DNA from: Leifsonia sp. C5G2
GTDB lineage: Bacteria > Actinomycetota > Actinomycetes > Actinomycetales > Microbacteriaceae
Direction: 5' to 3'
Length of the DNA stretch: 64,000 bases
Assembly: GCF_013359685.1 (NCBI RefSeq)
Contig: NZ_JABFMV010000002.1
Coordinates: forward strand, 292,360-356,359
Shown one piece after another: positions 1 to 64,000 of this stretch. The notes beneath the pieces were generated by a model that was not told the DNA's origin, did not search any database, and saw nothing but the letters and a program-made list of their open reading frames with translations. The number at the start of each line of letters is the position of its first letter. The stretch's first letter is position 1. A program made the translations under genes and the position numbers.

Positions 1-909
1 CAGCTCCTGCCGCACGAGCGCCGCGTCCCGGGTGTGGACGTACGGGCTGAGCGGTTCGGCGAGCAGCGGGTCGCTGTCCTCCCAGACCGCGATGAGTCCG
101 AGGCGCTCGGCGGGCGCGTATACGACCGACCGGTTGCCGATGACGATGCGCGGACCGGACAGGGCCTCCAGGAACCCGCGGTAGCGGTCGGCGTTGGCCT
201 GGCCGGCATCCGCACGCACCACGGCCTCGGATGGCGCGACCGCCGCGAGTGCTGCGGCCAGCTGCTCCAGGTCGCGGTGGTCGGGCACCGCGACGATGGC
301 GGTGCGTCCCCCGCGCCAGCAGTCGGTCGCGAGGGCGGCGAGCGTCACCGCCCACTCCCCGACCCAGGTCCCGTCGGGCAGCGGCACGAGCCGCGGGATG
401 GCGCGCAGCGCGAGCCGCTCGTCCCGCGCCACCGCCTCCTCCAGCACCCGCTCGCCGTACCCCCGCACCCCCGCCGTCGCCTCCGGAGTTGTTCGACCCT
501 CCGGCGGCGTGTCGGGTCGAGAAACTCCGGAGCTGCGGGCGGCGAGCCATGCCTTCTCGACGCGCACCATGCGGCCGGGCACCGCGAGGCGGAGGATGTC
601 GCTCGCGGTCCCCGCGCTGCGGTCCGCCAGCCGCCGGGCGAGGCGCCAGACGCCGGGAGTCAGCACGCGCGCCGGTGAGACGACCGCCTCCAGCGGGCTC
701 AGGGCGCCCTCGAAGCCGTCGTCCGGCTCGCCCACCTCGACCAGGTAGCCGTCGGCGACCCGGCCGGCCGACCGCAACGGCACACGGACGCGCACGCCGG
801 GGACGGCCTCCTCCGCCAGCTCCTCCGGGATGCTGTAGTCGAAGAGGTGGTCGAGCTGCGGGAGCGGGGAGTCGATGACGACCCGGGCGACCCGTCCGGC
901 CGCCGTCAC
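1..909 (-). CDS. priA: Primosomal protein N' (PriA), N-terminal part, cut by window edge
   Basis: First 303 residues of PriA, the replication-restart protein that recognises stalled forks; actinobacterial members often have degenerate helicase motifs (family knowledge). The start is GTG at 909, two bases after the metK stop, so the two genes are closely coupled. The gene runs off the left edge before the ATPase core. Residues near 8-30 (LPQLDHLFDYSIP) match the N-terminal 3'-end-binding domain, and the GxRVRVPLR segment follows as expected. The linker at about residues 126-143 is encoded by a 52-bp inverted repeat, which is unusual inside a coding region. Confidence 0.93.
   Translation of the reverse strand, partial: MTAAGRVARVVIDSPLPQLDHLFDYSIPEELAEEAVPGVRVRVPLRSAGRVADGYLVEVGEPDDGFEGALSPLEAVVSPARVLTPGVWRLARRLADRSAGTASDILRLAVPGRMVRVEKAWLAARSSGVSRPDTPPEGRTTPEATAGVRGYGERVLEEAVARDERLALRAIPRLVPLPDGTWVGEWAVTLAALATDCWRGGRTAIVAVPDHRDLEQLAAALAAVAPSEAVVRADAGQANADRYRGFLEALSGPRIVIGNRSVVYAPAERLGLIAVWEDSDPLLAEPLSPYVHTRDAALVRQEL
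481..532. repeat. Long inverted repeat inside priA
   Basis: Arms 481-499 and 514-532 (19 nt each) pair at 17 of 19 positions around a 14-nt loop (500-513). The left arm begins CTCCGGAGTTGTTCGACCC. It lies in the priA reading frame without interrupting it. The arm resembles that of the intergenic hairpin at 43700-43764 (CTCCTGAGTTTTTCGA). Confidence 0.8.
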
Positions 910-911
910 CG

Positions 912-2105
912 CTAGAGCCCCGCGGCCGAGCGCAGGTCGTCGACGCGGTCCAGGCGCTCCCAGGTGAAGTCCGGCAGCTCGCGGCCGAAGTGGCCGTAGG
1001 TCGCCGTCTGCGCGTAGATCGGGCGCAGCAGGTCGAGGTCGCGGATGATCGCCGCCGGCCGCAGGTCGAACACCTCGCGGATGGCGTGGATGATGCGCTC
1101 CTCCGGCACGGTCGCCGTTCCGAACGTCTCCACGTACAGCCCCACGGGCGCGGCCTTGCCGATCGCGTACGCGATCTGAACCTCGAGCCGGTCGGCCAGG
1201 CCCGCGGCGACCGCGTTCTTGGCGACCCACCGCATGGCGTAGGCCGCCGAGCGGTCGACCTTCGACGGGTCCTTGCCCGAGAACGCGCCCCCGCCGTGAC
1301 GGGATGCGCCGCCGTAGGTGTCGACGATGATCTTGCGGCCGGTGAGCCCGGCGTCGCCCTTCGGGCCGCCGATCTCGAACCGTCCGGTCGGGTTGATCAG
1401 TGTGCGCACGTGCGACGAGTCGAGGCCCGCGTCGTGCAGCACCGGGCGGATGACCTCCTCCACGATCTCCGCCTGCAGCTGCTCGTTGGAGACCTGCGGG
1501 GCGTGCTGCGTGGAGAGCACGACGGTCTGCACCGACTTCGGCACGGCGCCCGCGTAGCCGATGGTGACCTGCGTCTTGCCGTCCGGCCGCAGGTAGTCGA
1601 GCGTGCGGTCCTTGCGGACGGTGGCGAGCCGCTCGGCGAGGCGGTGCGCCAGCCAGACCGGCAGCGGCATGTACTGCGGGGTCTCCGTCGTCGCGTAGCC
1701 GAACATGATGCCCTGGTCGCCCGCGCCCTGGCGGTCGAGGTCGTCGTGGCTCTGCTCGGCCCGGGTCTCCAGCGCGTTGTCGACGCCCTGCGCGATGTCG
1801 GGCGACTGCGCGCCGATCGACACCGAGACGCCGCACTGCGTGCCGTCGAAGCTGACGTCGGACGAGTCGTAGCCGATCTCGACCAGCTTGTTGCGCACGA
1901 TCGCGGGGATCTCGACGTAGCCGTTGGAGGTCACCTCGCCGGCGACGTGCACGAGACCGGTGGTGACGAGCGTCTCGACGGCGGCCCGGCTGTGCGGGTC
2001 GACCGTCAGCAGCGCATCCAGGATGCTGTCGGAGATTTGGTCGCAGATTTTGTCGGGGTGGCCTTCGGTCACGGACTCGGACGTGAAGAGACGCAGATCT
2101 GCCAT
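912..2105 (-). CDS. metK: S-adenosylmethionine synthase
   Basis: Makes S-adenosylmethionine from methionine and ATP; cytosolic tetramer. The 397-residue length is normal for MetK. Visible signatures are [12 protein letters not shown] near residue 15 (ATP and methionine site), [12 protein letters not shown] near 126, and [18 protein letters not shown] near 273 (phosphate and Mg2+ loop). The ATG at 2105 has AGGAAG about 6 bases upstream. It lies between coaBC (84 bp upstream) and priA (2 bp downstream). No SAM riboswitch is recognisable in the short upstream gap, so it is probably read through from coaBC. Confidence 0.98.
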
Positions 2106-2189
2106 GGTTCTTCCTGGTCGACGGGATGCGAGCGCGACCGGATGCTCCCGGCGCGAGCCTGCCGGGCGATGCTCTGGCGAGCCGCGCTC

Positions 2190-3503
2190 TCAGGCGATGA
2201 CGTCGAGGATACGGTCGGCCACCGACAGCTTGCTCCCGGAGGCCTCCATCACTATATCGCCGCCCTTCCGGAGGACCACGACCTCGTTGCTCTCCGTTGC
2301 GAAGCCGTGCGTCCAGCCCACCTGGTTGAGCACCAGGAAGTCGCTGCCCTTGTGCTCCAGCTTGGTGCGGCCGAGGTCGATGAGGGCCTGCGGGTCGGGC
2401 TCGGTCTCCGCAGCGAAGCCGACCACGACCTGGCCGTCGCGCTTGCGTGCGGCGAGTCCGGCGAGGATGTCGGGATTGGCGACGAGTTCCAGCGTCAGCC
2501 GGTCGCCGTGGTCGGACTTCTTGATCTTGGCGTCCTGCGTCTCGGCCGGGCGGTAGTCGGCCACCGCCGCGGTCATCACGACGATGTCGGCGGCGCGCGC
2601 GGCCTCCTCGACCGCCTCCTGCAGTTCGAGCGCTGTCTGCACCTCGATGAGCTCCACGCCCTCGGGCGGCTCCACCTCGAGGTGCGCGGCGATCAGGATC
2701 ACATCGGCGCCGCGGGCCTGTGCTGCGCTCGCGATGGCGACGCCCTGGCGGCCGCTGGAGCGGTTCCCGAGGAAGCGCACCGGGTCGAGCGGCTCGCGCG
2801 TACCCCCGGCGGTCACGACGACCCGCTTGCCTGCGAGGTCGACGCCGCCGCGCGGCAGCCGCGCGGCCTCGTTGGCGCGGCGGCGCTCGGAGAGCACGAC
2901 CACGTCGTTGACCGGGGAGCCGGACGGGAGGGCGATCGGCGCGGGCGCCTCCACCGCGCGCGGTGTGGCCCCGGCGGCGCGCAGGGCCGCCCGCACGATG
3001 ACCTCCGGCTCCTCCATGCGGCCGGGTCCGGAATCGGAGCCCGTCAGCTGTCCGCTCGCCGGGCCGACGATGGTGACGCCGCGGGCGCGGAGGGTCGCGA
3101 TGTTGGCGACCGTGGCCGGGTTGCGCCACATCTCGGTGTGCATCGCCGGGGCGATCACGAGCGGCGCCGTGGAGGCCAGGACCGTGTTGCCGAGCAGGTC
3201 GTCGGCGAGGCCGGCGGCCAGCTTGGCGATCGTGTTCGCGGTCGCGGGAGCGATCACGATCAGGTCGGCCGACTGCCCGATCGCCACATGCCGCACCTCG
3301 GCGACGCCCTCGTAGAGGTCCGTCGCCACCGGGTTGCGGCTGATCGCCTCCAGGGTCGGCCGGCCGACGAACCGCAGCGCGTTCTCCGTGGCGACCACGT
3401 GCACCGAGTGCCCTTCGAGGACCAGGGCGCGGATGACTCCGACGGCTTTGTACGCGGCGATGCCGCCGGTCACTCCGACGACGACGGTCAATCGTGGGCT
3501 CAA
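2190..3503 (-). CDS. coaBC: Bifunctional phosphopantothenoylcysteine decarboxylase / phosphopantothenate-cysteine ligase
   Basis: Catalyses two steps of coenzyme A synthesis. The CoaC half begins at once (VVVGVTGGIAAYKA), with the flavin-site segment PATANTIAKLA near residue 85. The CoaB half starts near residue 210 (KRVVVTAGGTREPLDPVRFLGN) and keeps the KIKK motif near 345. A TTG start at 3503 (437 aa, MSPRLTVVVG) is preferred because GAGAGG lies 8 bases upstream. An in-frame GTG at 3512 is possible but sits directly against the ribosome-binding site. It is 72 bp downstream of rpoZ in the same direction. Confidence 0.95.
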   Translation of the reverse strand: MSPRLTVVVGVTGGIAAYKAVGVIRALVLEGHSVHVVATENALRFVGRPTLEAISRNPVATDLYEGVAEVRHVAIGQSADLIVIAPATANTIAKLAAGLADDLLGNTVLASTAPLVIAPAMHTEMWRNPATVANIATLRARGVTIVGPASGQLTGSDSGPGRMEEPEVIVRAALRAAGATPRAVEAPAPIALPSGSPVNDVVVLSERRRANEAARLPRGGVDLAGKRVVVTAGGTREPLDPVRFLGNRSSGRQGVAIASAAQARGADVILIAAHLEVEPPEGVELIEVQTALELQEAVEEAARAADIVVMTAAVADYRPAETQDAKIKKSDHGDRLTLELVANPDILAGLAARKRDGQVVVGFAAETEPDPQALIDLGRTKLEHKGSDFLVLNQVGWTHGFATESNEVVVLRKGGDIVMEASGSKLSVADRILDVIA

Positions 3504-3575
3504 CGGCGGCACCTCTCCTCGGCCGGGCGCCGGCTGCGGCCGGGCCTGGTACGACGTCTTGCGGTACGGTCCGCC

Positions 3576-3836
3576 CTACTCGGCGGCGATCGGCTTTACG
3601 ACGAGCTTGTCCTCGTTGATCTCGTGCAGCGCGACGGAGAGCGGCTTGTCGTCGACCGAGGAGTCGACCAGCGGGCCGACGTTGTCGAACAGGCTGCCCT
3701 CGTGCAGGTCGGCGTAGTAGTCGTTGATCTGGCGCGCGCGCTTGGAGGCGAAGATCACGAGCGCGTACTTCGACTCGACGCGGGACAGCAGGTCGTCGAT
3801 GGGCGGGTCGATGATGCCGTTGTTGCTGGTTGCCAT
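3576..3836 (-). CDS. rpoZ: RNA polymerase omega subunit
   Basis: Small subunit (86 aa) that helps fold and hold the beta' subunit of RNA polymerase. The core [20 protein letters not shown] followed by KRARQIN is the classic omega signature. The C-terminal [10 protein letters not shown] segment is the conserved actinobacterial tail. The ATG at 3836 has AAGGAG about 7 bases upstream. It sits between gmk and coaBC, a common gmk-rpoZ-coaBC order in actinobacteria. Confidence 0.97.
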
Positions 3837-3941
3837 GCGGCTGCTCCTTGTTCTGATCGATCACACGGTCACGCGCGATCGGGCGGTCGTGGCGGCACGA
3901 CCGGGGTCGGTGGGCGCTGCCTGCGGCGGCGCGAAGAAGGT

Positions 3942-4898
3942 CTACGGACGCGACGGCGCCGCGCGGACCTTCATCAAGTCTACGACCTCGCGGGCGGCGG
4001 TCGCGACGTCGTGGTTGACCACGCGGTAGTCGAACTCGTCTTGGGCGGCCAGCTCGACCTTCGCGGTCTCCAGCCGGCGCTGCTGCTCGGCCTGGTCCTC
4101 GGTGCCGCGTCCGATCAGGCGCCGGACCAGCTCCTCCCAGGTCGGCGGCAGCAGGAAGATCAGCCGCGCCTCCGGCATCGACCGGCGCACCTGGCGCGCG
4201 CCCTGCAGGTCGATCTCGAGCAGCACGCTCCGGCCTTCGGCCAGCGCCTTCTCGATCGGGGCGCGCGGCGTGCCGTAGCGGTAGGCGTTGTGCACGGTCG
4301 CGTACTCCAGCAGCTCGCCGCCCTCGATCATGCGGTCGAACTCGGCGTCGTCGACGAAGTAGTAGTTGACCCCGTCGACTTCGCCAGGACGCGGCGTGCG
4401 GGTGGTCGCGGAGACCGACAGCAGCACGTCGGGATAGTTCTCCCGGATGTAGGTGGACACGGTCCCCTTGCCGACCGCCGTCGGGCCGGCCAGCACGACG
4501 AGGCGGTTCCGCTGCCGCTCGGAGCGGTTCTCGCGCTCGATGAGGAACTGCCGCAGGCGGAGTCGCTGGTGCCGGCCGAGGCCGCCGAGTCGCTTGGCGG
4601 GCGAGATGGAGAGCCGGTTCAGCGCCTCCTCCATCTTGGTCGTGCCGATGGCCGGAACGCTGAGCAGGAACTCGGTCACCCGCAGGCGGCCCTCGACGCC
4701 GTCGGGGTCGGCCGTCGCCCGGTCGAGCACGGTCAGCGGCGACACGTCGCGTGCGGCGATCGCGGCCTTCACGGCGGCCCGCGCGCGGCGGGCGGCGACG
4801 GCCGCCTGCGAGGCAGCGCGGCGGTCCACCTCGGGCGGGGCCGGGCGGCTCGACGCACGGGTTGCGGCGGTCGCGGAGTCTGCGGTGGCCTCAGACAT
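3942..4898 (-). CDS. gmk: Guanylate kinase with N-terminal actinobacterial integration host factor (mIHF) domain
   Basis: Guanylate kinase (GMP + ATP to GDP + ADP) of 318 aa, about 110 residues longer than usual. The C-terminal half is a complete Gmk: P-loop GPTAVGKG at 138-145, [14 protein letters not shown] near 165, and the GMP-binding [17 protein letters not shown] stretch. Residues about 36-122 match mIHF, the nucleoid DNA-binding protein encoded by a separate gene next to gmk in mycobacteria. The helix-two-turn-helix core [19 protein letters not shown] plus RRLGGLG-like [11 protein letters not shown] is clear. The ATG at 4898 overlaps pyrF by 8 bp, which supports the long start. Residues 1-35 are an Ala/Ser-rich tail. 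An internal start giving free Gmk cannot be excluded. Confidence 0.95.
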
Positions 4899-5750
4899 GT
4901 GCGGCGCGCACCTCCTCGGCGCGGCGCGCCACGGCGTCCGCGAGACCGGCGGGCCCGGCGCCGAGCAGCCCGCGGGACTCGCTCACGATGACTCCGGACG
5001 CCAGCGAGCCGAACAGGCGCGCCGCGTCCTCCACCCGGGCGCCCTGGTGGCCGAAGCCCGGCGCGAGCACGGGCAGGGCGGGCGTCCGCTCCCCCGCCGT
5101 CGCCACGTCGATCCCGTAGTCCGCGAGGTCGACCGTCGCCCCGAGCACCAGCCCGACCGAACCGAACGGGCGCGGCCCGGACTGCTCCTGATTGAAAGCA
5201 TGCACGTCTTCGATGATCGCACGGGCGACGGACTGGTTCGCCCGCGGCCCGGACTGCACCAGGGCCTGCTGCACCGCCGCGGCCTCGGGATTGGAGGTCG
5301 CCGCGAGCACGAACAAGCCCTTCCCCGCGCTCTCGCCGAGGACCATCGCGTCGGCGAGCGAGCCGACGCCCTGGTAGGCCGCGACCGTCATCGCGTCGGA
5401 CTCCAGCGGCGACCCCGGCGTGAGCCAGGCCTCCGCGTAGGCGGTGACGCTCGTGCCGATGTCGCCGCGCTTGACGTCCGCGATCACCAGCAGGCCCGCC
5501 GCGCGGGCGGCCGCGAGCACGTCCTCCAGGGCCGCGTAGCCGGCCGATCCGAACCGCTCGAAGAAGGCCACCTGCGGCTTGACGATGCCCGCACGGCCGG
5601 CGACCGCGTCCACCGCGGTGAGCCCGAAGGAGCGCAGGCCGTCGGCCGAGGCCGGCAGCCCCCACGCCTCCAGCAGGTGGGCGTGGGGGTCGATGCCGAC
5701 GCACAGCCGGCCGCGCTCGGCGAACACCGCCGCGAGCCGGTCGCCGAACG

Positions 5751-5754
<4 letters not shown>
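4891..5754 (-). CDS. pyrF: Orotidine 5'-phosphate decarboxylase
   Basis: Last step of UMP synthesis (OMP to UMP + CO2). At 287 aa it is the long actinobacterial type. The active-site signature [12 protein letters not shown] lies at 91-102, with catalytic Lys95. GIDPH near 20-24 and [12 protein letters not shown] near 59-70 shape the substrate pocket. The 3' end overlaps gmk by 8 bp and the ATG overlaps the carB stop, so it is an internal gene of the pyr operon. Confidence 0.97.
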
Positions 5755-9037
<3,283 letters not shown>

Positions 9038-9038
<1 letters not shown>

Positions 9039-10201
9039 CAGTTGTTCTCCTGGTCTTTGGTCGCCGACTCGCTGTGCTGGGCCCTGACCATGTCCAGGAA
9101 GCGGTCGAAGAGGTAGTTGGCGTCGTGCGGGCCGGCCGCCGCCTCCGGGTGGTACTGCACGCTGAACGCGTTCAGGTCGAGGCAGTTGAGCCCCTCGACG
9201 ACCTGGTCGTTGAGCGAGAAGTGGCTCACCTCGACGCGGCCGAAACCGGCGGGCGAGTCGAACTCGGCGTCGATCGGCGCCTTGACGGCGAAGCCGTGGT
9301 TCTGCGCGGTGATCTCCACCCGGCCGGTGCGCTTGTCGAGCACCGGCTGGTTGATCCCGCGGTGGCCGAACGGCAGCTTGTAGGTGTCGAGCCCGAGCGC
9401 GCGGCCGAGCAGCTGGTTGCCGAAGCAGATGCCGAAGTACGGAAGGCCCGCGCGCAGGGTCTCCTGCAGCAGGGCGACGTGCTTGTCGGAGGCCTGCGGG
9501 TCGCCGGGACCGTTCGAGAAGAACAGGGCGGAGACACCGAGGCCCAGGACATCCTGCGCCGTCACCTGCTGCGGCAGCACGTGGACGTCGAGGCCGCGGG
9601 CCGCGAGATTCTCGAGCGTGGACTTCTTCACGCCGAGGTCGAGCACCGCGACCGAGCCGACCTTCTCGCCCACCGCGGGGACCGTGTACGGCTCGACTGT
9701 GGAGACCTCGGCGGAGAGGTTGCGGCCCGCCATCGGCGCCCCGGCGAGCACGAGGTCGAGCTGCTCGCTGTCGCTCAGGTCGAAGTCGTCGCCGGAGAAG
9801 ATGCCCGCGCGCATCGCGCCCGCCGACCGGATGTGCCGGGTCACGGCGCGCGTGTCGATGCCGCTGATGCCGACGACGCCCTGCGCGACGAGGTCGTCGT
9901 CGAGGCTGCGCTGGGCGCGGAAGTTGGACACGATGCGGCTGGGCTCGCGGACGACGTAGCCGGCGACCCAGATCTGCCGGGACTCCATGTCCTCGTCGTT
10001 GGTGCCGGTGTTGCCGATGTGCGGCGCCGTCTGCAGGACGATCTGGCCCGCGTACGACGGGTCGGTCAGGGTCTCCTGGTAGCCGGTCATGCCGGTGGCG
10101 AACACGGCCTCGCCGAGCGTGCGCCCGCGGGCGCCGTAGGCCCGGCCGACATACCGCTGGCCGTCTTCGAGGACGAGCACCGCTGGTTCCGTTGCGAGCA
10201 C
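9038..10201 (-). CDS. carA: Carbamoyl-phosphate synthase small subunit (glutaminase)
   Basis: Supplies ammonia to CarB by hydrolysing glutamine. 387 aa. The N-terminal CPSase domain has [17 protein letters not shown] near 34-50. The C-terminal class I glutaminase has [12 protein letters not shown] with nucleophile Cys259 and the His-Glu pair in QYHPEA. GTG start at 10201, with AAGGAGG inside the last codons of the upstream PH-like gene, 6 bases away. Confidence 0.98.
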
Positions 10202-10202
10202 G

Positions 10203-10706
10203 TCACACCTCCTTGTCGTTCGGGACGATCTGTTCGATGGCCGCGGCGACCTGCGCCCGGCCGGCCGGGTCGACGACCCGGAAGTACGTGTCGGCGGCCG
10301 TGCCGCCGCTGGTGGTCCAGCCGAGGCGAAGCAGCCCGTCGCGCTCGACCGCCCGGTCGATGGCGACGCTCGCGAGGCCCGCGCCGGTGACGACGGCGGC
10401 CGGGATGAAGACGGGCGACTCTCCGGTCACCGCGATCCCGACGCCCTCCGGCCGGACGGCGACCGTGGCCTTGCCGCGGTACGCGAGCCCCGGGAGGGCG
10501 AGCCGCTCCAGGTGCTGTCCGGCCTTCGTGGTCGCGACGTACAGCGCCTCGGCCTCGGCGGTCGGAGCGCTCAGCGTTCCGGGCGTCGAGTAGCCGCCGC
10601 CCGCGCCGCTGTCGCGCCGCACGCGCCGCCGCCAGCCGACGACGGCCAGCGCCAGCACGATGACGACGACCGCGAGGATGCCGAGGGTGGGGAGCAGCTT
10701 ATCCAC
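10203..10706 (-). CDS. Membrane-anchored PH-like domain protein of the pyrimidine operon
   Basis: 167-aa protein of unknown function. Residues about 5-24 ([20 protein letters not shown]) form one transmembrane helix, followed by RRRVRRD, which predicts a cytoplasmic C-terminal domain. That domain is beta-rich and of the PH-like kind annotated for the protein between pyrC and carA in other actinobacteria (Rv1382 in M. tuberculosis occupies this place). The GTG start at 10706 overlaps the pyrC stop and has GGAGGTG about 7 bases upstream. Constant linkage with pyr genes suggests a role near the pathway, but nothing in the sequence shows what it is. Confidence 0.85.
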
Positions 10707-12023
10707 GGGCGCCCACCTCCTCGGCGTCGCGCACCGCGCCGTCGAGCACGGTCGCCCGGCCCTGGTGGAAGGTCGCCACGACCCGCCCCGGCAGCGTGAG
10801 CCCGAGGTAGGGCGAGTTGACGCCCTTCCCGGCCAGGTCGGAAGTGGAGAACGAGCGCGAGGCGGTGGGGTCGTAGAGGAACAGGTTCGCGGGCGCACCG
10901 GCCTCCAGCGGACCGCCGTGGCCGTGCAGCCGGCCGATGCGCGCGGGCGTCGCGGAGAGCACCCGGGCGACGTCGGCCCAGTCGAGCAGCCCGTTGTCCA
11001 CCACGCTCGCCTGCACCACCGAGAGCGCCGACTCCAGCCCGACCATCCCGAACGCCGCGGCGTCCCACTCGCAGTCCTTCGCCTCGACGGGATGCGGAGC
11101 GTGGTCGGTGGCGACGATGTCGATCGTGCCGTCGGCGAGGCCCGCGCGGAGCGCCTCCACGTCCTCGCGGCGGCGCAGCGGCGGGTTCACCTTGTAGCGC
11201 GCGTCGTAGCCGGTCGCCAGCTCCTCGGTGAGCGCCAGGTGGTGCGGCGTCACCTCGGCGGTCACGTCGATGCCACGCGCCTTGGCCCAGCGGATGACGT
11301 CCACGCTTCCCGCCGTCGACACGTGACACACGTGCAGGCGCGAGCCGACGTGCTCGGCGAGGAGCACATCCCGGGCGATGATCGACTCCTCGGCGACCGC
11401 CGGCCAGCCGGTGAGCCCCAGCTCGCCGGACAGCGCGCCCTCGTTCATCTGCGCGCCCTGCGTCAGCCGCGGCTCCTGCGCGTGCTGCGCGATCACGCCG
11501 TCGAACGCCTTCACGTACTCCAGCGCCCGGCGCATCAGCAGCGGGTCGGAGACGCACGTGCCGTCGTCGGAGAACACGCGGACGCGTGCGCGGGACTGCG
11601 CCATCGCGCCCAGCTCCGCCAGCCGCTCGCCCTCGAGGCCCACCGTGACCGCGCCGATCGGGCGGACCGTGGCGTAGCCGGCGGCCTCCCCCAGGCTCAG
11701 CACCTGCTCGACCACGCCGGCGGTGTCGGCGACCGGCGACGTGTTCGCCATGGCGAACACCGCGGTGAAGCCGCCGGCCGCGGCGGCGCGCGTACCGGTC
11801 AGCACGGTCTCGCTCTGCTCGTAGCCGGGCTCCCGGAGGTGCGTGTGGAGGTCGACCAGTCCGGGCAGCGCGAGCAGCCCGTCCGCGTCGATCGGGGTGG
11901 CGCCCGCGGCGCTCAGACCGGTGCCGGTCTCGACGATCCGGCCGTCTTCCAGCAGCAGGTCGGTGCGGCTGCCGTCGGCCAGCGTCGCGCCGCCGATCAA
12001 GAATCTTTCGCCCATGCTCACTT

Positions 12024-12027
<4 letters not shown>
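10699..12027 (-). CDS. pyrC: Dihydroorotase
   Basis: Cyclises carbamoyl aspartate to dihydroorotate; zinc amidohydrolase. 442 aa. Metal-binding [16 protein letters not shown] is near 58-73. Later ligands lie in [12 protein letters not shown] and [12 protein letters not shown], and the catalytic Asp lies in [10 protein letters not shown]. The GTG at 12027 overlaps the pyrB stop (GTGA). A second in-frame GTG and an ATG follow within 5 codons, so the exact start is uncertain. Confidence 0.97.
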
Positions 12028-13593
<1,566 letters not shown>

Positions 13594-13621
13594 CGTACTT
13601 CCGCCCACCACCCTACCAGCC

Positions 13622-13691
13622 GCGACTGCGGGCCCATGGAACGTGTGCGGGTGCGCGCGCCCCCGCACACGTTCCGAGCACCCGCAGTCGC
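13622..13691. terminator. Large two-part hairpin between the DsbA-like gene and pyrR
   Basis: Outer arms GCGACTGCGGG (13622-13632) and its exact complement (13681-13691). Inner arms GGAACGTGTGCGGG (13638-13651) and complement (13662-13675). In total 25 perfect pairs, interrupted by one 5/5 internal loop and closed by a 10-nt loop. It lies 14 bp after the DsbA-like stop codon and before the pyrR promoter, so termination of the upstream operon is likely, although there is no U-tract. Confidence 0.7.
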
Positions 13692-13705
13692 TGGTCGGGA
13701 GACGG

Positions 13706-14422
13706 TCAGCGGGAGGCGAGGAACTTGGAGAACGCCTTCGCGTCGGAGACGCCGCCGGTGTACTGCTTGCCGTCGACGAGCACGGTCGGGGTGCCCTTGA
13801 TCGTGTCGAGCACCTTCGTGCCGTCGACCTCGATCGGGCCCTTCTGCGAGTTCGCGGTGTTGCGCTGGGCCCACGCCCGGTACGGCCCGCTGTCGGCGAC
13901 GCAGGTCGAGATGTCCTGCGACCCCGCGTCGCTCGCGCGCTGCGCCAGCTGCTTGTCCGTGAGGCCGTCGGAGTTCTCCTCCGGCTGGTCCGTGTACAGC
14001 GCCTGGTAGAACGGCAGGACCGCGTTCCGGTCGGTCACGGCCACGCAGGTCAGGGCGGCGGCCGCCCGGGTGGAGTAGCCGGTGCCGTTGGACACCGCAT
14101 CCAGGAAGGTCAGCGGGTGCAGCCGCAGCGTGATCGAGCCGTCGTCGACCGCGCTCGCGAGAGTCTTGCCGTTGGCCTGCTCGAAGGCGCCGCACACCGG
14201 GCACATCGCGTCGAACCAGATGTCGACCTTCTTCGCGCCGTCGCCGACGGCGATGAAGCCGCCGTCGAAGTCCACGGCGCCGTCGGAACCCTTCGGCGGC
14301 GGGTCGGTCGCCACCGGGACGTTCGAGGCTCCCCCGAGCATCGAGCAGCCCGCAGCCGCGACGGCGACGCCCACCGCGAGCACCGCGACGACCGCGGCGC
14401 GACGCAGGCCTGGGAGGCGCAT
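13706..14422 (-). CDS. DsbA/thioredoxin-fold lipoprotein
   Basis: 238-aa exported thiol oxidoreductase-like protein. Residues 1-26 are a lipoprotein signal peptide ending in AAAGC (lipidated Cys26). The mature part has the Thioredoxin_4/DsbA pattern: WFDAMCPVCGAFE with redox motif CPVC at 74-77, and the cis-Pro segment KGTPTVLVDGKQY near the end. Expected job: disulfide formation or exchange outside the membrane. The ATG at 14422 overlaps the nusB stop (TGATG), so it is translated with nusB; the longer open frame upstream is not needed. Confidence 0.9.
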   Translation of the reverse strand: MRLPGLRRAAVVAVLAVGVAVAAAGCSMLGGASNVPVATDPPPKGSDGAVDFDGGFIAVGDGAKKVDIWFDAMCPVCGAFEQANGKTLASAVDDGSITLRLHPLTFLDAVSNGTGYSTRAAAALTCVAVTDRNAVLPFYQALYTDQPEENSDGLTDKQLAQRASDAGSQDISTCVADSGPYRAWAQRNTANSQKGPIEVDGTKVLDTIKGTPTVLVDGKQYTGGVSDAKAFSKFLASR

Positions 14423-14853
14423 CAAACGCCCCTGCCCGTGTCTCCGTTGGCCTGCGCGATCTTGGCGAGCAGCCCGTTCACGAACCCGGCCGAATCGTCG
14501 GTCGAGAGCACGGTCGCCGCTTCCACGGCCTCCGAGATCGCGACGCCGTCCGGCACCTCGTCGTTGTACAGCACCTCCCACACGCCGATGCGCAGGATGG
14601 CGCGGTCGACGGCGGGCATGCGCGCGAGCGTCCACCCCTGGGCGTAGGTCTCGATCTGCTCGTCGATCTCGTCCTGGTGCTCGATGACACCGTCGAGGAT
14701 CTCACGCGCGTACAGCCACGAGGCCTCCCGCGCCGGCTCGTTCGCCGCGCGCTCCGCCTCGGTCGCCAGCGCCTGCCGGAACGGCGTCTGCCGCAGGTCC
14801 GCGCTGTAGAGCACGTCGAGGGCGCGCTTGCGCGCCTTGGTCCGCGCGCTCAT
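14422..14853 (-). CDS. nusB: Transcription antitermination factor NusB
   Basis: RNA-binding factor that acts with NusE (S10) in rRNA antitermination. 143 aa. It begins SARTKARKRALDVLYSAD, the NusB N-terminal signature, and keeps the helical WTLARMPAVDRAILRIGVWE block near 72-91 and AVEAATVLSTDDSAGFVNGLL near the end. The ATG at 14853 directly abuts the efp stop, so efp-nusB form one transcript. Confidence 0.97.
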   Translation of the reverse strand: MSARTKARKRALDVLYSADLRQTPFRQALATEAERAANEPAREASWLYAREILDGVIEHQDEIDEQIETYAQGWTLARMPAVDRAILRIGVWEVLYNDEVPDGVAISEAVEAATVLSTDDSAGFVNGLLAKIAQANGDTGRGV

Positions 14854-15417
14854 TCAGTCGTTGACGCGGCCGAGGTAGTCGCCCGAGCGGGTGTCGACCT
14901 TGACCTTGGTGCCGGTCTCGAGGAACAGCGGGACCTGGATCTGGTAGCCGGTCTGGACGGTCGCCGGCTTGGTGCCGCCGGTGGAGCGGTCGCCCTGCAG
15001 GCCCGGCTCGGTGTAGGTGATCTCCAGCACAACGGAGGCCGGGAGCTCGACGTACAGCGGCTCGCCCTCGTGCAGCGCGACGGTGACGTTCTGGTTCTCG
15101 AGCATGAAGTTGGCGGCGTCGCCGACGACCGGGCCCGGGATGGTGATCTGGTCGTAGTCGGAGGTGTCCATGAAGACGAAGTCGGCGCCGTCCTGGTACA
15201 GGTACTGGTAGTCGCGGCGGTCGACGTTGGTGATCTCGATCTTGGCGCCGGCGTTGTAGGTGCGGTCGACCGTCTTACCCGTGGTGACGTTCTTCAGCTT
15301 GGTGCGGACGAACGCCCCGCCCTTGCCCGGCTTGACGTGCTGGAACTCGATCACGGACCACAGCTGTCCGTCGATGTTGAGGACGATGCCGTTCTTGATG
15401 TCAGCGGTAGAAGCCAA
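14854..15417 (-). CDS. efp: Translation elongation factor P
   Basis: Relieves ribosome stalling at polyproline. 187 aa in three beta-barrel domains. The tip of domain I reads [15 protein letters not shown], so the residue modified in some bacteria is Lys in [23 protein letters not shown] is the usual central motif. The start is TTG at 15417 ([10 protein letters not shown]). It has its own promoter (-10 TAGAAT, 15516-15511) and a leader of about 90 nt. Confidence 0.97.
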
Positions 15418-15486
15418 GGCGAATGTTCCGTTCGTTCGGTGTGAAGATTCGGGTGGATGCCGCGCACGAGAGGGCGGCCCACGGCG

Positions 15487-15516
15487 ACCGCGCGGAGCGG
15501 TCCGGGAAAGATTCTA
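15487..15516 (-). promoter_or_regulatory. efp promoter (-10) and leader hairpin
   Basis: A TAGAAT -10 box (15516-15511) starts right after the aroQ stop. Just downstream, the leader holds GACCGC-N5-GCGGTC (15503-15487), a 6-bp stem. No convincing -35 is seen. This separates efp-nusB from the aro genes upstream. Confidence 0.55.
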
Positions 15517-15520
15517 GACG

Positions 15521-15958
15521 TCAGCGCGCGTTTCGGCGAATGAACGCCAGCGCCAGCCGGTACGACTCGAACCCGAATCCGGCGATCACGCCGGTCGACA
15601 CCGCGGTGATCACGCTGGTGTGGCGGAACTCCTCGCGCGCGTGCGGGTTCGACAGGTGCACCTCGACGACGACCCCGCCGGCGGAGGTGACGAGCGACAC
15701 GGCGTCGCGCAGGGCGAACGAGTAGTGCGTCCACGCGCCGGCGTTCAGGATGACGGGCGCGCCGGTGTCGGCCGCCTCGTGCAGCCAGCGCAGCAGCTGG
15801 CCTTCGTCGTCGGTCTGGCGCAGGTCCACGGTGTCGTCGCCCGCGTCCTCCGCGAGCACCGCGCGCAGGTCGTCGAGCGTCGCCGAACCGTAGACGTCCG
15901 GCTCGCGGGTGCCGAGGCGGCCGAGGTTCGGCCCGTTCAGGACGAGGATGGTCGCCAC
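15521..15958 (-). CDS. aroQ: 3-Dehydroquinate dehydratase, type II
   Basis: Third shikimate-pathway step (3-dehydroquinate to 3-dehydroshikimate). The type II fold is shown by ILVLNGPNLGRLGTREPDVYG with the catalytic Tyr, LNAGAWTHYSFALRDAV (substrate Asn and His neighbourhood) and EVHLSNPHAREEFRHTS. GTG at 15958 (145 aa) is preferred because GGGGAGGA lies 6 bases upstream. GTG at 15964 would overlap the stop of a preceding micro-ORF. Confidence 0.96.
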   Translation of the reverse strand: MATILVLNGPNLGRLGTREPDVYGSATLDDLRAVLAEDAGDDTVDLRQTDDEGQLLRWLHEAADTGAPVILNAGAWTHYSFALRDAVSLVTSAGGVVVEVHLSNPHAREEFRHTSVITAVSTGVIAGFGFESYRLALAFIRRNAR

Positions 15959-15960
15959 GG

Positions 15961-16035
15961 TCACTCCTCCCCGTCCTTCAGCGCGCGCACGCGCACCGCC
16001 GACCAGGTCTCGTCCAGCACGGTCTTCCGGCTCAC
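15961..16035 (-). CDS. Candidate 24-codon micro-ORF between aroB and aroQ
   Basis: Begins GTG at 16035 overlapping the aroB stop (GTGA), encodes a basic 24-residue peptide (SRKTVLDETWSAVRVRALK core), and ends TGA at 15961 overlapping a possible aroQ GTG, again GTGA. Both junctions therefore look like coupled operon joints. No family is recognised. It may be a real small protein, a coupling device that carries ribosomes to aroQ, or chance. Confidence 0.35.
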   Translation of the reverse strand: MSRKTVLDETWSAVRVRALKDGEE

Positions 16036-17111
16036 GAAGCCACCTCCTGGTATGCGGCGAACAGCAGGCTCTGGTCCGGGCCGGCCAGCACGGTCGGCCG
16101 GGCCACGTCGTCGAGCACGATGAAGCGCAGCATACTGCCCCGCGCCTTCTTGTCGCGCTGCATGGTGGCCAGCAGTGTCTGCCATCGGCCCGCCGGGTAG
16201 GTCACGGGCAGTGTGAGCGACTCCAGGATGCGGCGGTGCCGGTCGGCGACCTCGTCGCTCAGCCGGCCGCTCAGCCGGGCGAGCTCCGCGGCGAACACCA
16301 TCCCCACCGAGATGGCGGCGCCGTGCCGCCACTGGTACCGCTCGGCGTGCTCGATCGCGTGGCCGAGGGTGTGGCCGTAGTTGAGGATCTCGCGGAGTCC
16401 CTGCTCGGTGAAGTCCTCCCCCACGACCCGCGCCTTGATGCCGATGGAGAGTTCCACCAGCCGGCGGAACTCCGGTGTCTCGGGATCGGTCGCCCGGTCG
16501 ACGTCGGCTTCGATCGTGTCCAGGATCTCCGGCTCGGCGATGAAGCCGTACTTCACCACCTCGGCGAACCCGGCGAGGATCTCGTTGCGCGGGAGCGAGG
16601 TGAGCGTGTCGAGGTCGCAGATCACGGCGTCGGGCGCATAGAACGCGCCGACCAGGTTCTTGCCTTCCGCGGTGTTGATGCCGGTCTTGCCGCCGACCGC
16701 GGCGTCCACCATCCCGAGCAGCGTCGTCGGCACCTGGATGAGCTTTACGCCGCGCAGCCAGGTCGCGGCCACGAAGCCGGCGAGGTCGGTGACCGATCCT
16801 CCGCCGAAGCCGACCACGGCGTCCGACCGGGTGAAATCGGCCTGGCCCATGATCTGCCAGAGGAACGACGCCACCTCGACGCGCTTGGCCGCCTCCGCAT
16901 CCGGGATCTCGGCGAGCAGCACCTCGTAGCGGCCGACGAGCGACTCGCGCAGCTCGGCCGCGGCGGCGCCGAGCGTCGGCGGGTGCACGACGAGCACCTT
17001 GGCGACGCCGGTGCCGAGGTGCTCGGCGAGCCGGTAGCGCAGGCCGCGGCCGACCAGCACCGGGTACGGGTGCGTGCCCGTGACCAGGATCTCGGTGGGG
17101 GCGTCGGTCAT
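16032..17111 (-). CDS. aroB: 3-Dehydroquinate synthase
   Basis: Second shikimate-pathway step, NAD+ and divalent-metal dependent. 359 aa. The NAD-binding DAVVGFGGGSVTDLAGFVAA segment is near 93-112. LIQVPTTLLGMVDAAVGGKTGIN is the family signature. Metal ligands lie in EILNYGHTLGHAIEH. The ATG at 17111 overlaps the aroK stop (ATGA), so the open frame extending further upstream is not used. Confidence 0.98.
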   Translation of the reverse strand: MTDAPTEILVTGTHPYPVLVGRGLRYRLAEHLGTGVAKVLVVHPPTLGAAAAELRESLVGRYEVLLAEIPDAEAAKRVEVASFLWQIMGQADFTRSDAVVGFGGGSVTDLAGFVAATWLRGVKLIQVPTTLLGMVDAAVGGKTGINTAEGKNLVGAFYAPDAVICDLDTLTSLPRNEILAGFAEVVKYGFIAEPEILDTIEADVDRATDPETPEFRRLVELSIGIKARVVGEDFTEQGLREILNYGHTLGHAIEHAERYQWRHGAAISVGMVFAAELARLSGRLSDEVADRHRRILESLTLPVTYPAGRWQTLLATMQRDKKARGSMLRFIVLDDVARPTVLAGPDQSLLFAAYQEVAS

Positions 17112-17641
17112 GCTGGTCCTTCCGTCTGCGCTCGGTCGTCGCGGGCCGGTGTGCTCTGCACCCAGCGCGCGATCTCGTCGGCGATGGTCTCGATGGGGCG
17201 GGACGAGGTGTCCGCCGTGTAGTCCGCGAGCGACGCGTACAGCTCGCTCCGGGAGGCGACGAGCCGCTTCCACGACTCCAGGTCGGTGATCAGCGGCCGC
17301 TTCCCGCCCGCGATGCGCTTCGCGATGGCCTCCGGACGCACGGTCAGCAGCACGACCCGCGCGGCTCCGAGGTCGGCCTGCGTGTCGCGGTCGAGGACTG
17401 CGCCGCCGCCGAGCGAGACGACGCCGGGGCTGCGCAGCGCCTCCGCCACGGCCTCCCGTTCGAGCGCGCGGAAATGCGGCTCGCCGTGGTCCGCGAAGAT
17501 CTGCGCGATCGGGCCGTGCCCGGCGACCACGACGGCATCCGTGTCGACGAACGGCAGGTCGAGGAGCTTCGCGACCCGCTTGCCGACGCGCGACTTGCCG
17601 GCCGCGGGCGGCCCGATCAGCGCGATGGTGTCGCGTGTCAC
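17108..17641 (-). CDS. aroK: Shikimate kinase
   Basis: Phosphorylates shikimate. 177 aa. Walker A is GPPAAGKSRVG near 10-20. The DTD-like substrate site is PFVDTDAVV near 31-39, GGGAVLDRD near 79 binds shikimate, and GKRPLI is the lid region near 113. GTG start at 17641, 4 bp after the aroC stop; the stop overlaps aroB. Confidence 0.97.
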   Translation of the reverse strand: MTRDTIALIGPPAAGKSRVGKRVAKLLDLPFVDTDAVVVAGHGPIAQIFADHGEPHFRALEREAVAEALRSPGVVSLGGGAVLDRDTQADLGAARVVLLTVRPEAIAKRIAGGKRPLITDLESWKRLVASRSELYASLADYTADTSSRPIETIADEIARWVQSTPARDDRAQTEGPA

Positions 17642-17645
17642 GGCG

Positions 17646-18854
17646 TCAGGCGTAGGGAGCGCTCACGCGCTCCGTGGCGAGGTTCTGCGGGATGCTGTCG
17701 AGGTAGCTCTGCAGGTTGCGCCGCGTCTCGGCGATCGAGTCGCCGCCGAACTTCTCCAGCACGGCGTTCGCCAGCACGAGCGCGACCATCGCCTCCGCGA
17801 CGACCCCGGCGGCCGGGACCGCACAGACGTCGGAGCGCTGGTGGTGCGCCGGCGCGGCCTCGCTGGTGGCGACATCCACCGTTCGCAGCGCGTGCGGCAC
17901 GGTCGCGATCGGCTTCATGCCGGCCCGCACGCGCAGGACGCCGCCCGTGCTCATGCCGCCCTCGGTGCCGCCGGCCTTGTCGCTGGTGCGCACGATCGTG
18001 CCGTCCTCGGCGATCAGCTCGTCGTGCGCCTCCGACCCGCGGCGGGTGGTGGTGAGGAAGCCGTCGCCGATCTCCACACCCTTGATCGCCTGGATGCCCA
18101 TGAGCGCGGCGGCGAGCTGCGCGTCGAGCTTGCGGTCCCAGTGCACGTGCGAGCCGAGCCCCGGCGGGAGGCCGTACGCGAGCACCTCGACGACGCCGCC
18201 GAGCGTGTCGCCGTCCTTGTGGGCGGCATCCACCTCGGCCACCATCCGCTCGGAGGTCGCCGGGTCGAAGCAGCGCAGCGGGTCGGCGTCGAGGGTGTCG
18301 ACGTCCGACGGGCGCGGCAGCGGGGCGTCCTCGGGGACGCGCACCGGACCGATGGAGAGGGTGTGGCTGACCAGCGTGATGCCGAGCTCGGCCAGGAACG
18401 ACCGGGCGACCGCGCCGAGCGACACGCGCGCGGCGGTCTCGCGGGCGCTGGCGCGCTCCAGGATGGGCCGGGCCTCGTCGAAGCCGTACTTCTGCATCCC
18501 GACCAGGTCGGCGTGGCCCGGACGGGGCCGGGTCAGCGCCGCGCCACGGCCGGTCTCGAGGACGGCCGGGTCGACGGGCTCCGGGCTCATCACATCCACC
18601 CACTTCGGCCACTCGGTGTTGCCGATGCGGAGGGCGATCGGGCTGCCCAGGCTGTAGCCGTGGCGCACGCCGCCGGAGACCTCCAGCGCGTCCTGCTCGA
18701 ACTTCATGCGCGCGCCGCGGCCGTAGCCGAGCTTGCGGCGCGCGAGGTCGGCGCGGATGGCGTCGAGCGACACCGGGACCCCGGCGGGGAGACCCTCCAG
18801 GACGGCGATGAGTTCGGGACCGTGGGATTCCCCGGCCGTGAGCCAACGAAGCAT
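17646..18854 (-). CDS. aroC: Chorismate synthase
   Basis: Final shikimate-pathway step (EPSP to chorismate), needing reduced FMN. 402 aa from ATG at 18854 ([15 protein letters not shown], the canonical N-terminus). Signatures: [13 protein letters not shown] near 45-57, [21 protein letters not shown] near 108, and SCRSDVCA-like [15 protein letters not shown] near 330. It is 42 bp downstream of aroE. Confidence 0.98.
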
Positions 18855-18896
18855 GCTTCGATTCTGGCACACGGCCATGGAGCTCCCGCGCCGCGG

Positions 18897-20078
18897 TCAG
18901 ACCTCCAGCGGGGCGCCCTGCTCGTCGATGCCGACGGCGTCGAGCATCGCGGCGAGCACGTCCGGCTCGTCCGGGAGCGGCTGCAGCGGGTCGCCGGAGA
19001 CGAAGATCCGCACCTGCAGCAGTGCCTGGTGCGCGAGCATCGCGAGCCCGGAGACCACCCGTCCGCCCACGGCCTCCCACTGCCGTGCAAGCGGCGTCGG
19101 CCACGGCTCGTACGCCACGTCGAACAGCAGCGAGCGGCGGCGCGTCGAGTCGGTGTAGACGGCCTCGGTCTGCGTGCCGCCCGGGAGGGTGCTGATCACG
19201 AGCTCCGGCACGTCGAGCGAACGGTCGGCCTGCGAGAACGGGCGGATGCGCACGCGCAGTCCGAGGTCGTTCGCGAGCGGCTCGATCCACCCGGCGCGGG
19301 TGAGGTCGCGCACGTGCACGTCGACGCGCTCGGCCCCGAGCTCCGCGGCGGCGACCAGCGCCGACGCGGCCGTCGCTCCCCCGCCCAGGATGTGGACGTA
19401 GCGCGCCTCGTCGAGCCCCGCGGCCTGCAGGGCGCGCACGATGCCGACGACGTCCGTGTTGAATCCGCGCAGGCTGTCCCCGTCGAGCAGCACGGTGTTC
19501 GCGCCGCCGGTCTGCTCGGCGTAGCGGTCGCTCTCCGCCAGCAGCGGGAGCACGGCCTTCTTCAGCGGCATCGTGAGCGAGAGCCCGCGCCACTCCGGGC
19601 CGAGCTCCTGGACGAAGTCGGCGAGGCCGTCCTCGGTCACCTCGACGGCCTCGTACGACCAGTCCAGGCCGAGCGCCTCGTAGGCCGCCCGGTGAAGGGC
19701 AGGCGACTGGGAGTGCTGGATGGGCGACCCGAGCACCGCGAGGCGGCGGCTCGGCGCTGCGGCCTTCCGCGGCTTGGCCTTCGGTTTGGCAGCCGCCTTC
19801 GCGGGCGCCGGTTCGGGCTCCACGACGGGCTCCGGCTCCGAGTCCCCCGGCTCTTCGCGCTCGACCGCCGCCTCGGCCTCCGCGACCGCGGCCTCCTCGG
19901 CTTCGCGCTCGCGCTCGGCCTCGACGAGCTCCGCGATGCCGGCCTCCGCCGACGCTTCGGAGACGCCGTCCTCGACCGCAGGCTCGTCCTCCGCCTCTGC
20001 TCCGGCCGTCATCTCGCGATCGTCCTCGAGCACCGCAGGCTCACCCGTCTCCTCGTCCGTGCGCTTGCGCTCATCCAT
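18897..20078 (-). CDS. aroE: Shikimate dehydrogenase with a 110-residue acidic N-terminal extension
   Basis: Reduces 3-dehydroshikimate. The catalytic domain is residues about 112-393: LGSPIQHSQSPALH at 116-129, SLTMPLKKAVLP with the catalytic Lys, GANTVL, and the nucleotide loop GGGATAAS. Residues 1-93 are Glu/Ala-rich and almost certainly disordered, followed by a basic AKAAAKPKAKPRK patch (94-105). The ATG at 20078 lies inside the mltG stop region (ATGGATGA overlap), which supports the long start over an internal one. Length is 393 aa against about 270-280 for the family. Confidence 0.93.
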   Translation of the reverse strand: MDERKRTDEETGEPAVLEDDREMTAGAEAEDEPAVEDGVSEASAEAGIAELVEAEREREAEEAAVAEAEAAVEREEPGDSEPEPVVEPEPAPAKAAAKPKAKPRKAAAPSRRLAVLGSPIQHSQSPALHRAAYEALGLDWSYEAVEVTEDGLADFVQELGPEWRGLSLTMPLKKAVLPLLAESDRYAEQTGGANTVLLDGDSLRGFNTDVVGIVRALQAAGLDEARYVHILGGGATAASALVAAAELGAERVDVHVRDLTRAGWIEPLANDLGLRVRIRPFSQADRSLDVPELVISTLPGGTQTEAVYTDSTRRRSLLFDVAYEPWPTPLARQWEAVGGRVVSGLAMLAHQALLQVRIFVSGDPLQPLPDEPDVLAAMLDAVGIDEQGAPLEV

Positions 20079-21684
20079 AGCCGGGGTTGTCCTTCATCCA
20101 CTGCTGCCACTTCTCCACGGCCGCCTCGTGCTCGGCCTGCGTCGTCGAGAAGATCGTCTCGCCGGTCTGCAGGTTCCAGGTCACGAAGTACATCCACGAC
20201 CCGTCCGCGGGATGCTGCACCGCGTTGATCGCCAGGTCGCCCGGGTTCGAGATCGGACCGACCGGGAGGCCGGGGTGCACGTAGGTGTTGTACGGGTTGT
20301 TGGGGTCCTCGCGCTCGGCGTCGGTCGTCGTCACCCGGTCGGTGTGCCCGGTGCCGTAGGCCACCGTGGCGTCCGACTGCAGGTCCCAGCCCTGCGCGAT
20401 GCGGTTGAGGAAGACGCGGGCCACCTTCGGGTAGTCGTCCTTGAGGCCGGCCTCCCGCTGCACGATCGAGGCCAGCACGATCGTGTTCCAGCGGTTCTCG
20501 GGAGCGACGCCCGCCTGGTCCAGCGCCTGGAACATCCGGTCGACCATCGTCTTGATCGCCTGCTGCGCCGTGGTGCCGGGAGCGAACGTGTACGTCGCGG
20601 GGAACAGGAAGCCCTCGAGCGACTTCGCCTCCGCCGGGGCGCCGTACGCCTGCGGATTCGCCGCGGCCGCCTGCAGGTCGGCCAGCGGGATCTTCGTGGC
20701 GTCGGCGACCGTCTGCAGGATGTCCTTCTCGGCCGTCCCCTCCGGGATGACCGCCGTGTTCTCGACACGCGACTGCGGGTCCTGCAGGGCGGCCAGCGCC
20801 GACGCGGCGCTCATCTTCTTCGCCAGCTTGAAGACGCCGGGCTGGAACTCGGGATCGGACTTCTGCCGCAGCAGAAGCGAGTAGAACGCCTCGTACGTCT
20901 TCACGACCCCGGCCTTCGCGAGGTTGTTCGCGATGGTCGAGCCGTCGTCGCCCGACTTGATCGTGAACATGACCTCGCCGCTGCCGCTGCCGGTGTAGTC
21001 GTTCGCGGGCGGGAACAACGCATCCTGGAGCTTCACGATCTGCGGCTGGAAGATGGCGTACGCTCCCCCGGCCAGGCCGCCGAGGACCGCGAGGATCACG
21101 ACGGTGACGATGAGCCCCCGCACCCAGCGGCGCTTCTTCGGCGGTTCGTCGTGCGACAGGTAGTGCTGCTGTCGCCAGATCAGCGGATGGCCGTCTTCGG
21201 CGGTCTCGTCTTCGGTGTCCTCGAGCACGCCGGACAGAGTACGCGCAGGATGGTCCGGGGGCGAGGCGACCCGGTCGTCGGACCCGTGACGGGCGGCGGC
21301 CCCGACGGGCTGCGGCTCCTCCACCTGGGCGATCGGGCCGGTCATGACGGCGTCGAAGTCGAGCCCGGCGAGGGCGGCGAGGTCGGCGGACGACTCCTGC
21401 GTCGGCGTCGGCGACGAGATGGGCTCGCCGCCGAGGGTCCACCCGGCAGCGGACGGAGTGGATGCGGCGGAGACCGGCGGGGCAGGATTCTCGGGCTGCG
21501 GCTCCTCCTGCGGAGCGAGCCGTGCCTCCTCCGCCTCGCGGGCGGCACGAGCCTCGCGCCGGGTCATGGGCGGGCGCTCCGCCGGAGCCGACAGGCTCGC
21601 GGGCGGATTCTGCGGAGCCGCCGGCGGCCGGTTCACAGCCGGGAAGGCGGGCGGCTCCGGCCGCTCCTGGGGGTTGTGAGACAA
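20071..21684 (-). CDS. mltG: Endolytic murein transglycosylase MltG
   Basis: Cuts nascent glycan strands outside the membrane (YceG family). About 185 residues of Pro/Glu-rich cytoplasmic sequence precede KKRRW and one transmembrane helix at about 190-211. The extracellular part holds a LysM-like segment (GSTIANNLAKAGVV) and the catalytic block ASIVQREAGLKDDYPKVARV with the essential Glu. A TTG start at 21684 (537 aa) follows the ruvX stop by one base. A longer frame overlapping ruvX exists but is less likely. Confidence 0.94.
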   Translation of the reverse strand: MSHNPQERPEPPAFPAVNRPPAAPQNPPASLSAPAERPPMTRREARAAREAEEARLAPQEEPQPENPAPPVSAASTPSAAGWTLGGEPISSPTPTQESSADLAALAGLDFDAVMTGPIAQVEEPQPVGAAARHGSDDRVASPPDHPARTLSGVLEDTEDETAEDGHPLIWRQQHYLSHDEPPKKRRWVRGLIVTVVILAVLGGLAGGAYAIFQPQIVKLQDALFPPANDYTGSGSGEVMFTIKSGDDGSTIANNLAKAGVVKTYEAFYSLLLRQKSDPEFQPGVFKLAKKMSAASALAALQDPQSRVENTAVIPEGTAEKDILQTVADATKIPLADLQAAAANPQAYGAPAEAKSLEGFLFPATYTFAPGTTAQQAIKTMVDRMFQALDQAGVAPENRWNTIVLASIVQREAGLKDDYPKVARVFLNRIAQGWDLQSDATVAYGTGHTDRVTTTDAEREDPNNPYNTYVHPGLPVGPISNPGDLAINAVQHPADGSWMYFVTWNLQTGETIFSTTQAEHEAAVEKWQQWMKDNPGYG

Positions 21685-21685
21685 G

Positions 21686-22153
21686 CTAAGGTCCAATGCT
21701 CGATTCGACGGTGTCACCCGGCGGACGGCCTGTGGCCCGCTCCGCATCGAGGGCGTGCTGCAAAATTATCGTGGCCGCGACCTGATCGACGACGGGACGC
21801 GCCTTCTTCGTATTCCTGCCCGACGCGCGGAGCGCCGAGGTCGCGGACACGGTCGAAAGACGCTCGTCCACCATTCGTACCGGAACATCGACCTCCGAAG
21901 CCAGCGATTCGGCGAAACCGATCGCATCCGCGGTGGAGGCCGTGCGCGCTCCCGAGAGCGCCAGCGGCAGTCCGACGATAACCTCGAAGGCTCCGAGTTC
22001 CCCGACGATCTCCGCGATCCTGCGGCGATCCGCAGCGTCCTCGGAGCGTGCGACCGTCTCGACGGGCGTGGCCAGCATCCCGTGCAGGTCGGACCGGCTC
22101 ACGCCGATCCGCACCTTGCCGACGTCGATGCCGACCCGCACCCCGCTGCGCAC
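21686..22153 (-). CDS. ruvX: Holliday-junction-resolvase-like protein RuvX (YqgF)
   Basis: RNase H-fold nuclease-like protein linked in other bacteria to rRNA processing or recombination. 155 aa. GIDVGKVRIGVSRSD carries the first catalytic Asp, VIVGLPLALSG the conserved core, and VRMVDERLSTVSA the later Asp/Glu segment. It lies between alaS (6 bp upstream) and mltG, the usual alaS-ruvX-mltG-aroE order. Confidence 0.95.
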   Translation of the reverse strand: MRSGVRVGIDVGKVRIGVSRSDLHGMLATPVETVARSEDAADRRRIAEIVGELGAFEVIVGLPLALSGARTASTADAIGFAESLASEVDVPVRMVDERLSTVSATSALRASGRNTKKARPVVDQVAATIILQHALDAERATGRPPGDTVESSIGP

Positions 22154-22159
22154 CCGGCG

Positions 22160-24817
22160 CTATCCGATCGCCGAGACGACCGCGCTGAGCGCCGCGGGGA
22201 TCGCGTCCGCGTCGGTGCCGCCGCCCTGCGCCAAGTCGGCCTTTCCGCCGCCCCCGCCGCCGAGCACGCCCGCCGCCGTCTTCGCGAGAGCGCCCGCGTT
22301 GACGCCCGCGTCGCGCGCCGCCTGATTGGTGGCGACGATGACGACCGGCTTGCCGCCCGCCCGCGCCGCCAGGGCGACGGCCGCCGGGTCGGAGCCGAGG
22401 CGCTCGCGCACGGTGGTGACGAGCAGGCGCAGGTCGTCGGCGGTGTTCAGCGTCCCCGCATCCTCCGCCACGACCGTGATCGCTCCTCGGCGGGTCGCCG
22501 ATTCGAGCAGCGCAGGCACCTTGTCGAGTACCGCGCGCGCCTCGAACGCCTGGATACGCTTCTCCGCCGCCTTCAGGTTCGCCATCAGGTCGGCGATCTT
22601 CTCCGGGAGCTGCTCGCGCGGCGTCCTCAGCGAGCTGGAGAGCTGCGAGACGATCGTGCGCTCCACCGCCAGGTCTTTGAAGGCCTCCAGACCGACCAGC
22701 GACTCGACGCGGCGGTTCGTGGAGCCGACCGACGACTCGCTGACCAGGTTGATCATCCCGATCTCGGAGCTCGTCGACACGTGGGTGCCCGCGCACAGCT
22801 CGCGCGACCACGGCCCGCCGATGTCGACGACGCGCACGACGTCGCCGTACTTCTCACCGAACAGGGCCATCGCGCCCAGCGACTTGGCCTCCGCGAGCGG
22901 CAGCTCGCGCGTGGTGACCTCGAGGTTCTGCCGGATGGCGTTGTTCGAGATCTCCTCGATCTCGCTGCGGGTCTCGGCCGAGAGCGCCTGGTTCCAGGAG
23001 AAGTCGAGGCGCAGGTAGCCGGCCTTGTTGTACGAGCCGGACTGGTGCGCGTTGGAGCCCAGCACCTGCCGGAGCGCCGCGTGGATGATGTGCGTGCCCG
23101 AGTGCGCCTGGCGCGCCCCACGACGGTAGTCCGCATCCACGATGCTCGTCGCCGGCGCACCGACGCCCACCTCGCCGCTGCGCACCAGCACCTTGTGGCT
23201 GATGAGGCCCTTGACGGGCTTCTGCACGTCGAGCACCTCGAGCTCGTAGCCCGGGCCGACGATCGTGCCCGCGTCCGCATCCTGGCCACCGGACTCCGCG
23301 TACAGCGCGGTCGCGCCCAGGATGATCTCGGCGACCTGGCCCTCGCTCGCGCGGTCGACCGTGCGGCCGTCGACGATGAGGCCGAGCACGCTCGACTCCG
23401 TCTGTAGCTCGGTGTAGCCCGTGAAGACCGTCTCGCCGAGCGAGCGGAAGCCGCTGTAGACCGAGAGGTCGGCCAGCGCCGTCTTCTTGGCCTTCGCGTC
23501 CGCCTTCGCGCGGGAGCGCTGGTCGGCCATCAGCTTGTCGAAGGCGGTGCGGTCGACGCTGAGGCCGGCCTCCTCCGCCATCTCCAGCGTCAGGTCGATC
23601 GGGAAGCCGTAGGTGTCGTGCAGCAGGAACGCGGTGTCGCCCGCGAGCTGCTTGCGGCCCTCCTTCTGCGTCGACGCGACCGCGGTGTCCAGGATGCTGG
23701 TACCCGCAGCGAGGGTGCGGAGGAAGGTCTCCTCCTCCGCGTAGGCGAGCTGCGAGATGCGCTCGAACTCGGTGTCCACCTCCGGGTACGCCGCCTTCAT
23801 CGCGTCGCGCGACACCGGGAACAACTCGGGGAAGGTCGCCGTCTCGACGCCCAGCAGGCGCATCGCGCGCACCGTGCGGCGGAGCAGGCGGCGCAGCACG
23901 TAGCCGCGGCCCTCGTTCGACGGGGTGACGCCGTCGGCCATGAGCATCAGTGCGCTGCGGACGTGGTCGGCGACGACCCGCAGCCGGACGTCGTCCTCGT
24001 GCGCCTCGTTGCCGTAGGGCTTGCCCGCGAGCTCGGCCGCGCGGTCGAGCACCGGCCGCACCTGGTCGATCTCGTACATGTTGTCGACGCCCTGCTTGAT
24101 GAACGCGACGCGCTCGAGCCCGAGGCCCGTGTCGATGTTCTTCTTCGGCAGGTCGCCGAGGATCTCGAAGTCCTTCTTGCCGTCGCCCTCGCCGCGCAGG
24201 TACTGCATGAAGACCAGGTTCCAGATCTCGACGTACCGGTCGTCGTCGGTCGCCGGTCCCCCGTCGATGCCGTACGCAGGTCCGCGGTCGAAGAAGATCT
24301 CCGAGCACGGCCCCGCAGGCCCGGGCTGGCCGGTCGACCAGTAGTTGGTGTCCTTGCCGAGCCCCTGGATGCGCTCCGGCGGCAGCGTGGAGACGCGCTG
24401 CCAGATCTCGCGCGCCTCGTCGTCGTCCTCGTACACCGTGACCCACAGGTCCTTGGGGTCGAAGCCGAGGCCGCCTTCCTCCTCGGAGGTCGTCAGCAGC
24501 TCCCACGCGAACGTGATGGCCTGCTCCTTGAAGTAGTCGCCGAAGGAGAAGTTACCGGCCATCTGGAAGAACGTGCCGTGCCGCGGGGTCTTCCCCACCT
24601 CGTCGATGTCGAGGGTGCGGATGCACTTCTGGACGCTCGTGGCACGCGGGAAGGGCGCGGGCACCACTCCGGTCAGGTAGGGGACGAACGGCACCATCCC
24701 GGCCACCGTGAACAGCAGCGACGGGTCGTCGCTGACCAGGGAGGCGGAGGGGACGACGGTGTGGCCGCGCTTGGCGAAGAAGTCGAGCCAGCGGCGGTGG
24801 ATTTCAGCAGTCTGCAT
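22160..24817 (-). CDS. alaS: Alanyl-tRNA synthetase
   Basis: Charges tRNA-Ala and edits Ser/Gly errors. 885 aa. Class II core near 20-240: SLLFTVAGMVPF and GKTPRHGTFFQMAGNFSFGD. The editing domain has HSGTHIIHAALRQ (HxxxH) and ELCAGTHVS (CxxxH) zinc ligands. The C-terminal GGGGGGKADLAQGGG belongs to the C-Ala domain. The ATG at 24817 is 37 bp after a small membrane-protein gene; no T-box leader is visible. Confidence 0.98.
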   Translation of the reverse strand: MQTAEIHRRWLDFFAKRGHTVVPSASLVSDDPSLLFTVAGMVPFVPYLTGVVPAPFPRATSVQKCIRTLDIDEVGKTPRHGTFFQMAGNFSFGDYFKEQAITFAWELLTTSEEEGGLGFDPKDLWVTVYEDDDEAREIWQRVSTLPPERIQGLGKDTNYWSTGQPGPAGPCSEIFFDRGPAYGIDGGPATDDDRYVEIWNLVFMQYLRGEGDGKKDFEILGDLPKKNIDTGLGLERVAFIKQGVDNMYEIDQVRPVLDRAAELAGKPYGNEAHEDDVRLRVVADHVRSALMLMADGVTPSNEGRGYVLRRLLRRTVRAMRLLGVETATFPELFPVSRDAMKAAYPEVDTEFERISQLAYAEEETFLRTLAAGTSILDTAVASTQKEGRKQLAGDTAFLLHDTYGFPIDLTLEMAEEAGLSVDRTAFDKLMADQRSRAKADAKAKKTALADLSVYSGFRSLGETVFTGYTELQTESSVLGLIVDGRTVDRASEGQVAEIILGATALYAESGGQDADAGTIVGPGYELEVLDVQKPVKGLISHKVLVRSGEVGVGAPATSIVDADYRRGARQAHSGTHIIHAALRQVLGSNAHQSGSYNKAGYLRLDFSWNQALSAETRSEIEEISNNAIRQNLEVTTRELPLAEAKSLGAMALFGEKYGDVVRVVDIGGPWSRELCAGTHVSTSSEIGMINLVSESSVGSTNRRVESLVGLEAFKDLAVERTIVSQLSSSLRTPREQLPEKIADLMANLKAAEKRIQAFEARAVLDKVPALLESATRRGAITVVAEDAGTLNTADDLRLLVTTVRERLGSDPAAVALAARAGGKPVVIVATNQAARDAGVNAGALAKTAAGVLGGGGGGKADLAQGGGTDADAIPAALSAVVSAIG

Positions 24818-24854
24818 GGGTTCTTTGTCTAGAAGTCTGTGAGGGGTGGCGGCG

Positions 24855-25046
24855 TCAGTCGCCCTGGATGGCCGAGCGGATCTCGGCCTCGCGCTGCCGG
24901 TAGCCGTCGGTGACGGCCTCCCCGAAATCGCGCGCCTTGCGGTCCATGGCGCTGAAGAATTCGCGACCCTTGGGGGTCTCGTTGACCTTGTGGGCCACGG
25001 CGAAGCCGATGGCCACGCCGACGAGCAGCCACAGGAAACTCTTCAT
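24855..25046 (-). CDS. Small membrane protein upstream of alaS
   Basis: 63 residues: one hydrophobic helix (SFLWLLVGVAIGFAVAHKV, 3-21) then a charged amphipathic tail (GREFFSAMDRKARDFGEAV). Function unknown. It sits between DUF948 and alaS, where a similar small protein is common in actinobacteria. ATG at 25046 with GGGAGGAT upstream. Confidence 0.8.
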   Translation of the reverse strand: MKSFLWLLVGVAIGFAVAHKVNETPKGREFFSAMDRKARDFGEAVTDGYRQREAEIRSAIQGD

Positions 25047-25104
25047 GCTGATCCTCCCTCTCTGGACGGCGCCGCGCGCGGACGCGGGCGCACGAGAGCC
25101 AAGT

Positions 25105-25488
25105 CTAGTGCGACCCGCCGCGCGGCTTCCGGGAGCCGAAGCCGCCCGCCGCCCTGAAGGCCGCCCTGGCCGCCGCGCTGAAGCCGGCGAGTTTGATCAG
25201 CGGGCCGCCGACGGTCGCCGCGAACAGCGCGACGAGTGCCGAGACGTTGCCGGTCACGTCCGCCACGTTCTTGGTGATGACATCGACGCGCGCCAGCTGC
25301 TTGTTGGTCTCCTGCAGGGTGGTAGCGGTCTCGTCGAGGATCGGCGTGATGCCGTCGCTCGCCTCCTTGATCGCATCCCGCGTCGAGTCGAGCACACGCC
25401 CCAGCTTCACGAGCGGGATGGCGATGAAGCCCACGAGGACCGCGAACACGACGGCCGCGATCAACCCTGCGATGTCTCCTCCGGACAC
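25105..25488 (-). CDS. DUF948 domain membrane protein
   Basis: 127 aa from GTG at 25488 (SGGDIAGLIAAVVFAVLVGF); GGAAGGGG lies about 6 bases upstream, so this start is preferred to the ATG at 25503. One N-terminal transmembrane helix (about 5-25) is followed by a helical region rich in Thr and Val typical of DUF948. Function unknown. Residues 100-127 are Ala/Arg rich. A TACGCT -10-like box at 25531-25526 may start the DUF948-small-alaS transcript after the rpsD terminator. Confidence 0.85.
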   Translation of the reverse strand: MSGGDIAGLIAAVVFAVLVGFIAIPLVKLGRVLDSTRDAIKEASDGITPILDETATTLQETNKQLARVDVITKNVADVTGNVSALVALFAATVGGPLIKLAGFSAAARAAFRAAGGFGSRKPRGGSH

Positions 25489-25560
25489 GTGCGCCCCTTC
25501 CATTCCGCTGCCGGTATACGGATCAAGCGTAGTCCGCCCGCAGCCCGGCAGGAACGACGA

Positions 25561-25591
25561 ACGGGGCCGCGGCCTGAAGCCGCGACCCCGT
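25561..25591 (-). terminator. Intrinsic terminator of rpsD
   Basis: ACGGGG (25561-25566) pairs with CCCCGT (25586-25591) and GCGGC (25569-25573) with GCCGC (25579-25583), with small bulges and a 5-nt loop. It lies 20 bp after the rpsD stop and has no U-tract, like most hairpins in this GC-rich window. Confidence 0.75.
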
Positions 25592-25610
25592 CCGGGTCGT
25601 ACCTGGGACC

Positions 25611-26234
25611 TTAGCGGGCCGCGTAGTACTCGACGACCAGCTGGACCTCACAGGTCACGGGGACCTCGGCGCGCTTCGGGCGGCGCACCAGGCGGGCCTG
25701 CAGCTTGTCGAGCTCGACCTCGAGGTAGCCCGGGGTCTTCGGCAGGACGTCGACGTGACCGCCGGCGGCCGCGACCTGGAAGGGCTCGGTGCCCTCCGAG
25801 CGGGCCTTGACGTGGATGAGCTGGCCCGGCTTCACGCGGAAGGAGGGACGGTCGACGAGCTTGCCGTCGACGAGGATGTGACGGTGCACGACGAACTGGC
25901 GGGCCTGCGTGATGGTGCGGGCGAAGCCGGCGCGGAGCACGAGGGCGTCGAGACGCATCTCGAGCAGCTCGACCAGGTTCTCACCGGTCAGGCCCTGGGT
26001 GCGGCGGGCCTCCTCGAAGGCGATGCGCAGCTGCTTCTCGCGGATGCCGTACTGGGCGCGCAGGCGCTGCTTCTCGCGCAGACGCACCGCGTAGTCGGAG
26101 TCGGCCTTGCGCTTGGTGCGGCCGTGCTCACCGGGAGCGTAGGGGCGCTTCTCCATGTAGCGCGCCGCCTTCGGGGTGAGCGGGATGCCCAGGGCCCGCG
26201 ACTCGCGGGTCTTGCTGCGGGAACGTGAAGACAC
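25611..26234 (-). CDS. rpsD: 30S ribosomal protein S4
   Basis: Primary 16S rRNA-binding protein that nucleates 30S assembly. 207 aa from GTG at 26234 (SSRSRSKTRESRALGIPLTP), with GAAAGGAAA just upstream. The S4 RNA-binding domain, RLDALVLRAGFARTITQARQFVVHRHILVDG, is near 93-123. It is a single-gene unit with its own promoter, a leader of about 150 nt and a terminator. The frame is open further upstream but the start above matches the family. Confidence 0.98.
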   Translation of the reverse strand: MSSRSRSKTRESRALGIPLTPKAARYMEKRPYAPGEHGRTKRKADSDYAVRLREKQRLRAQYGIREKQLRIAFEEARRTQGLTGENLVELLEMRLDALVLRAGFARTITQARQFVVHRHILVDGKLVDRPSFRVKPGQLIHVKARSEGTEPFQVAAAGGHVDVLPKTPGYLEVELDKLQARLVRRPKRAEVPVTCEVQLVVEYYAAR

Positions 26235-26396
26235 GGTTTCCTTTCGAAGTTTCTCTCTGAAGTGATGGATGCGGGCGCACACGCGCGCCCGAAGAGAGAG
26301 GGATTGTCGCCAGGGACGCCCGGCTACAGGGCCTGTCCCGTCGAATCGTGTACTCGGCAGCCGACCCCGCACACGCTTCTAGGCGGATCAATGATA
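26235..26396 (-). promoter_or_regulatory. rpsD promoter and structured leader
   Basis: TATCAT (26396-26391) is a good -10 just after the rarA stop. About 150 nt of leader follow, including a 7-bp stem CGGGCGC/GCGCCCG (26272-26291) with a 6-nt loop. S4 often represses its own mRNA, so the leader could be an autoregulatory site; the structure itself is not a known match. Confidence 0.5.
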
Positions 26397-26407
26397 GCAG
26401 AGCGCAG

Positions 26408-27748
26408 TCAGCGTCCGCGCACGATGCGGCGCAGCTTCGCCAGGCGCGCCGACACGTCCCGTTCGTTGCCGTGCTCGGTCGGCGAGTAGTAGGTCGTGCC
26501 GTCCAATTCGTCGGGCAGGTACTGCTGCTGCAGCACACCGAGCGCGTCGTCGTGCGGGTACTTGTAGCCCTTGCCGTGCCCCAGCCGCTTCGCTCCGGGA
26601 TAGTGCGCGTCGCGCAGATGCTTCGGCACCCGGCCGATCTTGCCGGCGCGCACGTCGGCGATCGCGGCGTCGAGCGCCATGTAGGCCGCGTTCGACTTCG
26701 GGGCGGTCGCCAGGTGCACCACGGCCTGGGCGAGCGGGATGCGGCCCTCCGGCATCCCGATGTACTGCACGGCGTCGGCCGCGGCGATCGCGACGCCGAG
26801 CGCGGTCGGGTCGGCCATGCCGATGTCCTCCGACGCCAGCACGATGATGCGCCGGGCGATGAACCGCGGGTCCTCCCCCGCCTCGATCATGCGGGCGAGG
26901 TAGTGGAGGGACGCGTCCACGTCGGAGCCCCGGACCGACTTGATGAAGGCGCTGATGACGTCGTAGTGCTCGTCGCCGTTGCGGTCGTAGCGCAGCAGCG
27001 CGCGGTCGACGGCCTGCGCCACCAGCTCCGCGGTGATCACGGGCTTCTTCTTGGACGTCGCCGGCGTGGCGGAGGCGGCCGTCACCGACGCGGCCTCCAA
27101 CGCGGTGAGTGCCCGTCGCGCGTCGCCGGACGCAAGCCGGATCAGCGCGGCACGCGCCTCCGGGTCGAGCTTGTACTGGCCGCCGAGGCCCCGGTCGTCC
27201 GCCACCGCGCGGTCGACGACCACGCCGAGGTCGTCGTCGCTGAGCGTCTCGAGCGTGAGCAGCAGACTGCGCGAGAGCAGCGGCGAGATCACCGAGAACG
27301 ACGGGTTCTCCGTGGTCGCCGCGACGAGGATGACCCAGCCGTTCTCGACGCCCGGGAGCAGCGCGTCCTGCTGCGCCTTGGTGAACCGGTGGATCTCATC
27401 GAGGAAGAGCACCGTGGAGACGCCGTAGAGGTCGCGGGTCGAGAGCGCCTCGTCCATCACCAGTCGCACGTCCTTCACTCCGGCGGTGACCGCCGACAGC
27501 TCGACGAACCGGCGGCCGGAGGAGTGCGCGATGGCCTGCGCCAGCGTGGTCTTGCCCGTGCCAGGAGGACCCCACAGGATCACGGACACCGAGCCCGACT
27601 GACCCTCCTTGTCGGACGCGAGCGCGACCAGCGGAGACCCCGGCTTCAGCAGGTGCCGCTGCCCCGCGACCTCGTCGAGCGACTTGGGGCGCATGCGGAC
27701 CGCGAGCGGTGTCGCTCCCGTCCGGAGCCCTGGTTGCACGTCGACCAC
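26408..27748 (-). CDS. rarA: Replication-associated recombination protein A (MgsA/RarA AAA+ ATPase)
   Basis: AAA+ ATPase of the clamp-loader group that acts at stalled forks. 446 aa. [15 protein letters not shown] is near 20-34. Walker A is [16 protein letters not shown] near 58-73, Walker B is [17 protein letters not shown] near 113, and sensor 1 is [14 protein letters not shown]. The C-terminal [15 protein letters not shown]-like block ([14 protein letters not shown]) is the tetramerisation signature. It is divergent from the cyclophilin gene. Confidence 0.97.
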
Positions 27749-27797
27749 CCGACAAGGTTAGTCGCGACCACCGATACTCTCGCTGTGAGCGGTGACT

Positions 27798-27826
27798 TTG
27801 TCGTCCATAGCGGCGCCGGATAGGGT
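27798..27826 (+). promoter_or_regulatory. Promoter of the membrane cyclophilin gene
   Basis: TTGTCG (27798-27803), a 17-bp spacer, and TAGGGT (27821-27826): a well-spaced sigma-70-type promoter about 60 bp before the GTG. Confidence 0.6.
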
Positions 27827-27889
27827 TCTCCATGATCCAGCGGGCCAGGTCTCGCGGAGATCCCCCGAACCCGCCTCCGGAGGACACAC

Positions 27890-28666
27890 GTGGCACCGAA
27901 GCAGAACGACAGAGAAGCGCGCCAGGCCCGCGAGCGGCTGCGCGCCTACCAGGCCCGTCAGACCGTGCACGTGCACAAGGCCAAGCGACGCCGTCGTGAC
28001 AACTGGGTGGCCGGAATCGCGGCCGTCGTGATCGTCGCCCTGGCGGTCGGCACGCAGCTGCTCTACTTCTCCGCGGGTCCCGGCGCCGCGAAGGCGTCCT
28101 CCTCGGCCTCGCCGTCGGCGTCGCCGACCTCCACCGCGACGGTACCGCCCAAGAGGCTCGCCGAGGACCGCACCTGGACCGGCACGCTGACGATCAACAA
28201 CGTGCCGCTCGGGGTCTCGCTCGACGGCGCCGCGGCACCCCAGGCCGTCTCGTCGACGGTGTCGCTCGTGCAGAAGAAGTTCTACGACGGGCTCACCTGC
28301 CACCGCCTCACGAACGGCGGGTTCTACGTGCTCCAGTGCGGCGATCCCAATGGCGACGGCAGCGGCGGCCCCGGTTACTCCTACGGACCGATCGAGAACG
28401 CGCCGGCCGACAACGTCTACAAGGCGGGAACGATCGCCATGGCGCGCCAGGGGAACAACGCGGCGAGCCAGGGCAGCCAGTTCTTCATCGTCTACGAGGA
28501 CACCACGATCGGCGCCGACAACGCCGGCGGGTACACCGTGATCGGTCACGTCACCTCGGGACTCGACGAGCTCAAGGCCCAGGTCACCGACAAGGGCATC
28601 GAGGGCGGCAAGACCGACGGCGCCCCGGCCGTGAAGACGACGATCGACGGCTTCACCCTGCAGTGA
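27890..28666 (+). CDS. Membrane-anchored peptidyl-prolyl cis-trans isomerase (cyclophilin type)
   Basis: 258 aa. A basic cytoplasmic N-terminus (to KAKRRRRDN) is followed by a transmembrane helix at about 40-60 and a Ser/Pro/Thr-rich linker. The cyclophilin domain starts near 95: FYDGLTCHRLTNGGFYVLQCGDPNGDGSGGPGY, then AMARQGNNAASQGSQFFIVYED and YTVIGHVTSGLDEL. The usual FHR is CHR here, so the catalytic Arg is kept. It probably assists folding of exported proteins. The GTG at 27890 has GGAGGAC upstream. Confidence 0.95.
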   Translation: MAPKQNDREARQARERLRAYQARQTVHVHKAKRRRRDNWVAGIAAVVIVALAVGTQLLYFSAGPGAAKASSSASPSASPTSTATVPPKRLAEDRTWTGTLTINNVPLGVSLDGAAAPQAVSSTVSLVQKKFYDGLTCHRLTNGGFYVLQCGDPNGDGSGGPGYSYGPIENAPADNVYKAGTIAMARQGNNAASQGSQFFIVYEDTTIGADNAGGYTVIGHVTSGLDELKAQVTDKGIEGGKTDGAPAVKTTIDGFTLQ

Positions 28667-28745
28667 TCCCGGCGCGTGCAATAGGCTGATTCCCGACACG
28701 TGGGGCGGCATCCCCGCCCGACCACGCAGCAGCAAGGTGAGGCTC

Positions 28746-29975
28746 TTGGCTACTTCTGAACAGCACCCCTGGGGACGCGTCGACGACAGCGGCACCGTCT
28801 ACGTCCGGGAGGGCGACGGCGAACGCGTCGTCGGCGAGTACCCCGACGGCACGGCCGACGAGGCGCTCGCCTACTTCGAGCGCAAGTACAACGACCTCGC
28901 CGGCCAGGTCGGCCTGCTGGAGCAGCGCGCCCGCCGCGGCGCCCCGGCGACCGACATCGCCAAGTCGGTTGCCAACCTCCGCTCGTCGGTCGAGGGCGCG
29001 AACGCCGTCGGCGACCTCGCGTCGCTGCTCACCCGGCTCGACGCCCTCGGCGGCACCGTCGAGGAGCTGACCGAGCAGCAGAGCGCCGAGGCCAAGGCAG
29101 CGCTGGAAGCCGCCATCGCCGAGCGCACCGCCATCGTCGAAGAGGCGGAGGCGCTGGCTGCCCAGGACCCGGCCCGCACGCAGTGGAAGTCCACCAGCAC
29201 CGCGCTCGACGCCCTGTTCGCCCGTTGGCAGGCCCACCAGCACGACGGCCCGCGCCTGCCGAAGAACGAGGCGAACGAGCTCTGGAAGCGGTTCCGCGCC
29301 GCGCGGTCGACCATCGAGCACAACCGCAAGGCCTTCTTCGCCGAGCTCGACACGCAGCACCGCGACGTCCGCAACCGGAAGAATGAGCTCATCGAGCAGG
29401 CCGAGCAGCTCATCCCGCTCGGCGCCGATGGTGTGCCGGAGTACCGGCGCCTGCTCGACCAGTGGAAGGCCGCGGGCCGCGCGGGCAAGAAGAACGACGA
29501 CGCCTTGTGGGCGCGCTTCAAGGCCGCGGGCGACGCGATCTACTCCGCCAAGGCCGAGGTGGATGCGCGCGACAACGCCGAGTACGACGCCAACCTGCAG
29601 CAGAAGCTCGCCCTGCTCGACGAGGCGGAGCCGCTGCTCAAAGCCACCGACCGCGAGCAGGCCCGCGCCCAGCTGCTGTCGATCCAGGAGCGCTGGGACC
29701 AGATCGGTCGCGTGCCGCGCGATCAGGTGCGTCCCATCGAAGACCGCCTGCGCCGCGTCGAGGCCGCCGTCCGCCGCCTCGACGAGGAGCACTGGGAGAA
29801 GAACAACCCGGAGAAGAAGGCGCGCGCGGAGGGTCTCGCCGGCCAGCTGAACGCCGCGATCGCCAAGCTGGAGCAGGAGCTCGCCGAGGCCCAGGCCTCC
29901 GGCGACGCAGCGAAGGTGAAGGCGGCGCAAGAAGCGCTCGACGCGCGCAAGATCTGGCTCGACGCGCTGGGCTGA
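28746..29975 (+). CDS. DUF349 domain coiled-coil protein
   Basis: 409 aa, largely helical, with several DUF349 repeats (for example WKAAGRAGKKNDDALWARFKAA and WDQIGRVPRDQVRPIEDRLR). N-terminal PWGRVDDSGTVYVREG is the actinobacterial form. Function unsettled; stress and growth roles have been proposed for the family. A TTG at 28746 (MATSEQHPWG) fits the family better than the GTG at 28737, which lies within the ribosome-binding AAGGTGAGG. A TAGGCT box near 28683 may be its promoter. Confidence 0.92.
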   Translation: MATSEQHPWGRVDDSGTVYVREGDGERVVGEYPDGTADEALAYFERKYNDLAGQVGLLEQRARRGAPATDIAKSVANLRSSVEGANAVGDLASLLTRLDALGGTVEELTEQQSAEAKAALEAAIAERTAIVEEAEALAAQDPARTQWKSTSTALDALFARWQAHQHDGPRLPKNEANELWKRFRAARSTIEHNRKAFFAELDTQHRDVRNRKNELIEQAEQLIPLGADGVPEYRRLLDQWKAAGRAGKKNDDALWARFKAAGDAIYSAKAEVDARDNAEYDANLQQKLALLDEAEPLLKATDREQARAQLLSIQERWDQIGRVPRDQVRPIEDRLRRVEAAVRRLDEEHWEKNNPEKKARAEGLAGQLNAAIAKLEQELAEAQASGDAAKVKAAQEALDARKIWLDALG

Positions 29976-30067
29976 GCCCGCCCGTCCACAGCCCGGGCTC
30001 CGCCCGAGTTCTCCACCGTTCCCGTCCCCGGCCGCCGCACGCGGCCGATTCCCGCGAGGGTGGAGCC

Positions 30068-30643
30068 ATGACCCCCACCCGCTCTCCCCTGCTCGACGAC
30101 GACGTACTGCCGATGGTCGAGCTGCTCGCCCTCTGTCTCGACGGCCAGGTCTACCGGGTCGGTGACGCGTTCGCATCGGCCGACACCCCTGACGGCCCCG
30201 AGCTGCGGTCGCACGCCTTCGCACGAAGCGCTCCGCCCTGGGCGATCGCAGATCGTGGGACGGCGGCGTGGATCCACGGCACGCGGGCCTCGCCGCCGCC
30301 CGTGCCGCAGGTGTGCGTCCCGCCCTCGCATCGCGGCGGTGGAACCCTCGCCCGGCTCGACACGGCGTATCGCGCGGTCTCCCCAGACGAGACGCTGACG
30401 TTCGCGGGCATCCGCGTGACCGCCCCGCTCCGCACGGCGCACGATCTGCTCTGCTCACCCGGGCGCTTCACCGATGCGGACGCCCTCGAGATCCGGCACC
30501 TGCTCGTCCTCGCCGAGGTGACGCCCGCCCGGCTCGACGAGCGGCTGCGCGCCGCCCGTCGCCGCGGGCGCGACCTCGCACGGACGCGGCTGCCGCAGGT
30601 CGCCCGGGCCTCGCTCGTCGGCGCGCCGCCGGAGGCGGCCTGA
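30068..30643 (+). CDS. Solitary AbiEi-antitoxin-like protein
   Basis: 191 aa. The middle (TAAWIHGTRASPP, then FAGIRVTAPLRTAHDLLC) resembles the C-terminal domain of AbiEi-type antitoxin/regulator proteins common in actinobacteria (WVHG and T-PLRTA-DL motifs). The usual winged-helix N-terminus is not obvious, and no AbiEii nucleotidyltransferase gene is adjacent. It lies 92 bp after the DUF349 gene and is convergent with relA. Function unknown. Confidence 0.65.
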   Translation: MTPTRSPLLDDDVLPMVELLALCLDGQVYRVGDAFASADTPDGPELRSHAFARSAPPWAIADRGTAAWIHGTRASPPPVPQVCVPPSHRGGGTLARLDTAYRAVSPDETLTFAGIRVTAPLRTAHDLLCSPGRFTDADALEIRHLLVLAEVTPARLDERLRAARRRGRDLARTRLPQVARASLVGAPPEAA

Positions 30644-30651
30644 TGGTCCGG

Positions 30652-32898
30652 TCAGCCCGCGCTGACGCGGTACACGTCGTAGACGCCGTCGATGCGGCGA
30701 ACAGCGTTGAGCACGCGGTCGAGGTGCGTGGTGTCGCCCATCTCGAACACGAAGCGACTGAGCGCCAGGCGGTCGCTCGAGGTCGTCACGGTGGCCGAGA
30801 GGATGTTCACGTGATGCTCGGAGAGCACCCGGGTGACGTCGCTCAACAGGCCGGAGCGGTCGAGTGCCTCCACCTGGATCTGCACCAGGAAGACGCTCTT
30901 CGAGCTCGGCGCCCACTCCACATCGATCATGCGGTCGGGCTCCTGCAGAAGCGACTGCACGTTGTGGCAGTTCGCCTGATGCACCGAGACTCCCTGGCCG
31001 CGGGTGATGAATCCGACGATCGGGTCGCCCGGGACCGGGGTGCAGCACTTCGCGAGCTTGACCAGGATGTCGGGGGCGCCGCGCACGAGCACGCCCGAGT
31101 CGCTGTTGCGCAGCTGCCGGCGGCCCTTGACCGGGATCTCGAGCTCGCCGTCCGACTCGGCCTCGGTCTGTAGGGAGGCCACGATCTTCTCGATCACCGA
31201 TTGCGTCGAGATGTGGCCCTCGCCGACCGCGGCGTAGAGCGAGGAGACGTCGGGGTGCTTGAGCGACGACGCGACCTCGACCAGGGCGTCCTGCGTCATC
31301 AGTTTCTGCAGCGGCAGGTTCTGCTTGCGCATCGCGCGCGCGATCGCGTCCTTGCCCTGCTCGATCGCCTCGTCGCGTCGCTCCTTGGTGAACCACTGGC
31401 GGATCTTGTTGCGCGCACGCGGACTCTTGACGAAGTTCAGCCAGTCCTGGCTGGGGCCCGAGTCGGGGTTCTTCGAGGTGAAGATCTCGACGACGTCACC
31501 GGTGTTGAGGCTGCTCTCCAGCGGCACCAGCCGGCCGTTGACCTTCGCGCCCATGGTGCGGTGGCCGACCTCGGTGTGGACGGCGTAGGCGAAGTCGACC
31601 GGCGTCGCACCCGCAGGCAGGCCGATGACGCGGCCTTTCGGCGTGAAGACGTAGACCTCCTTCGCGCCGATCTCGAAGCGCAGGGAGTCGAGGAACTCGC
31701 TCGGGTCCGCTGTCTCGGCCTGCCAGTCGGAGATGTGCGCGAGCCAGGCCAGGTCGGTGTCAACCTTGGACGGGCCGCCGGAGCTCTTCCCGGTCGTCTG
31801 CTCCTTGTACTTCCAGTGCGCGGCCACACCGAACTCGGCCCGCTGGTGCATCTCCTCCGTGCGGATCTGGATCTCCACGGGCCGTCCCTGAGGGCCGATC
31901 ACCGTGGTGTGAAGCGACTGGTACAGGTTGAACTTCGGCGTTGCGATGTAGTCCTTGAAGCGCCCGGGCATCGGGGTCCAGCGCGCGTGGATCTGCCCGA
32001 GCACGGCGTAGCAGTCGCGCACGGTGTTCACCAGCACGCGGATCCCGACGAGGTCGTAGATGTCGTCGAACTCGCGGCCGCGCACGACCATCTTCTGGTA
32101 GATCGAGTAGTACTGCTTCGGGCGGCCGACGACCTTGCCGCGGATCTTCGCCGACTTCAGGTCGTCGTTGATCGCGTCGATGACCTGCTGCACCAGCCGC
32201 TCACGCTCGGGCGTGCGCTGCTTGACCAGGCTCTCGATCTCGGCATACAGCTTCGGGTAGAGCACGGCGAACGAGAGGTCCTCCAGCTCCCACTTGATGG
32301 CCTGGATGCCGAGGCGATGCGCGAGCGGGGCGTAGATCTCCAGCGTCTCCGTCGCCTTGCGGGTTGCGGAGGCGGCAGGAACGAAGCCCCAGGTACGAGC
32401 GTTGTGCAGTCGGTCCGCCAGCTTGATGATCAGCACGCGGATGTCCTTCGACATCGCGACGATCATCTTGCGCACGGTCTCGGCCTGGGCGCTGTCGCCG
32501 TACTTGACCTTGTCGAGCTTGGTGACCCCGTCGACGAGCATGGCGATCTCGTCGCCGAACTGGTCGCGCAGCTCGTCGAGCGTGTACTCGGTGTCCTCGA
32601 CCGTGTCGTGCAGCAGCGCGGCCGCGATCGTCTTGGCGCCGATGCCGAGGTCGGCGATGATCTGCGCCACCGCGACCGGGTGCGTGATGTACGGCTCCCC
32701 CGACCTGCGCTTCTGCCCCCGGTGGGCGCGCTCGGCCACGGAGTACGCGCGCTCGATGAGCGAGAGGTCCGCCTTCGGGTGGTGCATCCGGACAGTGCGG
32801 ATCAGCGTGTCCACGGCGCCGGATGGCTGCGCCCGCGAGAAGATGCGCGGCACGAGGCGGCGCAGCGAAGCGCTCTGCGATGTCGTCGTGTCAACCAT
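30652..32898 (-). CDS. relA: Bifunctional (p)ppGpp synthetase/hydrolase
   Basis: RelA/SpoT homologue that makes and degrades (p)ppGpp. 748 aa from ATG at 32898 (MVDTTTSQSA) with AGGAGG upstream. The HD hydrolase site HDTVEDT is at 97-103, so hydrolysis is probably retained. The synthetase region has YYSIYQKMVVRGREFDDIYDL and YQSLHTTVIGP, TGS has VYVFTPKGRVIGLPAGATPVDFAYAVH, and a C-terminal ACT domain has EALDRSGLLSDVTRVLSEHH. Own promoter upstream; convergent with the AbiEi-like gene. Confidence 0.98.
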   Translation of the reverse strand: MVDTTTSQSASLRRLVPRIFSRAQPSGAVDTLIRTVRMHHPKADLSLIERAYSVAERAHRGQKRRSGEPYITHPVAVAQIIADLGIGAKTIAAALLHDTVEDTEYTLDELRDQFGDEIAMLVDGVTKLDKVKYGDSAQAETVRKMIVAMSKDIRVLIIKLADRLHNARTWGFVPAASATRKATETLEIYAPLAHRLGIQAIKWELEDLSFAVLYPKLYAEIESLVKQRTPERERLVQQVIDAINDDLKSAKIRGKVVGRPKQYYSIYQKMVVRGREFDDIYDLVGIRVLVNTVRDCYAVLGQIHARWTPMPGRFKDYIATPKFNLYQSLHTTVIGPQGRPVEIQIRTEEMHQRAEFGVAAHWKYKEQTTGKSSGGPSKVDTDLAWLAHISDWQAETADPSEFLDSLRFEIGAKEVYVFTPKGRVIGLPAGATPVDFAYAVHTEVGHRTMGAKVNGRLVPLESSLNTGDVVEIFTSKNPDSGPSQDWLNFVKSPRARNKIRQWFTKERRDEAIEQGKDAIARAMRKQNLPLQKLMTQDALVEVASSLKHPDVSSLYAAVGEGHISTQSVIEKIVASLQTEAESDGELEIPVKGRRQLRNSDSGVLVRGAPDILVKLAKCCTPVPGDPIVGFITRGQGVSVHQANCHNVQSLLQEPDRMIDVEWAPSSKSVFLVQIQVEALDRSGLLSDVTRVLSEHHVNILSATVTTSSDRLALSRFVFEMGDTTHLDRVLNAVRRIDGVYDVYRVSAG

Positions 32899-32920
32899 TC
32901 GCGCGCGCCTCCTGTCGTCC

Positions 32921-32957
32921 ATTATGACCGCTTCGGATCACCGTTCTGTCACGGTGA
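32921..32957 (-). promoter_or_regulatory. relA -10 box and upstream hairpin
   Basis: A CATAAT box (32926-32921) gives a leader of roughly 18 nt for relA. Just upstream, TCACCGT/ACGGTGA (32938-32944 and 32951-32957, 6-nt loop) is a 7-bp stem placed 12 bp after the rhodanese stop, which probably ends the secDF-rhodanese transcript. Confidence 0.55.
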
Positions 32958-32969
32958 ACGCATCCGGGT

Positions 32970-33338
32970 CTAGACGATCGCTCCTGGCGTACCGTCGTCG
33001 CGGAGCACGGGGCCTCCGGAGGCCTGCCAGGCGCCCATTCCGCCGGCCACGTTCGCGGCGGGATAGTTCGCCTCGGTGAGCGCGTCGGTCACCATCCGGG
33101 AGCGGGCGCCGCTACGGCAGATCACCAGCAGCTGGCGGTCCTCCGGCAACTCGTGCTGACGGGCCCCCAACTCCCCGAGCGGGATGTGGTGGGCGCCCGG
33201 CGCGTGCCCGGCCTCCCACTCGAAGTCCTCCCGGACGTCGAGCAGCCAGGCGCCTCCGGCCTCCGTGAGCTCCCGCGCACGCGCGGCCGACACCTCGTCC
33301 TCGGAGAGGAAGCGCTGCTGCGGCACGCCGTCGCTCAT
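32970..33338 (-). CDS. Single-domain rhodanese protein
   Basis: 122-aa sulfurtransferase-fold protein. The active loop CRSGARS starts at Cys74. WLLDVREDFEWEAGHAPGAHHIPLGEL (31-57) is the standard rhodanese core, and NVAGGMGAWQASGGP closes it. Substrate unknown. It lies 9 bp downstream of secF and before relA, a place where actinobacteria often carry apt. Confidence 0.92.
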   Translation of the reverse strand: MSDGVPQQRFLSEDEVSAARARELTEAGGAWLLDVREDFEWEAGHAPGAHHIPLGELGARQHELPEDRQLLVICRSGARSRMVTDALTEANYPAANVAGGMGAWQASGGPVLRDDGTPGAIV

Positions 33339-33347
33339 CCGGGCCGG

Positions 33348-34373
33348 CTACTCCGCGCTCGCGGTGACCGCGTCGGCCGAGGTCTTCGCCGCGGCCTTCG
33401 GCCGGATCGAGAGCACCTTCTGGTCGTGCTTGCGGATCGCCGGCTCCTTCTCGCGGAACTGCGAGTACATCGGAGCCGCGAGAAAGATCGTCGAGTACGT
33501 TCCGACGATGATGCCGATCAGGAGGGCCAGCGAGATGTCGCGCAGCGTCGCCGCACCAAGCGCGTAGGCGCCGATGAACAGGATGGAGGCGACCGGCAGC
33601 ACCGCGACGACGGCCGTGTTGATCGACCGGACCAGCGTCTGGTTCACCGCGAGGTTGACGGCCTCCGGGAAGGTGCGCCTCGTGAGCTCCATCTCCTCCT
33701 TGGTGTTCTCGCGGATCTTGTCGAACACCACGACGGTGTCGTACAGCGAGTAGCCGAGGATGGTCAGGAAGCCGATCATGGTCGCCGGCGAGACCTCGAA
33801 ACCGACCAGCGCGTACACGCCCGCGGTGATGATGAGGTCGTGGAACAGCGAGACGATCGCGGCCGCAGACATCTTCCAGGTGCGGAAGTACAGCGCCATG
33901 GCGATGAAGGCCAGCAGCAGGAAGACGACGAGACCCTGGATGGACTGCTGGGTCACGTCCGCGCCCCACGACGGGCCGATGAACGTCGCCGAGATCTCCG
34001 ACGAGTTCACGCCGTACGCCTTCGCCAGCGCGTCCGACACCTCGCGGGTCTGAGACTCCGACAGCTGATCGGTCTGCACGCGCACCGCGTTGTCTCCGAC
34101 CACGCTGACGTGCGAGACCGCGTTCGGGACCACGCTGGTCACCGCGCTCTGGGCCTTCGACGTGTCGGTGCTCGACACGTCGCTGATCTGGAACTGCGAG
34201 CCCCCGCGGAACTCGATCGAGAAGTTGAACCCGCCCTTGATGACCGGGATGAGGATCGACAGCACGACCATGACGGCCGCGATCGAGTACCAGATCTTCC
34301 GGCGACCGACGAAGTCGATCGACCGGGCCCCGGTGTAGAGGTCGTTTCCGAACGTGACGAGACGGCTGGCCAT
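33348..34373 (-). CDS. secF: Protein translocase subunit SecF
   Basis: Membrane partner of SecD that uses the proton gradient to help SecYEG export. 341 aa from ATG at 34373, which overlaps the secD stop by one base. Six transmembrane segments are expected: the first is IWYSIAAVMVVLSILIPV, and the large periplasmic loop begins FNFSIEFRGGSQFQI. The SecF signature GYSLYDTVVVFDKIRENT is near 200. The C-terminus carries a Lys/Ala-rich tail. Confidence 0.97.
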   Translation of the reverse strand: MASRLVTFGNDLYTGARSIDFVGRRKIWYSIAAVMVVLSILIPVIKGGFNFSIEFRGGSQFQISDVSSTDTSKAQSAVTSVVPNAVSHVSVVGDNAVRVQTDQLSESQTREVSDALAKAYGVNSSEISATFIGPSWGADVTQQSIQGLVVFLLLAFIAMALYFRTWKMSAAAIVSLFHDLIITAGVYALVGFEVSPATMIGFLTILGYSLYDTVVVFDKIRENTKEEMELTRRTFPEAVNLAVNQTLVRSINTAVVAVLPVASILFIGAYALGAATLRDISLALLIGIIVGTYSTIFLAAPMYSQFREKEPAIRKHDQKVLSIRPKAAAKTSADAVTASAE

Positions 34374-36100
34374 CAGGAGTCCTTCCCCTCGGTCGAACGA
34401 TCGGCGGAGGTCGACGCGCCGGCGAGCTCCGACGCCTTGCGCTCCGCGATCGTCTGGCGGCGGGCCGCCTCCTTGCCGCTGCGCGCGGCGGTTCCGGCCT
34501 TGACGGCAGTCGGCGTGCGGAACTGCGCCGCACCCCGGTAGACCGCGCCGAGCGCCTCCGGGTCGAGACCCGAGAGCGGGTGGCCGGAGCTGAAGAAGCG
34601 CGTTCGCGCCAGCAGCTGCAGCGTCGGGTGGGTGAAGAGCAGCACGACGATGACGTCGATGATCGTGGTGAGCCCCAGCGTGAACGCGAACCCGCGCACG
34701 TTCGCCGCGGCGAGCACGTAGAGCACGATGGCCGCGAGCAGGTTGGTGGCCTTCGAGGCGTAGATCGTGCGACGCGCGCGTCCCCAGCCCGCCTCGACGG
34801 CGGACTCGAGCCCGCGCCCGTCGCGCAACTCGTCTCTGATGCGTTCGAAGTAGACGATGAACGAGTCGGCCGTGAAGCCGATCGCGACGATCAGACCCGC
34901 GACGCCCGCAAGCGAGAGCCGGTAGTCGTAGTGCCACGACAGCAGCGAGATCGTCAGCCAGGTGAGCACGCCCGCCACGACCAGCGAGAAGATCGTGACG
35001 AAGCCGAGCAGGCGGTACTGGAAGAACGTGTAGATGCCGACCAGGATCAGGCCGATGAGACCGGCGATCAGACCCGCGAGCAGCTGCGAGGTTCCGAGGG
35101 TCGCCGAGATGGTGTCCTGGCTCTGCACCTTGAAGCTGAACGGCAGCGCACCGAACTTCAGCTGGTCGGCGAGGGCCTTCGACGTGGTCTCGGTGAAGTT
35201 TCCGGTGATCTGCGGCTTGCCGTCGGTGATGGCGGCCTGCGTGGTCGGCGCCGAGATGACCTTGCCGTCGAGCACGATGGCGAACTGGTTCTGCGAGCCC
35301 TGCAGCCCGACCAGTCGCGTCGTCACGTCGGCGAACGCCTTGGTGCCTGCACCGTTGAAGACGATGTTGACGGCCCACTGCCCGGTCGTGACACCCTGCG
35401 AGCTCTGCACGAGGCCCGCGTTCGCGTCCTGGATGTCCTGACCCTTCACCTCGACCGGGCCGAGCAGATACTTGACCGTGTTCTGGTCGTCGCAGGTGAT
35501 GAGCGGCTTGTCGGTCGGCGCCTGGCTGGTGGTCTTGTTGGCGTTGGCCTTGCAGTCGTAGGCGTTGAACTGCGCCTGCAGCTCCGGCGTCACCCAGGCG
35601 AGGTCGGAGCCGTTGGTCGGCTTGGTCGACGGGGTCGACTGGAGGCCGGGCGCCGGGCTCGGTGCGGGCGTCGACTTGCCGTCGGCACCCACCACCTCGT
35701 TCGTCGGACCACCCGCGATGAGCACGGGGCGGAAGTCGAGCCGGGCGCTCGACTTGACGCGGTCGAGCGTCGCCTGGTCGGGCTTGCCCGGGAGGGACAC
35801 CACGATGTTGCGTGAACCCTCGGTGGAGATCTGCGCCTCCGAGACACCGGAGGCGTCGATGCGCTGGCGGATGATGGAGACCGCCTGGTCGAGCTGCTGC
35901 TGCTGCACGGCCTGACCGTTCTCGACCTGTGGGGCGAGGATGATCTGCGTGCCGCCCTCGAGGTCGAGGGCGAGCTTGGGCAGCCAGGTGGCATTGCTGA
36001 ACAGGACGCCGGCCGTGAGGGTGCCGAGGAGCACCACCACGAGGACGCCGAGCCACGTCAGCGAACGCCAGGCTTTCTTGACCGGGGTCGACTTTGCCAC
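34373..36100 (-). CDS. secD: Protein translocase subunit SecD
   Basis: 575 aa. First transmembrane helix near 14-34 (LTWLGVLVVVLLGTLTAGVLF), then LDLEGGTQIILAPQ. The large external P1 region contains a Pro/Thr-rich insert (SPAPGLQSTPSTKPTNGS). The C-terminal five-helix bundle has GVAGLIVAIGFTADSFIVYFERIRDE. GTG start at 36100. The C-terminus has an extra cytoplasmic tail rich in Ala/Lys. Confidence 0.97.
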   Translation of the reverse strand: MAKSTPVKKAWRSLTWLGVLVVVLLGTLTAGVLFSNATWLPKLALDLEGGTQIILAPQVENGQAVQQQQLDQAVSIIRQRIDASGVSEAQISTEGSRNIVVSLPGKPDQATLDRVKSSARLDFRPVLIAGGPTNEVVGADGKSTPAPSPAPGLQSTPSTKPTNGSDLAWVTPELQAQFNAYDCKANANKTTSQAPTDKPLITCDDQNTVKYLLGPVEVKGQDIQDANAGLVQSSQGVTTGQWAVNIVFNGAGTKAFADVTTRLVGLQGSQNQFAIVLDGKVISAPTTQAAITDGKPQITGNFTETTSKALADQLKFGALPFSFKVQSQDTISATLGTSQLLAGLIAGLIGLILVGIYTFFQYRLLGFVTIFSLVVAGVLTWLTISLLSWHYDYRLSLAGVAGLIVAIGFTADSFIVYFERIRDELRDGRGLESAVEAGWGRARRTIYASKATNLLAAIVLYVLAAANVRGFAFTLGLTTIIDVIVVLLFTHPTLQLLARTRFFSSGHPLSGLDPEALGAVYRGAAQFRTPTAVKAGTAARSGKEAARRQTIAERKASELAGASTSADRSTEGKDS

Positions 36101-36162
36101 CAGGAACTCAGCTTTCTACGAGCACCCCCGCGCCGCTGCGGCGCGTGAGCACAGGGAATCGG

Positions 36163-36585
36163 TCAGTCGTCGCTCTTCGAGCCGGGCTTCTTCGAGCCGT
36201 CGTCGAGACGCTCGCCGTACTCGGGCTGCGTGCTGCCCTCCGCCGGGATGGCGTGGTCCTCGTTGAGCTCGACATCGGTGGCCGGCGCGGCATCGTCGGC
36301 TGCGGGCTCGGTCTCGGTCGGCTCGACGACGCGCGCGAGCACCTGGCGGTGCACCTTGACCTCGTGGCCGGGGCTCGTCTCGATGACGGCGGTGTTGTTC
36401 TCCTCGTCCACGGACTTCAGCGTGCCGTAGAGACCGAAGTTGGTCATCACCTCGGCGCCGGGCACCATCTTCGAGCGGGTCTCCTCCTGGTCGCGACGCC
36501 GCTTGCGGCTGTTGCGGAACATGAAGAAGACGAGGGCCGCCAGGATGACGACCATCACGATGGTCAGCGGATCAAATCCAGCCAT
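36163..36585 (-). CDS. yajC: Preprotein translocase accessory subunit YajC
   Basis: 140 aa. One N-terminal helix (PLTIVMVVILAALVFFMFRN, 5-24) followed by SRKRRRDQEETRSKMVPGAEVMTNFGLYGTL, the YajC core. The last 45 residues are acidic and disordered. It has its own promoter after ruvB and is 62 bp upstream of secD. Confidence 0.95.
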   Translation of the reverse strand: MAGFDPLTIVMVVILAALVFFMFRNSRKRRRDQEETRSKMVPGAEVMTNFGLYGTLKSVDEENNTAVIETSPGHEVKVHRQVLARVVEPTETEPAADDAAPATDVELNEDHAIPAEGSTQPEYGERLDDGSKKPGSKSDD

Positions 36586-36621
36586 GGGGAGTTGCCGAAC
36601 CTTTCAATGGGGGCAAGGGCT

Positions 36622-36647
36622 TGGCCGAACGGCCAGCTTGGATTATA
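36622..36647 (-). promoter_or_regulatory. yajC-secDF promoter with leader hairpin
   Basis: Perfect -10 TATAAT on the minus strand (36647-36642), embedding the ruvB stop TAA. The predicted transcript begins at a TGGCC-N4-GGCCA stem (36635-36622). No clear -35 is present. Confidence 0.65.
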
Positions 36648-37683
36648 TGTCATCTATCAGCGTGGGAGGCTGTGAGCTGTCCCGCGAGCGGCTGGGGATC
36701 CCCAGGTGCCGCCAGGCCGCGGGCGTCGCCACCCGCCCACGCGGGGTGCGTGAGAGCAGCCCGATGCGCACGAGGAACGGCTCCACGACCGATTCGATCG
36801 TCTCCGCCTCCTCTCCGACGGACACCGCCAGGGTATTGAGGCCGACCGGTCCGCCGTCGAAGCGCTCCAGGATGGCGTGCAGCACGGCGCGGTCGAGCCG
36901 GTCGAGCCCCAGCGGATCCACGTCGTACAGCTCCAGCGCCGCACGCACGGCCGCCACGTCGGCCCGGCCGCCGTGGACGAGCGCGTAGTCGCGCACCCGG
37001 CGAAGCAGCCGGTTGGCGATGCGCGGAGTGCCCCGGCAGCGTCCGGCGATCTCGGCAAGCGCCTCGCGGTCGACCTCGAACTCCAGCATCGCGGCGGCGC
37101 GCGTCAGCACCTGGGTCAGCTCGGCGTCGTCGTAGAACTCCAGGTGCGCGGTGAAGCCGAAGCGGTCGCGCAGCGGATTGGGCAGGAGGCCCGAGCGCGT
37201 GGTCGCGCCCACCAGGGTGAACGGCGCGAGGTCGAGCGGGATGGAGGTCGCCCCCGCCCCCTTGCCGACCATGATGTCGATGCGGAAGTCCTCCATGGCG
37301 AGGTACAGCATCTCCTCCGCCGAGCGCGCCATGCGGTGGATCTCGTCGATGAAGAGCACCTCGCCGGGCGTCAGCGACGACAGCAGGGCAGCGAGATCGC
37401 CGGCGTGCTGGATGGCGGGACCGCTGGAGAGCCGCAGCGGCCGCCCGCTCTCGTGCGCCACGATCATGGCGAGCGTCGTCTTGCCGAGCCCGGGAGGACC
37501 GGCGAGCAGGATGTGGTCGGCCGTGCGTTCTTGCATGCGAGCCGCGGTGAGCAGCAGCTGCAGCTGCCCGCGCACCTTCGCCTGGCCGACGAACTCCGCG
37601 AGACTGCGCGGCCGGAGCGCGCCCTCGAACGCGAGCTCGGACTCCGACTCCAGCTCGGGCGTGGTCAGGTCGTCGTCGCTCAT
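36643..37683 (-). CDS. ruvB: Holliday junction branch-migration helicase RuvB
   Basis: 346 aa AAA+ motor. [15 protein letters not shown] is near 21-35. Walker A is [15 protein letters not shown] near 60, Walker B is [10 protein letters not shown] near 110, and the winged-helix C-terminus contains [16 protein letters not shown]. The ATG at 37683 overlaps the ruvA stop (ATGA). The last codons overlap the yajC -10. Confidence 0.98.
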
Positions 37684-38300
37684 CGTGCGGCCTGCTGTGC
37701 CGGGCCGAGGCGGGCGAGGGTGAGACGCAGGAGGCTCTGGACGCTGTCCCGCTGCTTCTCGTCGGTGTCGCCGACGACCTCCGCGACGGCCTCCGACGCG
37801 ACCTTCTCGGGCCACCCGAGGCCGACGAGGGCGACCAGCACGCTGTCGGCCACCGAGGAGGGCGCACCCGCGGTCTTGGCGACCCGCGCGGGACGCCGGG
37901 ATGCGGTCAGCTTTCCGGTCAGCGACACGACGATGAGCTTGGCCGTCTTCGGACCGATGCCCGAGACCTTGCGGAAGGGGGCGTCGTCGTCGGCCGAGAC
38001 GGCGGCGGCGATGTCGTCGGGCGAGAGCACCGAGAGCACGCCGATGGCCGACTTCGGGCCGACCCCGGAGACGCCGTTGAGCAGCTCGAACACCTCCTGC
38101 TGCTCGCGGTCGGCGAAGCCGAACAGCTGAAGCGCGTCCTCCCGGACGATGAGCGAGGTGTAGAGGAAGGCCTCCTCGCCGACGCGCAGCGAGAGCACGT
38201 GGTCGGGGGTCAGCTGGACGGCGAAGCCGACGCCGCCGACCTCGACGACGGCGGAGCCGCCGACGGCCGAGAGCACGGTGCCGCGGAGGGAGGAGATCAC
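37680..38300 (-). CDS. ruvA: Holliday junction DNA-binding protein RuvA
   Basis: 206 aa tetrameric junction binder. Begins [25 protein letters not shown] (OB fold), then [18 protein letters not shown] and [14 protein letters not shown] (two helix-hairpin-helix motifs), and a C-terminal RuvB-binding domain after 150. GTG start overlaps the ruvC stop (GTGA). Confidence 0.98.
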
Positions 38301-38893
38301 TTGGCAAGCCTATGGGGAGCCGCCGACGTGCGGCTGGAGCGCTCGGCGGCGCGCCACGCCGCCTGCGCGGGCGTCAGCGCCGTGCCGGTCGCTCCCCCGG
38401 TCCCCGGTGCGACCGGGCCGCCGCGCCAGGCGTGGCAGATCGCGATGGCCAGGGCGTCCGCGGCGTCGGCGGGCTTCGGCGCCTCGTCGAGTCCGAGGAT
38501 GCGCGCCACCATGGCCTGCACCTGCTTCTTGTCGGCGGAGCCGTATCCCGTGATCGCCGCCTTCACCTCGCTCGGCGTGTGCAGCGCGACCGGGAGCCCC
38601 CGCTTGGCCGCCGAGTGCAGGGCGACGCCGCTCACCTGGGCGGTGCCCATGACGGTCCGGAGGTTGTGCTGCGCGAAGACACGCTCGATCGCCACGACCG
38701 CGGGGCCGTGCTCGTCGAGCAGCGCCTCGATGCCGTTGCCCACGGTGAGCAGCCGCTCCTCGAGCGGCATGTCGGGCGGCGTCCGGATGACGGTGACCGC
38801 GACGAGCGCCGCGCGGCGATCGGGTCGCACATCCACGATGCCGACGCCGCAGCGCGTCAGACCCGGGTCGATGCCGAGCACCCGGATCGTCAC
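38297..38893 (-). CDS. ruvC: Crossover junction endodeoxyribonuclease RuvC
   Basis: 198 aa resolvase. Catalytic acids: Asp in [14 protein letters not shown] (residue 8), Glu in [12 protein letters not shown] near 68, and the late [13 protein letters not shown] pair near 144-151. It lies 9 bp after yebC. No LexA-type box is seen upstream of the operon. Confidence 0.98.
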
Positions 38894-38902
38894 GGCTGCC
38901 CT

Positions 38903-39664
38903 CTACTCTTCGTCGTCGAGCTGCGCCTGCACCTCGGCGCTGATGTCGAGGTTGGTGTAGACGTTCTGCACGTCGTCCGAGTCCTCCAGCGCGTCGATCA
39001 GCCGGAAGACCTTGCGGGCGACCTCGACATCGGCGTCCACGTTGACCGTGGCCACGAACTCGGCGTCGGCCGAGTCGTAGTCGATGCCGGCCTCCTGCAG
39101 CGCGGTGCGGGCCGCGACCAGATCGGACGCCTCGGTGAGGACCTCGAAGCTCTCGCCCCGGTCGGTGACCTCCTCGGCGCCCGCGTCGAGGACGGCGGCG
39201 AGGACCGTGTCCTCGTCGACCCCGTCGGCGTGCGGCACGACGATGACGCCCTTGCGGTGGAAGTTGTAGGCCACGCTGCCCGGGTCGGCCATGGTGCCGC
39301 CGTTGCGGGTCATCGCCGTGCGCACCTCGGCGGCGGCGCGGTTCTTGTTCTCGGTGAGGCACTCGATCAGCAGGGCGACGCCGCCGGGACCGTAGCCCTC
39401 GTACATGATCGTCGTGTAGTCGATGGACTCACCGGTCAGGCCGGCGCCGCGCTTGATCGCGCGGTCGATGTTGTCGTTGGGGACCGAGGTCTTCTTGGCC
39501 TTCTGCACCGCGTCGACGAGCGTCGGGTTGCCGGACAGGTCGGCGCCGCCGGTCTTCGCCGCGACCTCGATGTTCTTGATGAGCTTGGCGAAGGACTTCG
39601 CGCGGCGGGCGTCGATCACCGCCTTCTTGTGCTTGGTCGTTGCCCACTTGGAATGCCCGGACAC
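38903..39664 (-). CDS. YebC/PmpR family DNA-binding/translation factor
   Basis: 253 aa. Starts [20 protein letters not shown], the family signature, with [19 protein letters not shown] near 120. Family members have been called transcription regulators and, more recently, factors acting on stalled ribosomes. GTG at 39664 with GGGAG upstream. First gene of the yebC-ruvCAB transcript. Confidence 0.97.
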
Positions 39665-39699
39665 TGGTGCTCCCTCGTCTACGTACCGAAAACTCGTCC

Positions 39700-39705
39700 A
39701 TTGTA
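39700..39705 (-). promoter_or_regulatory. Promoter (-10) of yebC-ruvCAB
   Basis: TACAAT on the minus strand, 36 bp before the GTG of yebC. No obvious -35 and no SOS box nearby. Confidence 0.6.
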
Positions 39706-39783
39706 CGCGAGCGGTCTCCCCGACCGCCCGCGCGACGCTCCCGCCGGGCCCCGACTTCGGTCGGACATCCGGTCGTTATGGGC

Positions 39784-39822
39784 TCGAATCTCCGACGGAG
39801 GGCTGCCCAGACGGAGATTCGA
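39784..39822. terminator. Hairpin after pdxT
   Basis: Arms TCGAATCTCCG (39784-39794) and its exact complement (39812-39822) with a 17-nt loop that holds a smaller GGGC/GCCC fold. It lies about 65 bp downstream of the pdxT stop and upstream of the yebC promoter, so it probably ends pdxST. Confidence 0.7.
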
Positions 39823-39887
39823 ACGCTCCCCACTCCCGGTTCGACGGTGCCGGGGCACGGGGCACCGGCACCGAGGACGGCCGAGAG

Positions 39888-40499
39888 TCAGGCCGCCTTC
39901 TGCACCGCGTCCCTGACCTTCGTCAGGAAGTACTCGTGGAAGCGGGTGTCCCCCGTGATCTCCGGGTGGAAGGAGGTGCCCAACAGGTTGCCCTGCTCGA
40001 CCGCGACCACGCGGCCGTCGTCGACACGGGCGAGCGCTGTCGCGCTCGGCCCGACCTCCTCGACGATGGGCGCGCGGATGAACACGGCATGCATCGGCTC
40101 CGCCCCGACGGCCGGGATCTCGAGGTCGGTCTCGAAGGAGTCCACCTGCGACCCGAACGCGTTGCGCCGCACCGAGACGTCCAGGCCGCCGAGGCTCTGC
40201 TGCCCGGCGATCCCGTCCAGGACCCGGTCGGCCAGCATGATGAGCCCGGCGCACGTCCCGTACACCGGCAGCCCGCCAGCGATCGCGTCGCGCAGCGGCT
40301 CGGCCAGTCCGAACGCACGCGACAGCTTGTCCATCACGCTCGACTCGCCGCCCGGGATGACCAGGCCCTCCACCGCGTCCAGCTCGGCCGGACGCCGCAC
40401 GGGGACCGCGTCGGCGCCCAGCCCGCGCAGCACGGCGAGGTGCTCGCGGAAGTCGCCCTGCAGGGCGAGGACGCCGACGCGCGGACCGTTACCAGCCAC
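39888..40499 (-). CDS. pdxT: Pyridoxal 5'-phosphate synthase glutaminase subunit
   Basis: 203 aa glutaminase that feeds ammonia to PdxS. Starts [14 protein letters not shown]; oxyanion loop [13 protein letters not shown] near 48-59; nucleophile Cys83 in [12 protein letters not shown]; His-Glu pair in [18 protein letters not shown] start overlaps pdxS by 11 bp. Confidence 0.97.
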
Positions 40500-41391
40500 G
40501 CTCGGCCAGGCGGTGCGGGGCGGGGAGGTCGCCCACGTTGATGCCGACCATCGCCTCGCCGAGGCCGCGGGAGACCTCCGCGATCACCGACGGGTCGTCG
40601 TAGAACGTGGTCGCCTTGACGATCGCGGCCGCACGCTGCGCCGGGTTGCCCGACTTGAAGATGCCGGAGCCGACGAACACGCCGTCCGCGCCCAGCTGCA
40701 TCATCATCGCCGCGTCCGCCGGGGTGGCGACGCCGCCCGCCGTGAACAGCACGACCGGGAGCGTGCCGGTCTCGGCGACCTCGGCCACCAGCTCGTACGG
40801 CGCCTGCAGCTCCTTGGCCGCGACGTACAGCTCGTCCTTCGTCATCGACTTCAGCGCGTTGATCTCCGAGGTGATCTTGCGGATGTGCTTGGTCGCCTCC
40901 GACACGTCGCCGGTGCCCGCCTCGCCCTTCGAGCGGATCATGGCCGCGCCCTCGTTGATGCGGCGCAGCGCCTCGCCGAGGTTGGTGGCACCGCAGACGA
41001 ACGGGACCGTGAACTTCCACTTGTCGATGTGGTTCACGTAGTCGGCGGGCGAGAGCACCTCGGACTCGTCGATGTAGTCGACGTCGAGCGCCTCCAGCAC
41101 CTGCGCCTCGACGAAGTGGCCGATGCGGGCCTTCGCCATGACGGGGATCGACACCTCGGCGATGATGGCCTCGATGAGGTCGGGGTCGCTCATGCGGGCG
41201 ACGCCGCCCTGCGCGCGGATGTCGGCGGGGACGCGCTCCAGAGCCATGACGGCGACGGCGCCGGCGTCCTCGGCGATCCGAGCCTGCTCGGGCGTGACGA
41301 CGTCCATGATGACGCCGCCCTTCAGCATCTCGGCGAGTCCGCGCTTCACGCGGCTCGATCCGGTGAACGTGCCCTGGTCGTTGTCTGTCAT
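40489..41391 (-). CDS. pdxS: Pyridoxal 5'-phosphate synthase PdxS
   Basis: 300 aa TIM barrel that builds PLP from ribose 5-phosphate, glyceraldehyde 3-phosphate and ammonia. Active-site Lys87 lies in [15 protein letters not shown], and the second Lys in [32 protein letters not shown] at 41391 with GAGAGGG upstream. Divergent from the MocR-type regulator. Confidence 0.98.
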
Positions 41392-41475
41392 CGTCGCCCT
41401 CTCGTGCGGAACAAAGAATCTTTTGGCCTATGCCGAACGATAGCATCCTCGTCGCGGCTGGTTAGACTCGACCCG
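41392..41475. promoter_or_regulatory. Divergent pdxS / pdxR-like promoter region
   Basis: 84 bp between start codons. Minus strand: TATCGT (-10, 41442-41437) gives a leader of about 39 nt for pdxS. Plus strand: TAGACT (-10, 41463-41468) ends 7 nt before the regulator's ATG, so that mRNA is probably leaderless. The expected -35 zone of pdxS overlaps the regulator's -10. A short dyad CCTAT-N8-ATAGC (41427-41444 region) lies between them, a reasonable operator site. Confidence 0.5.
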
Positions 41476-42792
41476 ATGGACCAGCTGAGCATCGCGGGCA
41501 CGACCGCGTCGGAGATCGCCGCGAGCGTGCGCGCCCTGCACGAGCGGGGTGCCCTGCGGCCGGGCGACGCGCTCCCGCCGGTCCGCGAGCTCGCCGTCAT
41601 GCTCGGCGTCAACCGCAACACCGCCGTCGCCGCCTACCGGATGCTCGCGCAGGCCGGCGTCGTCACCGCGCGCGGCCGCGCCGGCACCGTCGTCGCAGGA
41701 CGCGAGGCGGTCGCGCAGGAGGGCTACGCCGCCGACAGCGTGCTGCGCGACATCGGGACGGGCAACCCCGACCCTGGCCGCATCCCGGACCTCTCCCCCG
41801 CCCTGGCACGTGCCATCGGCCGCCCGGTGCTCTACGGCGAGCCCGTCATCGACCCCGAGCTCGAGGAGCGCGCGCTCGCCTGGGTGCGCGCCGACCTTCC
41901 GGGCACGGACGTGCGCATCACGGTCACCAACGGCGCAGTGGATGCCGTCGAGCGGCTGCTCGCTCAGGCCCTGCACCGCGACGACGCGGTCGCGCTGGAG
42001 GATCCGTGCTTCCTGGCGTCCATCCACACGGTCCGGCTCGGCGGCTACCGCGCGGTCCCGGTCCCGGTGGATGCGGAGGGCATGACCGTCGACGGCCTGC
42101 GCGCCGCTCTCGACGCCGGCGTGCGCGCCGTCATCTGCACACCCCGCGCCCAGAACCCGACCGGCGCCTCGCTCTCCCCGGCGCGCGCCGCCGCGCTGCG
42201 CGCGGTGCTCGCCGACCATCCGTACGTGCTCGTGATCGAGGACGACCACTTCTCGATGCTCTCCCAGCGCGGCTACGAGACCCTCATCGGCCCGTCGCAC
42301 CGCCGGTACGCCTTGGTCCGCTCGGTGTCGAAGTCGCTCGGCCCGGACGTGTGCCTCGCGGTGGCCGCGACCGACCCGGAGACCGCGGAGCGGCTCGCCT
42401 TCCGGCTGAGCCCGGGCACCACCTGGGTCAGCCACATCCTGCAGCGCCTCGTGCTGGCGCAGCTCACCGACGACGACGTGCTCGGCCGCGTGGCGGACGC
42501 CGGGCGGTACTACGCGGACCGCAACGCCGCCTTCGCCGCGCGCCTCACCGAGCGCGGGCTGCCGACCGAGCCCGGCGATGGGCTCAACCTGTGGGTGCCG
42601 CTGCCGGTCGAGGCGCGGGTCGTCGTGGAACGGCTGATGCGCCGCGGCTGGCTGGCGCGCACCGGGGACGAGTTCCAGCTCGCCGAGCATCCCGCGCCCT
42701 CCCAGCACCTCCGGCTGACGGTGCACGACCTGGACGACGACGAGACCGGGCGCCTGCTCGACGACCTGACCGAGGCCGCCCTCGGGAAGTGA
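41476..42792 (+). CDS. pdxR: MocR-family regulator, probable PdxR (activator of pdxST)
   Basis: 438 aa: GntR-type winged helix (residues about 1-75: GDALPPVRELAVMLGVNRNTAVAAYRML) fused to a class I aminotransferase-like domain that senses PLP. It keeps the NPTG motif near 227 and the PLP-binding Lys286 in RSVSKSLGP. Being divergent from pdxST and followed by pdxY, it fits PdxR, which in corynebacteria and other Gram-positives activates pdxST when PLP is scarce. The name rests on context. Confidence 0.88.
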   Translation: MDQLSIAGTTASEIAASVRALHERGALRPGDALPPVRELAVMLGVNRNTAVAAYRMLAQAGVVTARGRAGTVVAGREAVAQEGYAADSVLRDIGTGNPDPGRIPDLSPALARAIGRPVLYGEPVIDPELEERALAWVRADLPGTDVRITVTNGAVDAVERLLAQALHRDDAVALEDPCFLASIHTVRLGGYRAVPVPVDAEGMTVDGLRAALDAGVRAVICTPRAQNPTGASLSPARAAALRAVLADHPYVLVIEDDHFSMLSQRGYETLIGPSHRRYALVRSVSKSLGPDVCLAVAATDPETAERLAFRLSPGTTWVSHILQRLVLAQLTDDDVLGRVADAGRYYADRNAAFAARLTERGLPTEPGDGLNLWVPLPVEARVVVERLMRRGWLARTGDEFQLAEHPAPSQHLRLTVHDLDDDETGRLLDDLTEAALGK

Positions 42793-42820
42793 GGGCCCGC
42801 GCCGATGAGAGGATGGGAGG

Positions 42821-43672
42821 ATGAAGATCCTCTCGATCCAGTCCGCGGTCGCCTACGGTCACGTCGGCAACTCGGCCGCCGTCTTCCCGCTGCAGCGCAT
42901 CGGCGTCGAGGTGCTGCCGGTGTACACGGTGAACTTCTCGAACCACACCGGCTACGGCGCGTGGCGCGGCCCGCTGATCTCGCCGGACGACGTCCGCGAG
43001 GTCATCACCGGCATCGAAGAGCGCGGGGTGCTCGGCCAGATCGACGCCGTGCTGTCCGGGTACCAGGGCGGCGAGGGGATCGGCGACGTCATCATCGACG
43101 CGGTCGCGCGCGTCAAGGGGGCGAACCCGAACGCGGTGTACGCCTGCGACCCGGTGATGGGGAACGCCAAGTCGGGCTGCTTCGTCGCGCCGGCCATCCC
43201 GGTGCTGCTGCGCGAGCGCGTCGTGCCGGTCGCCGACATCATCACGCCCAACCAGTTCGAGCTCGGCTTCCTCACCGGGACCGAGCCCGACACCCTCGAG
43301 TCGACGCTGGCGTCGGTGGATGCGGCCCGCGCGATGGGCCCGCGCACGGTGCTGGTCACGAGCGTCGAGCGGCCGGATGCGCCCGCGGACACCATCGAGA
43401 TGCTCGCCGTCGACGACGAGGGCGCCTGGATCGTGCAGACCCCGCGCCTCCCGATGAAGGCGAACGGCTCGGGCGACGTGACGGCCGCGCTGTTCACCGC
43501 GCACTACGTCCGCACCGGCGACGCCGCGCTCGCCCTGGGCAAGACCGTCTCGAGCGTCTTCGACCTCCTGGAGCGCACCCTCGCCTCGGGCGAGCGCGAA
43601 CTGCAGCTCGTCGAGTCCCAGGACTCCTACGCCCACCCCCGCGAGCAGTTCACCGTCCGCCGCGTCCGCTGA
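42821..43672 (+). CDS. pdxY: Pyridoxal kinase
   Basis: 283 aa ribokinase-fold enzyme that salvages pyridoxal to PLP. N-terminal ILSIQSAVAYGHVGNSAAVF (Ser and His of the substrate site), YACDPVMGNAKSGCFV near 108, ITPNQFELGFLTG near 142, and the anion-hole ANGSGDVTAALF near 213. 28 bp after the regulator, so likely co-transcribed. Ends at a long hairpin shared with the convergent HIT gene. Confidence 0.96.
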   Translation: MKILSIQSAVAYGHVGNSAAVFPLQRIGVEVLPVYTVNFSNHTGYGAWRGPLISPDDVREVITGIEERGVLGQIDAVLSGYQGGEGIGDVIIDAVARVKGANPNAVYACDPVMGNAKSGCFVAPAIPVLLRERVVPVADIITPNQFELGFLTGTEPDTLESTLASVDAARAMGPRTVLVTSVERPDAPADTIEMLAVDDEGAWIVQTPRLPMKANGSGDVTAALFTAHYVRTGDAALALGKTVSSVFDLLERTLASGERELQLVESQDSYAHPREQFTVRRVR

Positions 43673-43699
43673 CCCGCGCCCCCTCCTCCGCATCCCCAA

Positions 43700-43764
43700 C
43701 CGTCAGCTCCTGAGTTTTTCGAGCGAATCGCCGCGAAAACCTCGAAGAACTCAGGAGCTGATGG
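43700..43764. terminator. Bidirectional long hairpin between pdxY and the HIT gene
   Basis: Arms 43703-43723 and 43741-43761 match at 20 of 21 positions, the exception being a G-T pair, and extend to 24 pairs with flanking bases; the loop is 17 nt. It abuts the HIT stop codon and lies 28 bp after pdxY, so it can end both transcripts. The left arm CTCCTGAGTTTTTCGA resembles the inverted repeat inside priA. Confidence 0.85.
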
Positions 43765-44361
43765 CTAGGCGGAGTGCGGCCAGGCGGCGGCCAGGGCGGT
43801 GCGGACCTCGCCGAGGAGTTGGGGCAGCGCTTTGGTCTTGGCGATGATCGGGAGGAAGTTCGCGTCCTGCGCCCAGCGCGGCACGATGTGCTGGTGCAGG
43901 TGCGACGCGATGCCGGCGCCGGCGACGGCGCCCTGGTTCATCCCGATGTTGAAGCCGTCGTTCTTGGAGACCTCACGGATGACGCGCATCGCCGTCTGCG
44001 TCAGGCTGCCGATCTCGGCGACCTCCTCCGGCGTCGCCTCGTCGTACATCGCGATGTGGCGGTAGGGGCACACCAGCAGGTGGCCGCTGTTGTACGGGAA
44101 CAGGTTCAGCAGCGCGTAGGCATGGGTGCCGCGCGCGACGATCAGCGCATCCTCGTCGCTCAGGGTGGGCGCGACGCAGAACGGGCAGTCGTGGTGACCG
44201 GGGTCGCCCTGCTGGATGTAGACCATCCGGTGCGGGGTCCACAGCCGCTGGAACTCGTCCGGCACCCCGACCAGGTACGACGGGTCGTCGATGCGGACGG
44301 GACCGTCGGCCCCGTCCGCACCGCCGCCGTCCTCGTACGAGCCGAGGTTCAGTCGTGCCAT
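43765..44361 (-). CDS. HIT-family protein, probable Ap4A phosphorylase
   Basis: 198 aa. The histidine triad is [10 protein letters not shown] with His154, 156 and 158. The N-terminal CPFC motif near 60 and [17 protein letters not shown] match the actinobacterial Ap4A phosphorylase group (Rv2613c lies next to thrS in M. tuberculosis). ATG at 44361 overlaps the thrS end by 13 bp, so it is coupled to thrS. The substrate is inferred. Confidence 0.9.
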
Positions 44362-46331
44362 GCCGTGTCGACCAGCTCGTGGCTGCGGATGCTCTCCACG
44401 ATCCGCTCGATCGCCTCGTCGACCGTCACGCCGTTGCGCTGCGTGCCGTCGCGGAAGCGGAAGCTGACCGTGCCTGCCGACGCGTCCTCCTCGCCGACGA
44501 TCAGCTGGAACGGCACCTTCGCCTTGGTGTGCGTGCGGATCTTCTTCTGCATCCGGTCGTCGCTGTGGTCGACCTCGGCGCGCACCCCGCGGGCTTTCAG
44601 CCGCGAGATCACGTCGTCGAGGAACGGCGCGTACTGGTCGGCGACGGGGATGCCGACCACCTGCACCGGCGACAGCCACACCGGGAACGCGCCCGCGTAG
44701 TGCTCCAGCAGGATCGCGAAGAACCGCTCGATGGAGCCGAGCAGCGCCCGGTGGATCATCGCCGGCTGCTTGCGCGTGCCGTCGGCCGCGTTGTACTCCA
44801 GCTCGAACAGCTCCGGCTGGTTGAAGTCGAGCTGGACGGTCGAGAGCTGCCAGGTGCGCCCGATCGCGTCGCGGGCCTGCACGGAGATCTTCGGTCCGTA
44901 GAACGCCGCCCCGCCCGGGTCGTCCACGAGCTCCAGCCCGGACTCGATCGCGACCTCGCGCAGCGTCTCGGTCGCGGTCTCCCACGACTCGTCGCTGCCG
45001 ACGTACTTGTCCGGGTCCTTGGTGGAGAGCTCCAGGTAGAAGTCGGTCAGGCCGTAGCCGCGCAGCGTCTCGAGAACGAACTCCAGCTGGCGGGCGACCT
45101 CGTCCTTGATCTGGTCCTCGGTCACGTAGATGTGCGCGTCGTCCTGGGTGAGGCCCCGGACGCGGGTGAGCCCGGAGAGCGTGCCGGACTTCTCGTAGCG
45201 GTACACCGTCCCGAACTCCGACAGCCGCAGCGGCAGCTCGCGGTAGCTGCGCCCACGTGCCCGGAAGATCAGGTTGTGCATCGGGCAGTTCATCGGCTTC
45301 AGGTAGTAGTCCTGGCCCTGCCGGGTGATGTTGCCGTCCGCGTCGCGCTCCTCGTCGAGGTGCATCGGCGGGAACATGCCCTCCTTGTACCAGTTGAGGT
45401 GCTGGCTGGTCTCGAACAGGTGCGCCTTGGTGATGTGCGGCGTGTTGACGAGCTCGTAGCCGTTCGCGATCAGCCGATCGCGCATGTAGTCCTCGATCTC
45501 CTTGCGGATGATCCCGCCCTTGGGGTGGAACACCGCAAGGCCCGAGCCGATCTCGTCGGGGAAGGAGAACAGGTCGAGCTCGGCGCCGAGCTTGCGGTGG
45601 TCGCGCTTGGCGGCCTCTTCCATGCGCGTCTGGTAGGCGCGCAGCTCGTCCTTGCTCGGCCACGCCGTGCCGTAGATGCGCTGCAGCTGCTTGTTCTTCT
45701 CGTTGCCGCGCCAGTAGGCCGCCGCGACGCGGGTGAGCGCCCAGCCGTTGCCGATCATGCGGGTGTTCGGGAGGTGCGGGCCGCGGCAGAGGTCCTTCCA
45801 GACCGTCTCGCCGCTCTTGGGGTCGACATTGTCGTAGATGGTCAGCTCGCCGGAGCCGACCTCCACCGACTCGCTCTCGTCGAACGCGGCGGTGTCGCCA
45901 TGCTGCACGCCGCCCTTGAGGCCGATCAGCTCCAGCTTGTAGGGCTCGTCGGCCAGCTCGGCGCGCGCCTCGTCGTCGGTCACGACCCGGCGCACGAACC
46001 GCTGGCCCGCGCGCTGGATGCGCTGCATCTCCTTCTCGAGCGCCTTCAGGTCTTCCGGCGTGAACGCCTCGAGCACGTCGAAGTCGTAGTAGAACCCGTC
46101 GGTGATGGGCGGGCCGATGCCGAGCTTCGCCTCCGGGTTGATCGCCTGCACGGCCTGCGCCAGCACGTGCGCGGTGGAGTGGCGCAGGATGCTGAGGCCG
46201 TCGGGCGAGTCGATGGTGACAGGCTCGACGACATCGGTCGTCGTGACGGTGGTCGCGAGATCCTTCAGCTCACCGTTGACGCGCATCGCGACAACGGAAC
46301 GGTCGGTGAAGAGCTCGAAGCCGTCGGCCAC
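44349..46331 (-). CDS. thrS: Threonyl-tRNA synthetase
   Basis: 660 aa. Short N-terminal TGS domain, editing domain with [10 protein letters not shown] near 65, catalytic core with [19 protein letters not shown] and [11 protein letters not shown], zinc-site MNCPMHN, and C-terminal anticodon domain ([15 protein letters not shown]). GTG start at 46331 with GGAG upstream. No T-box element is seen in the 97-bp upstream gap. Confidence 0.98.
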
Positions 46332-46370
46332 CTGTCCACTCCTTGTGTCGTTGGTAAGAGGAATGGCTCA

Positions 46371-46376
46371 AGCCTA
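46371..46376 (-). promoter_or_regulatory. thrS -10 box
   Basis: TAGGCT on the minus strand gives a leader of about 33 nt before the thrS GTG; no clear -35. Confidence 0.45.
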
Positions 46377-46428
46377 GTGCGCCCGCGCCGGCGTCCTCGC
46401 CGTGCGGCCGCAGCACCGCAGGCCCTGC

Positions 46429-47970
46429 TCACACGCGCGTGATGTCCGACGGCTCCCACGACCGGTCGAAGAAGGCACGGGCCGGGCTGTAGAAGCGCAG
46501 GATCGCGAAGAACCCCTCGTCCGGGACCGTCTGCACCCAGTTGCCCGGCTCGACGCCGTCCGGCCGTTCGGGCGAGAGGTGCAGCACCGTCGTGCCGTCC
46601 GGACCGGGAACGGCCGCAGGCGTCGGGTAGGCCTGGGAGCCGGCGCGTGGATACAGCTGGTCGCTGACGAGCATCGACCGCGTCCGGTTGTCGTAGAGGG
46701 TGACCGACCAGAACTTCTCCGCCGGGATGCCCGCGGGAAGGCTGAGCGTGTAGTGCGCGCCGCCGTCGAGCGCGTCTCCGGCCGCATCCACCGTCGCCAG
46801 GATGTACTGCGAGCCGACATGGGGCAGGTTCATGCACATCGCCGGCGTGATCCCCGTCGCGAGGTAGAGGAACGACGAGCGCGCGGTCGTCAGCTTGGCG
46901 CCGTGGTCCGGGAACGGCACGAGCCCGTTCGGCCCGATCCGCGGCGGGGGCACCTGGAAGCTGTACCCGCCCGCGAAGAGCGGGTTCGACCAGTGCAGCC
47001 CGGTCCCCGGGTAGTACTCGAAGCCCTCGGACGCGCGGGGGCGGAACGCCACGGCGCGCGTGACCGCGTCGGCCCGGGCGACCGCCTCGGCGAGCAGCTC
47101 GCGCATCCGGTCGTCCGGCGCGAACGGCGAGCCGTGCACGATGCCGATCGCCGCGATCGGGCCGGCCAGTTCGGCGTCGAGCGCGCTCGCCGGTTCGGCC
47201 TGGACGGCGTCGTTCAGGAGGTCGAAGTAGGAGGAGTCGGACGGCGGGATGGTGTCGACCACCAGTCCCGAGCCCTCGACGAACCGCGGGCTCGCCAGCG
47301 GCTGCAGCGCGCCGAGCGGGCCATCGCCCTCCAGGAACGCCCCGATGGAGAAGCCGAACCCGCCCGGTTGCCAGCGCCCGAACGCCAGCGTCGACGTGAT
47401 CCGCTCCACCGCCGGCGCCGGATCGTCGTCCTCCAGGAAGGCGCGGCCGAGCACGCTGACCCGGTGCGTGCGGGAGCGGCGGACGAAGCAGCCGCCCTCC
47501 GGCAGCGGCCCGTCGTAGTCCGGGCCGACGAACAGGTACAGGCCGCCGGCGCCGCGGTCGGGCCCCGGGATGCCGACATCGGTCACCCAGCGCCACCACA
47601 TGTCGTCCACGACCGTCAGCACGTCCTCCGGCGCCCGCATCATCACCGGGCCGTCGGTGAGGTCGAGGTAGGTCATGAAGTACACCGTGTCGGCATTCGC
47701 GGTCAGGAACAGCGACCGGCTGTCGAGCAGCTTCCGGGTGATCAGAACGTCGCCGTCGTGGACGCCGGCCTCGACGAGCCCCTTGCGCAGCATCCACTCG
47801 GAGACGGCCGGGTAGCCGTTGCGGTACGCGCGGTAGGCGTTCTCCCGGTCGAGGATGTCGTAGGCGCGGTCCGCGGCCTCGGCGGTGGGCGCTCCGAGCG
47901 GGAACTCCAGGGGGCCGCGCTCGGTGGCGGCGACGGCGGGCGTGTGCACGGTGTCGGTCTGGATGGTCAT
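46429..47970 (-). CDS. DUF1254/DUF1214 domain protein
   Basis: 513 aa of unknown activity. The N-terminal DUF1254 part includes NADTVYFMTYLDLTDGPVMM near 93. The C-terminal DUF1214 part includes WSVTLYDNRTRSMLVSD and GNWVQTVPDEGFFAILRFYSP, the typical ending. No signal peptide is visible, although many family members are exported. ATG at 47970 with GAGGAGAG upstream. Divergent from an Old Yellow Enzyme gene, with a dyad in the shared promoter zone. Confidence 0.88.
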   Translation of the reverse strand: MTIQTDTVHTPAVAATERGPLEFPLGAPTAEAADRAYDILDRENAYRAYRNGYPAVSEWMLRKGLVEAGVHDGDVLITRKLLDSRSLFLTANADTVYFMTYLDLTDGPVMMRAPEDVLTVVDDMWWRWVTDVGIPGPDRGAGGLYLFVGPDYDGPLPEGGCFVRRSRTHRVSVLGRAFLEDDDPAPAVERITSTLAFGRWQPGGFGFSIGAFLEGDGPLGALQPLASPRFVEGSGLVVDTIPPSDSSYFDLLNDAVQAEPASALDAELAGPIAAIGIVHGSPFAPDDRMRELLAEAVARADAVTRAVAFRPRASEGFEYYPGTGLHWSNPLFAGGYSFQVPPPRIGPNGLVPFPDHGAKLTTARSSFLYLATGITPAMCMNLPHVGSQYILATVDAAGDALDGGAHYTLSLPAGIPAEKFWSVTLYDNRTRSMLVSDQLYPRAGSQAYPTPAAVPGPDGTTVLHLSPERPDGVEPGNWVQTVPDEGFFAILRFYSPARAFFDRSWEPSDITRV

Positions 47971-48055
47971 GCCGGCTCTCTCCTCAGCGTTGCGTGGATG
48001 CGGTCACGGTAGCGACGCTCCGCCGGGCGGCGATAGACGGCGATGCCGGGATGGA

Positions 48056-48068
48056 ATAGCTAGGCTAT
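48056..48068. promoter_or_regulatory. Dyad in the DUF1254 / Old Yellow Enzyme divergent promoter
   Basis: ATAGC-TAG-GCTAT, a perfect 5-bp dyad. It contains TAnnnT boxes on both strands (TAGGCT plus, TAGCCT minus), so a regulator bound here would cover both -10 regions. Confidence 0.45.
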
Positions 48069-48137
48069 GCACACCGTTGCCCTTCACGGCGGCGCCCGGG
48101 TCGCCTCCCCTCCGCAACACCGAAAGGCTCCCCCTCG

Positions 48138-49211
48138 ATGGATCTGTTCTCCCCCGTATCGCTCGGCGACCTCCACCTCCCCAACCGCGTCGTGATGGCG
48201 CCGCTGACCCGCACCCGTTCGGGCGACGCGGGCATCCCGGGGCCGCTGGTGGCGGAGCACTACGCGCAACGGGCGAGCGTCGGCCTGATCATCTCCGAGG
48301 GCACCTACCCGAGCCACGAGTCCCGCGCCTACCCGGGCCAGCCGGGCATCGTCACCGACGAGCAGCTCGCCGGCTGGCGCGCGGTCGCCGACGCCGTTCA
48401 CGCCGAGGGCGGCCGCATCGTGATGCAGCTCATGCACAGCGGCCGGGTCTCGCATCCGCTGATCAACGGCGTCGACCGGGTCGTTGCCCCGAGCGCCGTC
48501 GCCATCGACGGCGAGGCGCGCACCCCCGCGGGCAAGATGCCCTACCCGGTGCCGCACGCGCTCACGATCGAGGAGCTCGCGACCGTGCGCGACGAGTTCG
48601 TCGCGGCGGCGAAGAACGCCATCGCGGCCGGCTTCGAGGGGGTGGAGGTGCATGGCGCGAACGGCTACCTGCTGCACCAGTTCCTCTCGCCGGTGTCGAA
48701 CGTGCGCGACGACCGGTACGGCGGGAGCCCGGAGGCGCGCGCCCGCTTCGTCGTCGAGGTGACCGCGGCGATCGCCGACGCCATCGGCGCTGGCCGGGTG
48801 GGCATCCGCCTGTCGCCGATGCACAACATCCAGGATGTGCACGAGACCGACCTCGCCGACGTCACCGCCACCTACGAGGCCGTCGTCGACGGGCTCGCCC
48901 CGCTCGGCCTCGCCTACGTGAGCGTGCTCCACAAGGACCCGACGGGCTCCCTCGTCCAGGACCTGCGCGAGCGCTTCGGCGGTCCCTTCATCGTGAACAG
49001 CGGCTTCGGCTCGGTCACGACGCGCGACGAGGCGATCGCCCTGGTCGAGGACGCGCACGCGGACGCGGTGGCCGTCGGACGCCTCGCGATCGCCAACCCC
49101 GACCTCGTCGAGCGCTGGAAGGGCGAGCACCCGGAGAACGAGCCGAACCCCGCGACCTTCTACGGGACCGGCGCCGAGGGGTACACGGACTACCCGCGGC
49201 TGAGCGCGTAG
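48138..49211 (+). CDS. Old Yellow Enzyme family NAD(P)H:flavin ene-reductase
   Basis: 357 aa FMN TIM-barrel that reduces activated C=C or nitro groups. LPNRVVMAPLTRTRSG near 17-32. The substrate-anion pair His-Asn lies in VHGANGYLLHQFLSP (classical HxxN). NVRDDRYGGSPEARARF near 192 is the family signature, and FGSVTTRDEA with AVGRLAIANPDL closes the flavin site. No signal peptide. The physiological substrate cannot be told. Confidence 0.94.
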   Translation: MDLFSPVSLGDLHLPNRVVMAPLTRTRSGDAGIPGPLVAEHYAQRASVGLIISEGTYPSHESRAYPGQPGIVTDEQLAGWRAVADAVHAEGGRIVMQLMHSGRVSHPLINGVDRVVAPSAVAIDGEARTPAGKMPYPVPHALTIEELATVRDEFVAAAKNAIAAGFEGVEVHGANGYLLHQFLSPVSNVRDDRYGGSPEARARFVVEVTAAIADAIGAGRVGIRLSPMHNIQDVHETDLADVTATYEAVVDGLAPLGLAYVSVLHKDPTGSLVQDLRERFGGPFIVNSGFGSVTTRDEAIALVEDAHADAVAVGRLAIANPDLVERWKGEHPENEPNPATFYGTGAEGYTDYPRLSA

Positions 49212-49213
49212 CG

Positions 49214-49260
49214 TTCCGCGTCACCGCCTGCGCTCTCACTTACCGGGCGGTGACGTGGAA
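49214..49260 (+). promoter_or_regulatory. Hairpin between the Old Yellow Enzyme and FMN-reductase genes
   Basis: 15-bp stem: TTCCGCGTCACCGCC (49214-49228) with 49246-49260, one G-T pair, 17-nt loop. It starts 3 bp after the upstream stop, and its right arm ends in the Shine-Dalgarno zone (GGAAGGA, 49257-49263) of the next gene. It could terminate transcription or gate translation of that gene. Confidence 0.7.
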
Positions 49261-49270
49261 GGATCGGGAC

Positions 49271-49867
49271 ATGTCGCTCGCCGACCCTTCGCGATACACC
49301 CTGGTGGTCTCGACAAGTCTGGACACCGAGAGCCGGAGTGCGCTTCTTGCCCGGGAGGCGCAGGTCGAGCTCGAACGTGGGGGCGGCACAGCGTACCTGC
49401 TGGACCTGCGGGATCTGTCACTGCCGCCGTTCGACAACGGAGCGGCTTTCGACGGGGAGACCTTCCGCAGGATCCACGCGCTCGTCGCGGAGGCCGACAG
49501 CATCGTGATGGCCATGCCCATCTACAACTGGGGCGCCGGAAGCTCGGCCAAGAACTTCATCGAACTCACCGGCGCGACCGGCGAGAAGGGCCGCCGCGCG
49601 GCGTGGTTCGACAAGGTGATCACCTTCCTGTGCGCCGGCGGGCTTCCGCACTCCTACATGGCGTACAGCCAGATCGCCGCGTCGATGATGCTCGACTTCA
49701 AATGCGTCGTGAACCCGTACGTGGTCTATGCCTCGGACCGGGACCTGAGCCCAGAGCAGGGCTTCACCGACAGTCTCCGCGCCCGCCTTGCGAAGACCGT
49801 CGCCGTGCACGAGGAACTGCGCGATCTGTTGGCGCACCGGACGTACCGCTCCGACTGGGAGATCTAG
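49271..49867 (+). CDS. NAD(P)H-dependent FMN reductase family protein
   Basis: 198 aa flavodoxin-like fold. The early phosphate loop is STSLDTESRSALLA (a variant of SxRxxS), YLLDLRDLSLPPFDN near 43, and the flavin-site MAMPIYNWGAGSSAKNFIELT near 89. It may supply reduced flavin or act as a quinone reductase. ATG at 49271; 59 bp after the ene-reductase gene with a strong hairpin between. Confidence 0.88.
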   Translation: MSLADPSRYTLVVSTSLDTESRSALLAREAQVELERGGGTAYLLDLRDLSLPPFDNGAAFDGETFRRIHALVAEADSIVMAMPIYNWGAGSSAKNFIELTGATGEKGRRAAWFDKVITFLCAGGLPHSYMAYSQIAASMMLDFKCVVNPYVVYASDRDLSPEQGFTDSLRARLAKTVAVHEELRDLLAHRTYRSDWEI

Positions 49868-49985
49868 ACCAGCGGCGTCGCAAAGCGTGGGAGTACCGTG
49901 CGCAACCGGCTCCGGAGCGCCCGTCGGACAGGCTGTCGCGGGATCCTTCCACCCACTCCCCGTCGGCATGACCGGGATGTCGCGA

Positions 49986-49999
49986 CCCGTCCGGACGGG
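49986..49999. repeat. 14-bp perfect palindrome upstream of the lipoprotein gene
   Basis: CCCGTCCGGACGGG, in the 239-bp gap between the FMN reductase and lipoprotein genes. The rest of the gap holds a GGACG-N6-CGTCC stem and a TAGGAT -10 box (50069-50074), which gives a leader of about 25 nt for the lipoprotein; no other feature is seen there. Confidence 0.5.
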
Positions 50000-50106
50000 C
50001 GCCTCCAGGTGGGCGACGCCGACGATGGACGTCTCATCGTCCCGACACCGGCGGCGACGCCCGGGTCGTAGGATCGCGGTGGATGTCATCGTCGACAGGG
50101 GGAACC

Positions 50107-50523
50107 ATGAACACGCGCGCCCGCGCACTCGGCACCACGACCGTCGCCGCCTTCGCTCTGGCCGTCGGCCTCGCCGGCTGCTCCACGCTCCCGGACCCGG
50201 AGGCCACAGCGTCCGGTGGCGTCGCCTGCCTCAACCTGCGCTCGACCGCCACCAACCTGGAGGCGCTCCGAGCGTGGTGCGTCGACCACCACGATGCGGC
50301 CGCCGCGGCTGGATGGGTGAACGGGATCGAGAACTCTCTGAAGGCCGAGACGCCCGGCGACACGGCGACGGCCTCACGCCCCCACGACGCCGCAGGGAAA
50401 CTCGACGAACAGGTGCGTGCGTTGTCGGGCCCGAACGGCGACATGGCGATCGCCCAGCTTCCCGGTGTCATCGCCGACGTTCTGGGCGAGCTGACGCCCG
50501 CCCGCGACGCCGTGTGCTCCTGA
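50107..50523 (+). CDS. Small lipoprotein of unknown function
   Basis: 138 aa. Signal peptide with basic start (NTRAR) and lipobox LAGC, lipidated Cys25. The mature part is helical, with Trp residues (LEALRAWCVDHHDAAAAAGW) and a terminal Cys that could pair with others. No family recognised. ATG at 50107 with a GGGGGAA ribosome-binding site; the upstream in-frame start at 50083 would place charged residues before the signal. Convergent with the CocE-type hydrolase gene. Confidence 0.8.
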   Translation: MNTRARALGTTTVAAFALAVGLAGCSTLPDPEATASGGVACLNLRSTATNLEALRAWCVDHHDAAAAAGWVNGIENSLKAETPGDTATASRPHDAAGKLDEQVRALSGPNGDMAIAQLPGVIADVLGELTPARDAVCS

Positions 50524-50563
50524 CGGCGAAGGACGTCGGATCGATGGCGGGCCTGTCCGCGCT

Positions 50564-52348
50564 CTAGACGCCCTCCCCTCTCGTCACCTCCACGACGTCG
50601 ATCCAGCTATCGCCGCCGAAGTGGAGGGTGTTGCGGCAGAGGTACGGCGGGACGGGCAGGTCGAACTGCGCGTAGCCCTCGCTCGGGTCCATCCGAAGCA
50701 GGTCGGTCCGGCTGGCGACGTCCAGTCGGAGCTTTTCGCCTGCTCTGATCCGGGTGGGGGCGGGAGTGAGGCTGAACCGCAGCGTCACCGGCTCGCCAGG
50801 GGTCAGAGGCCTGCGAACCCCGGAGTCGATGGCGATCTCGTTCGCGGTCGAGCGTCCGACGTCCTCGGTGTGCGCAGCCGGACGGACCGCTCCCATTGAC
50901 AGCTGGTGTCGCGTGCCCTCGCGGTCGATTCGGGAGAGCCGCGCGACGACGTACGAGTCGATCTCGTTGCAGCTGAACCGCAGGTTCGCCGTCACCGGCC
51001 CGGCCAGCACCGTATCGTGGTCGGCGACCAGCTCGAAGCCGAGGGACTGCGCGGCCACGTCGTCCAGACCGCCGAGCACGGGCAGCCCGATCGGCACGGC
51101 GACCCAGGTGTTCGCACCCTCCGGGGTCTCCTCCGTTGCGAGGACGTGCGTGTCCGCGTCTGGGCCGGACGACCCCAGGTACAGGCGGAGCGCCTCCCCG
51201 TCCCGTGGAGGGAACGAGTCCGCGGCGTCGAACTCGTCAGCGCCCTCGACCCAGTACCGCACCCGTGGCTGGCCGCGGTAGCCGTTCTCGACGCCGTGGA
51301 GGACATGGTCGAAGAAGGCGAGCGCCTCGCCCTGCCACGCGTACACCGGGAGGTCGAATTGCGGGGCGCCCAGAATCATCCACCGTTGATCATCGGGCGT
51401 TCCGGCATTCTCGAACAGGTCGTAGCTGCCGAACTGGTGCAGGTTGAAGTAGCCCAGGTTCTGCACCACCACGAAAGGCACCTCGATATCGCCCAGCACG
51501 TCCGTCGACCCGGTGGGGATCGTGGAGGTCTCCCGGGTCTTGCCGTCGAACATCCAATTCACGTACATGCGCCGGACCGCGTCGACCGGGGTCTTGGACA
51601 TGAAGGAGTCGAACATCCGGTGCACGTTCTTGTGCACCAGCTTCTCCAGCAGCGGATGCGCCATGCTGTTGGTCACATGGCTGATGAGCGCGCGCCGGTC
51701 GGGCGAGATGCGCTCGTCGTAGTCCTTCTGCGTGAAGTTCGCGCCCATCCAGACATCGAGGAAGAACAGCGCCGGCACCCCGCCGAAAGCCACGAGGTGG
51801 CGGTAGAAGTCGGTGCACATCTCGTTCGCGAAGAAGGCGCGCAACGCAGGGGGCCGGCGCGCAGCCACCAACGGCTGCGTCATCCCGTAGTAAGAGGTCC
51901 CGAACAGCACGACGTCGCCGTTGCACCACGGCTGCTCCGCCGCCCAGGCGATGACCTTCTCATGGTCGTCGACGTCCTGCGGGTCGAAGAACACCACTTG
52001 CTCCCCCGTTGAGCGCCCCATGCCGCGTCGCTCCACGATCACCGGGCAATACCCTCGGTCCGTGAAGACCGGCGGTGAACCGATCTCGTTCGATCCCGTG
52101 GGAATCCCCGCCGTGTGGCCCTCCGTGGTGTACGCGGCGAACGAAACGACCGCGGGGTAGCGTCCCTCCTTCTTGGGCAGGTAGACGTCGGCATGGAGCC
52201 GGGCGCCGTCGCCCACCGGGATGAACTGATCGGGGAGAGTGCGCGAGCCCAACCCCTCGAATGCCACGGCCGAAGGAGTCCAGCCTGCGTACTGCACGCC
52301 GTACGTGGAGCCCTTCACCGGGATTCGCGAGTGCTCGTGCTCGTTCAT
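50564..52348 (-). CDS. CocE/NonD family hydrolase (X-Pro dipeptidyl-peptidase-like)
   Basis: 594 aa serine hydrolase. Alpha/beta core: ADVYLPKKEGRYPAVVSFAAY near 57, nucleophile motif GTSYYG near 158, RRGMGRSTGEQ near 113. The C-terminal jelly-roll X-Pro domain has LTPGEPVTLRFSLTP and AGEKLRLDVASRTD. Family members cleave esters, amides or peptides; the substrate is unknown. No signal peptide. ATG at 52348 with GGAG upstream. Divergent from the FAD oxidoreductase gene across a dyad. Confidence 0.92.
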   Translation of the reverse strand: MNEHEHSRIPVKGSTYGVQYAGWTPSAVAFEGLGSRTLPDQFIPVGDGARLHADVYLPKKEGRYPAVVSFAAYTTEGHTAGIPTGSNEIGSPPVFTDRGYCPVIVERRGMGRSTGEQVVFFDPQDVDDHEKVIAWAAEQPWCNGDVVLFGTSYYGMTQPLVAARRPPALRAFFANEMCTDFYRHLVAFGGVPALFFLDVWMGANFTQKDYDERISPDRRALISHVTNSMAHPLLEKLVHKNVHRMFDSFMSKTPVDAVRRMYVNWMFDGKTRETSTIPTGSTDVLGDIEVPFVVVQNLGYFNLHQFGSYDLFENAGTPDDQRWMILGAPQFDLPVYAWQGEALAFFDHVLHGVENGYRGQPRVRYWVEGADEFDAADSFPPRDGEALRLYLGSSGPDADTHVLATEETPEGANTWVAVPIGLPVLGGLDDVAAQSLGFELVADHDTVLAGPVTANLRFSCNEIDSYVVARLSRIDREGTRHQLSMGAVRPAAHTEDVGRSTANEIAIDSGVRRPLTPGEPVTLRFSLTPAPTRIRAGEKLRLDVASRTDLLRMDPSEGYAQFDLPVPPYLCRNTLHFGGDSWIDVVEVTRGEGV

Positions 52349-52399
52349 GGCTGCTCCGTTCTGCGTCGATCTCCCCCTGGGTGCGGGCATCCGCTGTGG

Positions 52400-52416
52400 G
52401 TACGCTAACCGCGTAC
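52400..52416. promoter_or_regulatory. Dyad in the CocE hydrolase / FAD oxidoreductase divergent promoter
   Basis: GTACGC-TAACC-GCGTAC, a perfect 6-bp dyad. TAnnnT boxes overlap it on both strands (TACGCT plus 52401-52406; TAGCGT minus 52407-52402). It looks like a repressor site covering two back-to-back promoters. Confidence 0.5.
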
Positions 52417-52482
52417 GGGTCGCGGGTGACTGCCGAATCCTTCAGCGTCCGCTCGCTCGCATCGGATCGAGGAGACACGAGC

Positions 52483-53871
52483 ATGAGCCTGAGTACGACT
52501 CTCCGCCAGGCGGGAGTGTCCCGCGTGCTCGAGCCGCGAGATGACGGCTACAGCGACGCGGTGGCCGGCTTCGACACTGGCCAGCCGATCAGACCAGACA
52601 TCGTGGTGGACGCGCAGACAGCCGCAGACGTCGCCTCCGCCGTCGCGGTCGCCGCCGACCACACGACCAAGGTCACCGTGCTCGGCTCCGGCCACGGACT
52701 GCTCCGACCGATCCACCACGGGCTGGCGATCACCGTTCGGTCGCTGACCGGCGTGCGCATCGACCCCGCGGCTCGGACCGCGACGATCGGTGCAGGCTGC
52801 AGCTGGGATCCCGTCGTCGCCGCGGCCGCGCAGCACGGGCTCGCAGCGCCGTGCGGTTCGGCCCCGTCGGTCGGAGTCACCGGGTATCTGCTCGGTGGTG
52901 GATGCGGGCCCCTCATCAGCAGCATCGGCTTCAGCTCGGACTATGTCCTGTCTTTCGACGTCGTCACGCCGGCCGACGGGCCGATCACGGTCTCGGCAGA
53001 CAGCCACCCCGAGCTGTTCCGGGCCATGCGCGGTGGCAAGTGCGGTTTCGGCGTCGTCACCTCGATCGTCGTGAGACTGCTCCCGTTCAGCGAGATCGTC
53101 GGGGGCGGACTCTTCTTCGCCGCCGAGGATGTCCCGAAGGTGCTCTCGACCTACGCCGAGTGGGCGCCTGGCCTCCCCGCGACCTCCACGACATCCGTCG
53201 CCCTCCTGCGCCTGCCCGCCGTCGACACCGTCCCCGCAGAGATCCGCGGTCGGCACATCGCCCAGGTGCGATTCGCCTCCCTCGACCCGATCAGCAACTC
53301 AGACAGCCAACTCGCCGCCCTCACCGGCGCAGCGCGGCCACTGCTGAACACGGTCGGACCACTCCCCTACGCCCGCATCGGAACGGTCCACAACGACCCG
53401 ACGGAACCGATGCCCGTCGCGAACGGGACCGCCTCGCTCGACAAGCTGACGCCTGCGACCATCGACGCTCTGCTCACCGCCGCCGGGCCCGACTCCGACC
53501 TGCCGCTGTCGTCGGTCGAGATCCGCACTCTCGGACACGCCGCCCATCAGCCGACAGGGGGCGACGACAGCGTCGGCGGTCGGTCAGCGTCACACATCCT
53601 CAACGTCTACGCGGCGCAGGCGGCCGGCATCGCCGATGACACGCGCCTCGCCGCTGTCCGCACCGCGCTGGACTCCACCACCCCGTGGCAGGGGCCGACG
53701 ACGCTGATCAACTTCGTCGGCCGGGCCAACACAGCAGCCGCCGTCGCCGGATCGTGGAGTGTCGAGCAGCGCGATCGACTCGTGAAGGTCCGCAGGGAAC
53801 ACGACCCTGACGAGCTCTTCGCCTTTCCGCCCCAGCCCGTCGACGGTCTTGCCAGTGGGCTGTCCGCGTGA
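52483..53871 (+). CDS. BBE-like FAD-binding oxidoreductase
   Basis: 462 aa, FAD_binding_4 plus C-terminal berberine-bridge domain. FAD site: VTVLGSGHGLLRP near 65 keeps the His that carries 8-alpha-histidyl FAD in the family. The second attachment Cys seems absent (GSAPSVGVTGYLLGGG, where relatives often have GSCPTVG), so FAD is probably bound through one bond. The C-terminus ends in RLVKVRREHDPDELF, the BBE signature. The substrate could be a sugar, alcohol or alkaloid-like compound. ATG at 52483 with GAGGAG upstream. Confidence 0.9.
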   Translation: MSLSTTLRQAGVSRVLEPRDDGYSDAVAGFDTGQPIRPDIVVDAQTAADVASAVAVAADHTTKVTVLGSGHGLLRPIHHGLAITVRSLTGVRIDPAARTATIGAGCSWDPVVAAAAQHGLAAPCGSAPSVGVTGYLLGGGCGPLISSIGFSSDYVLSFDVVTPADGPITVSADSHPELFRAMRGGKCGFGVVTSIVVRLLPFSEIVGGGLFFAAEDVPKVLSTYAEWAPGLPATSTTSVALLRLPAVDTVPAEIRGRHIAQVRFASLDPISNSDSQLAALTGAARPLLNTVGPLPYARIGTVHNDPTEPMPVANGTASLDKLTPATIDALLTAAGPDSDLPLSSVEIRTLGHAAHQPTGGDDSVGGRSASHILNVYAAQAAGIADDTRLAAVRTALDSTTPWQGPTTLINFVGRANTAAAVAGSWSVEQRDRLVKVRREHDPDELFAFPPQPVDGLASGLSA

Positions 53872-53923
53872 CCGTTCGCGAATCACAGCCACCAGAGCCC
53901 TGCGCCGCAACCAGGAAACGACG

Positions 53924-53948
53924 AAACCCCCGGCTTCGCCGAGGGCTT
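53924..53948 (-). terminator. Terminator of the tRNA-Gly-Cys-Val(GAC) transcript
   Basis: AAACCCCCGGC / GCCGAGGGCTT around a TTC loop. Read on the minus strand it ends GGGGGTTTCG, a fair intrinsic terminator. Nearly the same sequence follows tRNA-Val(CAC) at 54518-54541. Confidence 0.75.
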
Positions 53949-53961
53949 CTTGTTGTCTCTG

Positions 53962-54033
53962 TGGGCGATACTGGGATCGAACCAGTGACCTCTTCCGTGT
54001 CAGGGAAGCGCGCTACCGCTGCGCCAATCGCCC
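53962..54033 (-). tRNA. tRNA-Val (anticodon GAC)
   Basis: 72 nt without an encoded CCA. Acceptor GGGCGAT/ATCGCCC, anticodon stem CTTCC/GGAAG with loop CTGACAC giving anticodon GAC, and a GGTTCGATCCC T-arm. Last gene of the minus-strand tRNA operon. Confidence 0.96.
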
Positions 54034-54056
54034 GAGTCTGACTTGCGTCAGATTCG

Positions 54057-54127
54057 AGGTGGATACGGGATTCGAACCCGTGTATACGGCTTTGCAGGCC
54101 GCTGCCTCGCCTCTCGGCCAATCCACC
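54057..54127 (-). tRNA. tRNA-Cys (anticodon GCA)
   Basis: 71 nt. Acceptor GGTGGAT/ATCCACC, anticodon loop CTGCAAA with anticodon GCA, T-arm GGGTTCGAATCCC. CCA not encoded. Middle gene of the tRNA operon. Confidence 0.96.
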
Positions 54128-54193
54128 GAACGCCACAACACGGAAAAACCGTACCGTACCCGAGAGGCCCGATCCGAAGACCGGGCCGACTCG

Positions 54194-54266
54194 AGCGGAT
54201 GACGAGACTCGAACTCGCGACCCTCACCTTGGCAAGGTGATGCGCTACCAACTGCGCTACATCCGC
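54194..54266 (-). tRNA. tRNA-Gly (anticodon GCC)
   Basis: 73 nt. Acceptor GCGGATG/CATCCGC, anticodon stem TCACC/GGTGA with loop TTGCCAA, anticodon GCC. CCA not encoded. First gene of the minus-strand operon. Confidence 0.96.
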
Positions 54267-54274
54267 ATTTCGTT

Positions 54275-54329
54275 CCGCAGTTCCCTGCGGCACTTGAAAG
54301 ACTCTAGCCGATCCGCGCGCGCAAGACAA
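54275..54329 (-). promoter_or_regulatory. Promoter of the tRNA-Gly-Cys-Val operon
   Basis: Minus strand TTGTCT (54329-54324), 17-bp spacer, TAGAGT (54306-54301). A CCGCAG-N4-CTGCGG stem (54275-54290) lies between the start point and tRNA-Gly, possibly a processing signal. Confidence 0.7.
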
Positions 54330-54400
54330 AACCGGACAGGCCGTCCGGGTGTGTCGCCGGGCGGGCCCGTGTCGATGTGCATCCGGGCCTCCGAGTCGGC

Positions 54401-54406
54401 TAGTAT
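54401..54406 (+). promoter_or_regulatory. tRNA-Val(CAC) -10 box
   Basis: TAGTAT, 31 bp before the mature tRNA; the -35 is weak. Confidence 0.55.
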
Positions 54407-54437
54407 CGAATCTCGCAGCCGCTGAAGCGGGTGCGGA

Positions 54438-54510
54438 TGGGCGATTGGCGCAGTTGGTAGCGCGCTTCCTTCACACGGAAGAGGTCATCAGTTCGAGTCT
54501 GGTATCGCCC
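54438..54510 (+). tRNA. tRNA-Val (anticodon CAC)
   Basis: 73 nt. Acceptor GGGCGAT/ATCGCCC, anticodon stem CTTCC/GGAAG with loop TTCACAC, anticodon CAC. CCA follows directly in the DNA (54511-54513), unlike the three other tRNAs here. Very similar to tRNA-Val(GAC) and in opposite orientation. Confidence 0.96.
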
Positions 54511-54517
54511 ACCACCA

Positions 54518-54541
54518 GAAACCCCCGGTCCGCCGAGGGTT
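54518..54541 (+). terminator. Terminator of tRNA-Val(CAC)
   Basis: AAACCCCCGG / CCGAGGGTTT with a 4-nt loop, then T and C: an intrinsic terminator 5 bp after the encoded CCA. Confidence 0.8.
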
Positions 54542-54570
54542 TCGCCGTTTCCGCAGCCGGTGCCGACTCG

Positions 54571-54620
54571 TGACGAACGGCACGTATTCGTGACGAACGG
54601 CACGTATTCGTGACGAATCG
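54571..54620. repeat. 20-bp tandem repeats, 2.5 copies
   Basis: Unit TGACGAACGGCACGTATTCG at 54571-54590 and 54591-54610 (identical), then TGACGAATCG at 54611-54620. The junctions create ATTCGT-G-ACGA(A) palindromic half-sites, with a full ATTCGTGACGAAT at the last one. Located between convergent tRNA-Val(CAC) and the PemK/MazF-like gene. Confidence 0.9.
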
Positions 54621-54627
54621 CGGCCGC

Positions 54628-55143
54628 TCAGCGCCAGCGGTAGCGCGCCGAGAGCGCCTCGCGCACGAGCGCGAACCGGCGCGCGTCCAGCGCGGCCGCC
54701 TCGCGGCGCATGCCGGCCTGGTGCACCCGGTAGACGCGGTCGAGGCGCACGAAACTCGGGCGGCGGCGGCCGTCCCACTCCCCCGTGCCGATCGGCAGGT
54801 ACTCCGGGCGCCCGGGATGCTCCTGGCTGGTCAGCGGCACGGCGAGCACGGCGCCCGACGGCTCCGCGGCCACGACCAGCACCGGCCGGTCCTTCCCGCG
54901 GCCGTCGGCCTCCTCGTAGGGCACCCAGGTCCAGACGATCTCGCCGGGGTCGGCGTCGCCGTCGAGACTCGGGGTGTACGCGGTGCGGATGCGACCGAGG
55001 CGCCGCGGGTCGACCTGCACGGTCGCGGTAGTGCCGGTACGACCCGGCTCACTCGATGGTGGGGCGGTCCTGCCCGCGCGGGAGGGGCGGAACAGCGCGG
55101 TCACTGCCGACAGGATGCTTCTCACGGATGCCACGTCGGGCAC
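54628..55143 (-). CDS. PemK/MazF-like protein, no antitoxin adjacent
   Basis: Up to 171 aa. The C-terminal about 120 residues show the PemK/MazF barrel pattern: GEIVWTWVPYEEADGRGKDRPVLVVA, then VLAVPLTSQEH and SFVRLDRVYRV. Such proteins are often mRNA interferases but many solitary copies have other or unknown roles. The start is uncertain: ATG at 55143 overlaps the upstream Amt-like gene by 95 bp, and internal GTG codons (for example at residue 8) are possible. Residues 1-50 are low-complexity. Confidence 0.7.
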   Translation of the reverse strand: MPDVASVRSILSAVTALFRPSRAGRTAPPSSEPGRTGTTATVQVDPRRLGRIRTAYTPSLDGDADPGEIVWTWVPYEEADGRGKDRPVLVVAAEPSGAVLAVPLTSQEHPGRPEYLPIGTGEWDGRRRPSFVRLDRVYRVHQAGMRREAAALDARRFALVREALSARYRWR

Positions 55144-56293
55144 GATAGCGGACGCGCGTCAGCCCGATCGTGAAGCGCAGGGCCAGCCCGAGCAGCAGCG
55201 ACACGGTGACGGAGTACAGCAGCACCGCCATCCCGGCGATCCCCTGCGCGATGAACAGGTCGAAGTTGCCGCTGTCGACCATCCCGCTGCCGGTCGCGAA
55301 GAGGCCGGGGAAGAGCAGGCCCACGAGCCCGCCGACGATCGCGATGACGCAGAGCCTCAGCGCCGGGCCGAAGCGCGCCCGGGCCGCGAGGTCGAGCATC
55401 GTCGCGCAGGCCAGCGACGACAGCGCGCCGACGAGCATGCACCAGCCGAGCGTCAGCACACCGGATGCGGCGGTCACGGCCACCAGACCGGCGAACGCAC
55501 CGCAGAGCGCACTGCTGAGGGTGGGACGCCGGAGCAGCACGGCATCCACCAGCATCCACATCAGAACCCCGGTCGCCGAGGCCAGGAAGCCGCCGACCGC
55601 CATCAGCGACGCGTAGGCGTCGAGCGCGGCCTCGGAGCCGACGATGAGGCCCAGCCAGCCCACCCACAGCATCGCCCCGCCGATGGCCATGAGCGTCGGG
55701 CGCGGCGACAGCGGCGGCAGGTGCTCGCTCCGCCCGCCCGCCAGCAGGAGCCCGACCGCACTGCCGCCTGCGGCGACGACCAGGAGCGCTCCCCCGAAGT
55801 CGACGACGTGAAGGCCCGCGACCGCCCAGCCGTCGTCGAGCGCGAACACCCCGTACGCCACCGGGTAGACCACGAGCGGCAGCCAGAACACGGCGAACAC
55901 GATCCAGGCCCGCAGGGTCACGCGCGACGCCACCGCGACCGCCACGACGGCGGTGACCAGGACCAGCACGGCGATGAGGTAGCCCGCCCGCGCCGCAGGG
56001 TATGGCGACGAGGATGCGGGGTCGGTGCCGGCGACGGCGGCAAGACCCGGGTCCGGCACGCCGAGCAGGTGCCGCACGAGCGGCCGGCCGGTCACCGCGC
56101 CATACCCGCCGAGCACCGAGAGCACGACCGCGACGGCCGCCCCCACCAGCACGAACCGGAACGCGCGTGTCGCCCGGGCGCGGCCCGCCATCCCGCCGGA
56201 GAAGAGCGCCAGTCCGAAGGCGGCCAGCAGTACGAGCGCGCCGCAGAAGAACAGCAGCAGCGCGTCCACCTGGTCGGGCGTCGCGTGAGCCAT
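55049..56293 (-). CDS. Degenerate Amt-family membrane protein lacking the twin histidines
   Basis: 414 aa from ATG at 56293 (AHATPDQVDALLLFF), with AAGGAGAGG upstream. About eleven hydrophobic segments. It aligns with the neighbouring AmtB over most of its length (WIVFAVFWLPLVVYPVAYGVF; GGAMLWVGWLGLIVGSEAALD; GGLVGLLF), but conduction residues are lost: no His in VVDFGGALLVVAAGG (AmtB has VH at 178-179), Ala318 where AmtB has His328, and Tyr105/Val109 for the gate pair Phe111/Phe115. The structural Asp of DFxGG is kept. It is not expected to conduct ammonium as AmtB does; a sensing or structural role is possible. It occupies the place where glnK usually follows amtB. Confidence 0.85.
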   Translation of the reverse strand: MAHATPDQVDALLLFFCGALVLLAAFGLALFSGGMAGRARATRAFRFVLVGAAVAVVLSVLGGYGAVTGRPLVRHLLGVPDPGLAAVAGTDPASSSPYPAARAGYLIAVLVLVTAVVAVAVASRVTLRAWIVFAVFWLPLVVYPVAYGVFALDDGWAVAGLHVVDFGGALLVVAAGGSAVGLLLAGGRSEHLPPLSPRPTLMAIGGAMLWVGWLGLIVGSEAALDAYASLMAVGGFLASATGVLMWMLVDAVLLRRPTLSSALCGAFAGLVAVTAASGVLTLGWCMLVGALSSLACATMLDLAARARFGPALRLCVIAIVGGLVGLLFPGLFATGSGMVDSGNFDLFIAQGIAGMAVLLYSVTVSLLLGLALRFTIGLTRVRYRARRGIREKHPVGSDRAVPPLPRGQDRPTIE

Positions 56294-56340
56294 GCCTCTC
56301 CTTCGCCGGAAACCGTCACCCACACCCTAGCGACAGCGGA

Positions 56341-56370
56341 ACGGGGCGCCGCCCGAAGGCGGCACCCCGT
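56341..56370 (-). terminator. Terminator after amtB
   Basis: ACGGGG-C-GCCGCC pairs with GGCGGC-A-CCCCGT around a CGAA loop: two 6-bp stems with one mismatch, 23 bp past the amtB stop and upstream of the Amt-like gene, so the two may be separately transcribed. Confidence 0.7.
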
Positions 56371-56392
56371 CCGATGCCTGGAAGACGCGCGC

Positions 56393-57676
56393 TCAGACCG
56401 TCTCGAGCGCGTAGCCCTCCTCGCCGTGCACGACCGTGTCGACACCGGCCAGCTCGTCCTCGTTCTTGATCCGGAAGCCGATCGTCTTCTGGATGACCCA
56501 GCCGATGGCGTAGGCCAGCACGAAGGAGTAGATCAGGACCGCGAAGGCTCCCGCCGCCTGGACGCCCAGCTGGTAGAAGCTGCCGCCGTAGAGGAGGCTG
56601 GAGAACTGGTCCGTCGCCTCGCCCTTCGAGTTGTAGATGTGGGTGAAGCCGAAGACGCCGATCCACAGCGTTCCGATGAGGCCGCCGACGAGGTGGATGC
56701 CGACCACGTCGAGCGAGTCGTCGAAGCCGAGGCGGAACTTCAGGTCGATGGCCAGGGCGCAGACGGCGCCGGCGACCAGGCCGAGGAGGATCGCGAAGCC
56801 CGGGGTCAGGATGTTACAGGCCGGGGTGATCGCGACCAGACCGGCGACGGCACCCGACGCGGCACCGATCGAGGTCGGCTTGCCGTCCTTGAACTTCTCC
56901 ACGATCAGCCAGCCGATCGTCGCCGCGGCGGGAGCTGCCAGGGTGTTGACCCAGGCGATCGCGGCGACGCCGTCGACCGCGGCCTCGGAGCCTGCGTTGA
57001 AGCCGAACCAGCCGAACCACAGCAGAGCCGCGCCGAGCAGCGTCAGGGGGACGTTGTGCGGCTTGGACATGCCCTTCTGGAACCCGACGCGCTTGCCGAG
57101 GACGAGGGCCAGGGCGAGACCCGCGGCACCGGCGTTGATGTGCACTGCGGTGCCGCCGGCGAAGTCGTTCACGTGGAGCACGGCCGGGGCCCAGCCGTCG
57201 GCGAGGTTGAAGACCCAGTACGCGACCGGGAAGTAGACGACGGTCACCCAGATGCCGGCGAACACCATCCAGGAGCCGAACTTGGCGCGGTCGGCGATCG
57301 CGCCCGAGATCAGGGCGACGGTGATTATGGCGAAGGTGGCCTGGAAGCCGGCGAAGGCGAGGCCGCCCAGGTCGGGCGTGATGCCGTCCTTGCCCATCAG
57401 GCTGGAGAGGAACCAGTCCGGCGTTCCGAGCCAGTGGGGGATGCTGGGGGGACCGAACGCGAGGCCGTAGCCGTAGACGACCCAGAGGACGCCGACCAGG
57501 GCCATCGCCCCGAAGCTCATCATCATCATGCTGATGACGCTCTTCGCTCGGACCATGCCGCCGTAGAAGAAGGCGACACCGGGGGTCATCAGCAGGACGA
57601 GGGCTGCGGCGACCAGGAGCCATAGGGCGTTGACCGTCCCCGCCTCCGCGTAGTCCGCTGCTGTGTGGAGCACCAT
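56393..57676 (-). CDS. amtB: Ammonium transporter AmtB
   Basis: 427 aa, eleven transmembrane helices, no cleavable signal. Conduction features are intact: gate Phe111 and Phe115 (FQATFAIITVALISGA), Asp171 in NDFAGGTAVHINAG, and twin histidines His179 and His328 (VVGIHLVGGLIG). C-terminal cytoplasmic tail GVDTVVHGEEGYALETV is the form that binds PII in other bacteria, although no glnK gene is in this window. ATG at 57676; a GlnR-type box lies about 70-106 bp upstream. Confidence 0.97.
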   Translation of the reverse strand: MVLHTAADYAEAGTVNALWLLVAAALVLLMTPGVAFFYGGMVRAKSVISMMMMSFGAMALVGVLWVVYGYGLAFGPPSIPHWLGTPDWFLSSLMGKDGITPDLGGLAFAGFQATFAIITVALISGAIADRAKFGSWMVFAGIWVTVVYFPVAYWVFNLADGWAPAVLHVNDFAGGTAVHINAGAAGLALALVLGKRVGFQKGMSKPHNVPLTLLGAALLWFGWFGFNAGSEAAVDGVAAIAWVNTLAAPAAATIGWLIVEKFKDGKPTSIGAASGAVAGLVAITPACNILTPGFAILLGLVAGAVCALAIDLKFRLGFDDSLDVVGIHLVGGLIGTLWIGVFGFTHIYNSKGEATDQFSSLLYGGSFYQLGVQAAGAFAVLIYSFVLAYAIGWVIQKTIGFRIKNEDELAGVDTVVHGEEGYALETV

Positions 57677-57744
57677 GCGAATTGTCTACCTCTCTGTGCG
57701 TGCACCCCTCGGGTTTCGGGGTGGAGCCAGTCTTGGACCAGGAG

Positions 57745-57782
57745 GTTTCGACAGAGGGCTGGTCGTGTTTCGCGGGTGTTAC
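57745..57782 (-). promoter_or_regulatory. GlnR box upstream of amtB
   Basis: Minus strand: GTAAC (57782-57778), 6 nt, GAAAC (57771-57767), 6 nt, AGCCC (57760-57756), 6 nt, GAAAC (57749-57745). This matches the known actinobacterial GlnR site gTnAC-n6-GaAAC-n6-gTnAC-n6-GaAAC in spacing and in three of four half-sites. A further GAAAC-N6-TTTAC pair lies upstream (57813-57798). GlnR activates amtB under nitrogen limitation in streptomycetes and mycobacteria. Confidence 0.75.
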
Positions 57783-57882
57783 GCATCCGGGCGTCGTGTA
57801 AACACTGTGTTTCGGGAGGCTGCCGATGTGCTCGCACAGTGCCTCACGTTCGCCGGGGTGCGCGCCGGGCGCGGCTGCCGGG

Positions 57883-58938
57883 TCACTCGTCGTGCGGCGG
57901 CAGCTCCCCCGCGGTGAGCGCGATCATGCGCGAGGTGGAGCGGAGGTACTTCTTGCGGTAGCCGCCGCTCAGCATCTCGTCGTCGAACACCTCGCTCAGC
58001 GCAAGGCCGGTCTGGACGACGGGGATCTCGGCGTCGTACACGCGGTCGATGAACGCGACCAGGCGCAGCGCGGCCATCTGGTCGTGCAGCACCTCCACAT
58101 CGGTCAGGCCGATCACATCCACGCCCTCGATCATCTTGATGTAGCGGGACGGGTGCACCGTGGCCAGGTGCGCGATGAGGTCCTGGAAGCCGTCGCTGGT
58201 GACCGTCTCTCCCCGCCCGGCCATCGCGGCGAGCGCGCGGTCGTAGTCGGTCCGGTCGACGGCGATGGCGGTGCCGGTGGTGTCGCGGCGGCGGTAGTCG
58301 AGGCCGTCGATGCGGATGGTCTGGAAGTTCGACGAGAGCGACTGGATCTCGCGGAGGAAGTCGCTGGCGGCGAACCGGCCCTCGCCGAGCGCGTTCGGCG
58401 GGGTGTTGCTGGTGGCGGCGATGCGGGTGCCGGACGCGACGAGCTCGCCGAGCATCCTGGTCATCATCATGGTGTCGCCCGGGTCGTCGAGCTCGAACTC
58501 GTCGATGCAGATCAGGGTGGAGCCGCGGAGCAGGTCGACCGCGCCCGCGTAGCCGAGCGCGCCGACGAGCGCGGTGTACTCGATGAAGGTGCCGAAGTAC
58601 TTCGGTCCGGGGGCCTCGTGCCAGAGCGCCGCCAGCAGGTGAGTCTTGCCGACGCCGAAGCCGCCGTCCAGGTAGACGCCGGGCTTCATCGCCTCGACCT
58701 TCCTGCGGTTACGGCTGAACAGGCCCGCGGGGCGCTGCGGCTCCCACGACTTGGCGAACAGCTTCAGGGTCGCCACCGCCTCGGCCTGCGAGGGGTAGTC
58801 GTGGTCGGGGCGGTACGACTCGAAGCTGGCGTGCTCGAACTGCGACGGAGGGACCAGGCTGCCGGCGATCTCGGTGCCCGTGATCTCGGGCGAACGGTCG
58901 GCGAGACGGGGCAGGGCGCCGGTCTGTTCGAGGGTCAT
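57883..58938 (-). CDS. zapE: Cell division protein ZapE (AFG1-like ATPase)
   Basis: 351 aa. Walker [17 protein letters not shown] near 92-107, Walker [17 protein letters not shown] near 140, then [10 protein letters not shown] and ATSNTPP, the AFG1/ZapE pattern. ZapE interacts with FtsZ in E. coli; the role in actinobacteria is little known. ATG at 58938. Divergent from the sulfurtransferase gene (150-bp gap, no clear promoter pair). Confidence 0.94.
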
Positions 58939-59088
58939 GGCGTGTTGTGCACCTTTGTGTCGAAGTCTTACCCGCGGCCTCTTCCGGCCGCCTACGCTGG
59001 ACGTAGATCGCCGGCGCTCGCGGGGCTCATCCAGCCTAGTCCCGCGATGCGGACGGGATCCTGGACGCACCTTCCGAGGAGACACATC

Positions 59089-59988
59089 ATGACCATCGAG
59101 ACCGACCCGTCGCCCGAGTTCGCCGGCTACGCGCACCCCGAGCGGCTGGTGAGCACCGAATGGCTCGCCGCGCACCTGGGCGAACCCGGTCTCGCGGTCG
59201 TGGAGTCGGACGAGGATGTGCTCCTCTACGACACCGGCCACATCCCCGGCTCGGTCAAGATCGACTGGCACACCGACCTCAACGACCCCGTCGTCCGCGA
59301 CTATGTCAGCTCCGAGCGCTTCGCCGAGCTGCTCGGCTCGAAGGGCATCGCGCGCGACACCACCGTCGTCATCTACGGCGACAAGAACAACTGGTGGGCC
59401 GCCTACGCGCTGTGGGTGTTCACCCTCTTCGGCCACGAAGACGTGCGACTGCTCGATGGCGGCCGCGACAAGTGGATCGCCGAGGGCCGGGAGATCACCC
59501 GGGAGGTGCCGACGCCCGCCGCGGCCGAGTACCCGGTGGTGGAGCGCGACGACACCGTCGTCCGGGCCTTCAAGGAGGACGTGCTCGCCCACCTCGGGCA
59601 GCCGCTGATCGACGTCCGCTCGCCCGAGGAGTACAGCGGCGAGCGCACCGAGATCCCCGGGTACCCGACCGAGGGCGCGCTGCGTGCCGGCCACATCCCG
59701 TCGGCGAAGTCCGTGCCCTGGGCGAAGGCCGCCGCCCCCGACGCCACGTTCAAGCGCCGGGCGGAGCTCGAGGAGGTGTATTTCGACGGCGCGGGGCTCA
59801 AGCCCGGCGACGACGTCATCGCCTACTGCCGGATCGGCGAGCGCTCCAGCCACACCTGGTTCGTGCTCACGCACCTGCTCGGCTTCGAGAACGTGAAGAA
59901 CTACGACGGCTCGTGGACGGAGTGGGGCTCGGCTGTGCGCGTCCCGATCGTGACGGGCAGCGAGCCGGGCGAGGTCCCGTCGCGCTGA
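59089..59988 (+). CDS. sseA: Thiosulfate/3-mercaptopyruvate sulfurtransferase, tandem rhodanese
   Basis: 299 aa with two rhodanese domains. The N-terminal inactive copy includes [20 protein letters not shown] and [17 protein letters not shown]. The C-terminal active copy has [13 protein letters not shown] and the loop CRIGERSS starting at Cys247. 25 bp upstream of sufE, the same pairing as Rv3283-Rv3284 in M. tuberculosis, which suggests sulfur transfer to SufE. ATG at 59089 with GAGGAGA upstream. Confidence 0.95.
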
Positions 59989-60013
59989 GTCGAATCCGAC
60001 GTAGCCTTGAGGG

Positions 60014-60448
60014 ATGACCGAACTGACCGGCACTCTGGCTGAGATCCGCGACGACTTCCAGGCGTTGGAGCAGAACGACCGGCTGCAGCTGCTTCTGGAG
60101 TTCTCGGACGAGCTGCCCGAGCTTCCGGAGCGCTACCGCGACCACCCCGACCTGCTGGAGCGGGTCGAGGAGTGCCAAGCGCCCGTGTTCATCTTCGTCG
60201 AGGTGGATGCCGCCGGAGTCGTGCACCTGTTCGCCACTGCCCCGCGGGAGGCGCCGACGACGCGCGGGTTCGCGTCCATCCTGGTGCAGGGCCTCGCCGG
60301 GCTGACCGCGGACGAGGTGCTCGCGGTGCCGGACGACTTCCCGCAGACCCTCGGGCTGGCGGCCGCGGTGTCGCCGCTCCGCCTGCGCGGTATGTCGGCG
60401 CTGCTCGGCCGGGCGAAGCGCCAGGTGCGGGAGAAGCTCGCCGCCTAG
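60014..60448 (+). CDS. sufE: SufE family sulfur acceptor
   Basis: 144 aa. Conserved acceptor Cys54 in RVEECQAPVFIFVEV, LPERYRDHPDLLERV before it, and TTRGFASILVQGLAGLTADEV near 82. It probably receives persulfide sulfur, here perhaps from the neighbouring sulfurtransferase. Convergent with the Phd antitoxin gene. Confidence 0.94.
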   Translation: MTELTGTLAEIRDDFQALEQNDRLQLLLEFSDELPELPERYRDHPDLLERVEECQAPVFIFVEVDAAGVVHLFATAPREAPTTRGFASILVQGLAGLTADEVLAVPDDFPQTLGLAAAVSPLRLRGMSALLGRAKRQVREKLAA

Positions 60449-60468
60449 CGACGACGGGCGCCAACAAG

Positions 60469-60732
60469 TCAGCGAGACAAGCCCAGGTCGAGCTTGACCT
60501 CGTCCCAAGGAACGGCCGCCTCGCCGCCGCTCGCTGTCTCCTCCCACGCAGCGTCGACCGCGCGGATATCGGCGAGCTCCGCAGAATCCTCCAGCAACTG
60601 CTCCAGGTGGCCCGCCTCGACCACGGCGGCGACGGTCTGGTTCCGGCGCGTCAGATAGACCGGTGCGACACGGACGTCGTCGATGATCGACGCGAGGTGC
60701 GCGCGAGCTTCCGTGATTGTGACGCGGGACAT
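60469..60732 (-). CDS. Orphan Phd/YefM-type antitoxin
   Basis: 87 aa. N-terminal SRVTITEARAHLASIIDDV and VYLTRRNQTVAAVVE form the Phd/YefM DNA-binding fold. The acidic C-terminus (GGEAAVPWDEVKLDLG) looks like a toxin-binding tail. No RelE/Doc toxin gene lies on either side: sufE is convergent 20 bp downstream and a hydrolase gene ends 8 bp upstream. ATG at 60732. Confidence 0.88.
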   Translation of the reverse strand: MSRVTITEARAHLASIIDDVRVAPVYLTRRNQTVAAVVEAGHLEQLLEDSAELADIRAVDAAWEETASGGEAAVPWDEVKLDLGLSR

Positions 60733-60740
60733 GTCTGGCT

Positions 60741-61931
60741 CTACTCCGCCGGCAGGTGCTCGGCGAGCCAACCGGCGATGGCGGCGGTCCATTTCGCCTC
60801 GTCGTAGTTCCACAGCTTGGTGTGGAGGGCGACGTCGAACGACACGAGGGTGACGATGTCGCTGCGGGCCGCGGCGAGCGCGCGCGATCCGGTGGAGGGG
60901 ACGAAGCCGTCGTCGTCGCTGTGCAGGATGAGCATCGGGAGGCTGAGCTCGGAGGCGCGGGCGACGAAATCCATGCTGCGCAGGTCGATCGGAGCGCCCT
61001 GGCCGGTGATCGGCCCGCTCCACTCGGACTCGATGAGACGCATGGCGGCGCGGGTCACCATGTCGGGCAGGCGCAGGAGGGTGCCCTGGTACTCGAGCGT
61101 GTCGACCCAGTCGATGACCGGCGACTCGAGGACGATGCCCGTCACGAGGTCGAGCGACCGGGAACGGGTGATGGTCTGCAGCACGACCGCTCCCCCCATC
61201 GACCAGCCCATCAGCACGATCGATCGGGCGCCGTGCTCGGCCGCGTAGCCGATCGCCGCCTCGATGTCGCGCCATTCCGTGCCGCCGAGGCCGTAGCGGC
61301 GGTCTTCGCTCTCGGGGGCGTCGCCGTCGTTGCGGTAGGAGGCGAGCAGGCACGTGAAGCCGGCCTCGTGGTACACGCGGACGGCGCGCAGACCCTCCTG
61401 GCGGGTGGCGCCCCAGCCGTGCACCTGGATCACCCAGCGGTCGTCGCCGGCGCCCTCCGGCGCTGGGAACACCCACGCGGGCGCCTGGCCGAGGTCGGTG
61501 GCGATCTCGACGCTGTTCACCGGCAGGCCGAGCTCCTCCGGCTGAAGGTAGTAGTACCCGGAGATGCGGGCGCGTCCCTCGCGCAGCTCGCCGAACTCGA
61601 CGCGTTCGAGCTCGCGGGTCACCGTCCCGTCGCCGCGCTCGATCAGGCCGCCGAGCTTGGCGAAGGCGGTCTCGCTCCCCCACCACAGACCGAACCGGCC
61701 GGGCATCGCCGCGTCGGGGGTGTCACGCAGCGTCACGGTCCCGAGCGTCTCGTCGAACGAGCGGATGGTCTGGTTCTGCGGCCGGCGCCGCACCGGCGTG
61801 ATGACGGTGCGGGCGACGCGGGTGGTCACCCAGGCGGCCCCCGCCGCGGTGGCGAGCACGAGTCCCCCTGCGACGACCGCCGCGGTCCCGAGTGCCCTGC
61901 CGAACGCCGATCCCGTGCCGCGTGCCGTCAT
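60741..61931 (-). CDS. Alpha/beta hydrolase with N-terminal membrane segment
   Basis: 396 aa. Residues about 13-36 (LGTAAVVAGGLVLATAAGAAW) form a signal anchor. Oxyanion loop WVIQVHGWGATRQEG near 165, nucleophile Ser in LMGWSMGGAVVLQT, Asp in LILHSDDDGFVPS, and His near the end in FDVALHTKLWNYD. Probably a surface-exposed esterase or peptidase of unknown substrate. Its 3' end lies 8 bp before the Phd gene, so the two may share a transcript. Confidence 0.9.
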   Translation of the reverse strand: MTARGTGSAFGRALGTAAVVAGGLVLATAAGAAWVTTRVARTVITPVRRRPQNQTIRSFDETLGTVTLRDTPDAAMPGRFGLWWGSETAFAKLGGLIERGDGTVTRELERVEFGELREGRARISGYYYLQPEELGLPVNSVEIATDLGQAPAWVFPAPEGAGDDRWVIQVHGWGATRQEGLRAVRVYHEAGFTCLLASYRNDGDAPESEDRRYGLGGTEWRDIEAAIGYAAEHGARSIVLMGWSMGGAVVLQTITRSRSLDLVTGIVLESPVIDWVDTLEYQGTLLRLPDMVTRAAMRLIESEWSGPITGQGAPIDLRSMDFVARASELSLPMLILHSDDDGFVPSTGSRALAAARSDIVTLVSFDVALHTKLWNYDEAKWTAAIAGWLAEHLPAE

Positions 61932-62019
61932 GGTCAGCAGCGTACCGGCGCGACCCCGGGAGCACCCTCAGGACTTCCCCAGGCGGCGTGCCTTACAGAC
62001 GGGACGCCGGAAAGGCTTC

Positions 62020-62025
62020 TAATGT
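62020..62025 (+). promoter_or_regulatory. -10 box for a probably leaderless DUF3000 mRNA
   Basis: TAATGT ends 7 nt before the GTG of the DUF3000 gene, and no Shine-Dalgarno is present, so transcription should start at or next to the start codon. Confidence 0.5.
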
Positions 62026-62032
62026 TCGAAGC

Positions 62033-62644
62033 GTGCCGACACCGACATCCCCACCGATCCCCCCGGCGGAGTTCGCCACGGCGCTGCAGTCGATCCGCGC
62101 CGCAGTGTCGCGTCCGGAGCTCGTGATCGAGGAGATCCCCGCGCCCGCGCAGCTGGCGCCGTACTCGGTCGCGCTCGCGGCGGACGTGCGGCCCGCACGT
62201 CACGGCAGCGACTCGGACCTCGGCACCGGACGGTTCATCCTGCTCTACGACCCCGACGAGCCGGAGGCGTGGGGCGGCCCGTTCCGCATCGTCTGCTTCG
62301 CCCAGGCGCCGCTGGAGACCGACATCGGGCTCGACCCGTTCCTCGCCGACGTCGCCTGGTCGTGGCTGGTGGATGCGCTGGACGCGCGGCATGCCCACTA
62401 CACCGCCGCCAGCGGCACCGCGACGAAGATCATCTCCACCGGCTTCGGCGAGCTCGCCGCGCAGGGCGACGGCTCCCAGATCGAGCTGCGCGCCTCCTGG
62501 AGCCCGCTGGAGTCGGACATCTCGGCGCACGTCGAGGGCTGGGGCGAGCTGCTGTGCATGCTCGCGGGACTGCCGCCGACGGGCGAGGGTGTGAGCCTGC
62601 TGAGTTCGCGCACGTCCGCGTCGAGGAAGGCACCGCGTGGCTGA
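62033..62644 (+). CDS. DUF3000 protein
   Basis: 203 aa of unknown function. FATALQSIRAAVSRPELVIEEIPAPAQLAP and YDPDEPEAWGGPFRIVCFAQAPLETD are the family landmarks. It overlaps the RNase D start by 8 bp; the same pair is found in mycobacteria (Rv2680-Rv2681). GTG at 62033 chosen from the -10 position and family length. Confidence 0.9.
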   Translation: MPTPTSPPIPPAEFATALQSIRAAVSRPELVIEEIPAPAQLAPYSVALAADVRPARHGSDSDLGTGRFILLYDPDEPEAWGGPFRIVCFAQAPLETDIGLDPFLADVAWSWLVDALDARHAHYTAASGTATKIISTGFGELAAQGDGSQIELRASWSPLESDISAHVEGWGELLCMLAGLPPTGEGVSLLSSRTSASRKAPRG

Positions 62645-63833
62645 ACACTCCGTCATCGACACGCGCGAGGGCTACCTGTCCGCGGTCGAGCGCATCGCCG
62701 CGGGCGACGGCCCGATCGCGGTGGACGCGGAGCGGGCGAGCGGCTTCAAGTACTCTCAGCGCGCGTACCTCATCCAGGTGTTCCGCCGCGGCGCCGGCAC
62801 GTTCCTGTTCGACCCGCCGGCGGTCGGCCGCTTCGACGAGCTGAACGAGGCCATCCACGACGACGAGTGGGTGCTGCACGCGGCGACGCAGGACCTCACC
62901 TGTCTCCGCGAGGTCGGGCTGGACCCGTCGATCGTGTTCGACACCGAGCTCGCCGCGCGCCTGCTCGGGATGCCGCGGGTCGGCCTCGGCACGGTCGTCG
63001 AGGAGCTGCTCGGCATCCACCTGGCGAAGGAGCACAGCGCGGCCGACTGGTCCACCCGCCCGCTGCCGGAACCGTGGCTCACCTACGCCGCCCTCGACGT
63101 GGAACTGCTGCCCGACCTGCGCGACGCCATCGCCGCCCTGCTGGAGGAGGCGGGCAAGCTCGACATCGCGCGGCAGGAGTTCGCCGACGAGCTGGTGCGC
63201 GACCTCGTTCCCGTGCGGGCCGAGCCGTGGCGCCGGCTGTCCGGCATCCACTCGATCCGCGGCCTGCGCAACCTCGCGGTCGCACGCGAGCTGTGGCTGA
63301 GCCGGGACGCGCTGGCGCGCGAGCTCGACACCGCCCCCGGCCGCCTCGTCCCCGACGCGTCGCTGACCGCCGCGGCGAAGGCGATGCCCGACAGCAAGCG
63401 TGCGCTCGCGGCCATGCGGGAGTTCACCGGTCGCGCCAGCCGCACCGAGCTCGACCGCTGGTGGGCCGCCATCGAGGCCGGCCGCACCACCGACGACCTC
63501 CCCGTGCTGCGCGGCACCGGCGAAAGCCTCCCACCGCCGCGCGCCTGGGCCGACCGCAACCCGGACGCGGACGCCCGGCTGAAGGCCGCCCGCACGGCGC
63601 TGACCGCCGTGTCGGAGGAACGCGCCATCCCGCTGGAGAACCTGCTCACCCCCGACACGCTGCGCCGGGTGGCCTGGGCGCCGCCGGCCGAGATCACTCC
63701 GCAGACCGTCGGAGAGGCGCTCGCGGCGCACGGCGCACGACCCTGGCAGGTTGATGCAACCGCACAGGTGATCGCCCAGGCTTTTGTAGAAGGGCCCCAA
63801 AGCGCCGACGACGGGTCCGACCCCGTTTCGTAG
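62637..63833 (+). CDS. Ribonuclease D-like 3'-5' exonuclease with HRDC domain
   Basis: 398 aa. DEDD exonuclease motifs: VDAERASGFKYSQRAYLIQV (Exo I), LHAATQDLTCLREVGL (Exo II), and LTYAALDVELLPDLRD (Exo III). The HRDC domain begins near 205 (WRRLSGIHSIRGLRNLAVAREL). Acts in tRNA or structured-RNA 3' trimming in relatives. GTG start at 62637 overlaps DUF3000. Confidence 0.93.
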   Translation: MAEHSVIDTREGYLSAVERIAAGDGPIAVDAERASGFKYSQRAYLIQVFRRGAGTFLFDPPAVGRFDELNEAIHDDEWVLHAATQDLTCLREVGLDPSIVFDTELAARLLGMPRVGLGTVVEELLGIHLAKEHSAADWSTRPLPEPWLTYAALDVELLPDLRDAIAALLEEAGKLDIARQEFADELVRDLVPVRAEPWRRLSGIHSIRGLRNLAVARELWLSRDALARELDTAPGRLVPDASLTAAAKAMPDSKRALAAMREFTGRASRTELDRWWAAIEAGRTTDDLPVLRGTGESLPPPRAWADRNPDADARLKAARTALTAVSEERAIPLENLLTPDTLRRVAWAPPAEITPQTVGEALAAHGARPWQVDATAQVIAQAFVEGPQSADDGSDPVS

Positions 63834-63841
63834 GAAGGATC

Positions 63842-63883
63842 AAACGATTCTTTTCGTGCACAGTCGTGTACCTAGGATCGTTT
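63842..63883. promoter_or_regulatory. Nested dyads and -10 box upstream of the thiolase gene
   Basis: Outer arms AAACGAT (63842-63848) and ATCGTTT (63877-63883); inner GTGCAC-agtc-GTGTAC (63856-63871, one mismatch). TAGGAT (63873-63878) is a probable -10, overlapped by the outer right arm. Looks like an operator for a fatty-acid-oxidation gene. Confidence 0.5.
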
Positions 63884-63906
63884 CCGACCTTGATTTGGGA
63901 GGCACT

Positions 63907-64000
63907 GTGGCCGATAGGAACGAAGTCGTGTTCGTTGACGGAGTCCGTACTCCGTTCGGGCGGGCCGGCGAAAAAGGGCAGTACTGGAACACCCGGGCGG
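63907..64000 (+). CDS. Thiolase (acetyl-CoA acyltransferase), N-terminal fragment cut by window edge
   Basis: 31 codons seen: GTG at 63907 with GGGAGG 5 bases upstream, then NEVVFVDGVRTPFGRAGEKG, the thiolase N-terminus (VRTPFGRAGG pattern). The catalytic Cys lies beyond the window. Probably the first gene of a beta-oxidation unit. Confidence 0.85.
   Translation, partial: MADRNEVVFVDGVRTPFGRAGEKGQYWNTRA

Follow-up and report, generated by a model that had tools for sequence, protein, structure and literature searches.

An Amt-fold companion of amtB in Leifsonia and other Microbacteriaceae that lacks the Phe gate and the C-terminal coupling motif of AmtB

The analyzed DNA (the window) is a stretch of 64,000 nucleotides from Leifsonia sp. 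C5G2 (contig NZ_JABFMV010000002.1, positions 292,360 to 356,359). The genome (4.09 Mb, 35 contigs, 100% complete) possesses exactly two genes matching PF00909: the canonical ammonium transporter gene amtB and an adjacent gene, hereafter the companion. These genes and the signals around them are collected in Table 1. A PemK/MazF-like ORF (window 54628-55143, minus strand; PF02452, 53 bits) lies directly downstream of the companion and overlaps its 3′ end, provided that translation begins at the first GTG. This ORF is found at the same place in 10 of the 11 named Leifsonia loci. The region 53961-54514 carries tRNA-Val(gac), tRNA-Cys(gca) and tRNA-Gly(gcc) on the minus strand and tRNA-Val(cac) on the plus strand.

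Table 1. Features of the amtB-companion locus (positions in the window)
Feature	Position	Strand	Basis or place
Companion CDS, Amt-fold protein P0001	55049..56293	-	414 aa; ORF, PF00909, motif reading
TAGGGT, candidate -10 element of the companion	56324..56329	-	30 bp before the ATG
Terminator-like stem-loop, -36.8 kcal/mol as RNA	56333..56377	-	just after amtB
amtB, canonical ammonium transporter P0002, 427 aa	56393..57676	-	twin-His, Phe gate, C-terminal ExxGxD
GlnR-type box GTAAC-N6-GAAAC	57767..57782	-	upstream of amtB

The companion ORF begins with ATG and ends with TGA. In the Pfam scan, residues 14-379 matched PF00909 at 128.9 bits (E 2.6e-37), above the curated cut-off of 23.2. Given the length of the protein and the absence of any other Pfam match, no fused C-terminal signalling domain is present. 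The protein shares 33% identity with the neighboring amtB product over 413 columns (E 3e-52). Thus, the initial annotation, which had described an Amt-family paralogue that aligns with AmtB, was correct in this respect. With the AmtB model TIGR00836, however, the companion scored 158.1 bits, below the curated cut-off of 343.3, whereas the neighboring amtB scored 430.9. As judged from its sequence, the companion belongs to the Amt fold family, yet does not pass as a functional AmtB.

The AF2 model of the companion (the Leifsonia-type protein of the window), which was built from a shallow alignment, had a pLDDT of 68.3 and a pTM of 0.71. A control in which amtB was modelled from 18 aligned rows, just as shallow, was similarly modest (pLDDT 71.1, pTM 0.78), so that the depth of the alignment is probably the main cause of the moderate confidence. 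The top PDB match of the companion model by Z was E. coli AmtB (1u77; Z 38.9, rmsd 3.1 Å, 352 residues). Among the matches listed, AmtB, Amt and Mep2 entries (Z 35.0-38.9) stood above Rh50, RhCG and RhAG/RhCE (Z 30.2-31.8), and urea-channel entries (Z 10.9-11.7) were far under AmtB. The superposition thus agrees with the claim that the helix pattern is kept: the predicted fold and helix order are those of AmtB. Neither the Pfam scan nor the PDB structure comparison found another membrane family that fits the companion better than Amt. In the predicted model, the last long helix ends at residue 376, 38 aa before the end of the protein.

Residue numbers of E. coli AmtB are used throughout for the positions compared below. 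In the companion, the Phe gate pair is replaced (F107 by Val and F215 by Leu), H318 is replaced by Ala, and H168 corresponds to a gap or to Val, as the alignment shifts by one there. The equivalents of D160, W212 and S219 are retained, and the W148 position is Phe, as it is in the adjacent amtB. These readings agree with the initial annotation, in which both twin histidines and the Phe gate were given as lost and the structural Asp as kept. Furthermore, ICL1 RxK, ICL2 [ED]R and the C-terminal ExxGxD, the cytoplasmic coupling motifs of Amt/Mep trimers as described in PMC4852598, are absent from the companion.

The same annotation called the conduction pathway erased. Although much of the AmtB machinery is indeed lost, this wording is too strong. 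According to the portions of PMC9040831 cited here, conduction persists in twin-His variants of AmtB, selectivity is lost, and the variants are channel-like, some of them passing K+. Since such variants still conduct, the loss of the twin-His alone is no proof of silence. As for the gate, the F107A change in AmtB is described as having no effect. Transport by AmtB is abolished when F215 is replaced by A, H, E, S or W (PMC10433425); Leu is not among the replacements named in the portions cited. The replacement of F215 is a stronger sign of altered conduction than the loss of the twin-His. Considered jointly, descent from amtB as an Amt-fold paralogue and the losses listed above are almost certain for the companion.

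To place the companion among relatives, 28 Leifsonia genomes were examined. In all 28, the companion is located directly downstream of amtB in the same order and on the same strand; among the 11 named Leifsonia loci, the nearest relative is L. virtsii (93%). Within the genus, the companion evolves faster than amtB (54-92% vs 87-98% identity to the proteins of the window). The reading frame is open in 27 of the 28 genomes, and one copy (G005) is frameshifted. Among the 27 readable companions, His was found at position 168 in none and at position 318 in four, and Phe at position 107 in none; position 215 is Leu in 27/27. D160 is retained in 26/27, and W212, S219 and a Gly at position 162 in all. 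Five residue types occur at H318 and four at F107. The motifs ExxGxD, ICL1 RxK and ICL2 [ED]R were each present in 28/28 amtB products and in 0/27 companions; conversely, GM[VI]xSGNFD and [LM]RRPT were present in 27/27 companions and 0/28 amtB products. At the positions that we took to be pore-lining, the conservation of amtB exceeded that of its other positions (1.00 vs 0.92, p 0.011), whereas in the companion there was no difference (0.66 vs 0.67, p 0.75). The majority of the pore positions of the genus companions are still hydrophobic.

A profile of the genus companions also matched both genomes drawn from genus g50, at 462-464 bits, and the matched gene adjoins amtB. The other matches listed among 398 family genomes (about 206 bits or more) did not exceed 294 bits. 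Orthologues linked to amtB are thus found in 28/28 Leifsonia and 2/2 g50 genomes; we refer to these as the Leifsonia type.

Selection was estimated from pairs of companions. In ten close genus pairs, dN/dS of the companion (NG86) was 0.075-0.27 in nine pairs and 0.68 in one. The outlier pair consists of the two smallest genomes of the genus (2.6-2.7 Mb), and its value by YN00 was 0.41. In the same ten pairs, dN/dS of amtB was 0.006-0.144, exceeding that of the companion in one pair. The intact part of the frameshifted G005 copy gave 0.11-0.20 to five relatives. Overall, 18 of 19 companion pairs fell between 0.065 and 0.27. These values indicate that, as a class, the companion is preserved by purifying selection. 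Decay in sister strains, which had been raised as an argument against the initial annotation, is not seen for the class, and its signs are one frameshift and the one pair at 0.68.

When the DNA around amtB was read in other genera of the Microbacteriaceae, a much more diverged Amt-like ORF was found directly downstream of amtB in many of them (the distant type). In a Pfam scan of 10 further companions, three of the distant type had no match to PF00909. A profile of 14 companions detected the distant type in 52/398 family genomes, representing 17/85 genera, at E 1e-56. Genus g96 adds 7/8 drawn genomes below this cut-off, four of them recognized solely from length, score and place. The distant type thus occurs in at least 59/398 sampled genomes. 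As the g96 companions (116-140 bits) were missed at E 1e-56, weaker members escape such searches. An order-wide search at 1e-50 of 396 genomes, some of which may belong to the same family, detected no companion outside the family at its limited sensitivity; its single match (1/396) overlaps a canonical amtB and was rejected as an outside companion.

In 48/59 genomes with the distant type, the companion directly follows a canonical amtB and shares its strand, six of these loci being placed from match coordinates. One genome (G089) has an ORF inserted between amtB and the companion. In seven, the companion is next to zapE, or no amtB lies within the 6 kb read, and the sole canonical Amt of the genome is elsewhere. 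In the remaining three, the companion is near zapE and a canonical Amt was not found in the genome. The inserted ORF of G089 (L064:4717-5799) encodes 360 aa with a signal-like N-terminus and an anchor-like C-terminus. Because zapE and rhodanese genes are syntenic neighbors in most of the loci compared, the linkage to amtB is weakened as evidence.

Thirty distant members were aligned. D160 and Asp224 are present in 30/30 and Glu220 in 29/30, whereas F107, F215 and S219 are present in none. Position 215 is Trp in 21/30, and position 162 is Gly in 25/30. ExxGxD was found in 0/30 rows, which were cut to the profile match. H168 is kept in seven members, H318 in ten, and both in six; the absence of histidines as a mark of the group was therefore ruled out. 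Together with the 27 genus companions, F107 and F215 are gone in 57/57. The losses common to all companions examined are those of the gate and the tail, and the histidines are variably kept. Three other loci (L050:2581-4032, L051:3651-4985 and L058:5497-6834) each hold two amt genes in tandem. One gene of each pair carries H168E, as in fungal Mep1/3, and is canonical at the remaining positions checked.

In a maximum-likelihood tree of 66 proteins, which holds no Rh rows, the 32 companions formed one clade (100/100) inside the Microbacteriaceae amtB and outside the Leifsonia amtB. A recent duplication in Leifsonia was rejected: a single clade of companions and the amtB of Leifsonia, g50 and L054 gave an AU p of 0.0005. 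Judging from this tree, the companion is older than Leifsonia. The placement of the Leifsonia type was unchanged without the distant group. A single origin of both types is likely from the sequences but not proven, because long branches could mislead their union; Gly162 and the loss of gate and tail in both types agree with it.

The companion also persists where amtB has left its side. In genus g103 (L144-L150; L153-L158, L160), amtB has been lost from the side of the companion in 7/9 genomes. Apart from the companion, PF00909 matches a single gene in these genomes, an unlinked Amt of a different lineage that is 62-63% identical to the syntenic one. The companion is open in all seven, with dN/dS of 0.065-0.11 in nine pairs of more than 70% identity, although dS is saturated in some. 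In three g96 genomes (G186, G282 and G355; L171-L173), the companion is the only PF00909 match. Completeness is 96% for G186, a single contig, 93% for G282 and 87% for G355. In G186, the place of amtB is taken by an ORF on the other strand that we presume, from its sequence, to be an NhaA-like antiporter. The three g96 companions share 31-38% mutual identity, and second codon positions are the most and third the least conserved, a pattern that fits a protein under selection. D160, Asp224 and Glu220 are all present in them.

An earlier result, that a companion never occurs without a canonical Amt (0/34 vs 64/364 genomes with the genus profile at E 1e-40), was overturned by a PF00909 search of the 34 genomes. 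This search revealed four genomes with partial canonical Amt matches and the three g96 genomes with the companion only; two of the partial matches were looked at, and both are cut off near a contig end. With these corrections, companions occur in 68/368 genomes with a canonical Amt and 3/30 without (p 0.32), a difference that is not significant and is uncorrected for kinship. Since the companion persists in the three g96 genomes in which a canonical Amt was not found, it has a function independent of AmtB, at least there.

We also analyzed the gap between amtB and the companion. A stem-loop of -26 to -46 kcal/mol is present in this gap in 28/28 genus genomes. As 29 of 30 companion-less loci have hairpins of -26.7 kcal/mol or lower after amtB, the stem-loop is not specific to the companion and is most likely the terminator of amtB. 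A simple operon with amtB is weakened by this terminator-like hairpin. After the hairpin, 27/28 genus gaps contain TANNNT, against 5.2 expected from dinucleotide shuffles, and 25 contain TARGGT (0.4 expected); TANNNT lies 24-36 bp before the companion start codon in 24/27. TANNNT was also found within 150 bp after amtB at 14/15 other companion loci, compared with 11/30 companion-less loci. GlnR-type boxes, searched with the consensus given in PMC10704036, are located upstream of amtB at 11/11 named Leifsonia loci, 13/14 other companion loci and 15/19 companion-less loci. After amtB, no such box was found in 28 genus amtB-companion gaps or in 33 others. These motifs suggest that the companion probably has its own promoter without a nitrogen box.

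In the initial annotation, the companion was said to sit where glnK normally follows amtB, with no glnK present. The companion does occupy this position, and a profile search of the genome with PF00543 (PII), which was positive in 13/14 control genomes, gave no match. However, the absence is not tied to the companion, as 70/80 family genomes tested are without a PII match. PII matches were found in 9/51 companion-bearing genomes and 1/29 others (p 0.08), so that they are, if anything, commoner alongside companions, and the idea of a stand-in for GlnK is unsupported. The likeness to GlnK is one of position after amtB; the proteins are unrelated. The PII-type matches (54-72 bits) are in ten family genomes (G005, G009, G017 and seven more), nine of which carry the companion; those of the three genus genomes named are far from amtB by coordinate.

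The initial annotation suggested three roles: a non-conducting ammonium sensor, a regulator of AmtB trimers, or a transporter of another substrate. We tentatively propose that the companion may act on its own as a receptor-like member of the Amt family that does not transport. It has retained the body of an Amt protein and the vestibule core on the periplasmic side (Asp160 and, following helix 6, a Glu/Asp pair), and it has lost the features of gated transport, namely the Phe gate, often the twin-His, and the ICL1, ICL2 and C-terminal coupling motifs. The retained vestibule, lying over a closed or remodelled pore, might sense a small ligand, ammonium or another amine, and a change of shape might then be transmitted to a partner protein. 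Where AmtB is present, the companion may also mix with it. This reading fits best because the vestibule is kept, the pore altered and the tail lost, and because of the independence from AmtB and the separate promoter. Asp160 is present in 26/27 genus and 30/30 distant members, and the Glu/Asp pair is nearly invariant in the latter. Trp215, found in 21/30 distant members, is a change that abolishes transport in AmtB (PMC10433425). In contrast to amtB, conservation at the pore-lining positions does not exceed that elsewhere in the protein. The seven genomes with the only canonical Amt elsewhere, the three in which none was found, and the promoter-like element in a gap without a GlnR box also favor a receptor.

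Known sensor Amts have the same fold (6eu6, "Sensor Amt Protein", and the Sd-Amt1 receptor, 8qj3/8qj4; Z 35.7-36.1) and use it for sensing, and the proposed companion receptor would work in this manner. Known sensor Amts, however, bear fused signalling domains; the companion has none and has lost the Phe gate. The missing signalling domain speaks against a receptor, as does the adjacency to amtB in 48/59 distant-type and 30/30 Leifsonia-type genomes, which suits a tie to AmtB. Because F107, part of the ammonium site, is lost in 57/57 companions and S219 in 30/30 distant members, one conserved ammonium site across the group is unlikely. In the 6/30 distant members that keep both histidines, the pore may still have a use. 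The extended form of the receptor proposal is rather doubtful as a whole: that the Microbacteriaceae turned the Amt fold into a non-transporting receptor by keeping the vestibule, removing or plugging the gate and dropping the tail, and that it is uncoupled from GlnR, reports ammonium or an amine in cells that are mostly devoid of PII proteins, and outlives AmtB.

Nearly as likely as the receptor is a protein that conducts or transports another molecule (methylated amines, K+, CO2, ammonia gas or water) through a re-tuned hydrophobic pore. The mostly hydrophobic pore positions, the uniform Leu215 of the genus (27/27), the independence from AmtB and the K+-passing, channel-like twin-His variants of AmtB (PMC9040831) are consistent with such a protein. 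However, the pore-lining positions of the companion do not stand out in conservation, H318 and F107 drift among five and four residue types in one genus, and Trp occupies position 215 in most distant members.

A modulatory subunit of AmtB is somewhat less likely. It is improbable as a general role of the group but may apply in lineages that have both genes. Such a subunit would enter AmtB trimers, leave fewer conducting pores and break the coupling of a tail to its neighbor, like RhCE/RhD beside RhAG. The adjacency to amtB (28/28 genus, 2/2 g50 and 48/59 distant-type genomes), the coupling motifs present in 28/28 amtB products and 0/27 companions, and the mixed trimers of plant AMTs, in which one inactivated subunit inhibits its neighbors (PMC4852598, PMC5134999), favor it. 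Against it stand the three g96 genomes with a companion and no canonical Amt found, on which the initial suggestion of a regulator of AmtB trimers fails as a general role. Seven more genomes have only an unlinked Amt of about 62% identity, companions are not significantly tied to the presence of an Amt (68/368 vs 3/30, p 0.32), the linkage may be inherited gene order, and the companion has a separate promoter-like element. That the companion poisons AmtB trimers as a GlnK-free brake in lineages with both genes is quite improbable.

The plant heterotrimers differ in that their partners are AMTs switched by phosphorylation of the tail, whereas the tail motif of the companion is missing altogether. 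RhCE and RhD are not known to retain the histidines. According to PMC10769835, RhAG, RhD and RhCE form a heterotrimer, and RhD/RhCE might serve to anchor RhAG, which conducts ammonium. The likeness is that a family member accompanies a conducting relative. However, the companion is no Rh protein: it falls within bacterial amtB in the tree, and its model is nearer to AmtB (Z 38.9) than to RhCG (30.8) or 7uzq (30.2). Moreover, the companion also occurs without AmtB.

A decaying, functionless duplicate is very improbable and is refuted as a general explanation, although it may hold for single species: the frameshifted G005 copy, the pair at 0.68 (NG86; 0.41 by YN00) and the evolution faster than that of amtB (54-92% vs 87-98% identity) are outweighed by dN/dS of 0.075-0.27 in 9/10 genus pairs and 0.065-0.11 where amtB left the locus, by open frames in 27/28, by GM[VI]xSGNFD and [LM]RRPT in 27/27, and by an origin that predates the genus.

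Compared with AmtB as defined by TIGR00836, the companion shares the predicted fold, the helix order, D160 and W212, together with S219 in the Leifsonia type, and lacks the Phe gate, ICL1 RxK, ICL2 [ED]R and ExxGxD; both histidines are gone in the copy of the window. In searches of open-access papers, none of the titles or abstract openings listed described a companion group of this kind. If the companion is a receptor, it would be a sensor of the ammonium-transporter family without transport or a fused signalling domain, in bacteria that are mostly without PII. If it carries something else, this would be a new function of the Amt fold, and if it is a subunit, it would make the silent partners of Amt/Rh trimers accessible in a bacterial model. 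Either way, this natural variation separates the residues of the fold (Asp160, certain glycines and the Glu/Asp pair that follows helix 6) from those of ammonium transport, and the genomes with and without amtB are ready-made test cases.
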